DNA of 64,000 nt, from contig NZ_LN555523.1 in the NCBI RefSeq assembly GCF_900015215.1, forward strand, positions 1,616,381-1,680,380. Direction: 5' to 3'. Position 1 is the stretch's first letter, and the number at the start of each line of letters is the position of its first letter. Shown here in pieces: positions 1-64,000 of the stretch. Made by a program: the position numbers and the translations under genes. The notes under the pieces are model-generated. The model was not told the DNA's origin. It did not search any database and saw only the letters and a program-made list of their open reading frames with translations. The stretch comes from Romboutsia ilealis. GTDB taxonomy: Bacteria > Bacillota > Clostridia > Peptostreptococcales > Peptostreptococcaceae.

Positions 1-975
1 AACTTTTCTAAATAATGGATCGAATATTAAAGCTATACGAGCCATAAATCCACTGTCTTCTACTAATGACAACATAAACATTAATACCATAACTAATGGA
101 ACAAATCCAACTACTGCTCCAACCCCACCTATTATACCGTCAGTTAATAATGAATTTAAAAAGTCTGATGTTCCTATACTTGCTAACAGCCCTGAAACTG
201 CATCTTGAAAGTTTTCTATATATCCAACTAAAGTATCTGCAACTAATGGACCTAATGTATTTATAGATAAATTAAAAATAAATGCCATAATTAAAATAAA
301 AAGTCCAGTTCCTATTATAGGATTAGTTACAAACCTATCAATTTTATCTTCTAAAGTTTCTTCATTATGTCTAATTATTCTGTTTTCAACTTTTGATATT
401 ATATTATTAACTATGCTATATCTTTTTTTATCTTGTTTTTCTTCATTATGTATATTTGATAATTCTTTAAATAAGTTCTTTTGTTCTTTTAATTTAGAGC
501 TTTCAGACGCTACCTTAATTAAATTTTTAAGACCTTCATTTTTAGCTGCTGATATTTCAACAACTTTGCAATTTAATTCTTTTTCTAATTTATTAATATC
601 GATATCCGTTACATTTTTTGATATATCAACTTTATTAAGTGCAACAACTACTGGTATATTAAGTTCTAATAGTTGTGTTGTAAAGAATAAACTTCTATTT
701 AAGTTTGTAGAATCTACCACATTTATTATAACATCAGGATTTTCAGTTTTTATAAAATCTGTTGTTATACTTTCTTCACTTGTATATGGTCTTATTGAAT
801 ATGCACCTGGTAAATCTACAATATCTATATTATTTCCTAAGCTTTCTTTTAATTTTGCTTCTTTTTTACTTACTGTAACCCCAGCCCAGTTACCAACGTA
901 TTCTTGTTTTCCTGTAAGAGCATTGTAAAGTGTTGTTTTTCCACTATTTGGGTTTCCCGCTAATGCTATCTTCAT
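1..975 (-). CDS. feoB: Ferrous iron transport protein B, N-terminal part (cut by window edge)
   Basis: FeoB is the inner-membrane Fe(II) permease with a cytosolic GTPase domain. The reading frame starts at 975 and runs open off the left edge, so 325 codons are visible. The G1 loop GNPNSGKT is at residues 7-14, G3 DLPG at 54-57 and G4 NKVD at 114-117. A linker follows, and then the first hydrophobic segments of the permease, with the FeoB-typical run PLVADTLVGY and a later GFVPLVMVLMFML segment. It lies 17 bp downstream of feoA on the same strand and should share its Fur-controlled promoter. The permease core and C-terminus lie outside the window. Identification is very secure. Confidence 0.97.
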   Translation of the reverse strand, partial: MKIALAGNPNSGKTTLYNALTGKQEYVGNWAGVTVSKKEAKLKESLGNNIDIVDLPGAYSIRPYTSEESITTDFIKTENPDVIINVVDSTNLNRSLFFTTQLLELNIPVVVALNKVDISKNVTDIDINKLEKELNCKVVEISAAKNEGLKNLIKVASESSKLKEQKNLFKELSNIHNEEKQDKKRYSIVNNIISKVENRIIRHNEETLEDKIDRFVTNPIIGTGLFILIMAFIFNLSINTLGPLVADTLVGYIENFQDAVSGLLASIGTSDFLNSLLTDGIIGGVGAVVGFVPLVMVLMFMLSLVEDSGFMARIALIFDPLFRKV

Positions 976-992
976 TCCCTCATCTCCTCTTT

Positions 993-1205
993 TTAAAATA
1001 TTTCTATAACCTCTGCAAGGTCTTTGTCTATACCGTATCTTCCACCTTTTATATTAATTATTAAGTTTGAGTACATTTTTTTAACTATATTTATAGTTTC
1101 TCCTTCAAAACATCCTAGCGTAAATAAAAATTTATTTATTTCTTCATCCCCGTTTATGGATTTTATTGTGTATATAACACCTTTTTGGCCTTCTGGTAAT
1201 TTCAT
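993..1205 (-). CDS. feoA: Ferrous iron transport protein A
   Basis: A 70-residue FeoA/SH3-like protein, the usual length for the family. FeoA is a small cytosolic partner thought to modulate FeoB GTPase or channel activity. The sequence shows the family pattern: MKLPEGQKGVIYTI, a central LGCFEGETINIV segment and a C-terminal RYGIDKDLAEVIEI strand. It is first in a feoA-feoB operon, directly behind a promoter overlapped by a Fur-like box, so iron-repressed transcription is expected. A GGAAGAGGTG stretch before the ATG is the likely ribosome binding site. Confidence 0.95.
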   Translation of the reverse strand: MKLPEGQKGVIYTIKSINGDEEINKFLFTLGCFEGETINIVKKMYSNLIINIKGGRYGIDKDLAEVIEIF

Positions 1206-1239
1206 TTTTACACCTCTTCCCTTCCCAATTTATCGGTTT

Positions 1240-1254
1240 TGATAATTACTATCA
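1240..1254 (-). promoter_or_regulatory. Fur box upstream of feoAB
   Basis: The 15-mer TGATAATTACTATCA matches the 7-1-7 Fur consensus TGATAATNATTATCA at 13 of 14 defined positions. It lies 35 bp upstream of feoA and immediately downstream of the -10 hexamer, where bound Fur would block transcription. A weaker half-site, TGATAATC, follows at 1264-1271, so the operator may be extended. Confidence 0.8.
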
Positions 1255-1262
1255 TTAATTAT

Positions 1263-1291
1263 ATGATAATCAATTTCAATTGCTTTGTCAA
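1263..1291 (-). promoter_or_regulatory. Sigma-A promoter of feoAB
   Basis: Read on the minus strand, TTGACA (1291-1286) and TATCAT (1268-1263) are separated by 17 bp, a near-consensus housekeeping promoter pointing into feoA. The Fur box lies just downstream. Confidence 0.7.
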
Positions 1292-1352
1292 CTTGATTAT
1301 TCATATTTATAATAAAGTCCTCAAATAGAAATTTTATTATATAGTTTCCCTA

Positions 1353-1447
1353 AGCGTAAAAAATTCGCTTCGCTCATGTCGCCAACGACTTCGTCCGTTG
1401 CTTGAGCCACTGCGTGGGCGAAGTATTTCAAAATCTTTTTTTACGCT
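1353..1447 (+). repeat. Dispersed structured repeat, copy a (short-stem form)
   Basis: This copy is bounded by inverted AGCGTAAAAAA (1353-1363) and TTTTTTACGCT (1437-1447). Inside is the family core, TCGCCAACG, a short loop and TCCGTTGCTTGAG, followed by a GC-rich tail containing GTGGGCGAAG. It is much richer in G+C than its surroundings. Together with the following 80 bp it is duplicated at 2653-2848. Confidence 0.85.
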
Positions 1448-1530
1448 CAAAAACAATTTATTCATATTACTTACATTCAGAAGTTATCCACATTTTTTAA
1501 AGTATTATAATATCCTTAAGCGTAAAAAAA
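1448..1530 (+). repeat. Right part of a ~180-bp duplicated intergenic element, with DnaA-box-like 9-mer
   Basis: Nearly identical to 2766-2848. It carries TTATCCACA at 1484-1492, the consensus DnaA box, and ends in TTAAGCGTAAAAAAA, which reads directly into the terminator of the deacetylase gene. A single DnaA box per copy does not make an origin. The two copies flank the deacetylase gene. Confidence 0.75.
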
Positions 1531-1552
1531 GCTGTCTAAAATTAGACAGCTT
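1524..1552 (-). terminator. Rho-independent terminator of the deacetylase gene
   Basis: Inverted repeat AAGCTGTCTAA / TTAGACAGCTT (1529-1552) with a 2-nt loop, followed on the minus strand by seven Us. It begins within a few bases of the stop codon of the deacetylase gene. Confidence 0.85.
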
Positions 1553-1557
1553 ATATA

Positions 1558-2508
1558 CTATGATAATGTTTTAAATTCATATCCATTATCTTTAAAATAT
1601 TTTATTATTGTTGGAAGTGCTTTAGCTGTTTCTTCTTTTCCGTAAGTATCATGCATTAATAAAACAACTATATCTTTTCCTTGAGATGTATTTATAGCAT
1701 AATCTAATAATTCTTGAGCATTTTTCTTTTTACCTTCAGCATCTGCAATTAATGCGTTCCAATCTATTGATGCCATATTATTTTCATCTAAATAATTATC
1801 AAGTTGATCCATGCCCTTCCAAGACATATGTCCACCTGGACATCTTATAACTCTTGTTGAGAAGTATGGACCTAATATTTCCTTTAATAATTCATCTGTT
1901 TTATTAAAGTCGGCTAAGAAGTTGTCTAAGTTTAAAGTTCTACCTGGATATAAAACCTTGTAGTCATGTGTATAAGAGTGATTAGCTATAGCATTTCCAT
2001 ACTCAAATGACTCTTTTATTAAATCTTTTGCCTTTTGACCACCTCTTTCTATGTTCTCTCCTGTAACAAAGAAAGTAGCTCTTACATCATTTTCTTTTAA
2101 TGCTTTTAAAATTTCTGGTGTAACAGTTGTTGATGATCCATCATCAAAAGTTAAAAACACCATTTTCTTTCCGTTGTTAGAATAATCATAATTTGCTAAC
2201 TTTTCCTGTATCTTTCTTGCATCATATGTGTATTGTTTAGCTTCATGAGTAACACCAACCATTTTCTTTTTAGCTTCTTCTTCTTCTTTTCTTTTTCTTT
2301 CCTCTTCTAACCTTTCAGCTTCGGCCTTTTTTTGCATTTCTATTTTTTCTTGTCTTTTCTCTTCAATAAATGCTGTAGTTGCAGTTACTCCTTTAAACCC
2401 TACAGCTATTAGCACTACTAAAACAACTACTAATAAAGCACATTTTTTTACATCTAATCCTTTTTTTCTCTTCTTAGAACTAAACTTAATCTTATTTTTT
2501 CTTCTCAT
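1558..2508 (-). CDS. Membrane-anchored polysaccharide deacetylase (NodB/PgdA type)
   Basis: A 316-residue protein likely to remove N-acetyl groups from peptidoglycan or another surface glycan outside the cell. One N-terminal transmembrane segment (about 21-40) follows a basic cytosolic tail. A highly charged Glu/Lys/Arg coiled-coil stalk (about 48-83) leads to a NodB domain from about 113. Catalytic motifs are visible: TFDDG (120-124), the zinc motif HSYTH (177-181), RCPGG (222-226) and the late LLMHD with His286. It is monocistronic, with its own terminator downstream. PgdA-like lysozyme-resistance activity is the usual role, but the true substrate is an inference. Confidence 0.9.
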   Translation of the reverse strand: MRRKNKIKFSSKKRKKGLDVKKCALLVVVLVVLIAVGFKGVTATTAFIEEKRQEKIEMQKKAEAERLEEERKRKEEEEAKKKMVGVTHEAKQYTYDARKIQEKLANYDYSNNGKKMVFLTFDDGSSTTVTPEILKALKENDVRATFFVTGENIERGGQKAKDLIKESFEYGNAIANHSYTHDYKVLYPGRTLNLDNFLADFNKTDELLKEILGPYFSTRVIRCPGGHMSWKGMDQLDNYLDENNMASIDWNALIADAEGKKKNAQELLDYAINTSQGKDIVVLLMHDTYGKEETAKALPTIIKYFKDNGYEFKTLS

Positions 2509-2652
2509 GTTATTCCCTCTTATTTCATATAATTTTGTCGTTTTTCCTATTAATATTATAGTACTTTATGTCGAAAAAATCTAATAGATATTAATTACAA
2601 TTTAGTAACTAGATGTAAGTATATCCCCCTAGAAATAATATTTATATTTACC

Positions 2653-2765
2653 AAAAATTCGCTTCGCTCGAGCGACGTGTCGGCGAAACACTTCATGTCG
2701 CCAACGACTCCGTCCGTTGCTTGAGCCACTGCGTGGGCGAAGTATTTCAAAATCTTTTTTACGCT
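2653..2765 (+). repeat. Dispersed structured repeat, copy b (long form)
   Basis: A long-form copy: AAAAATTCGCTTCGCTCGAG, then TCGGCGAAACACTTCATG, then the core GTCGCCAACG with a short loop and TCCGTTGC, and the GC-rich tail GTGGGCGAAG. It ends in TTTTTTACGCT like copy a. The element belongs to a ~190-bp duplicate of 1353-1530. Confidence 0.85.
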
Positions 2766-2848
2766 CAAAATCAATTTGTTGATATTACTTACATTCAGAA
2801 TTTATCCACATTTTTTTAAGTATTATAATATACTTAAGCGTAAAAAAA
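2766..2848 (+). repeat. Right part of the ~180-bp duplicated element, second copy
   Basis: Counterpart of 1448-1530. It includes TTATCCACA at 2802-2810 and ends in TTAAGCGTAAAAAAA at the base of the next terminator hairpin. The two copies differ at scattered positions, so the duplication is not recent. Confidence 0.75.
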
Positions 2849-2896
2849 GAGATTATCATAAAATAATCATCTATTTATGATAATCTCTTTTTTTTA
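2842..2896. terminator. Bidirectional terminator downstream of the NCS2 permease gene
   Basis: A long hairpin pairs AAAAAAAGAGATTATCATAAA with TTTATGATAATCTCTTTTTT around a short loop. U-runs follow on both strands. Its natural client is the minus-strand permease gene ending at 2953. Confidence 0.85.
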
Positions 2897-2952
2897 ACAT
2901 ATATATCCTTAAAAATTTACCAAAATATTACTTGAAATAAACAAATTTTATT

Positions 2953-4245
2953 TTAATGGACTATTCCCATTGATATATTCATAATAAAACTTAGTATAAA
3001 TAATGCTGTTAACAGATACATGCTAACTGATACATCTTTATACTTTCCAGTTAAAACTTTTAAAACCGTATATACTATGAATCCTAATGATATACCATTT
3101 ACGATATTATAAGTAAAAGGTATCATAACTATTATTATTATCATAGCTATTGAATCTATTGAATCTCCTCTTTCTATATCAAAGAAAGTCTGTATCATAA
3201 GTATACCTACAAATATAAGTACACTACTTATAACACCATTTGGAATAATTTTAAGTGCTGGTATTAAAAATATTGACAATAAAAATAATATTGCTGATGT
3301 AAATGCTGCTACCTTACTTTTAGCTCCCTGGCTTATTCCCGAAAAGTTCTCTGCAGCAACAATTGTAGGACTTGTTCCAAATACACCTGCGATTATATTT
3401 GATATAGCAGCAATTTTAAATGGACGTTCAAACTCTTTTACTTTACCTATAGCATCCATTTGGCCATATAGTATTCCCATATTCTCAAATACTATAACTA
3501 TAGTTATTGAAAATACTGCAACTATAAATGGTACAGTCAATACATTTTTTAATGACATTGCTAAAAATACATCCTTAATTGCTCCTATATTAAATGAGCT
3601 AAAGCTTATGCTAGAAATATCTGTTATACCCATAAATAATGATAGTATAGTACCACATATAATACTTATTAAAAGCCCTCCATTAATGTTTTTAATATGA
3701 AGAACTAGTATAAATATAAGTGTTATTATACTTAATAAAGCTTCTTTATTAGTTATATTACCTAAAGATAGTATAGTCGCACTATTTGATACTACTAATC
3801 CACTTTTTTGAAGTCCTATAAATAGTATAAAAAAGCCTACTCCTACTGTTATTGCATGTTTTAAAGTATTTGGAATTGATTTTAAAAGTATTTTTGTAAG
3901 ATTTGTACTTGCTATTATAGTAAATATTATACCACTTACAAATACAGCTCCTAAAGCTTCTTGCCAGCTAAGTCCCATAGAATTTACTATTGTATAAGTA
4001 AATAATGAATTTATCCCCATTCCTGGAACTACAATAAATGGGGTATTAGACACTACGCCCATAAGTATAGTCGATAATGCACAAGTAAATATTGTTGCCA
4101 TCATTGCAGCATCTTGGCTTATTCCTGCATCTGATAGTATTAGTGCATTAGTCAATATAATGTATACACTTGCTACAAATGTAGTACATCCTGCTAATAC
4201 TTCTGTCTTAATGATTTGATTTTTATTCTCTAGTGTGTTTCTCAT
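2953..4245 (-). CDS. NCS2-family purine permease (AzgA/PbuG group)
   Basis: A 430-residue polytopic membrane protein with 12-14 hydrophobic segments, the family's usual size. Hallmarks of the AzgA/PbuG branch are an N-terminal EVLAGCTTFVASVYI segment, the PGMGINSLF signature in the first third and a TSPTIVAAENFSGIS segment in the centre. Such proteins import guanine, hypoxanthine or adenine by proton symport. The exact base cannot be told from sequence. The gene stands alone. Its 230-bp leader was inspected for a purine riboswitch and none was recognised. Confidence 0.88.
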   Translation of the reverse strand: MRNTLENKNQIIKTEVLAGCTTFVASVYIILTNALILSDAGISQDAAMMATIFTCALSTILMGVVSNTPFIVVPGMGINSLFTYTIVNSMGLSWQEALGAVFVSGIIFTIIASTNLTKILLKSIPNTLKHAITVGVGFFILFIGLQKSGLVVSNSATILSLGNITNKEALLSIITLIFILVLHIKNINGGLLISIICGTILSLFMGITDISSISFSSFNIGAIKDVFLAMSLKNVLTVPFIVAVFSITIVIVFENMGILYGQMDAIGKVKEFERPFKIAAISNIIAGVFGTSPTIVAAENFSGISQGAKSKVAAFTSAILFLLSIFLIPALKIIPNGVISSVLIFVGILMIQTFFDIERGDSIDSIAMIIIIVMIPFTYNIVNGISLGFIVYTVLKVLTGKYKDVSVSMYLLTALFILSFIMNISMGIVH

Positions 4246-4342
4246 TCCTCTTTCCTTTTTTCTTTATATCCCTCGCCCACCCACAATTTAATGCTTTTAT
4301 ATCTTATCATTTTTTAATAATTTAGTCTATATATCTATAATA

Positions 4343-4376
4343 AAATAACCCATATTAAATTATATGAGTTATTTTT
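4343..4376. terminator. Bidirectional terminator between the repeat-protein gene and the permease gene
   Basis: AAATAACCCATAT (4343-4355) pairs with ATATGAGTTATTT (4362-4374) with one G-U or mismatch position, followed by a U-run on the plus strand and UUUUAUU on the minus strand. It probably ends transcripts of the minus-strand gene at 4474. Confidence 0.65.
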
Positions 4377-4413
4377 AATACTTTATAAAATGTTTAATAT
4401 TTTACATCTAATT

Positions 4414-4456
4414 CCGTAAATAGAAATCATATTCTAAAATTAATTTCTATTTATGG
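4414..4456 (-). other. Stem-loop in the 3' region of the Pro-rich protein transcript
   Basis: CCGTAAATAGAAAT and ATTTCTATTTATGG form a 13-of-14 bp stem with a ~15-nt loop just after the stop at 4474. No U-run follows on the minus strand, so it is better seen as a 3' mRNA structure than as a terminator. Confidence 0.45.
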
Positions 4457-4473
4457 CTATATATAAATTTTAA

Positions 4474-5043
4474 CTATTCAATTATATCATTATCCTCAGG
4501 CTTCTCAGTTTCTGGTTTTGATATTTCTGATTCTTCTTCTTTAGGTTTTTCAACTTCCGGCTTTGATACTTCTGGCTCTTTTTCCTCAGGTTTCTCAACA
4601 TTTGACGTTGAATCTTCAGGCTTTGTATTTTCTGGTTTTGTATTTTCTGGCTTTGTATTTTCTGGCTTTGTTGTAGTATTTTGATTCACTGTTCCTTGAT
4701 TTTGTGTAACCTTATTGTTTGTTTGTGATGTAGACGGCTTTTTTGTTACAGTACTTGTTTCTTTTTTACTTGTTACAGTAGTTGTTTCTTTTTTACTTGC
4801 TTTTATCTCGTAATCATCATTATCTATATCATCAGCTTTTTCTTCATCAACTTTTTCTTCTTCAACAATCTCAGTTGTATCCTCTTCTAATTCTAAATCT
4901 TCTTTAGGCTCTTCAATTACAGATTTAGAAGTCACATAATTATCATCTGCAGAAGATATCGTTCCTCGGCTCATAGTAAACCCTGCTGATGCAAGCACAG
5001 TTATAGCTATACCACATAATATAATGTTATTTTCCTTTTTCAT
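4474..5043 (-). CDS. Pro/Glu/Lys-rich repeat protein with N-terminal membrane segment
   Basis: A 189-residue protein of unknown function. It has a short Lys-rich start and one hydrophobic segment (about 8-23) ending in SAGFTM. An acidic stretch (about 45-78) and a Thr/Ser-rich region follow. The C-terminal half consists of low-complexity TKPEN repeats and then longer KPE/EKPE units. The N-terminus is clearly paralogous to the protein encoded at 5904-6560: both share the pattern I-T-x-L-x-S-A-G-F-x-M and a following DDNY. A wall-spanning or secreted surface role is an inference from composition. No LPXTG sorting signal is present. Confidence 0.7.
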   Translation of the reverse strand: MKKENNIILCGIAITVLASAGFTMSRGTISSADDNYVTSKSVIEEPKEDLELEEDTTEIVEEEKVDEEKADDIDNDDYEIKASKKETTTVTSKKETSTVTKKPSTSQTNNKVTQNQGTVNQNTTTKPENTKPENTKPENTKPEDSTSNVEKPEEKEPEVSKPEVEKPKEEESEISKPETEKPEDNDIIE

Positions 5044-5212
5044 ATTCTCCCCCTTTAAAATAATATAAAATTAATAATTACATGTAATTATTTTACCATA
5101 TACTGTATTTTTATTCTAGCTATGGCTATTTTAGATTTATTTTATAGTGAATTTTATCTCATTTTTTTGTTAATAATTATAAAAAAATAACTTAGATTAA
5201 GCAATGTATCAA

Positions 5213-5270
5213 CGAAATGCTTCATTTGCTAATGATGTATCCTTGTTAACTCTACAGATACATACGCTTT
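5213..5270 (+). repeat. Dispersed structured repeat, decayed copy j
   Basis: An eroded long-form copy. GTATC-AACGAA-TGCTTCAT aligns with the GTATCGGCGAACCACTTCAT segment of copy i, followed by an arm pair ATGTATC / GATACAT around a loop that starts CTTGTTAAC. The outer CAACG/CGTTG stem is largely lost, but the inner arms still pair perfectly. Confidence 0.55.
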
Positions 5271-5295
5271 TTTAAAATATGAAAGGATAATAACT

Positions 5296-5829
5296 ATGAA
5301 AAAATTTATCACATTTATTGTAATATCAGTATGCATTTTCCCACTAGGAAAATTAATACTAGATACTATACCTGATAACTATAGTAAAAAGCAAGAATTA
5401 TCAATTAACAAAACTAAATCACAACCTTCATCACCAAAAGAAAATGAAAATTCATCTACACATATTGATGATTTTATAGATACTAATAATAATGAATCTA
5501 ATGAAAGTATGCTAGTAGACGTTGGTGATAATGAATACCTTGTAGCGCTAGATTCTAATTCTAAAGAACTTATAATTAGCGAAAATATCTATGACTCTGA
5601 TAAGTATATAAAAGTCAACTACAAAGAAATACTTCCGGTTATAAGCGATATTAAAGATTATAAAAATCTATCAATATCTCAATATATTAGCTTATACAAT
5701 AAAATTTCACCATATATAGATACAAATATGTCTTATAGTGAGCTTCTATCACTTGCATCTAGTATAAATATTAATGATTTGAAATCAAACTACAGTGAAT
5801 TTATAAAAATACAAAAAAACAATGGCTAG
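5296..5829 (+). CDS. Uncharacterised secreted or membrane-anchored protein
   Basis: A 177-residue protein I do not recognise. It begins with MKK and a hydrophobic segment (about 4-22) that could be a signal anchor. A Ser/Asn/Lys-rich linker (about 30-70) leads to a compact C-terminal region containing VDVGDNEYLVALDSN and several Tyr/Ile-rich helices. A GAAAGGA ribosome binding site precedes the ATG. It is the only plus-strand gene in this stretch and sits between the two paralogous Pro-rich repeat genes, so a shared cell-surface role is possible but unproven. Confidence 0.65.
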   Translation: MKKFITFIVISVCIFPLGKLILDTIPDNYSKKQELSINKTKSQPSSPKENENSSTHIDDFIDTNNNESNESMLVDVGDNEYLVALDSNSKELIISENIYDSDKYIKVNYKEILPVISDIKDYKNLSISQYISLYNKISPYIDTNMSYSELLSLASSININDLKSNYSEFIKIQKNNG

Positions 5830-5858
5830 AATGTGACTCACTTCTAGTCATTGTTTTA
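5821..5858 (+). terminator. Terminator of the 5296 gene
   Basis: AATGGCTAGAA (5821-5831) pairs with TTCTAGTCATT (5842-5852) including one G-U pair, followed by GTTTTAATTTT. The stop codon lies within the left arm. Confidence 0.7.
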
Positions 5859-5903
5859 ATTTTATACTTCTTCATAGTTTAATAAATCTCTATTTATGTC
5901 AAA

Positions 5904-6560
5904 TTATATTTCTAAAGATGGTGTTTCTATTTGCAATATTGATTCTCCTAGAGAATCTGTAGATGATACTTCTGGTTCTGTTGGTTTTTCTTCTGGCTTA
6001 TCTGGAGCTGATTCCGGTTCTGTTGGTTTTTCTTCTGGTTTTTCTGGTACTGTTTCCGGTTCTGTTGGTTTTTCTTCTGGTTTCTCTGGTACTATTTCCG
6101 GTTCTGTTGGCTTTTCTTCTGGTTTCTCTGGTACTGTCTCCGGTTCTGTTGGTTTTTCTTCTGGTTTTTCTGGCACGGTTTCCGGTTTTATTGGTTTTTC
6201 TTCTGGTTTTGTCGGTTTTGGTTCTATCTTATTTTGTGAAGCTGATGTATCTTTTTTAGGTTTTAAAGTTTTATTTAAAGTGTTAGCTTGTGGCTTTACC
6301 TCTTCATAAGATTGAGCCTTAAGTTCAATCACTTCAACCTCTTCTTTTTCATTATTTTCATCAACTATAGCTTCATCTGTTTTTACCAGATTTATAGAAG
6401 TACTATCATTACTTGCTAAAGTTTTTTCAGAAACAATAGTTGGACTTTGGTAATTATCATCTATATAGTTGAAATCACCTTGCACCATAGAAAAACCTGC
6501 CGAAGATAAAGCTGTAATAACTACCCCTGCGACTATTATCTTTTTCTCTTGTGAATTCAT
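5904..6560 (-). CDS. Pro/Glu-rich tandem-repeat surface protein, paralogue of the 4474 gene
   Basis: A 218-residue protein with one N-terminal hydrophobic segment (about 7-24, ending SAGFSM), a DDNY motif soon after, and a spacer. A tandem repeat of about 14 residues follows (KPEEKPTEPETVPE and variants, about six units, roughly residues 115-200), then a short non-repetitive tail ending in SLEI. The repeat is also visible in DNA as a 42-bp period across about 5985-6200, so copy number may vary between strains. Such rigid Pro-rich stalks usually span or decorate the cell wall. No enzymatic domain or sortase motif is seen. Function unknown. Confidence 0.72.
   Translation of the reverse strand: MNSQEKKIIVAGVVITALSSAGFSMVQGDFNYIDDNYQSPTIVSEKTLASNDSTSINLVKTDEAIVDENNEKEEVEVIELKAQSYEEVKPQANTLNKTLKPKKDTSASQNKIEPKPTKPEEKPIKPETVPEKPEEKPTEPETVPEKPEEKPTEPEIVPEKPEEKPTEPETVPEKPEEKPTEPESAPDKPEEKPTEPEVSSTDSLGESILQIETPSLEI
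5985..6200 (-). repeat. 42-bp-period coding tandem repeat (variable-number candidate)
   Basis: About five imperfect 42-bp units in frame inside the Pro-rich gene, each encoding KPEEKPTEPExxPE. Differences between units are mostly at third positions. The repeat also opens long antisense ORFs on the plus strand, which are composition artefacts. Confidence 0.8.
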
Positions 6561-6751
6561 AATCTACTCCTTAAAATAGAAATTTTCTTCAAATAATTTC
6601 TATTTTTTAAGTTAAAAACCTTTAAATTTACCTAACGCAAATTCAACAAAATTAATATAATTTAAAGTTTTATTTTACTTTTTTATTATAAGTAAGATAT
6701 TTTTTCTTATAGTTTTACATATTTTATATGTAAATACTTATCTATATGTAA

Positions 6752-6790
6752 AATAAAAGCTAGAATGTAATTTACATTCTAGCTTTTATT
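6752..6790. terminator. Bidirectional terminator with perfect 19-bp stem
   Basis: AATAAAAGCTAGAATGTAA (6752-6770) is followed directly by its reverse complement (to 6790), giving a very stable hairpin flanked by A and T runs. It terminates the LCP gene at 6809 and may also block read-through from the left. Confidence 0.85.
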
Positions 6791-6808
6791 AGTCACTTAA
6801 AGTTTCTC

Positions 6809-7762
6809 TTACTCTTCTCCAAATATAAACTTGTGCCAAGCCTCTAAATTAGGCTCTTTTTCCCATTCTAAAACCCATCCTTTTTGCTTACTTATAATAT
6901 GACCATTTCTATATTCTTCTAGAGGAAATTGAAATTGCTCTATATCCTTATCATTAATCTTAAGAACTGTATAAGCTAAATTCATCATTTCAATTGGGCT
7001 TATATTAGTTTTTGTATTATTTAAAACAATCTCAGCACATCTTTTATAAGTATCTATACCTTTTTGTGCAAACTCTTTGTATGCACTTTCTGCAACTTCT
7101 CTGTGTCTAGCTTCTCTATGAAAAGCACTATCAGTATATCTTATTCTACTAAAAGCAAGAGCCTGATATCCATTTAATCTTTGAGTTCCTGATTGTGTTA
7201 AGTATTCTTTTTCTCCTACACTATCCTTGTTAGAATAGTAATTATAGCAAGAATCAATATTTGAATTAATTGATTCCAATCCACTTTCTGGAACGTCAAC
7301 AACAACGCCACCAATTTCATCTATAATCTCCATAAATGAACCAAAATTAACTGCTATATACTTATCAATATCTAAATCAAAATTTTCCTTAAAAACTTCT
7401 TTTAAAAGATCAATACCTTCATAAGCATATGCATGAGTAAGTTTTTCTGTTGAATATCCTGGTATATCAACATATGTATCACGAGCTATAGAACTTATCT
7501 TTATATCTTTATTGTTAGTATCTATTGTAACAAGCATAATTCCATCTGATCTATTTCCCTTTTCAACATACTCTCCATCAGTACCAACTAATAATATATT
7601 AGTTATACCATCAACCATTGTACCTTGTTCTTCTGTATTTTTTACAACATCATCTTTTACGTATATTTTATTTAACTTTGAATATACATATCCAAATCCA
7701 CTTATACCAATTACTAATATTATTGCAATTAATATTAGTGCTGCTCTTTTAAAATGTTTCAT
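6809..7762 (-). CDS. LytR-CpsA-Psr (LCP) family glycopolymer transferase
   Basis: A 317-residue membrane-anchored LCP protein. These enzymes attach wall teichoic acid, capsule or other lipid-linked glycopolymers to peptidoglycan. The N-terminal transmembrane helix is at about 8-28. The LCP domain begins with ILLVGTDG (56-63). Conserved polar residues follow in RSDG (71-74) and SIARD (91-95), with a DKYIAVNF segment at 133-140 and the characteristic RLNGYQALAFSRIRYTD stretch in the second half. It lies in an envelope-gene neighbourhood with its own terminator. The polysaccharide locus at 15-25 kb is a plausible source of substrate, but that link is an inference. Confidence 0.93.
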   Translation of the reverse strand: MKHFKRAALILIAIILVIGISGFGYVYSKLNKIYVKDDVVKNTEEQGTMVDGITNILLVGTDGEYVEKGNRSDGIMLVTIDTNNKDIKISSIARDTYVDIPGYSTEKLTHAYAYEGIDLLKEVFKENFDLDIDKYIAVNFGSFMEIIDEIGGVVVDVPESGLESINSNIDSCYNYYSNKDSVGEKEYLTQSGTQRLNGYQALAFSRIRYTDSAFHREARHREVAESAYKEFAQKGIDTYKRCAEIVLNNTKTNISPIEMMNLAYTVLKINDKDIEQFQFPLEEYRNGHIISKQKGWVLEWEKEPNLEAWHKFIFGEE

Positions 7763-7837
7763 ATTTTATCTCCCTTAAATTACTATTGTATATACCTTAT
7801 ATTTTAACACATTTTGTCTAAATAAGTATATATTAAT

Positions 7838-7934
7838 AAAAATTCGCTACGCTTGAGCGACATGTCGGCGAAACACTTCATGTCGCCAACGATATGACAC
7901 TCGCTACCGCTTCGGTCACATCCGTTGCTCAAAA
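7838..7934 (+). repeat. Dispersed structured repeat, copy c (long form)
   Basis: Begins AAAAATTCGCTACGCTTGAG and contains TCGGCGAAACACTTCATG. The core CGCCAACG carries arms ATATGAC / GTCACAT (G-U paired if read on the minus strand), then TCCGTTGCTCAAAA. The right edge overlaps the 3' end of the amidase gene and forms its stop codon. Confidence 0.88.
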
Positions 7935-8591
7935 TATTATATATGCATCACTAAATCCCTTGCTTTTAGCTGTATTCATACAACTTATAGCATTAGACTT
8001 ATCCATATAAGCACCTATACACACCTTATATAATATAGGCTCACTAGTTTTAATATTATACAACTTCAAAACATTATCCTTAATTACCCTAGCAACAGCC
8101 TTAAGATTATTCTCATTATTTAAATCTTTCTCACAAAAACTATTAGATATAAAATCCACCTCAAGTAAAGCTGCTTTCATAGAAGTATTTTTTAACACAT
8201 ATAAACTTTTACTTAACTTCATTCCTCTATTTCTAATATTAAAAATACCACTAATTTCATTACACAAACTACTACAAAACTCATTAAGATTCTTATCATC
8301 ATTATTATACTGCCAAACTTCCACACCTCTAACACTACTATCGCTAGCAGAATTAATATGAATAGATAAAAAATAATCAGCACCAAAATTATTAGCAAAC
8401 TCTACCCTATCACCTAAAGAAACATATTTATCAGACATTCTGGTAAACCTAACATCCAAATCAACTTCCTTTAACATAGATTCTAAATACTTTCCAATTT
8501 TTAATACAACCTCTGACTCCTTAGTACCACCTTTACCTACTGCCCCTGGATCATGTCCACCATGACCTAAATCTACAACTAACTTTTTCAT
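7929..8591 (-). CDS. N-acetylmuramoyl-L-alanine amidase (Amidase_3) with C-terminal SPOR-like domain
   Basis: A 220-residue zinc amidase that cleaves the bond between muramic acid and the stem peptide. The zinc ligands His10 (in LGHGGHDPGA), Glu25 and His78 (in SIHIN) and the catalytic Glu144 (in LLEVDFISN) are present. The last ~35 residues (YKVCIGAYMDKSNA to DAYII) resemble a SPOR glycan-binding repeat. No signal peptide is visible, as in phage or mother-cell lysis amidases of the CwlC type. It lies beside the phage-like islet and the DUF1659 trio. Its stop codon is formed by the edge of repeat copy c, so the C-terminus may have been trimmed. Confidence 0.9.
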   Translation of the reverse strand: MKKLVVDLGHGGHDPGAVGKGGTKESEVVLKIGKYLESMLKEVDLDVRFTRMSDKYVSLGDRVEFANNFGADYFLSIHINSASDSSVRGVEVWQYNNDDKNLNEFCSSLCNEISGIFNIRNRGMKLSKSLYVLKNTSMKAALLEVDFISNSFCEKDLNNENNLKAVARVIKDNVLKLYNIKTSEPILYKVCIGAYMDKSNAISCMNTAKSKGFSDAYIIF

Positions 8592-8730
8592 AGTAATCCC
8601 CCATTATTTATTTTTTTAAATACTTCATTTTTAATTATACCTTCATAAGTTATCAATATTTAAATAAAATATTTTTTATAAATTTTGTATAATCAAATGT
8701 TTAACTATTTCTCTTATTATATAAATATAA

Positions 8731-8795
8731 AGTTCGCTTCACTCATAGCGACAGCGACATGACACTTACTTTACTTGAGTGATGTGTGATTTAAA
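8731..8795 (+). repeat. Dispersed structured repeat, decayed copy d
   Basis: AGTTCGCTTCACTCATAGCG, then GCGACATGACACTTACTTTA and a GATGTGTGATTTAAATGC end. The 5' segment is recognisable but the CCGTTG arm is lost. It lies just before the ribosome binding site of the DUF1659 gene. Confidence 0.5.
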
Positions 8796-8837
8796 TGCTT
8801 TATATCATATAAAAATATTTTTTAGGAGGTAATAAAT

Positions 8838-9059
8838 ATGTCAGTTACAGAAGGTAAAAATCCAACTTCACTAAGAATGAAATTTGATTTAGGAAAAGAT
8901 GAGATTACAAACAAAACTAAAGTAAAATCTAAAACTTACTCAAACATTAAACCTGAAGCAACTTCTCAAGCAATATATGACGTTGCAACTGCATTAGAAG
9001 GACTTCAAGAATTTCCAGTACTTGAAGTAGTTAAAATTGAAAACACAACATTGGCCTAA
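8838..9059 (+). CDS. DUF1659 family protein
   Basis: A 73-residue protein matching the DUF1659 pattern: a Lys-rich beta region (KVKSKTYSNIKPEATSQ), a conserved helix AIYDVATALEGLQ and a C-terminal strand ending KIENTTLA. Function is unknown. The family typically neighbours DUF2922 and YvrJ-like genes in clostridia and bacilli, as here. An AGGAGGT ribosome binding site precedes the ATG. A near-copy of its last eight codons reappears at 9158-9183 after repeat copy e. Confidence 0.85.
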   Translation: MSVTEGKNPTSLRMKFDLGKDEITNKTKVKSKTYSNIKPEATSQAIYDVATALEGLQEFPVLEVVKIENTTLA

Positions 9060-9104
9060 ATTTTATTTTGTTTATAAATTAAATAATCATAATCTTATTT
9101 AAGG

Positions 9105-9160
9105 TTGATGGCGCCAACGATATAACTTTGCTACCGCTGCAGTTATATCCGTTGCTTAAA
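9105..9160 (+). repeat. Dispersed structured repeat, copy e
   Basis: GGCGCCAACG, arms ATATAAC / GTTATAT (perfect), TCCGTTGCTTAAA. The arm sequence differs from other copies by a compensated base pair. It lies between the DUF1659 gene and a remnant of a second one. Confidence 0.85.
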
Positions 9161-9183
9161 TTGATAATACAACATTAGCATAG
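9158..9183 (+). pseudogene. 3' remnant of a second DUF1659 gene
   Basis: Translated, this stretch reads K-I-D-N-T-T-L-A-stop, matching the K-I-E-N-T-T-L-A-stop end of the intact DUF1659 gene, with synonymous differences. The repeat core directly precedes it. The simplest reading is that a tandem second DUF1659 gene lost its body and the repeat now occupies that place. The fragment is only 26 bp, so chance or a local duplication cannot be excluded. Confidence 0.6.
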
Positions 9184-9202
9184 TATAAGGAGGTAAAATA
9201 TT

Positions 9203-9430
9203 ATGGAAATAAAAACAAAATTACTTATGACTTTTAAATCATCAGATGATAAAAAGGTGTCTATCACAGTAGACAACCCAAGAGAGGATTTAACAGAAAC
9301 TGAAATAAAGGAAGCTATGAATACTATAATAGAAAAAGATATATTCTCACCTAATGGTGGCTCTTTAGTATCAGCAGTTTCAGCTAAGGTTGTTCAAACT
9401 GATACTACTGACTATGATTTAGCATTATAA
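9203..9430 (+). CDS. DUF2922 family protein
   Basis: A 75-residue protein of the DUF2922 family: an N-terminal KLLMTFKSSDDKKVSITVDNP beta segment, the helix LTETEIKEAMNTII and a C-terminal AVSAKVVQTDTTDYDL. Function is unknown. An AAGGAGGT ribosome binding site precedes it. It is the second gene of a compact plus-strand trio with DUF1659 and the YvrJ-like gene. Confidence 0.85.
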   Translation: MEIKTKLLMTFKSSDDKKVSITVDNPREDLTETEIKEAMNTIIEKDIFSPNGGSLVSAVSAKVVQTDTTDYDLAL

Positions 9431-9433
9431 AAT

Positions 9434-9580
9434 ATGGACTCAAGTTTACAAACTCTTGTGGCTAATGTAGGATTTCCTATAGCTATTAGTATGTACTTAC
9501 TAATTAGAATTGAAGGAAAACTAAATAGCCTTACAGATAGTATAAACAAGCTTTCAAACAATATAAATATAATAAAATAA
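9434..9580 (+). CDS. YvrJ-like small membrane protein
   Basis: A 48-residue protein starting 3 bp after the DUF2922 stop codon: MDSSLQTLVANVGFPIAISM, then a hydrophobic stretch, then a short amphipathic helix with repeated Asn/Ile/Lys. YvrJ-family proteins show the same 'VANVGFPIAIS.YLL' pattern followed by a coiled tail. There is no separate ribosome binding site, so translation is probably coupled to the gene before it. It is the third member of the DUF1659-DUF2922-YvrJ unit. Function unknown. Confidence 0.75.
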   Translation: MDSSLQTLVANVGFPIAISMYLLIRIEGKLNSLTDSINKLSNNINIIK

Positions 9581-9605
9581 GAGGGATTTTCCCTCTTATT
9601 TTTCG
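9577..9605. terminator. Bidirectional terminator between the DUF trio and the phage-like block
   Basis: AAGAGGG (9579-9585) pairs with CCCTCTT (9591-9597) around a 5-nt loop, with T-runs on both sides. It separates the convergent gene sets. Confidence 0.8.
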
Positions 9606-9850
9606 TTAATAATATTATAAATCTGAGTTCTGCTCATACCAAATCTTTTAGCAGTTTCATTATAATCTCCCCTAAAACTTTCCCTAATCTTTCTGTTTCT
9701 ATATAACTTATTAACCGTCTCAAAAGTTGGAACATAAAATAAAGTACCACCATGCATTTGAACTAAATACTTAAACCCTTCAATACCAATATTATCCACC
9801 AATTCTTTATATCTACCAGGAATATCTTTAACAGTTAAATTCTCTAACAT
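9596..9850 (-). CDS. Mor-like / phage HTH transcription activator
   Basis: An 84-residue protein with the Mor-activator layout: an N-terminal helix (IPGRYKELVDNIGIEGF), a conserved HGGTLFYVPT segment, and a C-terminal HTH (YNETAKRFGMSRTQIYNII). In Mu-like phages such proteins turn on middle genes. In clostridial prophages similar small proteins lie at the end of early operons. Here it is the last gene of a minus-strand block with the replication genes, which fits control of a later operon that is no longer present. Confidence 0.75.
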   Translation of the reverse strand: MLENLTVKDIPGRYKELVDNIGIEGFKYLVQMHGGTLFYVPTFETVNKLYRNRKIRESFRGDYNETAKRFGMSRTQIYNIINEK

Positions 9851-9858
9851 AAAATCAC

Positions 9859-10641
9859 CTATCCATAAATTCTATAATTAAGTCCCTTACCCCTAACCGA
9901 AATATTAAACTTGTCACACATTTCTAATATCCTGCTGCCAATAGCCTCATCAATTTTTAACAAATCACTTTTATACTTTTCAGTACTTACAATTATCGGC
10001 TTATTATTAAAATACCTGTAATTTATAATTTCAAAGATAATATTAATATCTGATGGTGTAATATTACCTTTAAATAAATCATCAATTAAAAGTACCCTAG
10101 CATTTTTATATCTATTTAAATACTTATTATAAATCTCAGAGTCCAAAATATTTTGCTTAATATATGTCATATCCTCCCTGTAATTCATATAAACAACACC
10201 AATACCATTTTTCATAAAAGTATTAGCAATTGCCAAAGATAAATGAGTCTTACCACAACCTGATTGTCCCATAAAAAGTACTGAATTACATCTTTCTTTC
10301 TCAATATCTTTAAAAGAATTAGCATAACATTTTGCAAGAGTATAAATATTTACAGCAAAAGCATTTCTTGAATAATCAAAATTATCGAAAGTCTTTTTAG
10401 AAAACTCCATACTTATACCACTATGTTTTAAAATACTTTCAACTTCTCTTAAATATCTACACTCACAAGGAACTGCTTCATCATCAATTAATATAAAAGT
10501 TCTATCCTTACACTTATTACATTTATAACTCTCTTGCGTATCTAAGTTGTTCTTCACTTGGCTTTTTATAAATGTACTCATTCTCTTCTTCATATAATAC
10601 GGTATGTTTGAATTCTCTAGTTGTTTTAATGTCGCTTCCAT
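9859..10641 (-). CDS. DnaC-like helicase-loader ATPase (phage type)
   Basis: A 260-residue AAA+ ATPase related to DnaC/DnaI loaders. A zinc-binding cluster, C-x2-C (41, 44) with C-x-C (59, 61), precedes the ATPase core. Walker A GQSGCGKTH is at 125-133 and Walker B VLLIDDLF at 183-190. Such proteins load the replicative helicase on phage DNA. The start at 10641 is supported by AGGGGAAAA upstream, although it makes a long overlap (119 bp) with the preceding DnaD-like gene. That gene pair order is typical of phage replication modules. Confidence 0.85.
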   Translation of the reverse strand: MEATLKQLENSNIPYYMKKRMSTFIKSQVKNNLDTQESYKCNKCKDRTFILIDDEAVPCECRYLREVESILKHSGISMEFSKKTFDNFDYSRNAFAVNIYTLAKCYANSFKDIEKERCNSVLFMGQSGCGKTHLSLAIANTFMKNGIGVVYMNYREDMTYIKQNILDSEIYNKYLNRYKNARVLLIDDLFKGNITPSDINIIFEIINYRYFNNKPIIVSTEKYKSDLLKIDEAIGSRILEMCDKFNISVRGKGLNYRIYG

Positions 10642-11179
10642 TTGACTTTTCCCCTATATTTTTATTTTCTTTTTTATTTTCTTTTTCTTTTTTATTTTGT
10701 GTACTTAAAGTATACCTATCGTTATACTTATGGTTATCTTTATCATTTACTTTATCTAAATAAATTGCCTCATCAAATAAAGAAACTATCTCATCCTTTG
10801 AAATACTTGGCTTTATAAACTCAAGTAAAGACTTATCATCAACATTTTTAAGTTCACTTCTAACACAATCTAACATTGGTTTTCCTAACTTATTCAAATT
10901 ATACTTTCCCCAATTCTTAAGACATATCTCACGAGTGTCATTATTGTACTTAATAAGCCCATAATTATTAATAAACCTATCCATCAAAACATTAACACTT
11001 TCTATAGAAAAACCTAATTCAAAGGCAATTTGCTTTTTAGTAATCTTATAAACCCCAATTTGAGTAGTATTTGGATTTGTCAAAAGATATATAAAAAATA
11101 ACTTGTCCTCAGGTGTTAACTCCTCTAACACCTTTGGATCCTTCCAAAACTCAACATGAACATGTCTGTAAATTGCCAT
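10523..11179 (-). CDS. Phage replication protein, DnaD-like N-terminal domain
   Basis: A 218-residue protein with the winged-helix beginning common to phage replisome organisers: MAIYRHVHVEFWKDPKVLEE, then LTPEDKLFFIYLLTNP and a predicted wing around residues 40-80 (GVYKITKKQIAFELGFS). A charged Lys/Glu/Asn linker follows, and the C-terminal part lacks a clear DnaD-C helix bundle. It overlaps the DnaC-like gene by 119 bp in another frame. It probably acts in phage origin binding or helicase loading. The exact family is an inference. Confidence 0.72.
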   Translation of the reverse strand: MAIYRHVHVEFWKDPKVLEELTPEDKLFFIYLLTNPNTTQIGVYKITKKQIAFELGFSIESVNVLMDRFINNYGLIKYNNDTREICLKNWGKYNLNKLGKPMLDCVRSELKNVDDKSLLEFIKPSISKDEIVSLFDEAIYLDKVNDKDNHKYNDRYTLSTQNKKEKENKKENKNIGEKSNGSDIKTTREFKHTVLYEEENEYIYKKPSEEQLRYAREL

Positions 11180-11181
11180 AA

Positions 11182-11583
11182 CTACCTCCCAATCCTAAAC
11201 ACTCTACTAGTTGATGTTTTTAAATATCCATCAACAACCTCAGGAAGGTCTTCTCTTAATTTTTTAGTATCTACACTAGTTTTAGTAACACTTTTCCAAG
11301 TTATCTTTCTTTCCTTGCAAAATCCTATTTCATATTCCTTTAAATTACTTTGAAGCTTATGCTCTATAACCCTTTTCCTGCTTTCAAGCTTAGATATACT
11401 TGAAACTATTTCATCATATTCCTCTATACATTCATACAAACTTTCATCTAATATAATAGTTTCATTAATACTATTTGCATAAGTCTTTCTTAAAAACTTG
11501 CCACAATCATCACTTCCAAAAGGCAAATTACAACTATTTAAATCCTCTTTGTTACTCTTAAAAATATCCACAAACCTCTTCAT
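11182..11583 (-). CDS. YqaJ-type recombinase C-terminal fragment (phage)
   Basis: A 133-residue protein resembling only the C-terminal third of YqaJ/Cas4-like phage exonucleases: a helical EYDEIVSSISKLESRKRVIE segment, then KITWKSVTKTSVDTKKLRED and a final YLKTSTSRVFRIG. The nuclease core (GxxxH, D-E-x-K motifs) is absent, so this is either a truncated remnant or a stand-alone tail that is no longer a nuclease. It overlaps the end of the antirepressor gene by 26 bp, so its 5' part could have been removed by deletion. Confidence 0.6.
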   Translation of the reverse strand: MKRFVDIFKSNKEDLNSCNLPFGSDDCGKFLRKTYANSINETIILDESLYECIEEYDEIVSSISKLESRKRVIEHKLQSNLKEYEIGFCKERKITWKSVTKTSVDTKKLREDLPEVVDGYLKTSTSRVFRIGR

Positions 11584-12346
11584 CTAAAAAATCCCCCTTT
11601 AATTTTTTAATAAAATATAACTGACCCTTACCAGTTACATAAGTTGTAACCTTTATAGCTATCCCCTCAGAAGTTGTAATAGCCATTTGTCTAGTTTTAA
11701 ATAAACCCATATCTATATATAATTGCTTTGGCTGATTTTCACCATTTTGCTTCATAATATAGCCATTATCCCTAAACCACTGAAACAACCTATTGCGTCC
11801 AATATCTAACCCCAAACTATTTAAAAGCTTTGCAAAAGCACCAATACTTATACTATCATCACTTTGTGCAACAGTTTGCCCAATATTTATATATGGCTTA
11901 TAATTATTCAAATCATTTATAAGCTTTTCACAATAAGTCTTTTGCTTTATATAAGAATCTAAAACCTTAACTAAAAAAGTCTCATCATTTACATATCCAC
12001 CATCATTTCTTATAGAAGGTAAAACCTCATCCATAACCCAAGACTCAAACTTTTCAGCCTCTTCTTTCTTAGACTTAACAATAAGACGATATAAATTCCC
12101 CTCACTTATAAAAGCCCTTTGAACAATTTGAAAACTCTCTGTTCCATCCCTTCTTCTTCCAGTTTGTACCCTGGTATCGTGAAACACGATACCAGGGTAT
12201 TTACAATGTCTTTTTATAGCATCATTAGGATTTTTATAACCTAAAATCCTTGCAACTTTAATACCTTCAAAATAAGGCTTATTGTCAATACTTATAACTG
12301 CAACATCCCCAAAATCCTCATTAGTAAAAATCTTTAATCCCTTCAA
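11558..12346 (-). CDS. Phage antirepressor (Bro-N plus ANT domain)
   Basis: A 262-residue antirepressor. The N-terminal Bro-N domain (about 10-115) includes VARILGYKNPNDAIKRHCK and EKFESWVMDEVLPSIR. The C-terminal ANT/KilAC domain (about 150-255) includes FAKLLNSLGLDIGRNRLFQW. Such proteins relieve prophage repression or modulate regulators. A perfect 15-bp inverted repeat with an AAA loop lies inside the Bro-N coding region at 12167-12199. It sits next to an XRE regulator, as in phage control regions. Confidence 0.9.
   Translation of the reverse strand: MKGLKIFTNEDFGDVAVISIDNKPYFEGIKVARILGYKNPNDAIKRHCKYPGIVFHDTRVQTGRRRDGTESFQIVQRAFISEGNLYRLIVKSKKEEAEKFESWVMDEVLPSIRNDGGYVNDETFLVKVLDSYIKQKTYCEKLINDLNNYKPYINIGQTVAQSDDSISIGAFAKLLNSLGLDIGRNRLFQWFRDNGYIMKQNGENQPKQLYIDMGLFKTRQMAITTSEGIAIKVTTYVTGKGQLYFIKKLKGDFLDEEVCGYF
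12167..12199. repeat. Perfect 15-bp inverted repeat inside the antirepressor gene
   Basis: TACCCTGGTATCGTG (12167-12181), loop AAA, then CACGATACCAGGGTA (12185-12199). In the protein it spans the segment Y-P-G-I-V-F-H-D-T-R-V. A stem this strong inside a coding sequence is unusual and could serve as an operator or an mRNA structure. Confidence 0.85.
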
Positions 12347-12373
12347 GTTTATCCCTCCAATTTTTAATATTTG

Positions 12374-12589
12374 CTATTTAGAAATTACATTATCAAAAAA
12401 AATCTCATTAACCTCGTTAAAAGTCAAATTTAAAAATAAAACAATTCTAGTAAGCTCATCAATATTAAAAGAACTTTTCCCATTTTCCTTATAATTATAA
12501 GTTTGCCTTGTAAGTCCTATACCATCAGCAACTTCATATTGTTGATAGCCTTTATACATTCTTGTTCTCTTTAATAAATTTAAATTCAA
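12374..12589 (-). CDS. XRE-family transcription regulator
   Basis: A 71-residue HTH_3 protein: a helix MNLNLLKRTRMYKGYQQYEV, recognition region ADGIGLTRQTYNYKE, then NIDELTRIVLFLNLTFNEV. It is the size of phage Cro or plasmid-type regulators. It is first in the minus-strand phage-like block, and its upstream region is interrupted 40 bp away by the IS630 element, so its native promoter may have been displaced. Confidence 0.88.
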   Translation of the reverse strand: MNLNLLKRTRMYKGYQQYEVADGIGLTRQTYNYKENGKSSFNIDELTRIVLFLNLTFNEVNEIFFDNVISK

Positions 12590-12633
12590 TTATGTCCACC
12601 CCTATTTGATTTATTTCTTGTTTATATTTATAG

Positions 12634-13183
12634 TCAATTAACTTTAAAAAGTTGGTAAATAGTTTCTTCTAAACTTATGTTATTTTTAACTATTTTTTTC
12701 AACTTCTTTTTTAATACTGCCCAGTACTTTTCTATTGGATTTAAATCTGGAGAATATGGTGGTAAAAATATTAATTTTAGATTTTTGTTAGCATTCTTGC
12801 ATAATTCATATAGTCTACTTTTACAATGAAATGTTGCATTATCCATTACAATAACTTTGTTTTCTTCTACTTCTTTTAAAAACATTTCTTTGAACCATTT
12901 TTCAAAAAACTCACTATCCATTATTTTATCGTATACTAAAGGAGAGATTATCTTATCTACACATTTTCCTGCTACTATATTTATTCTTTTATACTTTTTG
13001 CCAGGTATTTTGTCATAAACCTTTTTACCTCTTACGGCTCTAGCATATTCTCTATAAATATATCCTTGTATCCCTGTTTCATCAATGTATACTATATCTT
13101 CTTCTTTAAAATATTTTATTTCATTTAAATATTTTTTTATTTTTTCTTTGCATTGCTCCTTGTATAAAGTTGTCTTTTTTTTC
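12634..13183 (-). CDS. IS630 transposase, DDE catalytic part (frame B)
   Basis: Frame B of the transposase runs from the A-run at 13175-13182 to the stop at 12634. It carries the DDE core: YIDETGIQ (first Asp), VIVMDNATFH (second Asp), and LPPYSPDLNPIEKYWAVLK (the Glu within NPIE-x-W). It has no good start of its own before 12921 and is expected to be made by -1 frameshifting from the upstream HTH frame. The catalytic triad and the terminal NPIE-x-W motif are intact, so it may be active. Confidence 0.85.
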
Positions 13184-13520
13184 GTGTTATATTTAGTTTC
13201 TTAAGTGCTTTAAATATAGCCACATCACTACAATTGAATTCTTCTGCTATCTCATATAAGTATGCATCTGGATACTGTTCTATATATTTAACTAATTGTT
13301 CTGGACAAATCTTTTTTGGTTTTCTAACTCTTATTTTTACTTCGCCTAATTTCCCTTCCTTTTTTTTGTTTATCCATCTTATTAGTGTTGTTTCAGATAT
13401 TTTAAATACTTTACAAGTTTCCTTGAAAGTGTGTCCTTCTTCTCTATATTCAATTACTCGTTGTTTAAATTTTATATCATAACTCATATTAGTTTTATTA
13501 ACTTTTTTGATATATTGCAT
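13137..13520 (-). CDS. IS630 transposase, HTH DNA-binding part (frame A)
   Basis: A 127-residue frame with two tandem HTH units: DIKFKQRVIEYREEGHTFKE followed by ETTLIRWINKKK, and a second around CPEQLVKYIEQYPDAYLYEI with EEFNCSDVAIFKALKKL. It recognises the inverted repeats. Just before its stop lies a run of eight A (13175-13182 on the complementary strand), the usual -1 slippage site of this family, which would join it to the DDE frame. Confidence 0.85.
   Translation of the reverse strand: MQYIKKVNKTNMSYDIKFKQRVIEYREEGHTFKETCKVFKISETTLIRWINKKKEGKLGEVKIRVRKPKKICPEQLVKYIEQYPDAYLYEIAEEFNCSDVAIFKALKKLNITRKKRQLYTRSNAKKK
13175..13182 (-). other. A8 programmed -1 frameshift site of the IS630 transposase
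   Basis: On the coding strand CGA-AAA-AAA-AGA contains eight consecutive A. Slipping back one base joins frame A (...NITRKKR) to frame B (...KKKTTLYKEQCKEKIKKYL), giving a full-length transposase. Confidence 0.7.
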
Positions 13521-13548
13521 ACTATTATTTAAAAGTTAGGTTACTATA

Positions 13549-13891
13549 TATCTTAACGTTTATATATATTTGATGTAAACAGTTTTCCTAATTTATAAAA
13601 AAATTTTGACACAATTTATCAAAAATCATAATAAATTATTCATTTTTGTAATATTTTTAATATGATAAATGAATAATATTAGTGTTGCTCATAGAGATCA
13701 TAATATAAATTCTATTACTAAAAATATTTCAATTTCTATAAGTTTACAAAGTGTTTTTTTGTAGTTTTTTGTCGTACGATAAAGATTGTTATTCATTGTA
13801 GATTTTAGTATAATTTTATTGTATATTGTTAGATTATTAAATCGTTTAATCCATAAACATTATATATTTTGAGCATATATAATACGATTTA
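13549..13891. other. Gene-free A/T-rich stretch beside the IS element
   Basis: No ORF with a plausible start and ribosome binding site was found. TTGACA (13606-13611) and TAATAA (13629-13634), 17 bp apart, form a promoter-like pair reading rightward into gene-free DNA. GTCGTACGA at about 13772 is a small palindrome. This may be the former regulatory region of the XRE gene, cut off by the IS. Confidence 0.35.
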
Positions 13892-13962
13892 AAAAATCGC
13901 TACGCTCATATCGCCAACGATATGACGCTAGCTAACGCTTCGGTCATATCCGTTGCTTAAAA
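13892..13962 (+). repeat. Dispersed structured repeat, copy f1
   Basis: AATCGCTACGCTCATATCGCC, then core CAACG, arms ATATGAC / GTCATAT (perfect), loop GCTAGCTAACGCTTCG, and CCGTTGCTTAAAA. Copy f2 follows directly and shares the AAAATTCGC junction. Confidence 0.9.
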
Positions 13963-14029
13963 TTCGCTACGCTCATGTCGCCAACGATATGACGCTAGCT
14001 AACGCTTCGGTCACATCCGTTGCTTAAAA
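13960..14029 (+). repeat. Dispersed structured repeat, copy f2 (tandem to f1)
   Basis: Almost identical to f1 (same loop), but the right arm is GTCACAT, giving a single A-C pair on the plus strand that becomes G-U on the minus strand. It ends TCCGTTGCTTAAAA and is followed by a partial TTCGCCGACG. Confidence 0.9.
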
Positions 14030-14040
14030 TTCGCCGACGA

Positions 14041-14070
14041 AAAAATACACCCTTAGGGGTGTATTTTTTT
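14041..14070. terminator. Terminator-like hairpin upstream of the vanZ-like gene
   Basis: AAAAATACACCC pairs with GGGTGTATTTTT around a 4-nt loop with T-runs on both strands. No gene ends here. It may insulate the vanZ-like gene from the repeat pair or act as an attenuator in its leader. Confidence 0.6.
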
Positions 14071-14147
14071 ATATTTTTAATTATATATTTCTATTTTTTG
14101 TTAATACTCTATGATAAGTAAAATTAATATAATCAAGAGGTGTTAAA

Positions 14148-14684
14148 TTGGTAATAGAATTTTCAAGTTTAATATTATTAGGAGTAACATTTTTATATTT
14201 AGGAATTTCAACCATATACAAGTACATAAAAAAGATTTCAATAAACTATAAATCAGAAATTTTAAATCTTTTCTTATTTTTATCTATACTATTTATAATA
14301 TCATTAACATTATTTCCAATAAGACTTGGATATAAATTTGAAGGATTTGAAATATTTAATATAGTTCCATTTAAAATAATCTTAAAAATGCTTTTTGAAT
14401 ATCCATTAGGACAATTTATCTATAACGTTATAGGTAATATAGTTTTATTTATTCCTTTTGGATTTTTTATATACATTAAGTTCGAAAAAAATAAAACTAA
14501 AACTCTTTTAGCTGTACTTATTATGACTTTAGGTATAGAATTTATCCAAGGTTTTATTCCATATAGATTTTGTGATATTGACGATATAATTTTAAATACT
14601 TTTGGTGGATATCTAGGTATCATCATATATAATATATTGTTCTCAAAATTTAATAACAAACTAAAAAAAATACAGACTACTTAG
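14148..14684 (+). CDS. VanZ-like membrane protein (first)
   Basis: A 178-residue polytopic membrane protein of the VanZ-like family, about five hydrophobic segments. Family marks are a TLFPIRLGY segment, NIVPFKII, the NVIGNIVLFIPFGFF motif and the downstream IEFIQGF and DIDDIILNTFGG stretches. The start is TTG at 14148, chosen because AAGAGGTG lies six bases upstream. VanZ gives low teicoplanin resistance in enterococci, but most family members have unknown roles in the envelope. It converges on a second VanZ-like gene, with an 8-bp overlap of the ends. Confidence 0.85.
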   Translation: MVIEFSSLILLGVTFLYLGISTIYKYIKKISINYKSEILNLFLFLSILFIISLTLFPIRLGYKFEGFEIFNIVPFKIILKMLFEYPLGQFIYNVIGNIVLFIPFGFFIYIKFEKNKTKTLLAVLIMTLGIEFIQGFIPYRFCDIDDIILNTFGGYLGIIIYNILFSKFNNKLKKIQTT

Positions 14685-14700
14685 TAATCTGTATTTTTTT
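14663..14700. terminator. Shared bidirectional terminator of the two VanZ-like genes
   Basis: AAATACAGACTAC and its near-complement TAATCTGTATTT form a hairpin with A-run and T-run flanks, located within the overlapping 3' ends of both genes. Confidence 0.75.
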
Positions 14701-15126
14701 CTTAAATATATTCAACTTGACAATTAAACTAACTATTAAAACCCCAATAAAAGCTCCACTAAAATCAATTAAAACATCATTAAACTGCCCACTTCTTCCA
14801 ACAACAAAGGTTTGATGGTACTCATCACTACAAGCGTATAAAAATGCTAACAATAATGCTATAAATACAGATTTTAATATATTATCGCCATTGTACACAC
14901 TTCCAAAAAATAATATACCAAGAACACCAAATAAAAACATATGAGCTCCCTTTCTTACAGTGAAGCTATTTATATTATTTTTAATTCCTTCGCTTTTAGA
15001 AACCTTCTTTATAACATGCATTACATTATCAGACTGTACAGATGATATTTTTGCTGGTTGATGAGACATGTAAAAAATAAATCCCATCCATAATACAACA
15101 AGTAAAATACAGCTCTTCTTCCTCAT
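14677..15126 (-). CDS. VanZ-family membrane protein (second)
   Basis: A 149-residue VanZ-family protein with four transmembrane segments. Recognisable marks are the N-terminal MGFIFYMSHQPA segment, RKGAHMFLFGVLG, and the conserved SDEYHQTFVVGRSGQFNDVLIDFSGA-like region (positions about 102-127), which is the classic VanZ core. It is more canonical than its convergent neighbour. Role in the envelope unknown. It precedes galE but is separated by a hairpin, so it is probably its own unit. Confidence 0.9.
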   Translation of the reverse strand: MRKKSCILLVVLWMGFIFYMSHQPAKISSVQSDNVMHVIKKVSKSEGIKNNINSFTVRKGAHMFLFGVLGILFFGSVYNGDNILKSVFIALLLAFLYACSDEYHQTFVVGRSGQFNDVLIDFSGAFIGVLIVSLIVKLNIFKKKIQITK

Positions 15127-15145
15127 ATACCTCTCCTTTTAATAA

Positions 15146-15173
15146 TAATAGACTCCTTAAAAGGAGCCCTATT
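15146..15173 (-). terminator. Hairpin after galE
   Basis: AATAGACTCCTT / AAGGAGCCCTATT form a stem with a tight loop just after the galE stop. The minus-strand flank is TATTATTATT rather than a clean U-run, so efficiency is uncertain. Confidence 0.5.
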
Positions 15174-15186
15174 ATATAATATTCTT

Positions 15187-16191
15187 TTATTTGATATTAT
15201 CTATAACTGTTGTATATCCATTAATATTATTTTTATGCCAATTCCAAGCATCCTCTATAATCTTTTCTAAAGAATCAAACTCTGGCTTCCAACCAAGCAC
15301 ACTCTTAGCTTTTTCACTACTAGCTATTAAAACCGCTGGATCTCCACTTCTTCTTGGCTCTTCAACAGCACATATATCAAAATTAGTAACCTTTCTAGCT
15401 ACATCTATAACCTCTTTAACAGAATATCCATTTCCATTACCTAAATTAAATATATCACTATCATTACCTTTTCTTAAATACTCTAAAGCCTTATAATGAG
15501 CAGATGCTAAATCCATAACATGTATATAATCTCTTATACAAGTACCATCCTTAGTATCATAATCATTCCCAAATATACTTATATGACTTCTCTTTCCTAA
15601 TGGAACTTGAAGTATTAAAGGTATTAAATGTGTTTCTGTTTTATGATCTTCGCCTATACTTCCATCAAAATATGCACCTGCTGCATTAAAGTATCTTAAA
15701 GAAACATACTTAGTACCATAAGCATTGTCAAACCACTTCATCATTTTTTCCATAGCAAGCTTAGTTTCACCATATGTATTTGTTGGATTTGTTTCATCAT
15801 CTTCCATTATAGGTATGTTTTTAGGCTCTCCATAAGTTGCCGCTGTTGAAGAAAATACTATTTTATCCACATTATTTTCCTTCATAACATCTAATAAACA
15901 CATCATACCATATACATTATTATGGTAATATTCATATGGCTTTACCATACTTTCTCCAACTAATGAGTTTGCAGCAAAGTGTATTACAGCTTCTATATTA
16001 TTTTCTTTAAATACTTTATCTAAATTTTCTTTATCTCTTATATCACAGTTATAAAATTTATCAGTTAAAATTGCTTCTTTGTGTCCTGTTAATAGATTAT
16101 CCACTACTATTATATCTTCATTTTGTTCTAAAAAATATTTAACTGTATGACTTCCTATATATCCAGCTCCACCTATTATTAATATGCTCAT
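15187..16191 (-). CDS. galE: UDP-glucose 4-epimerase
   Basis: A 334-residue short-chain dehydrogenase-type epimerase that interconverts UDP-glucose and UDP-galactose. The NAD-binding GGAGYIGSH is at 6-14. The catalytic Ser-Thr region is FSSTAATYGEP and the YxxxK pair lies in TYGETKLAME. Later GalE landmarks are RYFNAAGA and the substrate-binding GDGTCIRDYIHV-like region (here DTKDGTCIRDYIHVMDL). It is last in the polysaccharide operon behind galU, so it supplies UDP-galactose for glycan synthesis. Length is normal. Confidence 0.96.
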   Translation of the reverse strand: MSILIIGGAGYIGSHTVKYFLEQNEDIIVVDNLLTGHKEAILTDKFYNCDIRDKENLDKVFKENNIEAVIHFAANSLVGESMVKPYEYYHNNVYGMMCLLDVMKENNVDKIVFSSTAATYGEPKNIPIMEDDETNPTNTYGETKLAMEKMMKWFDNAYGTKYVSLRYFNAAGAYFDGSIGEDHKTETHLIPLILQVPLGKRSHISIFGNDYDTKDGTCIRDYIHVMDLASAHYKALEYLRKGNDSDIFNLGNGNGYSVKEVIDVARKVTNFDICAVEEPRRSGDPAVLIASSEKAKSVLGWKPEFDSLEKIIEDAWNWHKNNINGYTTVIDNIK

Positions 16192-16268
16192 AATGTACCT
16201 CTTTCTAATATTTATAAATTATTTCCTTGAAAATATTATATTTTCTTTTATTAATTTTTACAGTACTT

Positions 16269-16294
16269 AAGCCATAGCATTAAAACTATGGCTT
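16269..16294 (-). terminator. Stem-loop between galU and galE
   Basis: AAGCCATAG (16269-16277) and CTATGGCTT (16286-16294) pair around an 8-nt loop. No U-run follows on the minus strand, so it may only reduce read-through into galE. Confidence 0.45.
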
Positions 16295-16304
16295 GTTTAT
16301 ATAA

Positions 16305-17222
16305 CTATTCTCCAGTAACTGCTACTTCTTCCTGTACTTCTTTAAACTCTGGGTTAGTAGCTTTACTTTTTAAAAACTCTATAAGTCCATCTCTAAGCTC
16401 TGGTCTTTTTAATGCAAAGTCTACTGTAGCTTCTAAGAATCCTAACTTGTCCCCTACATCGTATCTTCTTCCTTCAAAATCATAAGCATATATAGCTTCA
16501 TGAGAAGCTAATGTTTTTAATGCATCAGTTAATTGTATTTCTCCGCCTTTACCTGGTTCTTGATTTTCAAGTATATCAAATATAGCAGGTGTTATTATGT
16601 ATCTTCCTAATATTGCTATATTTGATGGAGCATCTTCAACGTTTGGCTTTTCAACCATGTCTTTTACTTTGTATACTCTATCTTCTATGTGTTTAACATC
16701 AAGTATTCCATACTTATCAGTATCATTTTTAGCTACTTTTTGTACACCAAGTACTGATGTTTTGTATTCATCGTATGCATTTATAAGTTGTTTTAGACAA
16801 GGAGTTTTAGCATCTACTATATCATCTCCAAGAAGTACTGCAAATGGCTCATTTCCGATAAAGCTTTTTGCACAGTGTATTGCATGCCCTAGCCCTTTTG
16901 GTTCTTTTTGACGTATGTAATGGATGTTTACCATGTTTGATATATCTTGAACCATTTTAAGCATTTCTTTTTTACCCTTCTGCTCAAGCTCTAATTCAAG
17001 CTCTACAGAACGGTCAAAATGATCCTCTATACTTTTTTTGCTACGTCCTGTTACTATTAGTATTTCTTCTATTCCAGATTCTATTGCTTCTTCTATTATG
17101 TATTGTAGTGTTGGTTTGTCTACTATTGGAAGCATTTCTTTTGGTTGTGATTTTGTTGCAGGTAAAAATCTTGTTCCCAGTCCTGCTGCTGGTATTATTG
17201 CCTTTCTTACTGTTTGCTTCAT
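16305..17222 (-). CDS. galU: UTP-glucose-1-phosphate uridylyltransferase
   Basis: A 305-residue GalU-type nucleotidyltransferase that makes UDP-glucose. The N-terminal nucleotide-binding motif AAGLGTRFLPATK is at about 12-24, followed by KEMLPIVDKPT, GLGHAIHCAK, LLGDDIV and the VEKP stretch. Start ATG at 17222 overlaps the end of the SGNH-fragment gene by 4 bp, typical of coupled operon genes. With galE it provides the sugar nucleotides for the polysaccharide locus upstream. Confidence 0.96.
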   Translation of the reverse strand: MKQTVRKAIIPAAGLGTRFLPATKSQPKEMLPIVDKPTLQYIIEEAIESGIEEILIVTGRSKKSIEDHFDRSVELELELEQKGKKEMLKMVQDISNMVNIHYIRQKEPKGLGHAIHCAKSFIGNEPFAVLLGDDIVDAKTPCLKQLINAYDEYKTSVLGVQKVAKNDTDKYGILDVKHIEDRVYKVKDMVEKPNVEDAPSNIAILGRYIITPAIFDILENQEPGKGGEIQLTDALKTLASHEAIYAYDFEGRRYDVGDKLGFLEATVDFALKRPELRDGLIEFLKSKATNPEFKEVQEEVAVTGE

Positions 17223-17625
17223 ACTCTTCTCCTATCAATTTCCTTAATATAATCAAGTTTTATTTTTGCATCAGAATCTAATTGATTTATCATATCTTTA
17301 AAACTTAAATCATTAAATATAAATAAGACTATATCGCCATCAGTATTTTCAACTACTTGCGCTGAAGTTAAATTTATCTTATTTATCTGTCTTTGGTCTA
17401 CAACTTCAACTTCTCTAAATATATCTGATATCATCCAACTCATAGCAGAATGATATGAATCTCTATAAATTAATATCTTCTTGTCTATAATAGGCTTACT
17501 ATTTATAATTTTACAATTTAAATGGTCCATGGTATATGGACCTGCATGAATTAATTTTTATTCATTTGTGTATGTAGCAAATATTTTTCTATGATGAGCT
17601 TTTCTAAATTCATTTCCATCATTAT
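17219..17625 (-). pseudogene. C-terminal remnant of an AlgX/DHHW-type SGNH protein
   Basis: The last 103 codons (from 17530) are open and read IDKKILIYRDSYHSAMSWM, then FREVEVVDQR and GDIVLFIFND, which match the C-terminal end of the extracytoplasmic SGNH/DHHW partner of MBOAT O-acetyltransferases (the DSY serine and a late aspartate). Further upstream the frame continues with stops (HAGPYTMDHLNC, then DNDGNEFRKAHHRKIFATY), ending near 17625 where it abuts the MBOAT remnant. It lacks the signal peptide and N-terminal catalytic part, so it cannot be functional as an O-acetyltransferase partner. Confidence 0.7.
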
Positions 17626-17974
17626 CCAAACTTTTCAATAGAATATTGTCTTTTATTGATTTGTTCATTTATTGTTTGATACCCAACTATAGCTCCTGCA
17701 ACTAACTGTGGAAATAAACTACTATATAAAGCTAAATCTAATATATTAGTTTGTGGTTCAATATCTTTCTTATATGTCTATAACATAACTTAATGCCTGG
17801 AATGTAAAGAATGATATCCCTAAAAGAAGTGCAATATACGGTATATTTATATTCAATTTAAATACTTTATCAAAATTATATAATATAAATCTAGTATTTT
17901 TAATTTTTCACCAACTAAATAGTATAATCCTAATGTTACAGGTAAAAATAAAAAAACTAAACTTGTAAAACCAT
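17626..17974 (-). pseudogene. Decayed MBOAT O-acyltransferase (AlgI type), N-terminal part
   Basis: A GGAGAG ribosome binding site and ATG at 17974 lead, after one lost base in a T-run, into FTSLVFLFLPVTLGLYYLVG, the typical AlgI start. Further on, frames alternate to give PYIALLLGISFFTFQALSYV, then DIEPQTNILDLALYSSLFPQ and LVAGAIVGYQTINEQI, all conserved MBOAT segments. At least two frameshifts are needed, and the catalytic second half (with the His) is missing. A deletion apparently joined this gene to the SGNH partner gene. Confidence 0.75.
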
Positions 17975-17994
17975 ACTTTCTCTCCTTTTACCCA

Positions 17995-19044
17995 TTATAC
18001 AATTTCTTTAACTAGCGGTACTTTCTTAATTATATAAACTACTATAGAAGTAACTACATAAACTATTATACCTTGTGCTAGTAATATCCATATTAAATCT
18101 CCTGAAGCTCCTAAAAACTTTGATTTAACTAAATCTATAACTATGGGATGGAATAAAAAAACTCCGAAATTCACTGTAGATAATATACCCACAAATCCTG
18201 TAAATATAGATGAATTTGAAAGTTTTTTAAACTTCATATTTTGAGCTATTACAAATAAGCTAATACATAATAACATATTATTAATTGCCCCTATATCTAA
18301 AGTAACTTCTAAACTTCTATCATATATAAATGGAACTTTATATGTTGCTATAAATCCTCCAACAAACACTATTGCAGTTACTACATATAGTAATGATCTT
18401 AAATTTGTAGGTATATTTATTCTTCCTAAATATCCACCTAAAATAAAATATATTGCAAATGTACTACTCGCTATCGGTACATCATTCCAATAGTTCATAG
18501 AACCATTCAATACCATATCTGTAAAAGGGGATATAGTTTTTATTACAATTGAAAATCCAATTATTATAACAATTATTTTAAAATCTATCTTATCTACTAT
18601 ACCTTTAAATATAGGCATCATTAAATATAATCCTAATAATGGATATAAAAACCATAATGGAGCTGCAGTTGGATATCCTAATATATTTTTTATTAATCCT
18701 AAAGCTGTCCATTTTATACTTATTCCACTACTTATGTATTGATAATATAAATTGTAGATAATTGACCATACAATAAAAGGTAATAGTACTTTCTTAAATC
18801 TCTTCTTTAAAAAAGTATTATAATCAATCTCTTTACTGCTATTTAATAAGTAATATCCACTTATCATTATAAATATCGGTATACACCATTTAGTTAATAA
18901 ATTTATAGCTAGAGATAAATCCCATGCTGTAGTATTTTTTACAAATTCACCTTGTCTAAAATTAGCATCAACATGAATCATAACTACACCAAAACTAGCT
19001 AAAAACTTTAATAAATCCATTGAGTAGTCTCTTTTTTTTGTCAT
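17995..19044 (-). CDS. Acyltransferase 3 family membrane protein (OafA/WecH type)
   Basis: A 349-residue integral membrane acyltransferase with about ten hydrophobic segments, the family's usual size. The N-terminal RDYSMDLLKFLASFGVVMIH carries the conserved Arg-x10-His pattern, followed by PIFIMISGYYLL and, later, PLWFLYPLLGLYLM. Such proteins O-acetylate or otherwise acylate cell-surface sugars using acyl-CoA. It lies between the GT4 gene and the dead MBOAT cassette, so it could be the remaining acylating enzyme of this glycan. Confidence 0.88.
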   Translation of the reverse strand: MTKKRDYSMDLLKFLASFGVVMIHVDANFRQGEFVKNTTAWDLSLAINLLTKWCIPIFIMISGYYLLNSSKEIDYNTFLKKRFKKVLLPFIVWSIIYNLYYQYISSGISIKWTALGLIKNILGYPTAAPLWFLYPLLGLYLMMPIFKGIVDKIDFKIIVIIIGFSIVIKTISPFTDMVLNGSMNYWNDVPIASSTFAIYFILGGYLGRINIPTNLRSLLYVVTAIVFVGGFIATYKVPFIYDRSLEVTLDIGAINNMLLCISLFVIAQNMKFKKLSNSSIFTGFVGILSTVNFGVFLFHPIVIDLVKSKFLGASGDLIWILLAQGIIVYVVTSIVVYIIKKVPLVKEIV

Positions 19045-19059
19045 ATTATTATATCCCCA

Positions 19060-20166
19060 TTACTTACTTTTTAAAGCTTTATATGCTTTTTCCGTATCTT
19101 CACTAACTTTATCCCAGTTATACTTGTTATTTACATATTCTTTAACCTTTGATCTAACATCTAGTATTTTATTTTCATTATCTAAAAGTTCTTTTAATTT
19201 TTCATATAAATCATCAGAGTTTTTACTTTCAAATGAATAACCGTATGACTGGATAACTTCTAAGTTTTGTTCTATATCACTTACTAAACAGCAATGACCG
19301 TAACTCATAGCTTCTAATAAACTTATCGGTAAACCTTCTATTTCAGATGGCAATACATACATATATGCATTACTAAATAATTCTTCAAGAAGATTTCCAT
19401 TTACAAATCCTGTCATGATAATATTAGGATTTTCCTTTGCCATTTCATTAACCTTATTAACATAGTCATCTGAATGGCTCGAACCACCTGCTATAATCAA
19501 TTTTTTATTTGTATTTAACTTATTATAAGCTTCAATTAAATAATGAACTCCCTTTTCTGGAACTAATCTAGCTAAGAATAATATGTATTCATCTTTATGT
19601 AATCCATATTTTTCAATTATTTCACTTGCTTCTATACTAATTTTCTCATCTATACCATTTGGAACAAATATAGTGTCATTATTATATGTTTCATTGTAAT
19701 AATTAGATATAGACTCTGATACACTTATTGTTTTATGAGGAAACTTTGCAGTAGCAAGCTCGCCAAGCTTAAGAGCCTTTTTAGCTACCTTTCCCCATTT
19801 TTCACGTTGCCAATCTAATCCATGTACTGTACATACAACTTTTTTACCAAACATTCTAGGTATAAATGATAATAAAGATGGTCCAAGTGCATGGTAATGA
19901 ACAACATCATATTTACTTCTTGCCGCATCTAAAGAAGCTAAAAGGGTATAAGTTATTGCATCTAAATGTTTAGTATTTATAGATGGTATATATTTTAAAT
20001 TAATACCTCTATGATTTTCTTTTATTTCATCACAATATGATTTTCTACAATATACAGTAACCTCATTATTACTTTTAGCTAATCTAGCTCCAATTTCTTC
20101 AACATGTATTTCAACTCCACCCGATCTAGATGGAACTCCTTTTTGACCAATCATTGCTATTTTCAT
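19060..20166 (-). CDS. Glycosyltransferase family 4 (WcaL/DUF1972-like)
   Basis: A 368-residue GT-B glycosyltransferase. The N-terminal half starts MKIAMIGQKGVPSRSGGVEIHVE, typical of the DUF1972-like GT4 branch that makes rhamnosyl or similar linkages. The C-terminal half carries LFLARLVPEKGVHYLIEAY and the EGLPISLLEAMSYG donor-binding motif with the conserved E-x7-E. Its start overlaps the polymerase gene end by 4 bp. Sugar specificity cannot be told. Confidence 0.9.
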   Translation of the reverse strand: MKIAMIGQKGVPSRSGGVEIHVEEIGARLAKSNNEVTVYCRKSYCDEIKENHRGINLKYIPSINTKHLDAITYTLLASLDAARSKYDVVHYHALGPSLLSFIPRMFGKKVVCTVHGLDWQREKWGKVAKKALKLGELATAKFPHKTISVSESISNYYNETYNNDTIFVPNGIDEKISIEASEIIEKYGLHKDEYILFLARLVPEKGVHYLIEAYNKLNTNKKLIIAGGSSHSDDYVNKVNEMAKENPNIIMTGFVNGNLLEELFSNAYMYVLPSEIEGLPISLLEAMSYGHCCLVSDIEQNLEVIQSYGYSFESKNSDDLYEKLKELLDNENKILDVRSKVKEYVNNKYNWDKVSEDTEKAYKALKSK

Positions 20167-21392
20167 AATCTCAGTCTCCCAATTTTTTTATTTCCTAATA
20201 CTGCTATTAAAGCCATATAAACTACTACTATTGGCCCTGAAAAACTAGCTTCTGCAATACTTAAAATAATAAGGTATAGTAATGCTAATATTTGTCCAAA
20301 ATAATAATCTAAATTATCATTGTTTATAATATTTTTATATATTCTTAACAGTATATATATATATATTCCTAATCCTAAAACTCCAAATTGTCCAATTATC
20401 ATAGGCCAAAATGTATCAGCAATAAACTCATAAAAATCAGGACTTATTCCCCAAGTTGTACTAATATTATAATCATAATAAATATTCGAATAGCTTTCTC
20501 CTGAAGCCCAACTTGCATAAGTTCCAAAACCAGTACCTATAGGGAAATTATCCTTAGCTATATTTAACGAATTCATAGTTAAAACATTTCTTGCCCAATC
20601 AGGATTATTAAAATATTCCATTACTTGTGATATAGCAAATACTCCACCTAATACGCATAATATTCCTACATCAAGTAACTGCAATTTTCTTTGCTTTTTA
20701 AAAACTATATAATATAAATACATATATATAGGTATAAAAGCTATTGATTTAAATCTTAATGTACTAGCTAAAACTAATAACATCAGTATTATATATTTTT
20801 TATTTTCTTCATGTTCTCTTAAATTAACACTTAATAAAATTATAATTATTACAGAAAAACTAGCTAAATAAGTTGGATGGGTAAAAAATATTTGTTGTGA
20901 TTTTATCCCAAATCTAATTTCATAATATGGAAAAATATCAAATAGTAAGTTCGCAATTACTGTTAGAAATACCAATCCTGTAATAAATTTAAGATGGTTA
21001 TTCATAGTAGTTAAGTACTCATCTAAATTAAGATTTGATAAGCATAATGGTATAAATACATATGTAATTATTCCTTTAAGTACACAAACTGCATCTTTAA
21101 GTGCTGGAATCATAGTTTGATAATCAGTTTTTAAGTTCCCAATTATACCTATTATAATTAACGCCAATACTGAAACTAATATTTTCTTATTATTTTTACA
21201 AATAACATATTTTCGTCTACTAGATAAAATATTTATTATAGCTATTATCACAATTGCTGCACTCATAGCCTCATCTAAAATTCCAAATATATTAAAATAA
21301 TTTTCTAATACATTTTGAAATATCATAAAATAAAATAATGATATTAGTATAATTTTATCTTTATTACTTATACTGCTTTCTTTTGCTATCAT
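20163..21392 (-). CDS. O-antigen ligase/polymerase-like protein (Wzy candidate)
   Basis: A 409-residue hydrophobic protein with about eleven transmembrane helices and a large loop (about 255-330) between late helices, containing NFPIGTGFGTYASW. This pattern matches Wzy_C/O-antigen-ligase proteins, where G-x-G-x-G-T-Y precedes the active loop. By position among glycosyltransferases, a priming transferase and a flippase it is the best candidate for repeat-unit polymerase. Function is inferred from topology and context, as sequence similarity in this family is weak. Confidence 0.8.
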   Translation of the reverse strand: MIAKESSISNKDKIILISLFYFMIFQNVLENYFNIFGILDEAMSAAIVIIAIINILSSRRKYVICKNNKKILVSVLALIIIGIIGNLKTDYQTMIPALKDAVCVLKGIITYVFIPLCLSNLNLDEYLTTMNNHLKFITGLVFLTVIANLLFDIFPYYEIRFGIKSQQIFFTHPTYLASFSVIIIILLSVNLREHEENKKYIILMLLVLASTLRFKSIAFIPIYMYLYYIVFKKQRKLQLLDVGILCVLGGVFAISQVMEYFNNPDWARNVLTMNSLNIAKDNFPIGTGFGTYASWASGESYSNIYYDYNISTTWGISPDFYEFIADTFWPMIIGQFGVLGLGIYIYILLRIYKNIINNDNLDYYFGQILALLYLIILSIAEASFSGPIVVVYMALIAVLGNKKIGRLRL

Positions 21393-21403
21393 TTAAACCC
21401 TCC

Positions 21404-22582
21404 TTACAATATTTCTTCCCACTGATTTAATATATTTTGGGCTTTAAAAGCTTCTACTCTTTTTAACCCTAATTTTTCATATTTAAATCTTAAATTATCA
21501 TCAAGTAACATTTTTTCTAATGCTTTTGCAAATAGTTTATGGTTATCATGTATATTTTTATCTAAGTCAAACTTATTTTCTATTACAGGAGTAATAATTC
21601 CATACTTTGCATACTCAATTTTCTTACATTTATACATAACATCAGACTCTGGAGATAAAATTTCTCTAGGTCCTGCACTACAATCAACAGACACAACAGC
21701 TGTATTACATGCCATAGCCTCTGCTATAACCATAGAAAATCCTTCAAATAATGATGTAAGGGCAAATACATTTGCTCTACTTATATATTTAAAAGGATTT
21801 TTTCTAAATCCTAGGAAATGAACATCATCTTGGATACCTAATTTCTCACATAATGTCTTTAATTCATCTTCTAATTCACCTTGTCCTAGTATAACTAATT
21901 GGCAATCATTGACCTTATTTTTTAACGCATAAAAAGATTTAATTAAGTTCCATTGACCTTTTTGATTAGTTAATCTTCCTGCATTTATTACAACTGGCTT
22001 TTCAAAAATATGCTTATATTCATCTTCTATATCTTCTTTTATAAGCTCTTTTATAGAAAGTATATCAACCGGATTATATATAACCTCTACTTTATCTTTA
22101 TCTACATTAAAATTGTTCACTAAATCTTCTCTTATAAGCTTTGATACAGCAACCACTTTATCCGATTTATTATAAAGTGATTTTATAAGAACTTTAAATA
22201 TTTTCCCATACATTCCTTTTCTCTCTTCACTTTGGAAATTATGTACTGATAATATAACTTTGTCATTATTTCTAGATAAAATATTTACTATATTCGGCCC
22301 TTCTAACAAACTTACTGTTGTTTGTATATTATGTTTTTCCTTTAACTTTTTTACATTTTTTATTCTTTCAAATAATACATTTGCATTTGCTAATATACTA
22401 CGTTTATTATCTATAGATATATCTAATATATCTGCTTTATATTCATAATCTATACTACTTGCATTCCATACAATAATAGATTGATTTATATCTTCACTTA
22501 AATTTAATGACATATTAGATAATACTCTTTCTGCACCTCCATTTTTTAAAGAAGGAATTAAAAAAGCAACATTTTTATTCAT
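21404..22582 (-). CDS. Glycosyltransferase family 4
   Basis: A 392-residue GT-B enzyme. The N-terminal IPSLKNGGAERVLSNMSLNL is the classic acceptor-side G-G-A-E-R motif. The C-terminal donor-binding region has NAGRLTNQKGQWNLI, then GFRKNPFKYISRANVFALTS and EGFSMVIAEAMACNTAVV with the E-x7-E. It is the first glycosyltransferase after the priming enzyme and probably adds the second sugar. Specificity unknown. Confidence 0.92.
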   Translation of the reverse strand: MNKNVAFLIPSLKNGGAERVLSNMSLNLSEDINQSIIVWNASSIDYEYKADILDISIDNKRSILANANVLFERIKNVKKLKEKHNIQTTVSLLEGPNIVNILSRNNDKVILSVHNFQSEERKGMYGKIFKVLIKSLYNKSDKVVAVSKLIREDLVNNFNVDKDKVEVIYNPVDILSIKELIKEDIEDEYKHIFEKPVVINAGRLTNQKGQWNLIKSFYALKNKVNDCQLVILGQGELEDELKTLCEKLGIQDDVHFLGFRKNPFKYISRANVFALTSLFEGFSMVIAEAMACNTAVVSVDCSAGPREILSPESDVMYKCKKIEYAKYGIITPVIENKFDLDKNIHDNHKLFAKALEKMLLDDNLRFKYEKLGLKRVEAFKAQNILNQWEEIL

Positions 22583-22593
22583 CTAATAACCTC

Positions 22594-23271
22594 CTATGAT
22601 GCATTTTTATCACCTAATAAAACAGGCAGGGTCATTAAAATTATGTATATATCCTTAAATAAGTTTCTTTCTTTTATATACTTTAAATCTAATTCTACCC
22701 ATTCATCAAAATCAATATTATTTCTTCCGCTTATTTGCCAATAACAAGTTATACCTGGCTTTACTAATAATCTTTGATACTGATATTTATTATATTGAAT
22801 AACCTCTCTAGGAATAGGTGGTCTTGGTCCAACTAAACTCATATCACCTTTTAATACATTGAATAATTGTGGTAATTCATCTAAACTTGTTTTTCTTATA
22901 AACTTTCCTATTTTTGTAATTCTAGGATCATCCTTTATTTTAAAAACTGGACCATCCATTTCATTTTTAGACATTAAACTTTCTAATAAATCTTCTGCAT
23001 TATGTACCATAGATCTAAATTTGTACATATTAAATTCTTTTCCATTTAACCCATTTCTTTTTTGTGAGAAAAAAACACTTCCTTTTGGGTCTTCTAACTT
23101 AATTAATATTCCTATTATTAAAAACACTGGAATCAATATTAAAATACCTAATCCAGAACCAACTATATCAATTAATCTTTTTAAAAACAAATAAACTTTA
23201 TTTTCATTTGGAACTATTATATCCTCTTGTGCTAATTCTTTTAACACTAAATTACTTTGCACTGTATCCAC
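22594..23271 (-). CDS. Undecaprenyl-phosphate sugar phosphotransferase (priming enzyme)
   Basis: A 225-residue polyprenol-phosphate hexose-1-phosphate transferase of the WbaP/WcaJ core type, lacking the N-terminal membrane bundle of long forms. One membrane helix (about 30-50) starts with KRLIDIVGSGLGILI. The catalytic domain has PKGSVFFSQKRNG, MYKFRSM, TSLDELPQLFNVLKGDMSLVG-type conserved regions (about 137-160) and PGITCYWQISGRN. It starts glycan assembly by moving a sugar-1-phosphate onto undecaprenyl phosphate. It overlaps the flippase gene end by 20 bp. Confidence 0.93.
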   Translation of the reverse strand: MDTVQSNLVLKELAQEDIIVPNENKVYLFLKRLIDIVGSGLGILILIPVFLIIGILIKLEDPKGSVFFSQKRNGLNGKEFNMYKFRSMVHNAEDLLESLMSKNEMDGPVFKIKDDPRITKIGKFIRKTSLDELPQLFNVLKGDMSLVGPRPPIPREVIQYNKYQYQRLLVKPGITCYWQISGRNNIDFDEWVELDLKYIKERNLFKDIYIILMTLPVLLGDKNAS

Positions 23272-24814
23272 CCCTTTTAGTTGTAAATTTATCTTTTATA
23301 ATAGATATAGCTTCATTAACCTCATCTATCTTAAGAATAACTACACCTATAAAGTAAACTGTAACTCCCACTAATACAGATGTTGATAATGATACTATCT
23401 GACTTATCATTCCACCTCTAACTATATTAGATATAAAGTCATAAAAGATTGTAGTTACAATTCCCATAACTACTCCTGATATTAAAGTCTTTATAAACAC
23501 AAAGGCTATTCTTTCTTCTCCAAAATTGCCTATCTTTTTTCTTAAACTTCTAAATAATAAAACTATACACACCAATGCTGATATACTTGTTGCTAAAGCA
23601 AGTCCTGCATGTCCCATATATCTTATTAATATTAAATTTAGTACTATATTAAGAGCCATTGCTATAGCTCCATTTACCATAGGTGTTTTTGTATCTTGTA
23701 TTGAATAAAATACCCTTGATAAAATATCTCTAAGTCCAAATCCAATGATACCGATAGAATAACAGAACAATGCACTTGAAGTCATTTGAGTTGCTCTTAA
23801 ATCAAATGCACCTCTCTCAAATAATAATTTAACTATTGGGGTAGATAAGACCATCGCCCCTATAGAAATCGGAATAACTAGTAATATTACATAATTTATC
23901 GACTTTACTATAGAATTATTAAATTCTTCTTTATTATTTCCAGCAGAAAGCTTAGATAATAAAGGATATATTACCGATGTTATAGACACTATAAAAATTC
24001 CCATAACAAATTCATTTAACTTATTAGCATAATTTAAAGATGATATACTTCCCTCTACTAAAGTAGATGCTAATGTTTTATCAACTAAACCATTTACTTG
24101 ATTTACAGCAACTCCCACAAATACTGGTGCCACTAATAATAATAATTTTTTTATATTCTTGTCTTTAAAGTTTATATATGCTTTATACTTATAACCTTTC
24201 TTTTTTGCAAAAGGTATTTGGAATAAAACCTTACTCAATATAGCAAGCAATGTTCCATATATTAATACCTTGCATCCAAATTTTGGACTTATAAATATAG
24301 AAATAATTATAACTATGTTATATGGAATCCCTAACATACCTGGTACCGCATAATTCTGATTAATTTGTAAAAACGGCATTAATACATCATTAACTCCAAT
24401 AAATATAATTCCTACTATTAATATTCTAGTAAATTCCACAGCTAATTTTAGCGTCTCACCTTCAAATCCTATAGCAAATATCTTTACTAATGGCTCTGTA
24501 AATATCATACAGACGATAGCTAATAAAGAACAAAACATTACCACGATGTTTATTAAATTATTAGAGAATTTTATAGCTTCTTTATCTCCTGACTTTTCCC
24601 TTATATCACAAAATAGCGGTATATATGATGTTCCTAATGCCATAGCAACACTTGTAAATATTACTATAGGTATATTTTGTGATATTATATATGCATCCGT
24701 AAAAGCAGATGCACCATATACTGATCCTAAACATAACTCTCTAAAAAATCCTAACACTTTCGATATTAATGTTAAAAACATCAAACCAATTGTTGTTTTT
24801 GCTATATTCGACAT
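23252..24814 (-). CDS. MurJ/MviN-type lipid-linked glycan flippase (Wzx role likely)
   Basis: A 520-residue membrane protein with 14 hydrophobic segments of the MOP superfamily. The MurJ-specific N-terminus is clear (MSNIAKTTIGLMFLTLISKV, then GFFRE and YGASAFTDAYIISQNIP). An FERGAFD segment and a SRVFYSIQDTKTPMV stretch follow. The start is moved to 24814 because AAAGGAGAAAAG precedes that ATG. Family members flip lipid II or lipid-linked repeat units. Being inside the polysaccharide operon, export of its repeat unit is the likely job. Confidence 0.9.
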   Translation of the reverse strand: MSNIAKTTIGLMFLTLISKVLGFFRELCLGSVYGASAFTDAYIISQNIPIVIFTSVAMALGTSYIPLFCDIREKSGDKEAIKFSNNLINIVVMFCSLLAIVCMIFTEPLVKIFAIGFEGETLKLAVEFTRILIVGIIFIGVNDVLMPFLQINQNYAVPGMLGIPYNIVIIISIFISPKFGCKVLIYGTLLAILSKVLFQIPFAKKKGYKYKAYINFKDKNIKKLLLLVAPVFVGVAVNQVNGLVDKTLASTLVEGSISSLNYANKLNEFVMGIFIVSITSVIYPLLSKLSAGNNKEEFNNSIVKSINYVILLVIPISIGAMVLSTPIVKLLFERGAFDLRATQMTSSALFCYSIGIIGFGLRDILSRVFYSIQDTKTPMVNGAIAMALNIVLNLILIRYMGHAGLALATSISALVCIVLLFRSLRKKIGNFGEERIAFVFIKTLISGVVMGIVTTIFYDFISNIVRGGMISQIVSLSTSVLVGVTVYFIGVVILKIDEVNEAISIIKDKFTTKRGGYSAK

Positions 24815-24977
24815 CTTTTCTCCTTTTTCCACTATTATAAATTTTTACTATTATTTTGATTTCCTATGAGATATTAACAAATATTTTATTTAAATTCTAT
24901 CTTTTCATTCTTCATTATCCTGTACTTTTATTCATTATTATTTTATTTTTATCGAAATGTTATCACCAAATACTTTA

Positions 24978-25310
24978 TTAAAATAATATACTTTGTCGAA
25001 AAATCAATAATTTTTCATCTAATTTTAAATTTTTTATTACATCATCTAAAACTGCTCTTGATTTTATTATTTCACCATAAGTTACTGCTAGCTTTTGAGT
25101 AACACTAAATTGATCTCCAGTAATCATTTGAGTATCTTCATTTTTTTCAGTATTTACTATTAAAGTTGTTTTTGCTTCATATACTGGCTTTAATACGAAA
25201 AAGCTTATAGCACCACTTACAACTGCTGCTATTACTGTTATAAGCGCTATTATCCAAAATCTTTTTTTAATAATTGCAAAATATTCTCTTAAATCAATCG
25301 TTTCTTCCAT
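24978..25310 (-). CDS. Truncated Wzz/YveK-type chain-length regulator
   Basis: A 110-residue remnant of a capsule chain-length protein that is normally 230-250 residues. The start (GGAGGAAAAAATGG) and first half look normal: LREYFAIIKKRFWIIALITV with the first transmembrane helix (about 19-41), the PVYEAKTTLIV stretch and FSVTQKLAVTYGEIIKSRAV. After NLKLDEKLL the frame leaves the family and stops. The periplasmic C-terminal half, the second membrane helix and the partner tyrosine kinase gene are absent. It may act in a truncated form or be a pseudogene. Confidence 0.75.
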   Translation of the reverse strand: MEETIDLREYFAIIKKRFWIIALITVIAAVVSGAISFFVLKPVYEAKTTLIVNTEKNEDTQMITGDQFSVTQKLAVTYGEIIKSRAVLDDVIKNLKLDEKLLIFRQSILF

Positions 25311-25322
25311 TTTTTCCTCCAT

Positions 25323-25618
25323 CTTTATATTTTCTACTTTTTCTGCTAATTTCCATAAAGTAATATAACATTATACGATTATTTTGTATATAGATTCGAC
25401 AAAATATCCTATATTAATACATGATTTAGTTCAATATTCTATTTTATATTATTTATAATCTTATGTTTTTTGTTATATTTTAACTATTTTGGTTAATTTT
25501 TTTAACAAATCAAAAGAATCTCAATAGTTAAATTATGTAAAATTACTATTCTACTTAATATATTTAATTTTATGAATTGTAAAAATATTCTAGATGAATA
25601 AAGTATTCTTTAAAATAA
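25323..25618. other. Gene-free A/T-rich stretch upstream of the polysaccharide operon
   Basis: About 300 bp with no plausible ORF. A TATAAT hexamer lies on the minus strand at about 25370-25375, about 60 bp upstream of the wzz start and a likely -10 for the polysaccharide operon. No convincing -35 match was found. Confidence 0.35.
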
Positions 25619-25668
25619 AAAAATACTCTATCATGTAGTATTTTATCTACACAATAGAGTATTTTATT
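25619..25668. terminator. Bidirectional terminator after ispG
   Basis: AAATACTCTATCATGTAG (25621-25638) pairs with CTACACAATAGAGTATTT (25647-25664) with an internal mismatch, followed by T-rich sequence. It ends the long ispG-side housekeeping operon. Confidence 0.75.
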
Positions 25669-25700
25669 ATATTTCATTTATATTAATTATTTCTTCTTTT

Positions 25701-26753
25701 TTAATATTTATCTATTTCTTCTAATAGTTCTTCAACTAATCTATCACCATTTATTTTTCTAACTATCTTGCCTTTCTTAAATAAAAGACCTTCACCCTTA
25801 CCACCAGCTATACCAATATCAGCTTCTCTAGCCTCCCCTGGACCATTAACAGCACATCCCATAATAGCTACTGTTATATCTTTTTCAATATTGTTTATTT
25901 TTTCTTCAACTTCATTAACCACACTTATAAGATCTATATTACATCTTCCACAAGTTGGGCAAGATACTACTTTTATCTTATCATTTAATAAATCTAAACT
26001 TCTAAGTATTTCCTTACCAACTATAACTTCTTCACAAGGGTCTCCTGTAAGGGATATTCTTATAGTGTCTCCTATTCCTTTAAGAAGTAATGCTCCAACT
26101 CCTATTGATGATTTTATAGTTCCTTTTTTAACACTTCCTGATTCTGTTATACCAATATGTAATGGATAGTCTACTTTTTTTGATATAAGCTCATATGCAT
26201 CTAATGTTTTGTATATATCAGAAGACTTTAAAGATATTACTATATTTCTAAAGTCTAAGTCTTCTAGTATTTTAACGTGATTTAATGCACTTTCAACTAA
26301 AGCTTCTGGTGTTGCTGATCCATATTTTTCTAGTAATTCTTTTTCAAGTGATCCACCATTAACACCTATTCTTATTTTTAAGTTTTTCTCCTTACATTTT
26401 TCAACAACCATTTTTACTCTGTCTATGCTACCAATGTTTCCTGGATTTATTCTAACTCCGTCTACTCCTTGGTCTATTACTTCAAGTGCTAGTCTGTAAT
26501 CAAAGTGTATATCTGCAATTATTGGTATGTTAACTTGTGATTTTATTTTTGCTATATTTTTAGCCGCAGTCATATCAGGTATTGCAACTCTAACTATATC
26601 ACACCCAACACTTTCTAATCTTTTTATCTGTGCTATTGTAGCTTTAGCATCTCTTGTATCTGTGTTTGTCATTGATTGTATACTTATAGGATTATTACCT
26701 CCTATTTTTACATTACCAACGCTAACTTCTCTAGATTGTCTTCTTTTATACAT
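25701..26753 (-). CDS. ispG: 4-hydroxy-3-methylbut-2-enyl diphosphate synthase
   Basis: A 350-residue enzyme of the non-mevalonate isoprenoid pathway that reductively opens MEcPP to HMBPP with a [4Fe-4S] cluster. Cluster Cys are at 265, 268 and 300 (CPTCGRC and IMGCAVNGPGEA), with Glu307 as the fourth ligand. The TIM-barrel start is VSVGNVKIGG with SIQSMTNTDT. The frame opens further upstream, at 26789, but those 12 codons lie in repeat copy g. The ATG at 26753 has GAAGGTGG in front of it and gives the family's normal N-terminus. It follows dxr and rseP, a common clostridial order. Confidence 0.96.
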   Translation of the reverse strand: MYKRRQSREVSVGNVKIGGNNPISIQSMTNTDTRDAKATIAQIKRLESVGCDIVRVAIPDMTAAKNIAKIKSQVNIPIIADIHFDYRLALEVIDQGVDGVRINPGNIGSIDRVKMVVEKCKEKNLKIRIGVNGGSLEKELLEKYGSATPEALVESALNHVKILEDLDFRNIVISLKSSDIYKTLDAYELISKKVDYPLHIGITESGSVKKGTIKSSIGVGALLLKGIGDTIRISLTGDPCEEVIVGKEILRSLDLLNDKIKVVSCPTCGRCNIDLISVVNEVEEKINNIEKDITVAIMGCAVNGPGEAREADIGIAGGKGEGLLFKKGKIVRKINGDRLVEELLEEIDKY

Positions 26754-26771
26754 TTTTCCACCTTCTATTTT

Positions 26772-26841
26772 AAAATTCGCTTCGCTCATGTCGCCAACGA
26801 TATATCCTTGCTACCACTACGGATACATCCGTTGCTCAAAA
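26772..26841 (+). repeat. Dispersed structured repeat, copy g
   Basis: AAAATTCGCTTCGCTCATG, core TCGCCAACG, arms ATATATCC / GGATACAT (one A-C on the plus strand, G-U on the minus strand) around TTGCTACCACTAC, then CCGTTGCTCAAAA. It lies in the rseP-ispG interval and reaches to within 20 bp of the ispG start codon. Confidence 0.9.
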
Positions 26842-26982
26842 TGTCATTTTTTTATTTTATAATTTCCTTATAAATAAAATAATATTTTCATTAATATAGC
26901 AAAGGATAATTTTCCTTTGCTATATTAATCTTTAAAGTTATCACTTTAAGTTTATTATTTAAATTATTTATTTAGTTAAAAT

Positions 26983-27993
26983 TTAAAATAATTTTAGTAT
27001 ATCTTTATATGTTACAAATAACATAAATCCCATTAAGACCATAAATCCTGCTGTATGTATCATAGCTTCTTTATTTGGATCTAATTTCTTTCCTCTTATA
27101 GCTTCTATGCCTAATATTAGTAATCTTCCACCATCAAGTGCTGGTATAGGAAGTAAGTTTAATATTCCTAGGTTTAAACTTATTACTGCTGCTATATATA
27201 TAAGGTTAATAATACCCATTTTAGCTGCATCTGAAACTATTCCTATAACTCCAACAGGTCCTGATACTGAGTTTTCAAATCCTCCTGGTATAGTGCCTGT
27301 AAATAGTTGAACAACAAATGTTAACATTTGCTTAATCATATCCCAAGTCATTATAAATGCTTTTGGTATTGATTTTAGTATGCTTTTTTCGTAAACAGGT
27401 GTTATACCTATAACATATTTTCCTTCTTCATTTTTTTCTGGTGTTATAGAAAAATCTTTAGTAGTGTTGTCTCTTTCTATTTTTATATTTATTGGCTGTG
27501 AAGTTTCTTTTGCTAAGTTATCAACTATATCTTGCCAATTTGAAATTTTTGCTCCATTTATTTCAATTATTTTATCGTTAACTTCAAGTCCTGCTTCTAT
27601 TGCAGGTGAATTTTCTAATACTTTTCCTAATACATTACTATCACTTGGACTTCCCAGGTATGCAAATACTGGTATAAAAAGTAATACTGTTAGTATTATA
27701 TTAAAGAATGGACCTGCAAATATTATGCTTGCTCTTTGAAGAAGTGTCTTTTTTCCAAAAGCACGAGGATCATTTGATTCTCCATCTTCACCTTCCATAC
27801 TTACATAACCTCCAAGAGGTAAAAGTCTTATAGAGTATTTTGTTTCACCTTTTTGAGTGGTATATATTTTAGGACCCATACCTATTGCAAATTCGTGGAT
27901 TCTTACACCTGCTTTTTTTGCAAATAGGAAATGTCCTAGTTCGTGTATAAATACTATTATTCCAAATAGTATTATTGCTGCTATTATAGTCAA
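26983..27993 (-). CDS. rseP: Site-2 metalloprotease (RseP/RasP family)
   Basis: A 336-residue intramembrane zinc protease that cleaves membrane-embedded anti-sigma factors or signal-peptide remnants. The zinc motif HELGH is at 17-21, the third ligand region NLLPIPALDGG is at 279-289 (LDGG at 286-289), and a PDZ domain spans about 115-195. The start is TTG at 27993 with GGAGG before it. It sits between dxr and ispG. Its substrate cannot be told from the window. Confidence 0.95.
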   Translation of the reverse strand: MTIIAAIILFGIIVFIHELGHFLFAKKAGVRIHEFAIGMGPKIYTTQKGETKYSIRLLPLGGYVSMEGEDGESNDPRAFGKKTLLQRASIIFAGPFFNIILTVLLFIPVFAYLGSPSDSNVLGKVLENSPAIEAGLEVNDKIIEINGAKISNWQDIVDNLAKETSQPINIKIERDNTTKDFSITPEKNEEGKYVIGITPVYEKSILKSIPKAFIMTWDMIKQMLTFVVQLFTGTIPGGFENSVSGPVGVIGIVSDAAKMGIINLIYIAAVISLNLGILNLLPIPALDGGRLLILGIEAIRGKKLDPNKEAMIHTAGFMVLMGFMLFVTYKDILKLF

Positions 27994-28007
27994 TATTGTA
28001 ACCTCCT

Positions 28008-29159
28008 TTATTGTATTAAGCTTTTAACATATTCTCTAGTCCATCTGTCAACTTCTAGTATTTCTTCTAGAGTTGGATTTTCTATACTATCATGTGCGTC
28101 TAGTGTTTCTTTTATGTATTTTGGTATATCGTAAAATCCTATTTTATCCTCTAAGAATGCTTCAACTAGTACTTCATTTGCACTGTTTAGTACTGCCGAA
28201 TATGTGCCTCCCATTTTTAAAGTGTCATATGCAAGTTTTAAGCATGGGAATGTTTCTAAGTCTGGTTCTTCAAATGTTAATGTTGCTATTTTAGTTAGGT
28301 CTAATCTTTCAAAACTATTTTCAAGTCTTTCAGGATATGTAAGTGCATATTGTATAGGAAGTCTCATGTCTGGACATCCAAGTTGAGCTATTACTGAGCT
28401 ATCGTTAAATTGAACCATTGAATGTATTATACTTTGTGGATGTACAACTACATCTATTTGATCAACTTCTACGTCAAATAGCCATTTAGCTTCTATTACT
28501 TCAAGTCCTTTGTTCATAAGTGTTGATGAGTCTATACTTATTTTTCTTCCCATTGACCAGTTAGGATGTTTTAATGCTTCATTTTTAGTTACATTTAATA
28601 GTTCTTCTTTTTTCTTTCCTCTAAATGGTCCGCCTGATGCAGTTAATATTATTTTTTCTATTTCTTTATAATTTTCTCCATTTAAAGATTGGAATATTGC
28701 ACTGTGCTCACTGTCTACTGGAAGTATTTTAACACCATTTTTCTTTGCTTCACTCATTACAAGCTTTCCTGCACATACTAGTGTTTCTTTGTTTGCAAGT
28801 GCTATGTCTTTTTTGTGTTTTATTGCTTCTAGCGTTGGAACAAGACCTATCATTCCAACTATTGCTGTTAAAAGTACATCAATTTCAGGAAGTGATGATA
28901 TAGTCTTTAGCCCTTCCATTCCACTTAGTACTTTTATATTAATATCACTTGGTATCATTGTTTTTAGTTTTTGTGCTGCATCTTCATTGTATACTGCTAC
29001 GTATTTTGGTTTAAATTCTTTTATTTGTTCTAGTAATAATTCTACGCTGCTATTTGCAGATATTGCTATTACTTCAAATTTATCTTTATGTTCTCTTACA
29101 ACATCTAGTGTTTGTTTTCCAATTGATCCTGTTGATCCCAGGATTGATATTTTCTTCAT
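28008..29159 (-). CDS. dxr: 1-deoxy-D-xylulose 5-phosphate reductoisomerase
   Basis: A 383-residue NADPH-dependent enzyme of the non-mevalonate pathway that makes MEP from DXP. The nucleotide-binding [13 protein letters not shown] is at 5-17. The substrate-binding region has [12 protein letters not shown], then [12 protein letters not shown] with the catalytic acidic residues, LTASGGPF, and [20 protein letters not shown]-type conserved sequence (about 203-222). Its neighbours ispG and uppS belong to the same isoprenoid route. Confidence 0.96.
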
Positions 29160-29354
29160 AATTGTTTCCTTTCTATATTATTAGTATCATACTTTATATA
29201 TTATACCACTAAGTTAAACAAATTTATCCAGTTAAAAATAAATTTCATTTTAAATAATAACTTATATTACACAATATATTTAATTTGAATTTTAATTCAA
29301 ATTCATAACCACTTTTTCTACGGCCATTGAATAAGTGTTTTTTTATTTTACTAC

Positions 29355-29399
29355 ATAAAAAAGATCCCTAAGGATTTATATTCATTCCCTTGGGATCTT
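29355..29399 (-). terminator. Terminator of the frr-uppS-cdsA gene group
   Basis: AAGATCCCTAAGGAT and ATTCCCTTGGGATCTT form a long imperfect stem, followed on the minus strand by six Us. It lies directly after the cdsA stop. Confidence 0.8.
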
Positions 29400-29403
29400 A
29401 CTG

Positions 29404-30183
29404 TTATTTACTAAAAAGTATAATTGCATAATATACAAATGGTGCAACTAAAATTACACTGTCAAATCGATCTAATACTCCACCATGACCTGGTATTAAT
29501 TTGCCATAGTCTTTTATACCTACATATCTTTTTATAGATGATGCAAATAAATCCCCAAATTGAGCTACTATGCTTCCTATACTTCCTATTATTACCATAG
29601 CAGTCATATCTAAATTAAATAAATATCCAAATATAATACAACCTACAGTACTTCCTACAATTCCACCTATACTTCCTTCTACAGTCTTTTTAGGGCTTAC
29701 CTTTGGTATAAGCTTGTGTTTTCCAAATAAATATCCTGTAAAGTATGCAAATGTATCAGTAAGAAAGGCTACTATAAATATAGTCCATACATAAATCGAG
29801 CCTTTTTCAAAGCCGTTTAAAGTAAGAATTATAAAGTCTATAGATATAGCTACATAGAATATACTGAAAAATGTTATTGCAATATCAATTACATTATTTT
29901 TACATCTTAAAAGATAAGTTATAGAATACATGAATAATACAAATATGATTATGTAAGTATAGTCTATACTTAAATTAAGTATATTTTTTAGACCTATGTA
30001 TGCTATAAATATGTAGCCTATATTTTCTATAGGGTGTATATTCTTTGCATTAAATGCTTTATAAAATTCTCTTAAAGCCATGGCAAGTATTGCTATTTCT
30101 GCTATATATAATGGTACCCCACCAATTAAAATGAATATAAATAACGGTACTAAAGCTAATGCGGCTATCACTCTTGTAAGCAT
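29404..30183 (-). CDS. cdsA: Phosphatidate cytidylyltransferase
   Basis: A 259-residue membrane enzyme that makes CDP-diacylglycerol from phosphatidate and CTP. About eight hydrophobic segments. The CDS signature lies near the C-terminus: S-P-K-K-T-V-E-G-S-I-G-G followed by KRYVGIKDYGKLIPGHGGVL with the essential DRFDS motif. The start follows GGAGAACAATT. It lies directly after uppS, the usual order. Confidence 0.96.
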   Translation of the reverse strand: MLTRVIAALALVPLFIFILIGGVPLYIAEIAILAMALREFYKAFNAKNIHPIENIGYIFIAYIGLKNILNLSIDYTYIIIFVLFMYSITYLLRCKNNVIDIAITFFSIFYVAISIDFIILTLNGFEKGSIYVWTIFIVAFLTDTFAYFTGYLFGKHKLIPKVSPKKTVEGSIGGIVGSTVGCIIFGYLFNLDMTAMVIIGSIGSIVAQFGDLFASSIKRYVGIKDYGKLIPGHGGVLDRFDSVILVAPFVYYAIILFSK

Positions 30184-30199
30184 ATAATTGTTCTCCTTA

Positions 30200-30928
30200 C
30201 TACTTACTTAGTCCACCAAATCTCCTGTCTCTATTTTGATATACATATATTGCCTTTTGAAGTTCTTTTCTGTTAAAGTCTGGCCAGTGTATATCAGTAA
30301 AGTAAAATTCAGAATAAGCAGCTTCCCACATTAAGAAGTTGCTAAGTCTTTGTTCTCCACTAGTTCTTATTATCAAGTCAGGGTCTGGTATAGACTTTGT
30401 ATCTAAATAATTTTTTATAGTATTTTCATTTATTTCTTCTATATTTATTTTACCACATTTTGCATCATTTAATATATCTATTATGGCATTTTTTATATCA
30501 TCTCTACTTCCATAGTTTAGAGCAAGGTTTAAATTAACTCCAGTATTATCTTTAGTTAATTCAAATGCACTATTTAACTGCTCTATACAATTTTTAGGAA
30601 GCTTTGATATATCACCTATTGCTGTAACTTTTACATTATTTTTATGTAATTCTTTAATTTCTTTGCTTAAATAAGTAGATAAAAGAGTCATCAGTGTATC
30701 TACTTCAAGCTTAGGTCTTTTCCAGTTTTCTGTTGAAAAAGCATATAAAGTTAAATGTTTTACTTCTAATCTTTGACACTCTTTTATTACTTCTCTTATT
30801 GCTTCTACCCCCGCTTTATGTCCTGCAGTTCTAGGAAGAAATCTAGATTTTGCCCATCTACCGTTTCCATCCATTATTATAGCTATATGAGTAGGCACTT
30901 TTTCTAAATTTATGTCATAACTGTTCAT
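30200..30928 (-). CDS. uppS: Undecaprenyl diphosphate synthase
   Basis: A 242-residue cis-prenyltransferase that makes the C55 lipid carrier for peptidoglycan and surface glycans. The catalytic IIMDGNGRWAK (Asp in DGNGRW) is at about 17-27, followed by GHKAGVEAIRE, LTLYAFSTENWKRP and DPDLIIRTSGEQRLSNFLMW-type conserved sequence near the C-terminus. It supplies the carrier used by the priming glycosyltransferase at 22594. Confidence 0.96.
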   Translation of the reverse strand: MNSYDINLEKVPTHIAIIMDGNGRWAKSRFLPRTAGHKAGVEAIREVIKECQRLEVKHLTLYAFSTENWKRPKLEVDTLMTLLSTYLSKEIKELHKNNVKVTAIGDISKLPKNCIEQLNSAFELTKDNTGVNLNLALNYGSRDDIKNAIIDILNDAKCGKINIEEINENTIKNYLDTKSIPDPDLIIRTSGEQRLSNFLMWEAAYSEFYFTDIHWPDFNRKELQKAIYVYQNRDRRFGGLSK

Positions 30929-30964
30929 AGCTTTTGCCTCCAGTATAAAATTTGCTTAAATTAA

Positions 30965-31001
30965 AAGTTTCTGACCCCTATTTTAGGGAGTCAGAAAACT
31001 T
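30965..31001 (-). terminator. Hairpin overlapping the end of the 67-aa gene
   Basis: AAGTTTCTGACCCCT and AGGGAGTCAGAAAACTT pair with one mismatch and one bulge. The minus-strand flank is UUUUAAUUU. It may lower transcription between frr and uppS. Confidence 0.6.
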
Positions 31002-31181
31002 AGTTGTTAGTAATTCTACACAATTATCTAATTCTGATATTTTTATAACTTTAGGAATAATAAGCTTATCCGTGTCTTTTTTACCTTGTATAGATTTTAC
31101 AGTATATGTTATGTTTTTTTCTTTGAGATACTTTTCTACTTCTTCTAATTGAAGACCTAAAAGGTTATAATATTTGTTCAA
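30978..31181 (-). CDS. Small protein of unknown function between frr and uppS
   Basis: A 67-residue protein I do not recognise with certainty. Its first half (LLGLQLEEVEKYLKEKNITY) resembles the opening of a PASTA repeat (G-x-x-x-x-E-A-x-x-x-L), but there is no second repeat and no membrane segment. It is in line with frr (2 bp apart) and before uppS, and its end carries a hairpin. The coupling with frr suggests expression alongside ribosome recycling factor. Confidence 0.6.
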   Translation of the reverse strand: MNKYYNLLGLQLEEVEKYLKEKNITYTVKSIQGKKDTDKLIIPKVIKISELDNCVELLTTKFSDSLK

Positions 31182-31183
31182 TA

Positions 31184-31741
31184 TTATACCTCCATTATAT
31201 CTTTTTCTTTAGCTATTGCAGTTTGTTCTACTTCTTTTATGAATTTATCAGTTATCTTTTGAACTTCATCTTGTGCTTTCTTTAATTCGTCTTCAGTTAA
31301 TTCTCCGTCTTTTTCCATTTTCTTTAATGCATCATTTGCATCTCTTCTTTCGTTTCTAAGTCTTACTTTGAATTCTTCAGCAACCTTGTGAACTTTCTTA
31401 GCTAATTCTTTTCTTCTTTCTTCTGTTAAAGCAGGAACTGCTATTCTTATCACTTGACCGTCATTAGATGGGTTTAATCCTAAATCAGAATTTCTTATAG
31501 CTTTTTCTATGTCAGCCATAGAAGACTTGTCCCAAGGATTTATCATTAATGTTCTTGGTTCTGGAACTGATATAGCAGCCATTTGGTTTATTGGAGTTAA
31601 TGATCCGTAGTAGTCAACTCTTACCTTATCTAACATTTGAGCGTTTGCTCTTCCTGCTCTTATAGTTGTATATTCATGCTTTAGAGCATCTATTGTTTTA
31701 GTCATCTTAGCTTCTAATTGCTTATGTACATCTAATTTCAT
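31184..31741 (-). CDS. frr: Ribosome recycling factor
   Basis: A 185-residue protein that splits post-termination ribosomes together with EF-G. Typical stretches: [54 protein letters not shown] and the closing [19 protein letters not shown] site precedes the ATG. It lies 349 bp downstream of pyrH, an unusually wide gap that holds two structured elements. Confidence 0.97.
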
Positions 31742-31988
31742 AGTTTTTATCCTCCTATTATCTTATAATAATCTGTTGTACTAGTTATTTTACTAAATAT
31801 ATTGAAATTACTATATAAAGTTTTTGAACTATAAAAGTATAGTTTACTAGGCTATAGTGTTTTCAATAATCATATTTAACTAGCACAACGAGTTATAATA
31901 GTATTATATATCTTTATTTTACTTTATATAATACTTTTAATCTATATTAAAAATATATTTTACATTTTTTTATTTTAGTAATTCTCCT
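31742..31988 (-). other. pyrH-frr spacer with nested inverted repeats
   Basis: GTTGTACTAGTTA (about 31773-31785) and TAACTAGCACAAC (about 31879-31891) pair along 12 of 13 bases (G-U at the remaining one on the minus strand) and enclose a second small stem, AACTATA / TATAGTT. No ORF is seen. The arrangement suggests a structured mRNA leader for frr or an independent small RNA. Confidence 0.5.
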
Positions 31989-32064
31989 AGCGAAGATAAA
32001 AAATATATAAACCGAACCGACATTGTAGCTTGGAGGGAAGGTTATATATTTTTTATCGAGCGGC
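31989..32064 (+). ncRNA. Two-copy structured element, copy 1 (pyrH-frr spacer)
   Basis: An AGCGAAGAT flank leads into an arm of 19 bases starting GATAAAAAATAT (31995-32013). The conserved loop reads GAACCGACATT, two variable bases, AGC, one variable base and TGGAGGGA. The second arm, starting GGTTATATATTT (32040-32057), closes the stem with one bulge, and GAGCGGC ends the element. Copy 2 is at 40034-40106 with the same flanks and loop but different, still complementary, arms. Strand is arbitrary; it could be transcribed either way or be a DNA-level element. Confidence 0.6.
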
Positions 32065-32090
32065 GTTTAATAAAATAATTAATATAAGTA

Positions 32091-32807
<717 letters not shown>

Positions 32808-32832
32808 CTACATTCTTCCTAATATGTTTTTC

Positions 32833-32863
32833 AAAAAAAGAGAACACTTAAGTGTTCTCTTTT
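32833..32863. terminator. Terminator between tsf and pyrH
   Basis: AAAAGAGAACACTT followed immediately by AAGTGTTCTCTTTT, a perfect 14-bp palindromic stem with U-runs on both sides. It separates rpsB-tsf from pyrH. Confidence 0.85.
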
Positions 32864-32867
32864 ACAA

Positions 32868-33776
32868 TTACTTAAGTTGCTTAGCAACTTCTTCTGCAAA
32901 GTTTTCTTCTTTCTTTTCTATACCTTCTCCAACTTCGAATCTAACAACTCTTCCTAAAGTTATGTCAGCTCCTACTTTCTTAGCAGTTTCTGCAACTAAA
33001 GCTTTTATTGTTAAATCTCCGTTCTTAACGAATGGTTGCTCTAATAAGCAAACTTCTTTTAATTGCTTTTCAAGTCTACCTTTTATCATTTTTTCAACTA
33101 TATTAGCTGGCTTTCCTTCGTTTAAAGCTTGTTGAGTTAATATTTCAGTTTCATGAGCTATGTATTCTTGATCTACATCGTCTCTTGAAACGTACTTAGG
33201 ATTCATAGCAGCAACTTGCATAGCTATATCTCTTCCCATAGCTATAACTTCTGCATCTTTAGCAGTTGTTATCATTTCAACTAAAACACCTATTTTACCA
33301 CCACCGTGGATGTATCCAGCTACTTGACCTTCTGTAGCTATTTTAACAAATCTTCTTACGTCTAACTTTTCTCCTATTGTAGCTATTCTGTTGTTTAATA
33401 CTTCAGATAAAGCTATTCCTTCGTTATGAGTTTCAGCTAATAATCCAGCTACGTCTTCTTTATCAGTAGCTAAAGCCATTAAAGCAGCATCCTTAACGAA
33501 AGTTTTGAAATCTTCGTTTTTAGCAACGAAGTCAGTTTCAGAGTTAACTTCTACCATAGAAGCAACTGTGTTATCTTCATTTATTTCTATAGCAACTAAA
33601 CCTTCAGCAGCTATTCTATCAGCTTTCTTAGCAGCTTTAGATAATCCTTTTTCTCTTAATATATCTACAGCTCTTTCCATGTTTCCTTCAGCTTCTTGTA
33701 AAGCTTTCTTACAGTCCATCATTCCAGCGCCTGTAGATTCTCTTAATTCTTTAACCATTTGTGCAGTTATAGCCAT
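32868..33776 (-). CDS. tsf: Elongation factor Ts
   Basis: A 302-residue guanine-nucleotide exchange factor for EF-Tu. The N-terminal domain begins MAITAQMVKELRESTGAGMM, with the DCKKALQEA signature after it. The dimerisation/core domain includes NSETDFVAKN and VRRFVKI-type stretches. The longer open frame reaches 33830, but the start is taken at 33776 because GGAGGG precedes that ATG and homologues start there. It is in an operon after rpsB. Confidence 0.97.
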   Translation of the reverse strand: MAITAQMVKELRESTGAGMMDCKKALQEAEGNMERAVDILREKGLSKAAKKADRIAAEGLVAIEINEDNTVASMVEVNSETDFVAKNEDFKTFVKDAALMALATDKEDVAGLLAETHNEGIALSEVLNNRIATIGEKLDVRRFVKIATEGQVAGYIHGGGKIGVLVEMITTAKDAEVIAMGRDIAMQVAAMNPKYVSRDDVDQEYIAHETEILTQQALNEGKPANIVEKMIKGRLEKQLKEVCLLEQPFVKNGDLTIKALVAETAKKVGADITLGRVVRFEVGEGIEKKEENFAEEVAKQLK

Positions 33777-33806
33777 TTTGAGTACCCTCCATATGTATAT
33801 ATTATT

Positions 33807-33833
33807 AATGGTAAGGGAGACCCTTACCATTAA
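33807..33833 (-). other. Perfect hairpin in the rpsB-tsf intercistronic region
   Basis: TAATGGTAAGGG, AGA loop, CCCTTACCATTA: a 12-bp perfect stem between the rpsB stop and tsf start. There is no U-run on the minus strand, so it is probably an mRNA structure that adjusts tsf expression or stability. Confidence 0.6.
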
Positions 33834-33842
33834 ATTGTTTTA

Positions 33843-34559
33843 TTATTCTTGCTCAGCAGCTTCTACTTCTTCTTCAGCACCTTGTCTAGCTTCTATTATA
33901 GCGTTAGCCATAGCACCAGTTATTAACTTAACAGCTCTTATAGCGTCATCGTTTCCTGGTATAGCGTAGTCTAATTCTTCTGGATCACAGTTAGTATCAA
34001 CTATACCAAATACAGGTATACCTAATCTGTGTGCTTCTTGTATTGCTATGTTTTCTTTTCTTGGGTCTACTACGAACATAGCTCCTGGTAATTCAGGCAT
34101 ATCCTTCATACCGTTTAAGTATTTTTCAAGCTTTTCTTTTTCAGCTCTTAATTTTATAACTTCTTTCTTAGGAAGAACTTCAAATACACCTTCGTTTTCC
34201 ATTCTTTCTAATTCTCTTAATTTGTTTATTCTTGTTTGTATAGTTTTGTGGTTTGTTAACATTCCACCTAACCATCTTTCGTTAACGTAGAACATTCCAC
34301 ATCTTTCAGCTTCTTCTTTTATAGCTTCTTGAGCTTGTTTCTTAGTTCCTACGAATAAAACTGGCTTTCCAGTTTCAGCTACTTCTTTCATAGCTTTGTA
34401 AGCTTCTTCAGCTTTCTTAACTGTTTTTTGTAAGTCTATTATATATATTCCGTTTCTTTCTGTGAATATATATTGAGCCATCTTAGGGTTCCATCTTCTT
34501 GTTTGGTGTCCGAAGTGTACACCAGCTTCTAGTAATTGTTTCATTGATATTACTGACAT
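33843..34559 (-). CDS. rpsB: 30S ribosomal protein S2
   Basis: A 238-residue S2 protein of normal length: [56 protein letters not shown] and the C-terminal [20 protein letters not shown]-type stretch (about 186-206), ending in an acidic Glu-rich tail. The AGGAGGA site lies just before the ATG. It heads the rpsB-tsf operon behind a long structured leader. Confidence 0.97.
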
Positions 34560-34690
34560 TTTAGTCCTCCTTGGTTTTTATCCTCCGACATGGTCATCTC
34601 TCTGAAAAACCTCTTTCGTAGGCACCTTTCAAAGATCACATTGTCGTGCGTGATTATTTTGTTGTTATTTTCACCTTAGATAGTATATCA
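34560..34690 (-). promoter_or_regulatory. Structured rpsB leader (autoregulation candidate)
   Basis: The minus-strand leader carries small stems, such as ATCAC / GTGAT and GGTTTTT / AAAAACC. The second pairing contacts a segment just before the AGGAGGA ribosome binding site. S2 leaders often bind S2 to limit their own translation. Whether this one does is an inference, and I did not recognise a named family. Confidence 0.45.
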
Positions 34691-34772
34691 TAAGGATTTT
34701 AAAATTACAATATATTTTATATCTTTTATTTTTATGCTTTTTTATCTAAATTATATACTTTTTTCTCGGACT

Positions 34773-35960
34773 TTAATCAGTAAATATCATTTTTATTTTA
34801 GTTATAAGTGATATATTATCTACATCATTAGCACTTATTATATCCACACTACCTATAACCTGTCCATCTTCTGTGAAATATTTTATCACACCTATTGTAT
34901 CACCTTTTTTAACTGGATAAGTTAATTCTTTTAATGTTATTTGAGATTTTAAATTTTCAGTATTTTTTAATGTTGCATAAAGTTCATCTTCACTTTTTAA
35001 TGTTACTTCTAATTCTTCTAATCCTTTTATATATTTTTTACCTATTAGCTGATCCTTTTTTATAACTTTTTTAGTAGTAAAGTTTTCTTTACCATATCTT
35101 AATATAGATAAGGATGCAGAAGTTCTTTTTTCTTTGTGATTAGCCCCAAGTACAACACCTATCATTCTGTGTTTTATTTCATTATCTTTATCTTTATCTA
35201 CTACCATAGAAAAGGCTAAACAATAACCTGCATTTCCAGTATATCCAGTTTTTATACCATCAACAGCAGGAATAATACCAAGTAGTGCGTTTGTATTATT
35301 CTTTTGAAATCCTCTTTCTGGGTATGAATATGTTTGCATATCAGTTATTGCTATTACTTCTTTTTCATAATTATCAAACATGTACTTTCCAAGTTTTGCT
35401 ATATCTCGTGCTGTTGATATATTTTCCTTTGGAAGAGCTTTAGGATTTTGAAGGTCATATATTGGAAGACCATTTGGGTTTACAAATGTTGTATTAGTCA
35501 TCCCTAACTCTTTAGCTTTATCATTCATTCTTTGAACAAATGTATTTACATCTTTGCTAATATGCTTTGCTATTGCTATTGATGCATCATTTCCTGATAC
35601 TATCATAAGACCTTTCATAAGTTCATAAAGAGGTACTTTTTCGCCTACTTTTAAATGGTAACTAGATCCTTTTACCTTTGCCATATCTTTATCTATGGTT
35701 ATGATGTCATTTTTATTTACTTCTTTATTTTCTATTGCTTCTAAAGCTATTAAAAATGTCATCATTTTACTAAGACTAGCAAGTGGTCTTTTTGCATCTG
35801 GATCCTTTTCAAACATTACTCTATTTGTTGTTTGATCTATAAGTATTGATGATTTAGAGTATCTGTCTACTTTATTGTTATCATCACAATATATTAAAGT
35901 AGGTAGTGATAATATTAATGTAAAGGTTAATATTAGTAATTGCTTTAGTCTTTTTCTCAA
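34773..35960 (-). CDS. D-alanyl-D-alanine carboxypeptidase (DacA/DacF class)
   Basis: A 395-residue serine D,D-carboxypeptidase that trims peptidoglycan pentapeptides. A signal peptide (about 1-24) precedes the penicillin-binding domain. Catalytic SLSK is at 62-65, SGN at 122-124 and KTG at 237-239, all in order. A C-terminal beta domain follows. The start is taken as TTG at 35960, six bases after AAGGTG, since the GTG at 35969 overlaps that ribosome binding site. The gene stands alone. Confidence 0.93.
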   Translation of the reverse strand: MRKRLKQLLILTFTLILSLPTLIYCDDNNKVDRYSKSSILIDQTTNRVMFEKDPDAKRPLASLSKMMTFLIALEAIENKEVNKNDIITIDKDMAKVKGSSYHLKVGEKVPLYELMKGLMIVSGNDASIAIAKHISKDVNTFVQRMNDKAKELGMTNTTFVNPNGLPIYDLQNPKALPKENISTARDIAKLGKYMFDNYEKEVIAITDMQTYSYPERGFQKNNTNALLGIIPAVDGIKTGYTGNAGYCLAFSMVVDKDKDNEIKHRMIGVVLGANHKEKRTSASLSILRYGKENFTTKKVIKKDQLIGKKYIKGLEELEVTLKSEDELYATLKNTENLKSQITLKELTYPVKKGDTIGVIKYFTEDGQVIGSVDIISANDVDNISLITKIKMIFTD

Positions 35961-36041
35961 AATGATCACCTTCTTGGATTAATAAGTATATCTTAATTTT
36001 TTCCTTTTTATATAAATAATATATCAGTAATTATTTGCTAA

Positions 36042-37100
36042 CTATCTTATCATCCTTTTAATTATTACAGATGTCCATGCTGCACCTATTGTTATTCCAA
36101 AAAAAACTTCAAGGCTCACTAATATTTTACCAATTGTTGTCGTTACTATCATATCTCCATAACCTACCGTAGTAAATGTAACCATACTAAAGTACCAAAG
36201 GTCTATATATGTATTTAATATTTCAACTAATGAATATTGCTTTAATGTTTTTATACTTATTCCTATTAATTCATTGTTTAATGTTTTAATTCCAATAAAC
36301 ATATATAAAAGTGCAAATATACTTATTGTCAAAATACTTACTTTTAATATATTCCAAGGTCTTTCACCATAACCTACTGTGTATTTTGATAATGCATCAA
36401 AAAATTTAGATGATAAATAATCTCTGTAAGTTGGGTAATCTTCAACTTTTATAGTCTTAGATCCATAGGCTCTTTCTTTATAATAATAATATCCTATTCT
36501 TTCATGGTCTCCTATTTTATTAGCTTGATTTCTAGCTATTCTATAATTTATTTTACCGTTTATATAATGTTCTCTTTCATAGTCTACATCTAATAATATA
36601 AACTTTGTATACTCATCAAATTTTATCCCATCCAATCTTGGAAGATTATGCACTGAGTTTATAACTAAATTTTGCCCAGTAAATTCTACTCCCATAAATA
36701 TTTTTTTATTAGAATGTTTTGGATTAAATATTACATTATTAAATATCACTGAGTATCTAAACTTACTATTTATAAATGTAGTAAAATCTAAAAAATTAGT
36801 TTGATTAAATATTACTTTACCTTTAAATGTGTAATTATTAAATAAAGCTTCTTTTATAAATATGGTTTCAGTAAAATTAAGTTCTTCATAACTATAATCT
36901 ATAACGTCTTTTATATTAAAATTTTCTTCAAATACAAATCCGCTAAAATCATTTATTTTTTCTTCTTTTATTAACTTTATAACTGCTTTACTCTCTTCTA
37001 TGGTTTTATGTTTTTTATGAAATATGCAATAGCCAGTTTCATCTGCATCATAGTTGCATATACATTTGTTATTTATATTTGATGACCATTTACACTTCAT
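36042..37100 (-). CDS. Pentapeptide-repeat protein fused to a two-helix potassium channel
   Basis: A 352-residue fusion. An N-terminal Cys-containing start (CKWSSNINNKCICNYD, then CIFHKKH) may bind metal. Pentapeptide-like A(D/N)LxF repeats follow (about 70-170, e.g. NFTETIF, LFNNYTF, VIFNQTNF). A transition region carries KYTVGYGERPW at 239-249. The channel has TM1 (about 249-271), the perfect filter TTVGYGD (310-316) and TM2 (about 322-345). Such proteins occur in clostridia, but the gating role of the repeat domain is unknown. The GGAGGAAAAT before 37100 sets the start. Confidence 0.88.
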   Translation of the reverse strand: MKCKWSSNINNKCICNYDADETGYCIFHKKHKTIEESKAVIKLIKEEKINDFSGFVFEENFNIKDVIDYSYEELNFTETIFIKEALFNNYTFKGKVIFNQTNFLDFTTFINSKFRYSVIFNNVIFNPKHSNKKIFMGVEFTGQNLVINSVHNLPRLDGIKFDEYTKFILLDVDYEREHYINGKINYRIARNQANKIGDHERIGYYYYKERAYGSKTIKVEDYPTYRDYLSSKFFDALSKYTVGYGERPWNILKVSILTISIFALLYMFIGIKTLNNELIGISIKTLKQYSLVEILNTYIDLWYFSMVTFTTVGYGDMIVTTTIGKILVSLEVFFGITIGAAWTSVIIKRMIR

Positions 37101-37211
37101 ATTTTCCTCCAAATTAGTATGTATATATTTTAGTATTTTCACTTTTATTTTTTAAATGTAAGTAAAGATATTTTTTTATAGCAAAAACGTTAATTTAGAT
37201 TTTTTAACGTT

Positions 37212-37243
37212 AGCCGCTCGAGTATAGTTTCACTCCAAACTAA
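37212..37243 (-). repeat. Possible 3' remnant of the two-copy structured element
   Basis: On the minus strand this reads AGTTTGGAG, TGAAACT and TATACTCGAGCGGC. The order TTGGAG - arm - CTCGAGCGGC resembles the right half of copies 1 and 2 (TTGGAGGGA ... ATCGAGCGGC). It lies directly beside repeat copy h. Short, so the match may be fortuitous. Confidence 0.35.
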
Positions 37244-37247
37244 AAAG

Positions 37248-37302
37248 TCATCGCCAACGATATATCCTTGTTTGCACTGCGGATACATCCGTTGCTTAAA
37301 AA
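37248..37302 (+). repeat. Dispersed structured repeat, copy h
   Basis: TCATCGCCAACG, arms ATATATCC / GGATACAT around TTGTTTGCACTGC, then CCGTTGCTTAAAA. The TTCGCTTCGC-type left end is missing and replaced by the possible remnant of another element. Confidence 0.85.
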
Positions 37303-37464
37303 TATCGTTATAGTTTATGTCCTCATCTTTACTATATAATGAATTTGTCTAAATACTGGATATAATATATATGTAGAAATGATTAGAATAATTTATAATA
37401 GTGTGGTATTATAAATTAGTTATATAATTGTATTTAAAATATTTTAAATGAAAGGTAATAACTT
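37303..37464. other. Leader of the DEAD-box helicase gene
   Basis: An A/T-rich stretch of about 160 bp with no ORF. AGTGTGGTATTATAAATTAG at about 37400 offers -10-like TATTATAA, and GAAAGGT lies before the ATG. Confidence 0.3.
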
Positions 37465-38574
37465 ATGAATTTTAAAGATTTAGGAATTAGTGAGAGCATT
37501 GTAAATGTTTTATCAAAAAACGGTATATCAACACCAACTCCTATACAAAAAGAAAGTATAAACATTGTAAAAAATGGTTGTGATATTATAGCTCAAGCAC
37601 AAACGGGTACTGGTAAGACTTTAGCATTTTTACTTCCTCTATTTGAAAATATATCTATAGATAATAACAATATACAAGGACTTATTTTAACTCCTACAAG
37701 GGAACTTGCTATTCAAATTACTGAAGAAGCTATGAAGTTAAAAGAAGGTAAAGATATAAATATATTAGCAGCATATGGTGGAAAGGATATAGGAGCTCAG
37801 TTAAATAAACTAAAAAGAAATATTCATTTAGTTATAGCTACTCCAGGTAGACTTATAGACCATATAATGAGAGGTACTATTAATCTAAAAAACTTAAAGA
37901 CTGTTGTATTTGATGAAGCAGATGAGATGCTTTTTATGGGCTTTAAAAACGATATAGAAACTATAATGAAAGATGTTCCTAAAAAGTCTCAAGTTTTATG
38001 CTTCTCAGCTACTATGGACTCAGCTGTTAAAAAACTTGCTTATAGATATATGAATGACCCTAGTGTTATATCTATAAAGTCTAAGGAAGTTACTTTAGAT
38101 AATATTATTCAAGAGGTTGTTGAAACTACTGATAGAAATAAACAAGATGCACTTTGCAAATGTCTTGATAAAGATAATCCATTTTTATCTATAATATTCT
38201 GTAGAACTAAAGTTAGAGTTGACAAGCTTGAACAAGATTTAGCAAGACGTGGTTATAACTGTGCTAAAATTCACAGTGATGTAAAACAATCTAAACGTGA
38301 ACGTATAATGAAATCTTTCAGAAATGCAGATATACAATATTTAATAGCAACTGATGTTGCTGCTCGCGGTATAGATGTTACAGGAGTTACTCATATATAC
38401 AATTATGACATACCTGAAACTGTAGAATCTTATATCCACCGTATAGGTAGATGTGGTAGAGCTGGTGAAAAAGGATATACTTGCCTTTTCATAGATCCTA
38501 AAAATAAATCTATGCTAGAAGAAATCGAAAATACTATTAAATTTAACATACCAAAAAGACAACTTATTGACTAA
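37465..38574 (+). CDS. DEAD-box RNA helicase (short, core only)
   Basis: A 369-residue ATP-dependent RNA helicase with only the two RecA-like lobes. Motif Q is GISTPTPIQ, motif I AQTGTGKT (45-52), motif II DEAD (150-153), motif III SAT (181-183) and motif VI HRIGRCGR near 327. The C-terminus ends soon after motif VI, so the positively charged RNA-binding tail of CshA/DeaD is absent. It probably helps cold or ribosome-related RNA remodelling. It has its own promoter, head-to-head with the channel gene. Confidence 0.93.
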   Translation: MNFKDLGISESIVNVLSKNGISTPTPIQKESINIVKNGCDIIAQAQTGTGKTLAFLLPLFENISIDNNNIQGLILTPTRELAIQITEEAMKLKEGKDINILAAYGGKDIGAQLNKLKRNIHLVIATPGRLIDHIMRGTINLKNLKTVVFDEADEMLFMGFKNDIETIMKDVPKKSQVLCFSATMDSAVKKLAYRYMNDPSVISIKSKEVTLDNIIQEVVETTDRNKQDALCKCLDKDNPFLSIIFCRTKVRVDKLEQDLARRGYNCAKIHSDVKQSKRERIMKSFRNADIQYLIATDVAARGIDVTGVTHIYNYDIPETVESYIHRIGRCGRAGEKGYTCLFIDPKNKSMLEEIENTIKFNIPKRQLID

Positions 38575-38658
38575 GTTAGTATATAATATAAGTATCATCT
38601 AAGTTGTATGTAAATTTAAAATACTTATTACCAACATAAAGGGGGAATACTTTCTTAA

Positions 38659-38838
38659 ATGGACAGGATATATGATATTTTATTATTAATTGCTACATTT
38701 ATATGTGTAATAACTTTTAACAGATTTTCATCTACTAATGAAACAGTATTTATAATATTATCTGTTTTAGGTATTATACTTAGCATTTCGATGCTATTAT
38801 TCAATAATAAAAAATATCTAAGTAAATCTAAAAAATAG
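38659..38838 (+). CDS. Small two-helix membrane protein
   Basis: A 59-residue protein with two hydrophobic segments (about 5-20 and 28-48) and a Lys-rich end. AAAGGGGGAAT lies about a dozen bases before the ATG. It follows the helicase gene on the same strand and precedes the terminator, so it could be the end of that transcript. Function unknown. It is shorter than 60 residues, so support is mainly codon use and the site. Confidence 0.55.
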   Translation: MDRIYDILLLIATFICVITFNRFSSTNETVFIILSVLGIILSISMLLFNNKKYLSKSKK

Positions 38839-38845
38839 AAAACAT

Positions 38846-38884
38846 AAAGGAGCTATCTTCTAACTTAGATTAGCTCCTTTTTAT
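38846..38884 (+). terminator. Terminator after the helicase / small-protein transcript
   Basis: AAAGGAGCTA (38846-38855) pairs with TAGCTCCTTT (38871-38880), followed by TTTTATAT. Stable and well placed for the plus-strand transcript. Confidence 0.8.
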
Positions 38885-39005
38885 ATAATATTATATTTTT
38901 ATATTGATAATTAAAATCTAATGATTATTTTAATAAAGGTATGTATCTAAAGTAATATCAAAGATATATCTTTGTTGAAATAATTAATGTAAATTTTTTA
39001 TTTAA

Positions 39006-39590
39006 TTATCCTAGTATTTGAATTTCTATAGTTCTTCTTCCCCAATTGTAACATTCTTTTTTACTATTCATAAATATATCTATCTTATTTCCTTTTATAG
39101 CTCCACCAGTATTATTTGCTATAAAAGTTCTTCCAAATGCAGGTATGTATACTTTAGTTCCATATGGTATAACTTTAGGATCAACAGCTATAGTTCCCCA
39201 TACCGGCTTTTGACCTGTTGAAGTTGTTGAATATCCAGTATATGCAGTTGATACTACATTCATTGTACGAACCACGTTGTTATTATTTGAGTTACTTTGT
39301 GAAGTATTACTTGAGCTACTATTTCCGCTCACTTTTATATATTTCTTACTTGCCCATCCTTCTTTTCCGTTTAATTTTACTTTATACCAGCCATTACTTT
39401 CACCTAATATTGTTACACTTTTATTTTTATATAAACTCCCCATTGTACTATATTTAGTCGATGGACCTTTTCTTACGTTTAGTTTTGATGCTGTAACAAT
39501 CCCTGTGCTATCAGCAAATATGTTAGTTACTCCTATTGAAAATATTACGGTCAATACTAACAAAAATTTAAGTATAGTTTTCTTTATCAT
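39006..39590 (-). CDS. Secreted SH3-3D domain protein
   Basis: A 194-residue exported protein: a signal peptide (about 1-26), an SH3b domain (about 32-90, with KLNVRKGPSTKYS and GWASKKYIKV), a Ser/Asn linker and a C-terminal 3D domain (about 130-190, GTIAVDPKVIPYGTKVYIP, then IFMNSKKECYNWG). 3D proteins are lytic-transglycosylase-like. The usual DTGG motif reads NTGG here, so one of the three aspartates of the fold is missing. It may bind or trim wall glycan in late growth or germination. Its activity is uncertain. Confidence 0.88.
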   Translation of the reverse strand: MIKKTILKFLLVLTVIFSIGVTNIFADSTGIVTASKLNVRKGPSTKYSTMGSLYKNKSVTILGESNGWYKVKLNGKEGWASKKYIKVSGNSSSSNTSQSNSNNNNVVRTMNVVSTAYTGYSTTSTGQKPVWGTIAVDPKVIPYGTKVYIPAFGRTFIANNTGGAIKGNKIDIFMNSKKECYNWGRRTIEIQILG

Positions 39591-39821
39591 AAAAACTCCT
39601 CCTTTAAAATTTTTATAGTAATTAATTTTCTATATTTGTTACTATTTTGTAATCTTTATATTCTAAATAGTAGTCGATTACAGTTTACTTGTAAAGTGTT
39701 TCCATTAAATTTATTACAAATCAGTTACAATAGGACGAGTTTAAATTAAAATTAAACCTTAATAATTATTCAAATTCTAATATTTAGAACTATTTTTTAA
39801 TTTTTTAAATTTATACAAGCA
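39591..39821. other. Gene-free A/T-rich stretch upstream of the 3D protein gene
   Basis: A stretch of 231 bp with no ORF of note; it should hold the promoter for the SH3-3D gene. The 3' part merges into repeat copy i. Confidence 0.3.
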
Positions 39822-39918
39822 TAAAATTCGCTTCGCTTTAGCGGCGTATCGGCGAACCACTTCATATCACCAACGATATATCCTTGCTACCGCTGCAGAT
39901 ATATCCGTTACTTAAAAT
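39822..39918 (+). repeat. Dispersed structured repeat, copy i (long form)
   Basis: AAAATTCGCTTCGCTTTAG, GTATCGGCGAACCACTTCAT, then core CAACG, arms ATATATC / GATATAT (perfect) around CTTGCTACCGCTGCA, then CCGTTACTTAAAA. Confidence 0.88.
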
Positions 39919-40033
39919 TTCACTTTCTACGTTTATAGAATACCTAAAACACCTACCATTCATAGTTTGTCTACATATTTTTTATAACATAATATCCTGA
40001 TATCAGTACTTTTAATTGGCGTTTAAACTATTT

Positions 40034-40106
40034 AGCGAAGATGATGATATATAAGTCGAACCGACATTTGAGCATGGAGGGAGACTTATATATAATCATC
40101 GAGCGG
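40034..40106 (+). ncRNA. Two-copy structured element, copy 2
   Basis: The same layout as the element at 31989: flank AGCGAAGAT, 18-base arm starting GATGATGATATATAA (40040-40057), loop GAACCGACATT, two variable bases, AGC, one variable base and TGGAGGGA, then the complementary arm GACTTATATATAATCATC (40083-40100) with 17 of 18 pairs, and GAGCGG. Compared with copy 1, several stem pairs are exchanged while pairing is kept. No gene is within it, and strand is arbitrary. Confidence 0.6.
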
Positions 40107-40133
40107 ACTATCCATAAAAATTTCTCCGAACTC

Positions 40134-40163
40134 AAAAAAGTGCCTCATATAAATGAGACACTT
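40134..40163 (-). terminator. Terminator of the ribose operon
   Basis: AAGTGCCTCAT (40139-40149) pairs with ATGAGACACTT (40153-40163) with one mismatch. A U-run follows on the minus strand. Confidence 0.8.
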
Positions 40164-40168
40164 ATAAA

Positions 40169-41062
40169 TTACTTAGTTATTAATTTTAATTCAACCGGTA
40201 TATAATCAGCTATCTTTTCTCCACTTAATACCTTATGAACTGCATTAACTGCAGTTTCACCTATTAGTAATGGTTGTTGTGCAACCGTCGCTGCCATTTT
40301 GCCTTGTTTAACCGCTTCTACTGCATCATCTGTTGCATCAAATCCAACTATCAATACATCTTTCATATTTGCTGCTTCTAATGCTTTTTGTGCACCTAGT
40401 GCCATTTCGTCATTTTGTGCAAATACTGCATCTATATCTCCTTTTGATTGAATTATATTTTCCATTACTGTAAGACCTTTAGTTCTATCAAAGTCTGCAC
40501 TTTGCTTAGCTACTAAATTAAATCCGCTTTCTTTTATCCCCTCATCAAATCCTTGTCCTCTATCTCTAGTAGCTGAAGATCCTGCTGTCCCTTCTAGTTC
40601 TACTATGTTTCCTTCACTATTTAACTTTTCTATTAAAAACTTAGCAGCCATATCCCCACCTGCTACGTTATCAGAGGCTATATGAGATACTACTTCTCCA
40701 CCATTTGCAACTCTATCTACAGTTATAACTGGTAAATCAGAGTTATTAGCTATCATTACGGATGCTATAGCTGAGTCTGAATCAACTGGATTTAAAAGTA
40801 CTACATCAACATCTTTAACTGTTAAGTCTTCCATATTTGATACTTCTTTTGCAGGGTCATTTTGAGAATCTAAAACTACAACTTCGTATCCTAATTCCTT
40901 AGACCTTTTTTCTATTCCTGCCTTTAAATCTACAAAGAATGGATTATTTAATGTAGATACTATTAATCCTATTTTTTGTATACCATCATCTTTGCTACTA
41001 CATCCAACCAATAAGCTTGCAGATAATATTGTTGTCATTATTATAGAAAGAAATTTCTTCAT
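40169..41062 (-). CDS. rbsB: D-ribose-binding lipoprotein
   Basis: A 297-residue periplasmic-type binding protein of family 1, anchored by a lipobox (LLVGC, Cys21). The fold shows KIGLIVSTLNNPFFVDLKAG, VVLDSQNDPAKEVSNMED, LNPVDSDSAIASV, ELEGTAGSSATRDRGQGF and FAQNDEMALGA, all typical for ribose. It captures ribose outside the membrane for the RbsAC transporter and is last in rbsKDACB. Confidence 0.95.
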   Translation of the reverse strand: MKKFLSIIMTTILSASLLVGCSSKDDGIQKIGLIVSTLNNPFFVDLKAGIEKRSKELGYEVVVLDSQNDPAKEVSNMEDLTVKDVDVVLLNPVDSDSAIASVMIANNSDLPVITVDRVANGGEVVSHIASDNVAGGDMAAKFLIEKLNSEGNIVELEGTAGSSATRDRGQGFDEGIKESGFNLVAKQSADFDRTKGLTVMENIIQSKGDIDAVFAQNDEMALGAQKALEAANMKDVLIVGFDATDDAVEAVKQGKMAATVAQQPLLIGETAVNAVHKVLSGEKIADYIPVELKLITK

Positions 41063-41073
41063 AATATTTCCTC

Positions 41074-42042
41074 CTACTTGTTTTTTCTATCTAAAAGTAC
41101 AGCTATTAATATAACTACACCTTTTATCATCATTTGATAATAAGATGATACATCTAATAAGTTAAGTGCATTACTTAATACACCCATTATTAAAGCACCA
41201 ACTATTGTATTACTTATTTTACCTTTACCACCAGTTAAACTAGTTCCTCCAAGTACAACTGCTGCTATTGCATCTAGTTCATAACTTTCACCAGCTGTTG
41301 GTTGTGCTGAGTATAATCTTGAAGTTATTATTATACCTGCAACTGCTGCTAATATACCACTTACTGTATATACTGCTATTTTTATTTTATCAGTATTAAG
41401 TCCTGATAATTTTGCTGCATCTTCATTTGATCCTAATGCATAAGTATGTCTACCCATTGTAGTGTTGTTAAGTACATAACCACAAACTAAAAATACTACT
41501 ATCATAATTATTGCTGGTGTTGGTATTCCAAGTATTGTTCCTCCACCTATTTTTCCAAATGCTACTGCTAAATCTCCACTTCCAAGTGTTATAGGCTTAC
41601 CATCTGTAAATACTAAAGTTAAACCTCTAAGTATTGTCATTGTTGCAAGTGTAGCTATAAATGGTTGAAGTTTACCTTTAGATATAACAAACCCATTTAA
41701 AAATCCTACAATTGCCCCTATAACTAAAGCTATTATTACTGCTATTATAATATTAGTTCCTGACACTAACATACTTGCACAAACTGCTCCACTTATAGCA
41801 AGTATTGAACCTACTGATAAATCTATTCCACCTGTTAATATTACAAATGTCATCCCAGCTGCTATTATAGCATTTACTGATGTTTGTCTTAAAACGTTAA
41901 ATATATTTTTAGTAGTTAAAAATGATGGACTTAATATCGATACAACTACTATTAATAAAGCTAATGCTATTAAGCTTCTGTATTTATCTAAAATTTCTTT
42001 TTTATCTATTTGTTTCTTTTGTTTCATAGCTTGTGATGTCAT
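41074..42042 (-). CDS. rbsC: Ribose ABC transporter permease
   Basis: A 322-residue membrane protein of the ribose/sugar permease family with about ten helices. Typical segments: FVILTGGIDLSVGSILA in the first third, a VISKGKLQPFIATLATMTIL stretch and NLLDVSSYYQMMIKGVVILI near the end. Its ATG is 1 bp after the rbsA stop and is preceded by AAGGAGG, so translation is coupled. Confidence 0.95.
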   Translation of the reverse strand: MTSQAMKQKKQIDKKEILDKYRSLIALALLIVVVSILSPSFLTTKNIFNVLRQTSVNAIIAAGMTFVILTGGIDLSVGSILAISGAVCASMLVSGTNIIIAVIIALVIGAIVGFLNGFVISKGKLQPFIATLATMTILRGLTLVFTDGKPITLGSGDLAVAFGKIGGGTILGIPTPAIIMIVVFLVCGYVLNNTTMGRHTYALGSNEDAAKLSGLNTDKIKIAVYTVSGILAAVAGIIITSRLYSAQPTAGESYELDAIAAVVLGGTSLTGGKGKISNTIVGALIMGVLSNALNLLDVSSYYQMMIKGVVILIAVLLDRKNK

Positions 42043-42043
42043 G

Positions 42044-43537
42044 CTATTTTGCCTCCTTAGTTTCTACTGCACACTTTAATATGGCTTCTTGGCTTGCGTC
42101 TTTTATATCAAAACTTCCTGTAATTCTTCCTTGACTAAGTACTAATATTCTATCACTTAATCCTAATATTTCTGGCATTTCAGAAGATATCATTATGACT
42201 GCTTTCCCTTGAGATTTGAAATCATTTATTAAATCATATATTTCTTTTTTAGCACCAACATCAACCCCTCTAGTAGGTTCATCAAGAATTAGTACTTCTG
42301 GGTGTATCATTAATGCTTTTGCTATTGCTACCTTTTGTTGATTACCACCACTTAAATTTCTTATTAATTGATCTTTACTCGGTGTTTTTATGTTTATTCT
42401 TTCTATATAAGAATCAACTCTCTCATTTTCATGTTTTTTATCGATTATTAATCCTTTACTTATTCTGTTTAATGATGATAAAGTCATATTTTCTTTTACC
42501 GACAAATCAACTAATAATCCATCACCTTTTCTATCTTCACTAACATAAGCTATTCTATTTAATAATCCTTCTTGAGCACTTTTGTGATTTAATTCTTTTC
42601 CATTAAGAATTATTTTACCACTTTGCTTTTTAAAGTGACCATATATAGTTTTTGCAAGTTCACTTCTTCCTGCTCCCATAAGACCTGCTATACCAACTAT
42701 TTCTCCAGCTTTAACTTCAAAGTTAATATCACTTATATATTCATTATTTAAGTTCTCAACTTTTAATATAGTTTTTCCTGGCTCAACTTCAAGTCTTGGA
42801 AACTGATCAGTAAGTTTTCTACCTACCATCATTTCTATCATCTTATCTTCATCTAAGTTAGCTAAATCTTCAGTTCCTACATATTTTCCGTCTCTTAAAA
42901 CTGTTATGTAATCACATACTTCAAATATTTCCTTTAATCTATGTGATGTATATACTATAGCTTTCCCTTCTGATTTTAATTCTTCTATAACTTTGAATAA
43001 GCTTTGAGTCTCTTTTTCAGTAAGAGCATCTGTTGGCTCGTCCATTATTATTATTTTTGCATCTAAAGATAGAGCCTTTGCTATTTCAACCATTTGTTGT
43101 TCACCTAAGCTTAGGTTTTCAACTAATTCTCTTGAGCTTCTATTTACATTTAGTTTTTTAAGTAGCTTATCTCCTTCTTCATGAAGTTTGTTAAAATCTA
43201 TTCTAAAACCTTTTTTAAACTCACGACCTAAGAATATATTCTCTCCTATACTTAAATCTTTAAGTAAGTTTAACTCTTGATGAATTATAGCTATACCTTT
43301 TTTAGTAGCATCTTTTGGACCTTTTATATCTTCTTCCACTCCGTTATAAAATATTTGTCCTCCATCTTTTTTATATACTCCACTTAATATTTTCATAAGT
43401 GTAGATTTTCCAGCTCCATTTTCTCCCATAAGAGCCATAACCTTTCCTTCATAAAGCTCTAAGTTAACTCCATCTAAAGCTTTAACTCCAGGAAACTCTT
43501 TTAATATGTTTGTCATTTTTAGGATTGGTGTCTTCAT
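42044..43537 (-). CDS. rbsA: Ribose ABC transporter ATPase (two nucleotide-binding domains)
   Basis: A 497-residue double ATPase that powers the RbsBC uptake system. The first Walker A GENGAGKST is at 39-47, with signature LSLGEQQM. The second half has GLMGAGRSEL and LSGGNQQK with ILDEPTRGVD. A further 16 codons are open upstream, to 43585, but 43537 is chosen: CAGGAG precedes it and its ATG overlaps the rbsD stop as TAATG, typical of coupled genes. Confidence 0.95.
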   Translation of the reverse strand: MKTPILKMTNILKEFPGVKALDGVNLELYEGKVMALMGENGAGKSTLMKILSGVYKKDGGQIFYNGVEEDIKGPKDATKKGIAIIHQELNLLKDLSIGENIFLGREFKKGFRIDFNKLHEEGDKLLKKLNVNRSSRELVENLSLGEQQMVEIAKALSLDAKIIIMDEPTDALTEKETQSLFKVIEELKSEGKAIVYTSHRLKEIFEVCDYITVLRDGKYVGTEDLANLDEDKMIEMMVGRKLTDQFPRLEVEPGKTILKVENLNNEYISDINFEVKAGEIVGIAGLMGAGRSELAKTIYGHFKKQSGKIILNGKELNHKSAQEGLLNRIAYVSEDRKGDGLLVDLSVKENMTLSSLNRISKGLIIDKKHENERVDSYIERINIKTPSKDQLIRNLSGGNQQKVAIAKALMIHPEVLILDEPTRGVDVGAKKEIYDLINDFKSQGKAVIMISSEMPEILGLSDRILVLSQGRITGSFDIKDASQEAILKCAVETKEAK

Positions 43538-43932
43538 TAAAATACAACTCCTGATTTTAATATTATATTTGCATAAGGGCTGCATTCCCCAGTTCTTACT
43601 ACTGCTTTACTGTCCTTAGTTAATTTCTTAAATTCTTCATGAGAAACTTTCGTTATCTTTATATCTTTAAATCTCTTTAAAATTTCTTCATATACTGCTG
43701 CATTTTTATCTTCTATTTCCTCGGCAATTACTACCTCTTCTACGCATAGTTCGTCTAAAACTACATCTAATGTCTGTATAAATGTAGGAACATTGTGAGT
43801 TAATGCTAAGTCTATTCTTTTAACATCATCTGGTATAGGCAATCCACAGTCTCCTATAGTTAAACTATCAGTATGTCCCATTTTAGATATTGTATATGAT
43901 ATTTCACTATTTATTACTTTAGTCTTTTTCAT
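43537..43932 (-). CDS. rbsD: D-ribose pyranase
   Basis: A 131-residue RbsD/FucU-family mutarotase that converts beta-pyranose to furanose ribose before phosphorylation. The start MKKTKVINSEISYTISKMGH carries the catalytic His20, followed by DSLTIGDCGLPIP and a C-terminal VVRTGECSPYANIIL. It lies between rbsK and rbsA in the operon. Confidence 0.95.
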   Translation of the reverse strand: MKKTKVINSEISYTISKMGHTDSLTIGDCGLPIPDDVKRIDLALTHNVPTFIQTLDVVLDELCVEEVVIAEEIEDKNAAVYEEILKRFKDIKITKVSHEEFKKLTKDSKAVVRTGECSPYANIILKSGVVF

Positions 43933-43937
43933 TTTAC

Positions 43938-44846
43938 CTACCCCCTGAAATTTTTAACATCTTCTAATGTTGGTAATGAACTTTGTGCACCTTCTTTTAA
44001 AACTGAAAGAGCTCCTACTTTTGATGCAAAGTCCATTGCATCTTCTATACCTTTATCTTGAGATAATGCTACTGCTAACGCTCCAGTATAACTATCTCCT
44101 GCTGCAGTTGTATCTACTGCTTCAACTTTATATGCTTTTTTAAACATACTTTTCTCTTTATTTATGTATAAGCTTCCCTTAGAACCTAATGTTACTATAA
44201 GCTCTTTTACACCTTTTTCTATCATTATTTGTGCAGCTTTTTGTATATCTTCTTCAGTTTCTATACTTACTCCACTTATAATTTCAAGTTCTGTTTCATT
44301 AGGAGTTAATAAATCAACATTTTTTATTATTTCATCATCTAACTTAACAGCTGGTGCTGGATTTAATATTGTATACTTATTTAATTCTTTTGCTTTATTT
44401 AGTGCATACTTTATAGTGTTAAGTGGTGTTTCAAGTTGAAGTACTACGATATCACTATTTTCTATTGCTTTTATATTATTATCTATATCTTCTTCTTTAA
44501 CTTCAAAATTAGCTCCTGGTGAAACTACTATAGAATTTTGAGCATTCTTATCTACAGTTATAAGTGCTACTCCAGTTGATCCTTTTGTAGTTTGTATATA
44601 TGTAGTGTCTACTTTATCATTTTTTAATGAGTTTATTAAAGTTTGCCCAAATCCATCTTCCCCAACTTTACCTATCATAGATACATTTCCATTTAGTCTT
44701 GCCATAGCAACTGCTTGATTAGCACCCTTTCCGCCCGGTACTTCTTTAAAGTTACTCCCTATTATTGTTTGTCCTGGTTTTGGCATTGCATCTACATTAA
44801 CTACTAAGTCCATATTTAAACTACCTATAACGCATATATTCTTCAT
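43938..44846 (-). CDS. rbsK: Ribokinase
   Basis: A 302-residue PfkB-family kinase that phosphorylates ribose. Landmarks: ICVIGSLNMDLVVNVDAMPK with KPGQTI, GGKGANQAVAMARL, the mid-protein LQLETPL and NPAPAV, and the closing VDTTAAGDSYTGALAVAL with the catalytic GAGD-type motif. First gene of rbsKDACB. No rbsR-type regulator gene lies beside it in this window. Confidence 0.95.
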   Translation of the reverse strand: MKNICVIGSLNMDLVVNVDAMPKPGQTIIGSNFKEVPGGKGANQAVAMARLNGNVSMIGKVGEDGFGQTLINSLKNDKVDTTYIQTTKGSTGVALITVDKNAQNSIVVSPGANFEVKEEDIDNNIKAIENSDIVVLQLETPLNTIKYALNKAKELNKYTILNPAPAVKLDDEIIKNVDLLTPNETELEIISGVSIETEEDIQKAAQIMIEKGVKELIVTLGSKGSLYINKEKSMFKKAYKVEAVDTTAAGDSYTGALAVALSQDKGIEDAMDFASKVGALSVLKEGAQSSLPTLEDVKNFRG

Positions 44847-44928
44847 AATAATCTCCTTATCTAAATGCCTTTTTATATTTATATTATTAAACTTCCATTT
44901 TACTCTTTTTATTCTTAATATTAATTAA

Positions 44929-45031
44929 AACACATTATTTTAAAATTAACTTTAAACAAGATTTTTAATTAATATTTTATTTCTTTATTTAGAGTATCAC
45001 ATTTATTTTTATAGTGCAACACATTATTTTA
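44929..45031 (-). promoter_or_regulatory. Pair of 14-bp direct repeats upstream of rbsK
   Basis: AACACATTATTTTA occurs at 44929-44942 and again at 45018-45031, in the 318-bp space before the ribose operon. Close by are two TGCAACA words. They may be regulator sites for the rbs operon. The order is direct, not palindromic, and no protein can be named. Confidence 0.4.
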
Positions 45032-45137
45032 TTTTTATACAATTTGCAACATTTTTTCTCTTTAAATATAAACTATTTATTATCAAACTTATGACTTATA
45101 TATATATTTGTTTAAATATTATAATATCTTTAAGCGT

Positions 45138-45167
45138 AAAAATAGCACTAATAATTAGTGCTATTTA
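45138..45167. terminator. Terminator of the 45165 gene
   Basis: AAATAGCACTAAT (45140-45152) is complementary to ATTAGTGCTATTT. It overlaps the stop codon. The sequence before it (TATAATATCTTTAAGCGTAAAAA) recurs at 1503-1527 and 2820-2847, each time beside a terminator. Confidence 0.8.
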
Positions 45168-45425
45168 ATCAATTATCATCTTTATTATATCCCCATTTTT
45201 TCTTTCCATATGAGCAATTTCCCCACTCAAATCATAATCAAAAGCTTTAATCAACACATCTAAAAGTTTTTGACTATCTATAATATCATCTGCTCCATAG
45301 AAAAAGTCAAATGTATTATTTTTAATCATTTTTTTAACAAATCCAACAGGTAGTTTTATATGTATTTTATCTCCAGTATGAGATAAAATTCTTATTCTTA
45401 ATAATTTCTCATCTAATAATCTCAT
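45165..45425 (-). CDS. Small protein with SHOCT-like/YvlB N-domain pattern
   Basis: An 86-residue protein: RLLDEKLLRIRILSHTGDKI, IKLPVGFVKKMI and a C-terminal ERKNGDIIKMIID. The pattern of a beta strand-rich start, a central helix and a late GD-I-x-x-x-x-D strand is seen in small clostridial proteins next to YvlB/DUF4097-type membrane-stress genes. GGAGGAAAG before 45425 fixes the start, not the earlier one at 45482. It is alone, so its partner may lie elsewhere. Function unknown. Confidence 0.6.
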   Translation of the reverse strand: MRLLDEKLLRIRILSHTGDKIHIKLPVGFVKKMIKNNTFDFFYGADDIIDSQKLLDVLIKAFDYDLSGEIAHMERKNGDIIKMIID

Positions 45426-45590
45426 TAACTTTCCTCCTAAAATTAGTATATAAACGAGTCTATTTAGATAAATTATATTCAATAGACCTTACATTATATT
45501 CACAATAATTATTACTATATAGGTTATTTGTAAATGTAATTGCTTTATGTTAAAATAAACTACTAGATATCTATATAAGGAGACATAAAA

Positions 45591-46337
45591 ATGTTTAATT
45601 ATTTAAAATTTGCAACTTATCAAATATTTGGTTTTTCTTGTTCTATACCTAAACTCAACAAAATAAAGAAAAATCCAGATAACTTTACTAATAAAGAAAT
45701 CTATGATTTTTTACATAAACAAGCTGAGAAGTCTTTAAAGTTAGTTAATATAAACCTTACTATAAAAGGAAAAGAAAATATACCAAATCAACCAGTCTTA
45801 TTCATTTGCAATCATTCTAGTATGCTAGATAGTTTTATACTCTTTTCAAGTGTAGATAGACCTATCGGATGCGTCGTTGCTGATGAACCTGTTTGGAGGT
45901 CAATGCCTATAGTTAGTAGTTGGGCTAAGCTTACAAAATGTGTTTATATAAATAGACAAAATAATAAAGAAGGTATAAAAAGTATAAATGAGGCAGCTAA
46001 TAATATACTTAAAGGTCAAAGTATGGCAGTCTTTCCTGAAGGAGATTTAACTTGGGTAAAAGATCCAGATGCAATTATATCTGAATTTAGAAGTGGTGCT
46101 CTAAAAATTGCATACAAAGCAAAATGTCCTATAGTTCCTTTTGTTATAAAAAACTCTAGATATACTTATGAAGGTTACCAACCTATAGGTAAGATAAATT
46201 CAAAGGACGTTGAAGTTGAGTTTTTACCTCCTATATATGACCATATAGAAAATCCAAAACTTAAAACTATAATTCTTGGTGAATCTATAAGAGATAAAAT
46301 GATAGAGTCTATAAATAAATTTAATCAAAACAATTAA
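45591..46337 (+). CDS. plsC: 1-acyl-sn-glycerol-3-phosphate acyltransferase
   Basis: A 248-residue PlsC-family acyltransferase that makes phosphatidate at the membrane. The catalytic H-x4-D (NHSSMLD, 75-80) and the FPEG glycerol-phosphate motif (148-151) are present, along with a hydrophobic region before them. An AAGGAGA site lies before the ATG. It stands alone, opposite in direction to its neighbours. The product feeds CdsA. Confidence 0.9.
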   Translation: MFNYLKFATYQIFGFSCSIPKLNKIKKNPDNFTNKEIYDFLHKQAEKSLKLVNINLTIKGKENIPNQPVLFICNHSSMLDSFILFSSVDRPIGCVVADEPVWRSMPIVSSWAKLTKCVYINRQNNKEGIKSINEAANNILKGQSMAVFPEGDLTWVKDPDAIISEFRSGALKIAYKAKCPIVPFVIKNSRYTYEGYQPIGKINSKDVEVEFLPPIYDHIENPKLKTIILGESIRDKMIESINKFNQNN

Positions 46338-46393
46338 CTTAACTTTATTAAGTTTGTACAACTAATTAAAAACTATTTAATTTCGTCCTATAT

Positions 46394-46440
46394 AATAAAA
46401 AAGTGTCTTATAATTACGTATTATAAGACACTTTTTTATT
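46394..46440. terminator. Bidirectional terminator between plsC and moaA
   Basis: AATAAAAAAGTGTCTTATAA pairs with its reverse complement downstream around a short loop. It is nearly perfect and serves both convergent genes. Confidence 0.9.
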
Positions 46441-46469
46441 ATATTTTATCATTTTTATAAGTTGATATA

Positions 46470-47429
46470 TTAGCCCCCTATTTCATACATTTGTCTAGAG
46501 GTATCACTTGATTTTTTCTCTATTAAGTTATGCTTTTCTGGTTTTTTAAGTATAATTTCTTTTAATACTTCTTTAAATATCATTGGCTTATTAAGATAGT
46601 ATCTTATATCAGTTTCCTCATTTGAATGAATACATAATTTTATTTTTCCATCTGATGTAACTCTAATTCTGTTACACGTATTGCAAAATGAACAACTAAT
46701 AGGAGTTATAATACCAATTCTGCCCTTTGCATAATTAGCTTGATATAATCTCGCTGTAGAACCTTTTTCATCTTCTATTTTATATAATCCATCAGTTTCA
46801 TTTATAAACTTGGTTATATTAAAATATCCATTTTCATAAAGATACTTTCCTTCTCCAAGTGGCATAAGCTCTATAAATCTAACATCTATAGGATAATAAT
46901 TTGCCATATCTATAAAATCATAAATTTCATCATCGTTGAATCTTTTTATAACAACACAGTTTATTTTTACTTTTATCCCTAGTTCTAAACATCTATTTAT
47001 AGATTTTAACACATCCGTTAAATTTCCACCTCTTGTTATACTTTTATATTTATATGATTTAAGAGAATCTAAGCTAATATTAACACTTTTTAATCCACTT
47101 CTTTTTAAATCATAAGCTATTTCATTAAGCCCTATCCCATTTGTAGTTATCGATATATCATCTATATTACACTCATAATGTGTATACTTTATCAACTCTA
47201 TAAGATGTGGATATAACAATGGCTCTCCACCTGTAAATCTAATTTTCTTTATTCCAATTTGTGCTAATCCACTTATTATAAATTTATAATCATTAAATGA
47301 TAAAGTATCATTTATTAAATTATTTTCATATACTTTATCTTCTGGCATACAATAAACACACCTTAAATTACACTTATCTGTAAGAGATATTCTAGCATAA
47401 TCTATATTTCTTCCATATTCATCTAACAT
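46470..47429 (-). CDS. moaA: GTP 3',8-cyclase (molybdenum cofactor biosynthesis)
   Basis: A 319-residue radical SAM enzyme that starts molybdopterin synthesis from GTP. The SAM cluster motif CNLRCVYC gives Cys20, 24 and 27. The second [4Fe-4S] cluster site near the C-terminus reads CSFCNTCNRIRV with a later KLCIHS. The typical GG end is present (EIGG). Other moa/mog genes are not visible here, so it may act with genes elsewhere. The 690-bp upstream space has no gene. Confidence 0.95.
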   Translation of the reverse strand: MLDEYGRNIDYARISLTDKCNLRCVYCMPEDKVYENNLINDTLSFNDYKFIISGLAQIGIKKIRFTGGEPLLYPHLIELIKYTHYECNIDDISITTNGIGLNEIAYDLKRSGLKSVNISLDSLKSYKYKSITRGGNLTDVLKSINRCLELGIKVKINCVVIKRFNDDEIYDFIDMANYYPIDVRFIELMPLGEGKYLYENGYFNITKFINETDGLYKIEDEKGSTARLYQANYAKGRIGIITPISCSFCNTCNRIRVTSDGKIKLCIHSNEETDIRYYLNKPMIFKEVLKEIILKKPEKHNLIEKKSSDTSRQMYEIGG

Positions 47430-47819
47430 TATGTCACCTACTTAATCTAATAAATTCTATCACTTTAAACTTATTACACTCTTACTAGTTTCTCTTTTTA
47501 ATTTTTATTATCTTTTATCAAAATATAACGAACTATGCTATATTTATTATTTTTTAATATTAATTTAATTTTTTCTAGCTATACTATCTATTTCCCATAT
47601 GCATCTTTTATCACTTAGCATAATTATTACAATTTTAAATATATCTCCCTTCAAAACGGCTTTTTATAACTTTTTTTGACTATATTAATAATTATATATT
47701 ATTGCTTAATTCTCCTTCATTTTTTATTGTATACTTTATAAATATTAATATTTTTAATTTATATCTGACAATACTACGATTTACACATAACTATTATTAT
47801 ATAACAAATAACATACATC
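47430..47819. other. Gene-free A/T-rich moaA upstream region
   Basis: About 390 bp without a plausible ORF. I looked for a molybdenum cofactor riboswitch in front of moaA and saw no recognisable match. The region is very A/T-rich with no repeats of note. Confidence 0.35.
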
Positions 47820-47945
47820 AAAAAAGGTATAAAAAAGTTTTTTTACACTTTTTATACCTTTTATTAAAATTATTTTAATTTCTTTAAAATTTTCATTCTC
47901 ATCTAAGATAACTAAATCCCAAGACTTTCGTTTAAGCAAATTCAT
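47781..47945 (-). CDS. Possible 54-residue ORF with a terminator inside
   Basis: MNLLKRKSWDLVILDENENF and a Lys-rich continuation to YNNSYV. No good ribosome binding site is seen, and a terminator-like hairpin lies inside the frame, so it may be a leader or a fragment. Weak. Confidence 0.2.
   Translation of the reverse strand: MNLLKRKSWDLVILDENENFKEIKIILIKGIKSVKKLFYTFFDVCYLLYNNSYV
47820..47853 (-). terminator. Terminator-like hairpin far upstream of moaA
   Basis: AAAAAGGTATAAAAAAGT / ACTTTTTATACCTTTT, with six Us on the minus strand. No confident gene ends here. It may terminate a short upstream transcript. Confidence 0.55.
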
Positions 47946-48080
47946 AAACTTACACCCAAATAAATATTAATTATATCCTAACATTCTATATATCCCCTGT
48001 AAATATTTTATATAGTCTAGTACATTATAAACATTTCTATCTTTTAAAACTATTTTTATTATTTGTATATCTTTTATAAT

Positions 48081-48114
48081 AAAATAAGTGTCTCTTATAA
48101 CTAAGAGACACTTT
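48081..48114 (-). terminator. Terminator of agcS
   Basis: AAGTGTCTCTTA (48086-48097) pairs with TAAGAGACACTT (48102-48113) with a 4-nt loop. A U-rich flank follows on the minus strand. Confidence 0.8.
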
Positions 48115-48118
48115 TATA

Positions 48119-49546
48119 TTATATTACTTCTTCTGAAGATTTATTATCATTCCAGCACTCTACATTTTCTAATCCTTTTATATTAGAAGCATTAAATACT
48201 GGATTTTTAATTCCTGCTTTCTTTTGTCTAGTATAATCATCTAGTGCTGCAAATGCATATTTACCTAATAATGCTATAGCTATTAAGTTTATAACAGCCA
48301 TAAGACCCATAAATAAATCTGCTAAATTCCAAACTATTTGAACCTTTGTAAGTGATCCAAATAAAACCATACCTACAACAATAACTCTAAATACATTTAA
48401 TCCTATTTTACTTAAATTTACAAACTCCATATTAGATTGACCATAATAATAGTTACCTACTATAGAACTAAATGCAAACAAGAATATGCAAATTGCTATA
48501 AATATATTTCCCATAGAGCCTATATGTGCTGATAATGCAGCTTGCGTAAGCTCTATACCTGTTAACCCTGTTTCCATATATGTTGGATATAAAAGTATTA
48601 TAAATGCTGTACAACTACATATAACGATAGTATCTGTAAATACTCCTAATGTTTGTATTAAACCTTGTTGTACTGGATGACTTACATCAGCTGTAGCTGC
48701 TGCGTTAGGCGCTGATCCCATACCTGCTTCATTAGAGAATAACCCTCTTTTTATACCAGTTATCATCATACCACCCATAGTACCCATAGCTATTTCCCTC
48801 ATACCAAAAGCACTTTCAAATATTAATTTAAATACATCTGGAAGATAATTCAAGTTAGTAACTACTATAAATAATGCTACTAATATATAAAGTCCTGCAA
48901 ATATAGGAACTATTACTTCAGAAACTTTAGCAATTCTATGTACTCCACCAAATATAACAGCTGCTGTAAAAACTCCAAGTACTATCCCTATAATCATTTT
49001 ATCTAATCCAAATGCACTGTTAAATGCTGTAGCTACAGTATTAGCTTGAACTGCATTAAATATAAATCCAAAAGATATAGTTATTAATACTGCAAAAGTT
49101 GAACCTAACCATCTCTTATTTAATCCTTGTTCTATATAGTAAGCCGGGCCACCTCTAAATGAATCGCCATCCTTTACTTTATATATCTGAGCTAATGTAC
49201 TTTCAACAAAACTTGATGCCGAACCAATTAAAGCTATAATCCACATCCAAAAGATAGCTCCAGGACCACCTTCTATAATTGCGATTGCTATCCCTGCTAT
49301 ATTCCCTGTTCCAACTCTTGATGCTGTACTCATACAAAATGCTTGGAATGAAGATACTTTACCTTCTTTTTTAGAATCTTTAGATGTTCCGTTACCTAAT
49401 AATCTAAACATTTCCCCAAAATATCTAATCTGAACAAATTTAGTCCTAAAAGTAAAATAAAGTCCTAATGTTATTAACATTACTATTAATATATAAGACC
49501 ATAAGAATTCATTCATATTGTTTATCAACTTAAATATTGCGTCCAT
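48119..49546 (-). CDS. Sodium:alanine/glycine symporter (AGCS family)
   Basis: A 475-residue membrane symporter with about eleven helices. Family signature stretches include GTGNIAGIAIAIIEGGPGAIF-like and FWMWIIALIGSASSFVEST regions, and later IKRGLFSNEAGMGSAPNAAA. It imports D/L-alanine or glycine with sodium. The ATG is preceded by AAGGAGG. It stands alone with a terminator. Confidence 0.93.
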   Translation of the reverse strand: MDAIFKLINNMNEFLWSYILIVMLITLGLYFTFRTKFVQIRYFGEMFRLLGNGTSKDSKKEGKVSSFQAFCMSTASRVGTGNIAGIAIAIIEGGPGAIFWMWIIALIGSASSFVESTLAQIYKVKDGDSFRGGPAYYIEQGLNKRWLGSTFAVLITISFGFIFNAVQANTVATAFNSAFGLDKMIIGIVLGVFTAAVIFGGVHRIAKVSEVIVPIFAGLYILVALFIVVTNLNYLPDVFKLIFESAFGMREIAMGTMGGMMITGIKRGLFSNEAGMGSAPNAAATADVSHPVQQGLIQTLGVFTDTIVICSCTAFIILLYPTYMETGLTGIELTQAALSAHIGSMGNIFIAICIFLFAFSSIVGNYYYGQSNMEFVNLSKIGLNVFRVIVVGMVLFGSLTKVQIVWNLADLFMGLMAVINLIAIALLGKYAFAALDDYTRQKKAGIKNPVFNASNIKGLENVECWNDNKSSEEVI

Positions 49547-49766
49547 CTAGCTACCTCCTTGTATTTATTGTATAAATAATTTATAAAAGTTTTAATAATG
49601 CATACATTTAATTTAATCATTCATTTATATATATTATAACGATTACTTTTCTAAATTGCAACTATATTTTTGCAACTTCAAATTTAAAACTTGCATTATT
49701 TAATTCAGATGCAATATTTTTTAATTATTTGATTTTTTATATTTTGATATTTAATTTAATTTGTGT

Positions 49767-49803
49767 AAAAAAATAAGTTCTAGGAATCCTAGAACTTATT
49801 TTT
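49767..49803. terminator. Bidirectional terminator after trxB
   Basis: AATAAGTTCTAGGA and TCCTAGAACTTATT form a 14-bp stem with a one-base loop, flanked by A- and T-runs. It overlaps the end of trxB. Confidence 0.85.
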
Positions 49804-50689
49804 TATTTCTCTGTTCAATTTTTAGCTTATCTAAATAAGAAACTGCATTTATTGCTGCTATTTGACCTTGCCCTGCAGATTTTATATACGAGTAAGGTTT
49901 ACCTGCGCAATCTCCTGCTGCAAAACATCCAGTAATGCTAGTTTGCATATTTATATCTACCTTTATATGAGGCCCTTCAGTATCAATACCTGGTACTAAT
50001 GATTTAGGTGATGCACTATCTTTTATTACAAACACCCCATCTACATCTATTTCTTGTTCCTTAAAAGAAACTTTATTTACTAGATTCTCTCCTTTTATTT
50101 GTACAGGTCTATCATTTATTATTTCTATACTACTATCTAATTCATTAGATTCTCTCATTAAAGAATCATTTTTATACATAGGTATAAAATAAGTTTTAGA
50201 TGCTATCTCATTTAAAAAGTTTGCCTCTTCTTTAGATTCTTTATTATATCCTATAATAGCAACCTTTTTATCCTTATATAAAGGAGCATCACAAGTTGCA
50301 CAATATCCAACACCTTTACCTAAAAATTCTTCTTCACCTTTTATAGGCTTTCCATATTCTACACCTGTAGCTAATATAACTGCAGTAGCTTCATACATAT
50401 CTTCACCTGACATTAGTGCAAAATAATCACCCATAGCATATATATTATTTATTTTTTTATATGTTATTTCAATTTCCATTTTATCTAAATGGTTTTGGAA
50501 TTTTTCTCTTAATTCTTCACCACTTATTTCATAAAATCCTAAATAGTTATCTATAGATGGTGCTTTTATTAACTTGTTACTTAAACTTTCAGTTCCAAAT
50601 ACTATGATATTTTTATTTCTTATTTTAGCATTTATTGCAGCCGAAAGCCCTGCAGGACCACTTCCTACTATAGCTATATCATATCTCAT
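49796..50689 (-). CDS. trxB: Thioredoxin reductase, probably ferredoxin-dependent flavin type (FFTR-like)
   Basis: A 297-residue flavoprotein. FAD motifs are normal: GSGPAGLSAA (9-18) and GCFAAGDCAGKPY near the C-terminus. The redox pair is CATCDAP with Cys130 and Cys133. The NADPH domain is altered: the usual GGGxSA-type nucleotide motif reads IIGYNKES (145-152), and the HRR-type phosphate-binding motif is absent (here YFIPMYKNDSL). This fits the clostridial NADPH-independent reductases that take electrons from ferredoxin. That assignment is an inference. It is in an operon with trxA, 19 bp apart. Confidence 0.88.
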   Translation of the reverse strand: MRYDIAIVGSGPAGLSAAINAKIRNKNIIVFGTESLSNKLIKAPSIDNYLGFYEISGEELREKFQNHLDKMEIEITYKKINNIYAMGDYFALMSGEDMYEATAVILATGVEYGKPIKGEEEFLGKGVGYCATCDAPLYKDKKVAIIGYNKESKEEANFLNEIASKTYFIPMYKNDSLMRESNELDSSIEIINDRPVQIKGENLVNKVSFKEQEIDVDGVFVIKDSASPKSLVPGIDTEGPHIKVDINMQTSITGCFAAGDCAGKPYSYIKSAGQGQIAAINAVSYLDKLKIEQRNKK

Positions 50690-50708
50690 TTTTATACCAC
50701 CTTAATTT

Positions 50709-51026
50709 TTATAAATGTGATTTAACCTTTTGAACTATTCTTTCCTTTGGCATAAACCCAACTAAAGTTTCTACCGGCTTACCATTTTTAAATATCATCA
50801 TTGTAGGTACTGTAGATATTCTAAATTGTTGTGCTAATTCTAAACTTTGATCTATATCAACTTTTAAAAATGTTGCATCATTTTTCATTTCTTCTCCCGC
50901 TTGCTCAAATACAGGTGCTAACATTTTACAAGGTCCACACCAAGTTGCAAAGAAGTCTACTACAACTACCCCTTGATTTTCTTCAACGCTTCCTCTAAAT
51001 TGAGATGTATTTATTATTTTAGCCAT
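50709..51026 (-). CDS. trxA: Thioredoxin
   Basis: A 105-residue thioredoxin with active-site WCGPC (Cys30 and Cys33), preceded by VVVDFFAT and followed by LAPVFEQ, and with the cis-proline in ISTVPTMMIF. GGAGGGA precedes the ATG. It is paired with a thioredoxin reductase gene of likely ferredoxin type. Confidence 0.96.
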   Translation of the reverse strand: MAKIINTSQFRGSVEENQGVVVVDFFATWCGPCKMLAPVFEQAGEEMKNDATFLKVDIDQSLELAQQFRISTVPTMMIFKNGKPVETLVGFMPKERIVQKVKSHL

Positions 51027-51150
51027 GAATATTCCCTCCTAATATTTAATTACTTTATTTATTATGTGTATTTATTTTTATATTATTAATATATTCAAAT
51101 TATACCCAAGTTGCAATCATTAAACCACTATTTTTTAGCATTTTTTTACT

Positions 51151-52392
51151 TTATGTGATTTGGTTATACTTTTTATTAGGTATAATTATTTTAAACTCTG
51201 TTTTATTATTTTCACACTTTACCGATATCTCAGCTTCTAAATTTAGAGCTATCATCTTAGCAATAGATAATCCAATTCCAGATCCATCTATATCTTTATC
51301 TCTTACATTTTCACTCCTAAAGAATCTATCAAATATATACGGTATATCCTCTTGTTTTATTCCTACTCCACTATCTATTATAGAAATTTCTGTATAAATA
51401 TTGTCTTTTTGATTTAAATTTATAGATATAAAATCTTCTTCTTTAGTATATTTAAAAGCATTATCTATAAATATAAGAAGAAGTTGCCTTAATTTATTCT
51501 CATCTGTAAATATAGTTTCATTTTTTAAATTAAAATTTATATCAAACTTTTTATCTTGTATATCTGCTATATCAATATAGTCCTCACATATATCGTCTAT
51601 AAAGTTTCTTATATTTATTTCCTTTATACTAAGCTTAGTTATAGCCTCTTCCTTAGTCAATGATAATAAATCACTTATCATTTTTTTACTTCTTCTTATC
51701 TCACTCATAGCATCTGCTATAGTCTCAACTTCATCACTTATAGTGCTGTTTGGATGCTTTAACATACGTTCTAATTTAGATGAAATTATTGATATTGGTG
51801 TTCTAAGTTCATGAGAAGCATCTTGTATAAATTTAGCTTGATTATTCCAAGCAGTTTCTATAGGTACTAATGCTTTTTTAGTTAAATATATTGCTAGATA
51901 ATAAGTAATAATAAGAGATATTAATATACCTATGATAAATACAAATATAAGTTGTCTAAGAGAACTTATCTCAGAGTCTATATTTCTAATTATTTGAATT
52001 TGATATTCACCAATTTCTACATTTAATTCTCTAAAAGTATATCCATTTTCACTAAATGTAAATATATCATTTAATTTATTGGTATATCTATTTGGCAATA
52101 CATCGTTAAAATAACCATTTTGAGAAGTATAATACCTTACTCTATCACCTTTATATATATAAATCATATTGCTTGGATATTTTGTAACTGGATAAATTAT
52201 AGATTGCCGAGTAAGCTGTATAGCTATAGATTCTAATTCATTATTTAATTTGTTATCTATACTTTTATATGTAGCACTTTGAAAATATGTATATATAAAT
52301 ATAGAAAATAAAATTAAAAAACCAAGTACTACTAATATATTAATCTTTATAAGATTGGACTTAGTTTTATTAAATACTTTTTTATTTATCAT
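51151..52392 (-). CDS. Sensor histidine kinase (OmpR-system partner)
   Basis: A 413-residue two-helix sensor kinase: TM1 (about 18-36), an extracytoplasmic sensor (about 40-145), TM2 (about 147-169), then the H-box ASHELRTPI (His194). The ATPase has DNAFKYTKEE, DSGVGIKQEDIPYIFDRFF and GSGIGLSIAKMI. The start overlaps the regulator's stop, giving coupled translation. The signal cannot be read from sequence. Confidence 0.92.
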   Translation of the reverse strand: MINKKVFNKTKSNLIKINILVVLGFLILFSIFIYTYFQSATYKSIDNKLNNELESIAIQLTRQSIIYPVTKYPSNMIYIYKGDRVRYYTSQNGYFNDVLPNRYTNKLNDIFTFSENGYTFRELNVEIGEYQIQIIRNIDSEISSLRQLIFVFIIGILISLIITYYLAIYLTKKALVPIETAWNNQAKFIQDASHELRTPISIISSKLERMLKHPNSTISDEVETIADAMSEIRRSKKMISDLLSLTKEEAITKLSIKEINIRNFIDDICEDYIDIADIQDKKFDINFNLKNETIFTDENKLRQLLLIFIDNAFKYTKEEDFISINLNQKDNIYTEISIIDSGVGIKQEDIPYIFDRFFRSENVRDKDIDGSGIGLSIAKMIALNLEAEISVKCENNKTEFKIIIPNKKYNQIT

Positions 52393-53050
52393 CAAATATA
52401 TAGCCTACCTTACGTTTAGTTTTTATATACTTATCATATCCAAATTTACTTAATTTTTTCCTTAGGTTACTAACATAAACTTCTACTATTTCTATAGTAG
52501 AATCTGAATCAATTCCCCATAACCTATCATAAATTTGTTCTTTTAATAGTATACATCTTTTGTTTAATAGAAAATATTCCAATAAATTAAATTGTTTATT
52601 TTGAAGTTCTATTTCACAATCATTTACAAAAACCCTTTTTTCATTTATATCTAAGCGTAAGTCTTTAAACTGTAAAACATTTTTACTTTTTATCTTTCCA
52701 GTAGTTCTAAGTATTGCATATACTCTAGCCACTAACTCTTCCATGTAAAATGGTTTTGTTAAGTAATCATTTGCACCTATTTCAAAAGCTTTTACTTTAT
52801 CATCTAATTCTTCTTTTGCAGTTAATATAAGTACAGGTGTTTCCATATTTTTTCTAATACTTTTTAATATATCTAATCCACTAATTCCTGGAAGCATTAG
52901 ATCTAGTATTATTAAGTCATATATATTTTGGTTAATTTGATATAGTGCATCTTCTCCATCACTACATTTATATGTCTCAAAATGGTTATCAAGTTCATCA
53001 CATATACTATTTAATATTTTTATATTATCTTCTACTACTAATATCTTCAT
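52382..53050 (-). CDS. OmpR/PhoB-type response regulator
   Basis: A 222-residue two-domain regulator. Receiver residues include acidic EDN at about 7-9, Asp50 as phosphorylation site in DLIILDLMLP and Lys in the TKPF segment, then the C-terminal winged-helix with SNLRKKLSKFGY and KRKVGYIF. GGAGGAGACT precedes 53050, which is chosen over an earlier ATG at 53062. It pairs with the kinase gene downstream. Confidence 0.93.
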   Translation of the reverse strand: MKILVVEDNIKILNSICDELDNHFETYKCSDGEDALYQINQNIYDLIILDLMLPGISGLDILKSIRKNMETPVLILTAKEELDDKVKAFEIGANDYLTKPFYMEELVARVYAILRTTGKIKSKNVLQFKDLRLDINEKRVFVNDCEIELQNKQFNLLEYFLLNKRCILLKEQIYDRLWGIDSDSTIEIVEVYVSNLRKKLSKFGYDKYIKTKRKVGYIFDDK

Positions 53051-53114
53051 AGTCTCCTCCATTTTTCGTCCTTTATTTAATATAAATTATACAATATAAT
53101 TATTTATTTTATAT

Positions 53115-53175
53115 AAAAAACTTCTAGAATATAAATTGCTAGTTTTACTTTGCAACCTATATTCTAGAAGTTTTT
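53115..53175 (-). terminator. Terminator after the 53205 small gene
   Basis: AAAACTTCTAGAATATA and TATATTCTAGAAGTTTT form a long stem with a loop of about 23 nt, with U-runs on both sides. It separates the small-protein gene from the two-component operon. Confidence 0.8.
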
Positions 53176-53204
53176 ATTTTTTCTATATTTTGTTGAATAC
53201 TTGA

Positions 53205-53384
53205 TTAGCTTAATTTATAGTCATTAATTATTTTTACAAAGTTTTCTATATTAAAATCCTCATTACCATCTGCATTATCCATAACTTGATGATAATACCA
53301 ATTTGCAAAATTTGGGTTAGCTAAAGTAGCATTCATTTTTTCAAAGTCTAAATCATTTTGTTTTAAATTATTATCTCTATCCAA
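53205..53384 (-). CDS. Small acidic protein of unknown function
   Basis: A 59-residue protein without a membrane segment, rich in Asp/Asn: DRDNNLKQNDLDFEKMNATL and a DNADGNEDFNIENFV region. A TTG start at 53384 is chosen because AAGGTGGTG lies in front. The earlier GTG at 53396 is part of that site. It follows a lipoprotein gene. Function unknown. Confidence 0.6.
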   Translation of the reverse strand: MDRDNNLKQNDLDFEKMNATLANPNFANWYYHQVMDNADGNEDFNIENFVKIINDYKLS

Positions 53385-53466
53385 AGTTATCACCACCTTA
53401 AATTATATTTAGTATTAGTAATATATATATGATTTATTCATATTTTCATTGAATATTAATTTAATA

Positions 53467-54291
53467 CTAACCACTTATACTTGCTTTGTGTAATTTAAGG
53501 TCTATATTTATATTTGCATTTTCTTTTATATCATCATAACTATACCCTAATAGCTCAATACTTTTTGTATTGTCTAATGCCTTTATTTCCATCTTTATAT
53601 CTTCTGATGGTTTTAATATATTATAAGAACTTATACTATCTACCATAATATATTTTCCATCTTTATCTAACTGTCCTATTTTTACCGTTATATTACCTAA
53701 TTGTCTTTTCGATGTATTTTTTATGTCCAATGCATATGTATCTATTTCACTAGAATTTTTAACTTTATATATTTTTGATGTTGTCAAAACTTCATATTCT
53801 TTACTATCTTTTAAATTTATATTGCTTTTATTTATGGTTACCGTATCCTCTTTTAGATTAACTACAACTTCTTTATCTAAAGTGCTATATTCATAAGATA
53901 CGATATTTATTCTTTTAATTTTATTATCATTGAAAAAACTTATCTTTGATGATTCATTTGGATTTAAAGCTAAATCTAAAAATACTTGAGATTTATCTAC
54001 TATATTATCTTTATCATTTATCTCTTCATAAGTTATTAGTATATTGTATATGCTAAAATCTGAAATATTTTTAATAACTTTATATATATTCATTTCATTC
54101 TCTAAACTATCATCACTATTATTCCCTACATCTTTTATTGATAGTGCTTTTGCATTATAGTTATCTATATTTGTACTATAATCTAAATTTTTACCATCAT
54201 AAATATCCTTAGATTTACAAGATGTAAATATTAATATGTTTACAATTAATAATATGAAAAAAAATAATACTTTCTTATGAAATTTATTCAT
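53467..54291 (-). CDS. Lipoprotein of unknown function
   Basis: A 274-residue exported protein with a lipobox: the hydrophobic segment ends IFTSC (Cys25), with Ser and Lys after it. The mature part is rich in Asn/Asp/Lys and shows two similar beta-rich halves, each with Asp-rich turns and an IKRINIVSYEY- or SIELLGYSYDD-type strand. No known domain was recognised. It lies between the HTH-RHH gene and the small acidic gene, all on the minus strand. Confidence 0.72.
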   Translation of the reverse strand: MNKFHKKVLFFFILLIVNILIFTSCKSKDIYDGKNLDYSTNIDNYNAKALSIKDVGNNSDDSLENEMNIYKVIKNISDFSIYNILITYEEINDKDNIVDKSQVFLDLALNPNESSKISFFNDNKIKRINIVSYEYSTLDKEVVVNLKEDTVTINKSNINLKDSKEYEVLTTSKIYKVKNSSEIDTYALDIKNTSKRQLGNITVKIGQLDKDGKYIMVDSISSYNILKPSEDIKMEIKALDNTKSIELLGYSYDDIKENANINIDLKLHKASISG

Positions 54292-54319
54292 ACTGTAAAC
54301 ACCTCTATTCTTACTATGT

Positions 54320-54973
54320 TTATAATAAATTTTTATATTCTTTCATAAAATCTTTTAAAGCTTGGGTAATTATTTCTTGTTTACTAAACTTCGAATTACT
54401 GCATAATCTTTCAAAATCTTCCCAAGTCTTTTTATCTACTTTTATGCTCGTACTTTTTAATGAATCTAAATTAGTATCTTCTATTTTTATATCTTTTTTA
54501 TTTGTATTAGATTTACTTTTCATAGATTTTAGATCTTTGACCTCCATGTACCAGTCATATACTTCACATAATTTATCTAAATCTTCTTGAGTTATATTTA
54601 TCTTTCTATCTTTTTTAGGAGTTGCCCTTTTAATTTTTTTAATTTCCACCGCATTATCTTTTTTACTATCTACTTTTTTCTTTGTATTTTTTTCTTTTTT
54701 TATTTTAACTTCTTTATTATAATCACTTTTATTTTCTTTAATTTTAGTAGATTTATTTTTGCTAGGATTTTCATTTTGTTCAAATTCCATTTGTTTAAAC
54801 TTACTAGATTCATCTTTAAGCTTATACTTACCATTATTCATTTTATATCCGTTTTTATTCAAAAATGCCCTAAGAGTTGTTTTTGCTATTCCTAATTCTA
54901 AAGCTATATCTTCAAACTTCAAATCTTTATCTTGAAGTTCTATAAATTTTTTTATTCTTTCTTTATCTTTCAT
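54320..54973 (-). CDS. DNA-binding protein with HTH and C-terminal ribbon-helix-helix
   Basis: A 217-residue protein. The N-terminus resembles an HTH (KDLKFEDIALELGIAKTTLR, about 16-35), followed by a long Lys/Glu/Asn linker (about 45-150). The C-terminal segment TSIKVDKKTWEDFERLCSNS with SKQEIITQALKDFMKEY (about 174-213) has the ribbon-helix-helix pattern of CopG/Arc-type regulators. The linked DNA-binding domains suggest a plasmid/phage-type regulator or nucleoid protein. Target unknown. It lies beside a lipoprotein gene. Confidence 0.7.
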   Translation of the reverse strand: MKDKERIKKFIELQDKDLKFEDIALELGIAKTTLRAFLNKNGYKMNNGKYKLKDESSKFKQMEFEQNENPSKNKSTKIKENKSDYNKEVKIKKEKNTKKKVDSKKDNAVEIKKIKRATPKKDRKINITQEDLDKLCEVYDWYMEVKDLKSMKSKSNTNKKDIKIEDTNLDSLKSTSIKVDKKTWEDFERLCSNSKFSKQEIITQALKDFMKEYKNLL

Positions 54974-55219
54974 GCATTCCTCCGTTGTCTAAAATCATAG
55001 TTAATACTTATTGTAACACATTATATATATATGTTCTAATAATAATTCTACATTATAAAATACTTAATGAAATATTTTTATCAATTTTTCTATATTTATT
55101 CATTTATTTCTATCATTTTACATTAAATTTATCCTTTATTTACGTCATTCAAATTATTTATAAATTTTTAACAATTAATTGTTTTTTGTGTTTACAATAA
55201 TTAATATTTATTTTATAAT
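54974..55219. other. Gene-free A/T-rich stretch before the PTS gene
   Basis: About 250 bp with no plausible ORF. It should carry the divergent promoters of the HTH-RHH and PTS genes. The right end leads into direct repeats and a cre-like site. Confidence 0.35.
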
Positions 55220-55244
55220 TATAATTAATCAGATATAATTAATC
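55220..55244 (+). promoter_or_regulatory. 11-bp direct repeat pair before PTS EIIC
   Basis: TATAATTAATC occurs at 55220-55230 and 55234-55244, 14 bp apart start to start. It may be a regulator site or part of the promoter. It lies next to the cre-like box. Confidence 0.45.
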
Positions 55245-55251
55245 TTCACTA

Positions 55252-55265
55252 GGAAAACGCTAACA
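55252..55265 (+). promoter_or_regulatory. CcpA cre-like box upstream of PTS EIIC
   Basis: GGAAAACGCTAACA fits the cre consensus TGWAARCGYTWNCW at 13 of 14 positions (first base differs). It lies 45 bp before the PTS EIIC start, where CcpA would repress in glucose. Assignment by consensus only. Confidence 0.55.
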
Positions 55266-55309
55266 AAGGGTTTTAATTAAAAAATATTTTAAATGGGGGA
55301 AATTTTAAA

Positions 55310-56353
55310 ATGAGTCAAATCTTAATAGGTACAGCTTTATTATTAGTTGTATTGGCACTATTCACATTATTTAGCTACAAAGCGCCTCAAGGTATGAAGG
55401 CTATGGGTGCATTAGCAAATGCTGCTTGTGCAAGTTTCTTAGTAGAAGCATTCCACTTTTCATTATTTGGTGAACAAATGGGTATAAAATTCTTAGAAGG
55501 TGTGGGTTCGGCAAACGGTAATTTAGGGGGTGTTGCTGCAGGTATATTAGTACCTTTAGCACTGGGTGTATCTCCAGTATACGCAGTTTTAGTTGGTTTA
55601 ACAGTTTCAGGATTTGGTATCTTGCCAGGATTTATAGCTGGTTATTTAGTATCATTTGTTATAAAGTTCTTAGAGGAAAAAGTTCCTGCTGGACTTGACT
55701 TAATTGCAATAATATTAGTAGCTGCTCCTTTAGCTAGATTTATAGCTATGGCAATGGACCCAGTTGTTAAAAATACTTTACTTCAAATAGGGCAAGTTCT
55801 AATACAAGCATCTGATTCTTCTCCAATAGTTATGGGTCTTATACTTGGTGGTTTAATAACAGTTGTTGCAACTGCTCCACTTAGTTCTATGGCTTTAACT
55901 TCTATAATAGGTTTAACAGGTATACCTATGGGTATAGGTGCATTAGCTGTATTTGGATCTTCTTTCATGAACTATGTATTTTTCTCTAAAATGAAGTTCG
56001 GTTCTAAGAAAGATACTATAGCTGTAGCTATAGAACCATTAACTCAATCAGATATAATATCTGCTAACCCAATACCAGTATATGCTACTAACTTCATAGG
56101 TGGAGCAATGTCTGGTATAATAGTTGCTTTAATGGGTATTCAAGTTGGTACTCCAGGTTTAGCAACTCCAATAGCTGGATTTTTCGTATCTGTTGCTCAA
56201 AATGGAACAAATGCTTTAATAGCTGCTGTTGGATGTATGTTAGTAAGTGTTTTAGCTGGCTTCATAGGTCATGCTATCTTCAAAAATACTAAAATAAAGA
56301 CTGCTGATGAAATACGTGGTACTCAAGTATTTGATTCTAATACAGCAGCTTAA
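55310..56353 (+). CDS. PTS sugar transporter subunit IIC (EIIC_2 type)
   Basis: A 347-residue polytopic membrane protein of the PTS_EIIC_2 family: FTLFSYKAPQGMKAMGALAN, GNLGGVAAGILVPLALGVSP and the late VAQNGTNALIAAVG. No IIA or IIB gene is next to it, so it may work with domains elsewhere or be a lone family member. ATG follows GGGGGAAAT. A cre-like box and direct repeats lie upstream. The sugar is unknown. Confidence 0.85.
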   Translation: MSQILIGTALLLVVLALFTLFSYKAPQGMKAMGALANAACASFLVEAFHFSLFGEQMGIKFLEGVGSANGNLGGVAAGILVPLALGVSPVYAVLVGLTVSGFGILPGFIAGYLVSFVIKFLEEKVPAGLDLIAIILVAAPLARFIAMAMDPVVKNTLLQIGQVLIQASDSSPIVMGLILGGLITVVATAPLSSMALTSIIGLTGIPMGIGALAVFGSSFMNYVFFSKMKFGSKKDTIAVAIEPLTQSDIISANPIPVYATNFIGGAMSGIIVALMGIQVGTPGLATPIAGFFVSVAQNGTNALIAAVGCMLVSVLAGFIGHAIFKNTKIKTADEIRGTQVFDSNTAA

Positions 56354-56365
56354 TAATTATTAAAT

Positions 56366-56399
56366 AAAAAAGACAGGATAAGATTCCTGTTTTTTTTAT
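56366..56399. terminator. Terminator after PTS EIIC
   Basis: ACAGGA and TCCTGT arms with A-run/T-run extension and eight Us on the plus strand. It also faces the end of the channel-like gene. Confidence 0.8.
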
Positions 56400-57589
56400 C
56401 TAATTGCTTTTCTAACTAAAGTTCCTAGTCCAACACCCATAAGAACAACGCCTGTTAACATCTCAAAATTCGCTACCACATATCCAAGTTCCGTAGGTTT
56501 ACCATTATTAACTCCTACACCAGCAAACATCCCCACACTTAAATTAATAGCTTCATTAAAATCCTTCATAAATTTACTAATATTCCATGTTCCTATATTA
56601 TTGAAGTTATATATAATGGTAGTTCCACTTTCCATCTCTATACCTGTTAGTAAATATAAAAAAGCAAATATAAGCATTATAGCAAAAGCTGAAAATATAC
56701 AATAAAACGGTCTTTCTCCATATCCACAAGTAAACCAATATATATATGAACCTATTTTTGGTAATAGTGATAATGATTTTCTTTCAATACATTTCGCTAA
56801 ATAATAGTATTCACCAAAATTATTAGTTAAATTATTATCATTGTATTTATCTGCAATATTTTCATATACTGTATATATACCTTCGTATTCTTGCTTATCT
56901 TTTACTCGTGGTTCAATTTTATCAAAGAATGTCTTTTCATCAAATTTACTTAAAAATTTATCTTCAAATTCAAAATTTATCATATAGGTATTAAAAGTTT
57001 TAAATCCCCTGAAATCAGAATCTACAACTCCAATTTTATCTAATTCACAATTTATCATTATACAATTAGAAGCATTAGTTAACTCTATATTAGTGTTTTG
57101 AAATTTAGTATTTTCAAATATAGCATAAGATATATCACTATTTAAAAATCTAGCATATATATTACAATTGTAAAAACTACAACCTAGATTATCTTTTCTA
57201 TTCAAAGATGGTAGCTTTTCACTGTCTTCTTTGATAAATATACAATTTTCAAAACTTACTCCACCTTCATCAAATTTACAACCATCAAATACACATCCTA
57301 TAAATCTGCAATCTTTAAACTTTACATTTTTAAATGTACAATCGATAAACTTAGTACAAATAAAATCTTCATTTATTATTTCCTGAAAATCTTCTTCTTC
57401 TAAAACCCCTTTTCTTCCTATACTCTCATCAACTATTTTTTTGAAACTATATTTTAAATTAGGATAAAATCCAGTTAAACTATCTTGATGCTTTAGTATA
57501 GATTGATATAAAGTTTTGTTATTCTTTTTTCTTTCATCCAGTTGAATTTTACCTTTAACTTTCTCTTCTTTAAAATTAACGTAAGCCAT
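56396..57589 (-). CDS. Pentapeptide-repeat protein with channel-like C-terminus lacking the potassium filter
   Basis: A 397-residue relative of the fusion at 36042. N-terminal part variable; pentapeptide repeats rich in Cys/Phe/Asp (about 75-205: FIDCTFKNVKFKDCRF, VFDGCKF, FQNTNIEL, SDFRGF). Then GYGERPF at 289-295, which is shared with the sister protein, and TM1 (about 296-316). The loop where TVGYGD would be expected reads AGVGVN (356-361), followed by TM2 (about 370-392). The filter is lost, so potassium selectivity is unlikely. It could be a regulatory subunit, a different channel or a scaffold. Confidence 0.8.
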   Translation of the reverse strand: MAYVNFKEEKVKGKIQLDERKKNNKTLYQSILKHQDSLTGFYPNLKYSFKKIVDESIGRKGVLEEEDFQEIINEDFICTKFIDCTFKNVKFKDCRFIGCVFDGCKFDEGGVSFENCIFIKEDSEKLPSLNRKDNLGCSFYNCNIYARFLNSDISYAIFENTKFQNTNIELTNASNCIMINCELDKIGVVDSDFRGFKTFNTYMINFEFEDKFLSKFDEKTFFDKIEPRVKDKQEYEGIYTVYENIADKYNDNNLTNNFGEYYYLAKCIERKSLSLLPKIGSYIYWFTCGYGERPFYCIFSAFAIMLIFAFLYLLTGIEMESGTTIIYNFNNIGTWNISKFMKDFNEAINLSVGMFAGVGVNNGKPTELGYVVANFEMLTGVVLMGVGLGTLVRKAIR

Positions 57590-57881
57590 ACTTTCCTCCT
57601 TTTCTATTTATAAGTTTTATGTATAAATTTTTAAAGTACTAATATTTTCTATCTTATTGTTTGTCATATTTAATTTAATATGCTAGTTTATATCAATTTC
57701 CATGATATTATACATTCAGATTAACATAGCTCATACATATTCATTATTTTCTATTTATAAATATTTTATAACTATAAACTTTTAATTAATTCTGCCTTTT
57801 AAGTATATTGATAACTATATTATTCTCTGCTACTATTTACATAATGATGTAAATTTACATACATTTTAGGGGAGAGATTTT

Positions 57882-58868
57882 ATGTTACTAATTTATAATG
57901 AAAAAACTAATCCGTATTTTAATTTAGCTATGGAAGAATATCTTCTTAAAAACTTCGATGAAGATATGTTTATACTTTGGAGAAACGAACGCTCTGTAAT
58001 AGTTGGTAAAAATCAAAATACATTATCTGAAATTAATTTAGACTATATCAAAGAAAATTCCATACCTGTTGTTAGAAGACAATCAGGAGGAGGAGCTGTA
58101 TTTCACGACTTAGGTAATATAAACTTTACATTTATATCAAATAACAATGATAACTTCAATAATTTCAAAAGATTTACCAATCCAATAATAGAAATTTTAA
58201 AAACATTAGATATAAATGCTGAATTTTCAGGAAGAAATGATTTATTAATAGATGGATGTAAATTTTCAGGCAATGCTCAATATAATTACAAAAACAAAGT
58301 AATGCATCATGGTACACTGTTATTTGCATCTCAGATATCTGATCTTTCAAATGCTTTAAAAGTTAAACCTATGAAGTTCAAAGATAAAAGCGTTAAATCT
58401 GTAAAAGCCCGTGTAACTAATATAAGCGAACATTTAAAAGTTCCTATGGATATATTAGAGTTTAAAGATTTAATAATAGATTACTTATATAAAACAAATA
58501 CTGATACTAAATATTATACTCTAAGTGAGTTAGATATAATCAATATAAATAAATTAGTTGAAGAAAAATATAATACTTGGGATTGGAACTTTGGACATTC
58601 CCCAAAATACGCTCTTTATAATGAATTAAAATATCCTGGAGGAAATGTAGAATTTAACTTAAATGTTGAAAAAGGAATTATAAAAGATATAAAATTCTTT
58701 GGAGATTTCTTTGGGAAATGTGATATTTCTCAAATTGAGAACCTATTATTAAATACAAAACATGAAGAAGAGAATTTAAAAACAATACTTAATTCTATAA
58801 ATATAAATGATTATTTCTTAGGAGCTGATACTGATATTTTAATATCTGGAATAATGGGTGTTAAGTAG
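57882..58868 (+). CDS. lplA: Lipoate-protein ligase A
   Basis: A 328-residue ligase that activates free lipoate with ATP and attaches it to E2/H proteins. Conserved regions: FNLAMEEYLL, RRQSGGGAVFHDLGNINFTF, GRNDLLIDGCKFSGNAQY (with the lipoyl-AMP Lys) and HHGTLLF. The C-terminal small domain is present. GGGGAGAG precedes the ATG. It stands alone. Confidence 0.95.
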   Translation: MLLIYNEKTNPYFNLAMEEYLLKNFDEDMFILWRNERSVIVGKNQNTLSEINLDYIKENSIPVVRRQSGGGAVFHDLGNINFTFISNNNDNFNNFKRFTNPIIEILKTLDINAEFSGRNDLLIDGCKFSGNAQYNYKNKVMHHGTLLFASQISDLSNALKVKPMKFKDKSVKSVKARVTNISEHLKVPMDILEFKDLIIDYLYKTNTDTKYYTLSELDIININKLVEEKYNTWDWNFGHSPKYALYNELKYPGGNVEFNLNVEKGIIKDIKFFGDFFGKCDISQIENLLLNTKHEEENLKTILNSININDYFLGADTDILISGIMGVK

Positions 58869-58871
58869 TAA

Positions 58872-58898
58872 TTAGAGTAGATTATTCTACTCCTTTTT
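58872..58898 (+). terminator. Terminator after lplA
   Basis: GAGTAGA and TCTACTC pair around a 4-nt loop, followed by CTTTTT. Confidence 0.7.
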
Positions 58899-59035
58899 GC
58901 ATATAACAAAATAATCTAAATTTAAACATAATTACTAAAGTATAATAAACATTATATAAATATATCTACTAAAAAATTAACTTTGTATAAATTTTTATCT
59001 TATTTTTAAGCATAATACTATATAGAGGTGGTTTT

Positions 59036-59731
59036 ATGAAGAAAAAATTATTATCAGTAACATTGCTCTTTTTATTTATAATTTTAGCTCCTTCAGATTC
59101 GTTTGGTTTATCATCAAAATTTAAACCATTTGAATATAATGAACTAAATTATTCTTATGATGCATTAGAACCATATATGGATAAAGAAACTATAATATTA
59201 CATTATAATAAACATTATAAAAATTATGTTGATAAATTAAATGATACTATAAAACAGTATCCTAGTCTTTACTCTTGTAGCTTAATAGATTTATTAACTA
59301 ACTTAGATTCTCTTCCTGATAGTGCATCGCAAATTATAAAAAACAACGGCGGCGGCGTTTACAATCATGAATTCTTCTTTAGTATAATGACTAATAAAAA
59401 AACATCTCCTTCCGGAGAACTAAAAAAAGCTATAGCTAGAGATTTTGGATCTTTTGATGAGTTAAAAAAAGAATTTAAGAAAGCTTCATTAGATATTTTT
59501 GGTTCGGGATGGGTATGGCTTGTATCTGATAATAACGGAAACTTATCTATAATAAAAACATCAAATCAGGATACACCTATAACACTAAATTTAACTCCAA
59601 TTATAGGAATAGATTTATGGGAACATGCTTATTATCTTAGATATCAAAATAATAGATCACATTATATAGATAGCTGGTTTAATGTAGTCAATTGGGATAG
59701 GGCACTTTCTAATTATAATAATTCTAAATAG
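59036..59731 (+). CDS. sodA: Exported Fe/Mn superoxide dismutase
   Basis: A 231-residue SOD with a signal peptide (about 1-24) that normal cytosolic SODs lack. All four metal ligands are present: His56 in LHYNKHY, His111 in YNHEFFF, Asp193 and His197 in GIDLWEHAYY. NNGGG at 103-107 and a later NQDTP are typical. It converts superoxide outside the membrane. In Clostridioides difficile a similar SOD is linked with the spore surface, so a spore role is possible here. An AGAGGTGG site precedes the ATG. Confidence 0.93.
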   Translation: MKKKLLSVTLLFLFIILAPSDSFGLSSKFKPFEYNELNYSYDALEPYMDKETIILHYNKHYKNYVDKLNDTIKQYPSLYSCSLIDLLTNLDSLPDSASQIIKNNGGGVYNHEFFFSIMTNKKTSPSGELKKAIARDFGSFDELKKEFKKASLDIFGSGWVWLVSDNNGNLSIIKTSNQDTPITLNLTPIIGIDLWEHAYYLRYQNNRSHYIDSWFNVVNWDRALSNYNNSK

Positions 59732-59806
59732 TTATAGTTTGTAAAATTTTTATATTTACTATATAATGTAATAAATCATCATGTACTTAGCACCATAGGA
59801 GGATTA

Positions 59807-60343
59807 ATGGTAAAGGAAACTCACACAAAGGGTGGATACTTGTTTGCACTACTAGCTTTGCCCTTTATTGACAATGAATATTTATCTAGTTATGAACTTA
59901 TTTATAGGTTTATTCTATTAATTATTTATATGTATTTTTCATATATAGGTTCAGTAATTCCAGACATAGACATGCGTAATTCTTATGCAAGTAAGACCTT
60001 CCCGAAGGTATATAAATTATTCGGTTCTAGATTTCGTCATAGAAGTTTTACTCATAGCCTACTATTTCTATATTTACTATGTTATTTATCAAATATAATA
60101 TTAAAGTATACAGATAATAATATAGTCTTTATATCTTCATTTAGTGGCCTTATAATCGGATGTTTTTCTCATATGATGTTAGACTTATTTACAAAAGAAG
60201 GTATAGAATTACTTTACCCTATAGATATTAACTTTTCTTTAATGCCTATAAAAACTAACTCTAAAACAGAAAAGCTAATATGCAAAATATTAAATTTCAT
60301 AGTTATATTCTTGATAGGATATAGGTTTTATATATTAATGTAG
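59807..60343 (+). CDS. YdjM/DUF457-type membrane-bound metal-dependent hydrolase
   Basis: A 178-residue membrane protein with about four hydrophobic segments. The family motifs are seen: THTKGGYLFALL near the start, GSVIPDIDM, HRSFTHSLLFL and HMMLDLFTKEG-IELLYP. The conserved His/Asp residues form the proposed metal site. E. coli YdjM belongs to the LexA-regulated set. Function in clostridia is unknown. GGAGG precedes the ATG. Confidence 0.88.
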   Translation: MVKETHTKGGYLFALLALPFIDNEYLSSYELIYRFILLIIYMYFSYIGSVIPDIDMRNSYASKTFPKVYKLFGSRFRHRSFTHSLLFLYLLCYLSNIILKYTDNNIVFISSFSGLIIGCFSHMMLDLFTKEGIELLYPIDINFSLMPIKTNSKTEKLICKILNFIVIFLIGYRFYILM

Positions 60344-60352
60344 GCCTATATC
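60318..60352. terminator. Terminator-like hairpin between the YdjM and DedA genes
   Basis: GGATATAGG (60318-60326) pairs with CCTATATCC (60344-60352) across the 3' end of the YdjM-like gene. The flanking T-run is short. It probably serves both convergent genes. Confidence 0.5.
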
Positions 60353-60360
60353 CTTTATAT

Positions 60361-60930
60361 TTAATTATTTTCTCCTAACTTAGTATTAACTCTATTCCCT
60401 ACTTTCCAAGCTAAAAATACTAATAATAAAAATACTACTACTTTGATAGGATTTTTTATAAATCCTACTACATCACTTGCTGGATAGCTTACTACTAAAA
60501 ACATCACAAATTTCCCAGATAACATTGCAGGAGCAAAGTTCCTTATATCTTTTTCACTTAATGCAGAAGCTATTGTCATTAAAACGCTTGGTACAAATGG
60601 GCAACAATACGCTATAAACAAAACCTTAAATCCTTGACTATATATCCAACTTATAACTTTATTTATTTTTTTATTCTTAATTTTTTTCATATATATACTA
60701 TCTTTAAACTTTTTAGTCAATAAAAATAATGATATTGTTCCTAATCCTGACCCTATCCATGATAATATCATTCCATTTAAAAATCCCAAAAATATTACAT
60801 TGCCAGTTACTATTCCTATCAAAGGCAATGCTGGTATGAAACTTTCAACAAAACAACTCATTAAACCTATTAACATTGTCAAAACCCAATAATCTTGTGC
60901 TATGTAGTATAAACTTTTAATATACTCCAT
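60361..60930 (-). CDS. DedA/TVP38-type VTT-domain membrane protein
   Basis: A 189-residue membrane protein of the TVP38/TMEM64/DedA superfamily, now linked to lipid scrambling or undecaprenyl phosphate recycling. ESFIPALPLIGIVTGNVIFL is at about 29-48, with the downstream G-SGLGTISLFLLTKKFKD segment and the P-F-V-P-S region. It stands alone on the minus strand. Substrate uncertain. Confidence 0.82.
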   Translation of the reverse strand: MEYIKSLYYIAQDYWVLTMLIGLMSCFVESFIPALPLIGIVTGNVIFLGFLNGMILSWIGSGLGTISLFLLTKKFKDSIYMKKIKNKKINKVISWIYSQGFKVLFIAYCCPFVPSVLMTIASALSEKDIRNFAPAMLSGKFVMFLVVSYPASDVVGFIKNPIKVVVFLLLVFLAWKVGNRVNTKLGENN

Positions 60931-61099
60931 TAATATTTCTCCTTTTGATTTCTATTAATTCTAGTATACATTATTTGCTTTAAATTTTATATTATTTTAT
61001 CAAAAATTAAAATAAATAATCTTTTTATTCCATCACTTAATATATTAAATTTTTAATTTAATTATAACTTATTCAATTTAACACTTTATATTTATAATA

Positions 61100-61136
61100 A
61101 TTAAAAGACTAGTAAATATATTCACTAGTCTTTTAC
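61100..61136 (-). terminator. Terminator of the mscS gene
   Basis: AAAAGACTAGT (61103-61113) pairs with ACTAGTCTTTT (61124-61134) around a 10-nt loop. It ends at the stop codon region. Confidence 0.75.
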
Positions 61137-61137
61137 A

Positions 61138-62046
61138 TTACTTCTTATAAACTTCTTTTAAATGAAGATCCATTTGTGGATAAGGTATACTTATATTTTC
61201 TTTATCAAAAGTTATTTTAACTTCTTCTAATAAGCTATGATATATATTCCAATAATCTTCAGTATTACACCATACCCTTACTACAAAATCTATAGAACTT
61301 GCACTATGTGCATTTACAGCTATAAATGGTTTTGGTTCTTTTAAAATTAGCTTCTGGCTTTCAACTATTTTATTTAATATTTCTTTAACATGAGATATTT
61401 CATTTTCATATCCAACACTAAAGATCAAATCTACTCTTCTAGTTGATTTTGCTGAATAGTTTATTAAGCTTCCATTAGATAAGTTCCCATTTGGTATTAA
61501 TATTTGTTTATTATCAAATGTCGCTAACTGAGTATAAAATAGTCCTATTTGTTCTACAACACCACTATATGTTGATGTTTCTATATAATCACCTACTTTA
61601 AATGGTCTAATAAGTAGAATTATAAATCCACCAGCAAAATTAGATAAACTTCCTTGAAGAGCCAAACCTATTGCAACCCCAGCAGATGCTACTAACGCTG
61701 CAATACCAGATAATTGTATTCCCCAATATCCAAGTACCGGCATAATAAGAAGAACTTTAAGAGTCATTGTTATAAGTGACTTTAAGAATTTCCTAAGAGT
61801 TATATCAACCTCTCTTCGTTCTAAAAACTTTATAAAATGTTCCACAACTTTCTTAATTAGTTTAAATCCAATCGATATTATTAATGCTCCTACAATAAGT
61901 TTAAATCCTGTAGTTGCTGCCCATTCTACTAATTTTTCTATTAATGAACTCATTTTTATCTTACTAAAATCGAAGTTCTCTAACTGCTCAAACCCTTTTA
62001 AAACTTCTTCAGTAGTAGATTCCGCAGTTGTCTGACTTAGAAACAT
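61138..62046 (-). CDS. Small-conductance mechanosensitive channel (MscS family)
   Basis: A 302-residue MscS-type channel with three membrane helices. The pore-lining TM3 lies at LVASAGVAIGLALQGSLSNF, then GGFIILLIRPFKVGDYIE and the beta domain TQLATFDNKQILIPNGNLSN. It releases solutes on hypo-osmotic shock. The start at 62046 is chosen because GGAGGTG lies nine bases before it. The upstream TTG at 62052 would overlap this site. Confidence 0.92.
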   Translation of the reverse strand: MFLSQTTAESTTEEVLKGFEQLENFDFSKIKMSSLIEKLVEWAATTGFKLIVGALIISIGFKLIKKVVEHFIKFLERREVDITLRKFLKSLITMTLKVLLIMPVLGYWGIQLSGIAALVASAGVAIGLALQGSLSNFAGGFIILLIRPFKVGDYIETSTYSGVVEQIGLFYTQLATFDNKQILIPNGNLSNGSLINYSAKSTRRVDLIFSVGYENEISHVKEILNKIVESQKLILKEPKPFIAVNAHSASSIDFVVRVWCNTEDYWNIYHSLLEEVKITFDKENISIPYPQMDLHLKEVYKK

Positions 62047-62209
62047 AGACAAGCACCTCCATTTTTCGTCATTTTTACTTATTTTAATTTTTTTTTCTAC
62101 TTTTATTATATTACAACATAAAAAAAAGTATGTCTAGTAAATTAAACTTATATATAAATTATAATATTAAATATCATTAGATATTTCTTAAAAAAGTTTT
62201 TCATATTTA

Positions 62210-63256
62210 TCATAAGCTAAATTTTACCATTTCAAATTTATAGCTTATTTCTTTGAATACATCAATCATATTAGGGTCAAATCCTTTTTCTCTTCCTTCT
62301 ATTATAATATTAACCGTATCTTCATGAGAAAAAGGCTCTTTATAAGGTCGCTTTGTAGTTAAGGCATCATATACATCAGCAATTGCCATAATTCTAGCAC
62401 TTATAGGTATTTCTTCTCCCTTTAATCCACTTGGATATCCTGTTCCATCCCATTTTTCCTGATGATAGTAAGCCATATCTCTAGCTGTATATAAAAAGCT
62501 TTCTTTATCAGTTTCATTTATCATTTTTTGTAAAGATATTGCACCTAGTTCAACATGTTTCTTCATATATTCAAATTCATCCTCATCTAATGAGCCCATT
62601 TTTAATAATGTGGCGTCATTAATTCCAATTTTTCCTATATCATGAAGAGGAGCTGATTTAATAATATCTTTTACATACTCTGGTGTTAAAATATCACTAT
62701 ATACACCAGCTTCTACAAGTTCGTTGGCTAAAATTCTTACGTATTCAGCTGTACGTTTTACATGTCCTCCCGTATTTTCATCTCTGCATTCAACTAACTC
62801 TGCTAATGATAGCATCATTACATCTTGTAAATTTTCTATCATTTGTGTTTTTTCATATATCTTCTCTTCTAATTGAGTTCTATATTCACTAAGTTCTAAA
62901 TGCATTTTAACTCTGCTTAGCATAGACTGTGAAATAAATGGTTTAGTTATAAAATCAACTGCACCTAGTTCAAAACCTTTAACCTCAATTTCACTATCAG
63001 AACGTGAAGTTAAAAATATTACTGGAATATTTTCCAATTCTTTATTTTCTTTAATTTTTGCTAAAGTTTCATATGCATCCATATCAGGTAAATTAATATC
63101 TAATAAAATTAAATCCGGCCTATGTTTTGCTAAAAATTTTAAAGTTTGAGCACCTGATATTAATAAACTCACTTTATAGTAAGGCTTTAATGTATTTTCT
63201 GCCAATTTTAAATTCGTTACATTATCATCTATAACTAATATATGTCTTAACCTCAT
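62210..63256 (-). CDS. Response regulator with HD-GYP cyclic-di-GMP phosphodiesterase domain
   Basis: A 348-residue protein: a receiver domain (Asp53 in LLDINLPD, Lys in TKPF) and an HD-GYP output domain. Catalytic His205-Asp206 are in APLHDIGKIGI, with HQEKWDGTGYPSGLKGEEIP at about 265-284 (GYP 273-275). The protein probably lowers c-di-GMP on phosphorylation. AAAGGTG precedes the ATG. No histidine kinase lies beside it. Confidence 0.93.
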   Translation of the reverse strand: MRLRHILVIDDNVTNLKLAENTLKPYYKVSLLISGAQTLKFLAKHRPDLILLDINLPDMDAYETLAKIKENKELENIPVIFLTSRSDSEIEVKGFELGAVDFITKPFISQSMLSRVKMHLELSEYRTQLEEKIYEKTQMIENLQDVMMLSLAELVECRDENTGGHVKRTAEYVRILANELVEAGVYSDILTPEYVKDIIKSAPLHDIGKIGINDATLLKMGSLDEDEFEYMKKHVELGAISLQKMINETDKESFLYTARDMAYYHQEKWDGTGYPSGLKGEEIPISARIMAIADVYDALTTKRPYKEPFSHEDTVNIIIEGREKGFDPNMIDVFKEISYKFEMVKFSL

Positions 63257-63386
63257 GTATTCACCTTTCTTTCATTTCTTACCATTTTATTCATTTTATT
63301 ATATACTTAAAATTAATCTAATTTCAATGATTAAGATAATTAAAATAAATTTACCTTATATATTTATTATTTTTCTATTAAAGATT

Positions 63387-63453
63387 TAATGTTTATATTA
63401 ACTAAAGTATTTTGTAAAAAATATACAAAATATTTTAGTTAATATAAACATTA
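63387..63453. promoter_or_regulatory. Long near-perfect palindrome upstream of the MsmK-type gene
   Basis: TAATGTTTATATTAACTAAA followed by GTATTTTGTA, a short A-rich loop and then the reverse complement, 29 of 30 pairs. It lies 82 bp before the ATPase start. No U-run is clear, so it could be a large operator, an attenuator or a terminator of unseen RNA. Confidence 0.55.
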
Positions 63454-63534
63454 CTAGGAAAACATTTTTCTGTTAACATTTAATTGTAATTAGCTTTAAA
63501 TTTAAAATATTAAAATATAAAGGGGAGAATTATT

Positions 63535-64000
63535 ATGGCAGAGGTAATTTTAAAAAATATATGTAAATCTTATGATAATGGATTTAATGCAGTAAAAAAT
63601 GTGAATATAAATATAGAAGATAAAGAATTTGTAGTTTTAGTTGGTCCTTCTGGATGTGGTAAGTCAACTACATTAAGAATGATAGCTGGACTTGAAGATA
63701 TAAGTGATGGTGAGTTATACATAGGAGATAAATTAGTAAACGATATAGACCCTAAAGATAGAGATATAGCAATGGTTTTCCAAAACTATGCTCTATACCC
63801 ACACCTAAGTGTATATGATAATATGGCATTTGCTCTAAAACTTAGAAAAATGCCTAAAGATGAAATAAATAAAAAGGTTAAAGAGGCAGCTAAAATACTT
63901 GATTTAGATCATCTATTAGATAGAAAACCTAAAGCTTTATCTGGAGGACAAAGACAAAGGGTTGCTCTTGGACGCGCTATAGTTAGAAATCCTAAAGTTT
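63535..64000 (+). CDS. Sugar ABC transporter ATPase, MsmK/UgpC type (cut by window edge)
   Basis: 155 codons of a CUT1-type sugar ATPase. The Walker [10 protein letters not shown] is at 37-45, the Q loop in [20 protein letters not shown] and the signature [16 protein letters not shown] near 134-150. The C-terminal regulatory domain lies outside the window. These ATPases often serve several sugar permeases. GGGGAGAA precedes the ATG. Confidence 0.93.

Follow-up and report, generated by a model that had tools for sequence, protein, structure and literature searches.

The native end of a DUF1659 gene in Romboutsia ilealis was quite probably orphaned, to judge from the sequence comparisons, when a second, diverged gene version became attached on its upstream side, so that a working gene with its own end would now precede a dispersed repeat and the stranded end of its counterpart. 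The gene lies in the window, the whole 64,000-nt stretch of DNA analyzed here, which comes from the 2,581,778-bp chromosome of R. ilealis CRIB (PMC5598433). The two-end layout is recurrent but rare and is found at unrelated genes; its recurrence at a glutamate dehydrogenase gene in other Romboutsia genomes is the new element of this analysis.

A DUF1659 gene end in two copies

The intact DUF1659 gene (positions 8838 to 9059, plus strand, as are the other features of this locus) is an open reading frame of 73 aa that matches Pfam PF07872 with an E value of 1.5e-22. Its terminus reads ...V-V-K-I-E-N-T-T-L-A-stop, and the last 26 nt of the frame, AAATTGAAAACACAACATTGGCCTAA (9034 to 9059), form the first copy of the duplicated end. 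An AT-rich spacer (9060 to 9103) leads from the stop codon to repeat copy e (9104 to 9160), which is followed by the second end, AAATTGATAATACAACATTAGCATAG (9158 to 9183; I-D-N-T-T-L-A-stop), by the ribosome-binding site AAGGAGG (9187 to 9193) of the DUF2922 gene, by that gene itself (9203 to 9430; an open reading frame matching PF11148, E value of 2.6e-27), and then by a YvrJ-family gene. The first and second ends are 124 nt apart. That the DUF1659 end recurs between copy e and DUF2922, as originally noted, was borne out at the coordinates then given, of which 9040 merely falls inside the first copy: the two sequences are identical at 21 of 26 positions, and a search of both strands of the 64 kb found identity of at least 19/26 to the gene end at these two places only. 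A chance similarity in an AT-rich spacer might be suspected where the genome has 28% G+C (PMC5598433) and the match is merely 26 nt long, but it has practically no probability in view of (i) a resampling of the 143-nt intergenic stretch, in which none of 20,000 Markov resamples reached 21 identities (mean best, 13.5; largest, 20), (ii) the uniqueness of the match in the 64 kb, (iii) the exact stop codon, (iv) the location of all five differences at third codon positions, and (v) the recurrence of the layout at another gene.

These comparisons support the view that 9158 to 9183 is a genuine remnant of a DUF1659 gene end, one that would have been coding for much of its separate history. The second end comprises the last 7 codons and the stop only, with the repeat immediately 5' and no trace of the body or start of a second gene, and its K codon runs together with the repeat terminus (TTGCT TAA ATT GAT...). 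Of the earlier suggestion that it is the relic of a second DUF1659 gene, the coding-like gene-end remnant stands, while a whole tandem gene is a possibility for which the locus holds no body traces.

Which of the two ends is native can be judged from three other Romboutsia genomes (G001 to G003, of which G003 is the metagenome-assembled genome "uncultured Romboutsia sp. Chicken_10_mag_106"). The DUF1659 orthologues are 85% (G003) and 82% (G001) identical to the gene in the window, and the gene is single in both genomes. In G003 its end, ...ACACTAGCATAG, runs straight into the DUF2922 ribosome-binding site, with neither a repeat nor a second end, and this position directly before the ribosome-binding site is occupied in the window by the second end, ...ACATTAGCATAG. 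Since it sits where the only DUF1659 gene of G003 ends, the second end is probably the native one; the working gene, spacer, and repeat look like the added part, and the native end has probably been cut off from its body.

Tandem DUF1659 genes ahead of DUF2922, which the original prediction had expected in related genomes, were looked for and did not turn up: none of the loci examined, including those from a family search across 71 genomes, has two DUF1659 genes before one DUF2922, and G003 has a single gene and no relic. The only close DUF1659 pair, in genome G094, is a duplication of the whole DUF1659-DUF2922 unit (L126; G094:C398:6800-8844), which, as judged by eye, is followed by a small YvrJ-like gene. 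Nor did the genomes examined include one with an intermediate arrangement, whether two DUF1659 genes before one DUF2922 or a DUF1659 gene with spacer and copy e but no orphaned end. Repeats of the family do occur at or soon after the DUF1659 stop codon in several genera (L004/L035, L008, L019, L033, L034, and L046), there without an orphaned end. The AT-rich spacer has no convincing relative in the four Romboutsia genomes, and no mosaic signal was seen along DUF1659, DUF2922, and glutamate dehydrogenase, genes that are short or for which the species are nearly equidistant.

In the G001 assembly, which consists of scaffolds, N accounts for 54,093 of the 235,001 bases read, and contig ends are duplicated. 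The assembly seems to have been scaffolded on a reference, as the gap lengths often match R. ilealis (e.g., L103 to L106 and L115 to L122), which makes its intergenic structures unreliable. An apparent tandem duplication of TCACTCAAAAAATAATTTTTAGGAGGT between DUF1659 and DUF2922 in this genome was rejected as a scaffolding artifact, similar duplicated contig ends being found beside N runs elsewhere, and L095, where the repeat at the start of another gene has a perfect duplication on its flanks, was set aside as the same artifact.

The same layout at glutamate dehydrogenase

The parallel case came to light when the flanks of repeats in the related genomes were scanned. In G003 (L096:1472-1592), the end and stop codon of the glutamate dehydrogenase gene are followed by a 38-nt spacer, a repeat, and a second gene end reading K-V-A-D-A-M-I-S-Q-G-I-I-stop, and G002 (L216:8122-8260) has the same arrangement, the event therefore predating the split of G002 and G003 or having been shared between them. 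R. ilealis, G001, and the outgroups have a single end and lack the displaced one, and the second end of G003 adjoins the terminator that in R. ilealis comes right after the single gene. The repeated end is about 46 nt long, the end-to-end distances are 126 nt (G002) and 127 nt (G003), and the join lies at TTAAAA, the same kind of junction as at DUF1659. The working and second ends of G003 differ at six positions, all of them third codon positions; the working end of G002 has two first-position differences from the orphaned end as well. Comparison of the second ends of G002 and G003 shows three changes, all at third positions, and one indel of 3 nt that keeps the frame. No repeat element lies upstream of glutamate dehydrogenase in G001, G002, or G003, and in R. 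ilealis the only weak repeat match lies downstream of the gene.

When 153 gene-repeat pairs were scanned at the protein level, the three instances of the layout scored highest (53, 31, and 29), all of them beside the end of the repeat; the null maximum was also 29, which means that the G002 case would not be notable by itself. A further scan of 137 pairs, which partly overlap the first set (about 290 in all), yielded no convincing third locus. The sequence scanned amounted to about 884 kb in R. ilealis, 800 kb in G002, and 422 kb in G003, i.e., parts rather than whole genomes. A "KTSLQI" repeat behind a collagen-like gene (L107) was dismissed as weak and as lacking a repeat element.

The coding-like character of the displaced ends could also be taken to mean that the second end is alive, in that excision of a 124- to 127-nt unit, from DNA or RNA, restores a gene with an alternative end and both ends are under coding selection. 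This fits the changes after the G002-G003 split, in which 3/3 substitutions are at third positions and the indel is in frame, as well as the distinct synonymous differences between the two glutamate dehydrogenase ends, conserved in both species, and the nearly constant unit length (124, 126, and 127 nt). The changes are, however, very few, and recombination with strains lacking the unit would yield the same pattern. Read-through cannot use the second end, because the distances are not all multiples of three. To our knowledge, no intron or recombinase fits a 125-nt unit; no Rfam match was found in the window, which led us to reject the unit as a known RNA, and no RNA fold of the junction was stronger than those of shuffled sequences. 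We regard a live second end as extremely improbable and give hardly more credence to the related proposal that displaced ends stay coding as the unit is often gained and lost or processed, which would make it a minimal gene-end cassette without a recombinase of its own.

Copy e and the dispersed repeat family

Copy e is a one-hairpin module of a dispersed repeat family, a rare variant with an AACT/AGTT stem that lacks the usual left part, TTCGCTTCGCTC. Its subtype can be written as TTTGCTACCGCTNCAGTTANATCCGTTGCTTAAATT, with two N positions, for which the only otherwise mismatch-free matches are copy e itself and one element of G001 that precedes the DUF1659 start by about 20 nt and differs from copy e at 2 of 36 nt; the next-best matches in the four genomes have three mismatches. 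Copy e may accordingly once have been the upstream element of a gene that then lost its body, an argument for a tandem stage that is weakened by the N-containing scaffolds and duplicated contig ends of G001. Upstream of the intact gene in the window lies a degenerate repeat element (8734 to 8796) that, in an upstream alignment made by eye and below the search threshold, apparently corresponds in position to the first element ahead of the gene in G003. Elements of the GCGCC type are found upstream of DUF1659 in G003; a D-aminopeptidase-like locus in G002 has GCGCC too, which weakens its value as a marker specific to DUF1659.

As empty sites in sister species show, the composite repeat moves as a unit and has been inserted at runs of A, flanked on either side by about 6 nt (TAAAAA). 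In the cleanest empty-site comparisons (R. ilealis L158:16528-16680 with L178 and L167 of G002 and G003; G002 L198:8244 with L224 of G003), it is inserted without loss of the flanks, beside TAAAAA runs of which about 6 nt are apparently duplicated. Many sites resolve less cleanly, so small deletions at other sites are possible. These comparisons bear on the earlier reading in which the repeat moved into the space left when the body of a tandem DUF1659 copy was lost, such deletion or replacement being a property of the repeat. The relic is genuine and the repeat occupies the very place of the missing body, as that reading has it, but the repeat filling the gap of a lost body sits poorly with the matching G001 element upstream of the gene, which suggests that the repeat preceded the loss; a repeat that brings local deletion or replacement runs counter to the clearest empty sites, which show clean insertion with the flanks kept; and the layout is known from two loci only. 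We therefore consider this reading very unlikely.

The insertion pattern bears equally on a single-step explanation, in which spacer and repeat were inserted near the gene end with a target-site duplication of 30 to 45 bp and both ends, derived from one sequence, later diverged. It is simple, and repeats that insert at TAAAAA-like targets would suit the TTAAAA at the join in both genes. Family insertions with resolved empty sites, however, duplicate about 6 nt (TAAAAA) rather than 30 to 45, and the duplicated stretches of 26 to 32 nt at DUF1659 and about 46 nt at glutamate dehydrogenase are far above this norm. In a simple equal-rates simulation, differences at third positions only would arise after a fresh duplication and free drift with a probability of about 0.03 in the window and about 0.016 at glutamate dehydrogenase of G003, a joint probability of about 5e-4, for ends that are short and have 11 differences at two loci. 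The second ends of G002 and G003, which differ only by third-position changes and an in-frame indel, speak against it in the same way. A long target-site duplication is thus unlikely.

The family comprises 94 elements in the 884 kb of R. ilealis. Four Y1 (IS200-type) transposase genes are present in R. ilealis (G000:C1, positions 1013089, 1700341, 1826462, and 2422944), and none was found in the other three Romboutsia genomes, which also carry the repeats; no plasmid or phage copies of the repeat were found. Repeat orientation follows the replication arm, 90 of the 94 elements in the scanned 884 kb being opposite to the leading strand and the polarity flipping with the GC skew (within the intervals of about 1.16 to 1.22 Mb and about 2.43 to 2.52 Mb); oriented repeats in the window include those at 1374, 2653, 7839, 9104, 13894, 26773, 37251, and 39823. 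Behind many repeats there is a second arm (TTTTTTACGCTC...AGCGTAAAAAA; in the window, 1437 to 1531 and 2755 to 2849) that carries the DnaA-box sequence TTATCCACA, and 33 of the 44 perfect DnaA boxes in the 884 kb fall inside second arms, about 10 in all being expected by chance. A 28-nt core of the repeat, AAATTCGCTTCGCTCATGTCGCCAACGA, is 100% identical in several genera and was found in 14 of 20 other genomes of the bacterial family that were sampled.

Proposed origin and comparison with known systems

The preferred explanation remains that the native DUF1659 end was orphaned by the joining in of a diverged gene version, and we infer that two diverged coding versions met. The added part would have consisted of the working gene with its own end (KIENTTLA-stop), a spacer of 44 to 47 nt, and repeat copy e, and it would have been joined to the native end (IDNTTLA-stop) within 5 to 7 bp of TTAAA(A) microhomology shared by the repeat terminus and the K codon of the gene. 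By comparison with G001 and G003, this junction lies at 9156 to 9162, where the terminal TTAAA of the repeat overlaps the TTAAAA of the gene. Two routes to such a join can be envisaged: (a) a tandem DUF1659 duplicate with copy e in between, in the order gene, spacer, copy e, and second gene, followed by a microhomology deletion of the second body, bounded by the AAATT that follows the repeat and the AAATT within the K-I codons, and (b) one-sided recombination bringing in an allele with the repeat downstream of its gene, the other side being joined illegitimately at the end of the repeat. For the window, we hold route (a) to be possible at somewhat less than an even chance and route (b) tentatively, at a slightly lower likelihood. 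A tandem stage is favored by the copy e subtype, found only here and upstream of DUF1659 in G001, and by the GCGCC-type elements ahead of DUF1659 in G003; it is disfavored both by the loci examined, in none of which a DUF1659 pair precedes one DUF2922, and by the glutamate dehydrogenase parallel, which has neither an upstream element nor a second gene. Route (b) would explain each locus in one step, and a process of this type is known in homology-facilitated illegitimate recombination (PMC6382021); the TTAAA(A) microhomology is present, and neither a donor genome nor a mosaic breakpoint was found in the genomes compared.

The two-end layout is probably a by-product, rare but recurrent, that recombination leaves around a dispersed repeat, in which the working end is kept and the native end is stranded behind the repeat. 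Stranded ends would then be directional footprints of recombination between alleles with and without the repeat and could reveal how repeats spread between Romboutsia lineages. Since glutamate dehydrogenase shows the same layout in two species, the mechanism is testable by strain comparison.

Several known systems resemble parts of this arrangement. Tandem duplication with decay would likewise leave a second, coding-diverged end beside a full gene, but no adjacent DUF1659 genes were found in close relatives, and what is left here is only the last 7 to 13 codons, starting at the end of the repeat. MITE-like short repeats share the many dispersed copies, the hairpins, the clean empty sites, and the short TAAAAA duplication, while the orphaned gene end falls outside their normal insertion pattern, the replication-oriented polarity (90/94) is unusual, and no transposase has been assigned to the family. 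Integrative elements can insert at the 3' end of a gene and provide it with a new one, according to the logic of att sites; they are comparable in that a working gene has an alternative, synonymously diverged end and the native end lies on the far side of the insert, and they differ from the present insert of only about 125 nt, which has no recombinase gene and is found at the ends of unrelated genes at two loci. Homology-facilitated illegitimate recombination can leave a partial gene duplication. It has been described in Streptococcus pneumoniae, Acinetobacter baylyi, and Pseudomonas stutzeri (summarized in PMC6382021). Our case is unlike it in that the illegitimate side falls, at either locus, where a dispersed repeat ends, and would be like it in having one side anchored by homology and the other joined at a few base pairs of microhomology.
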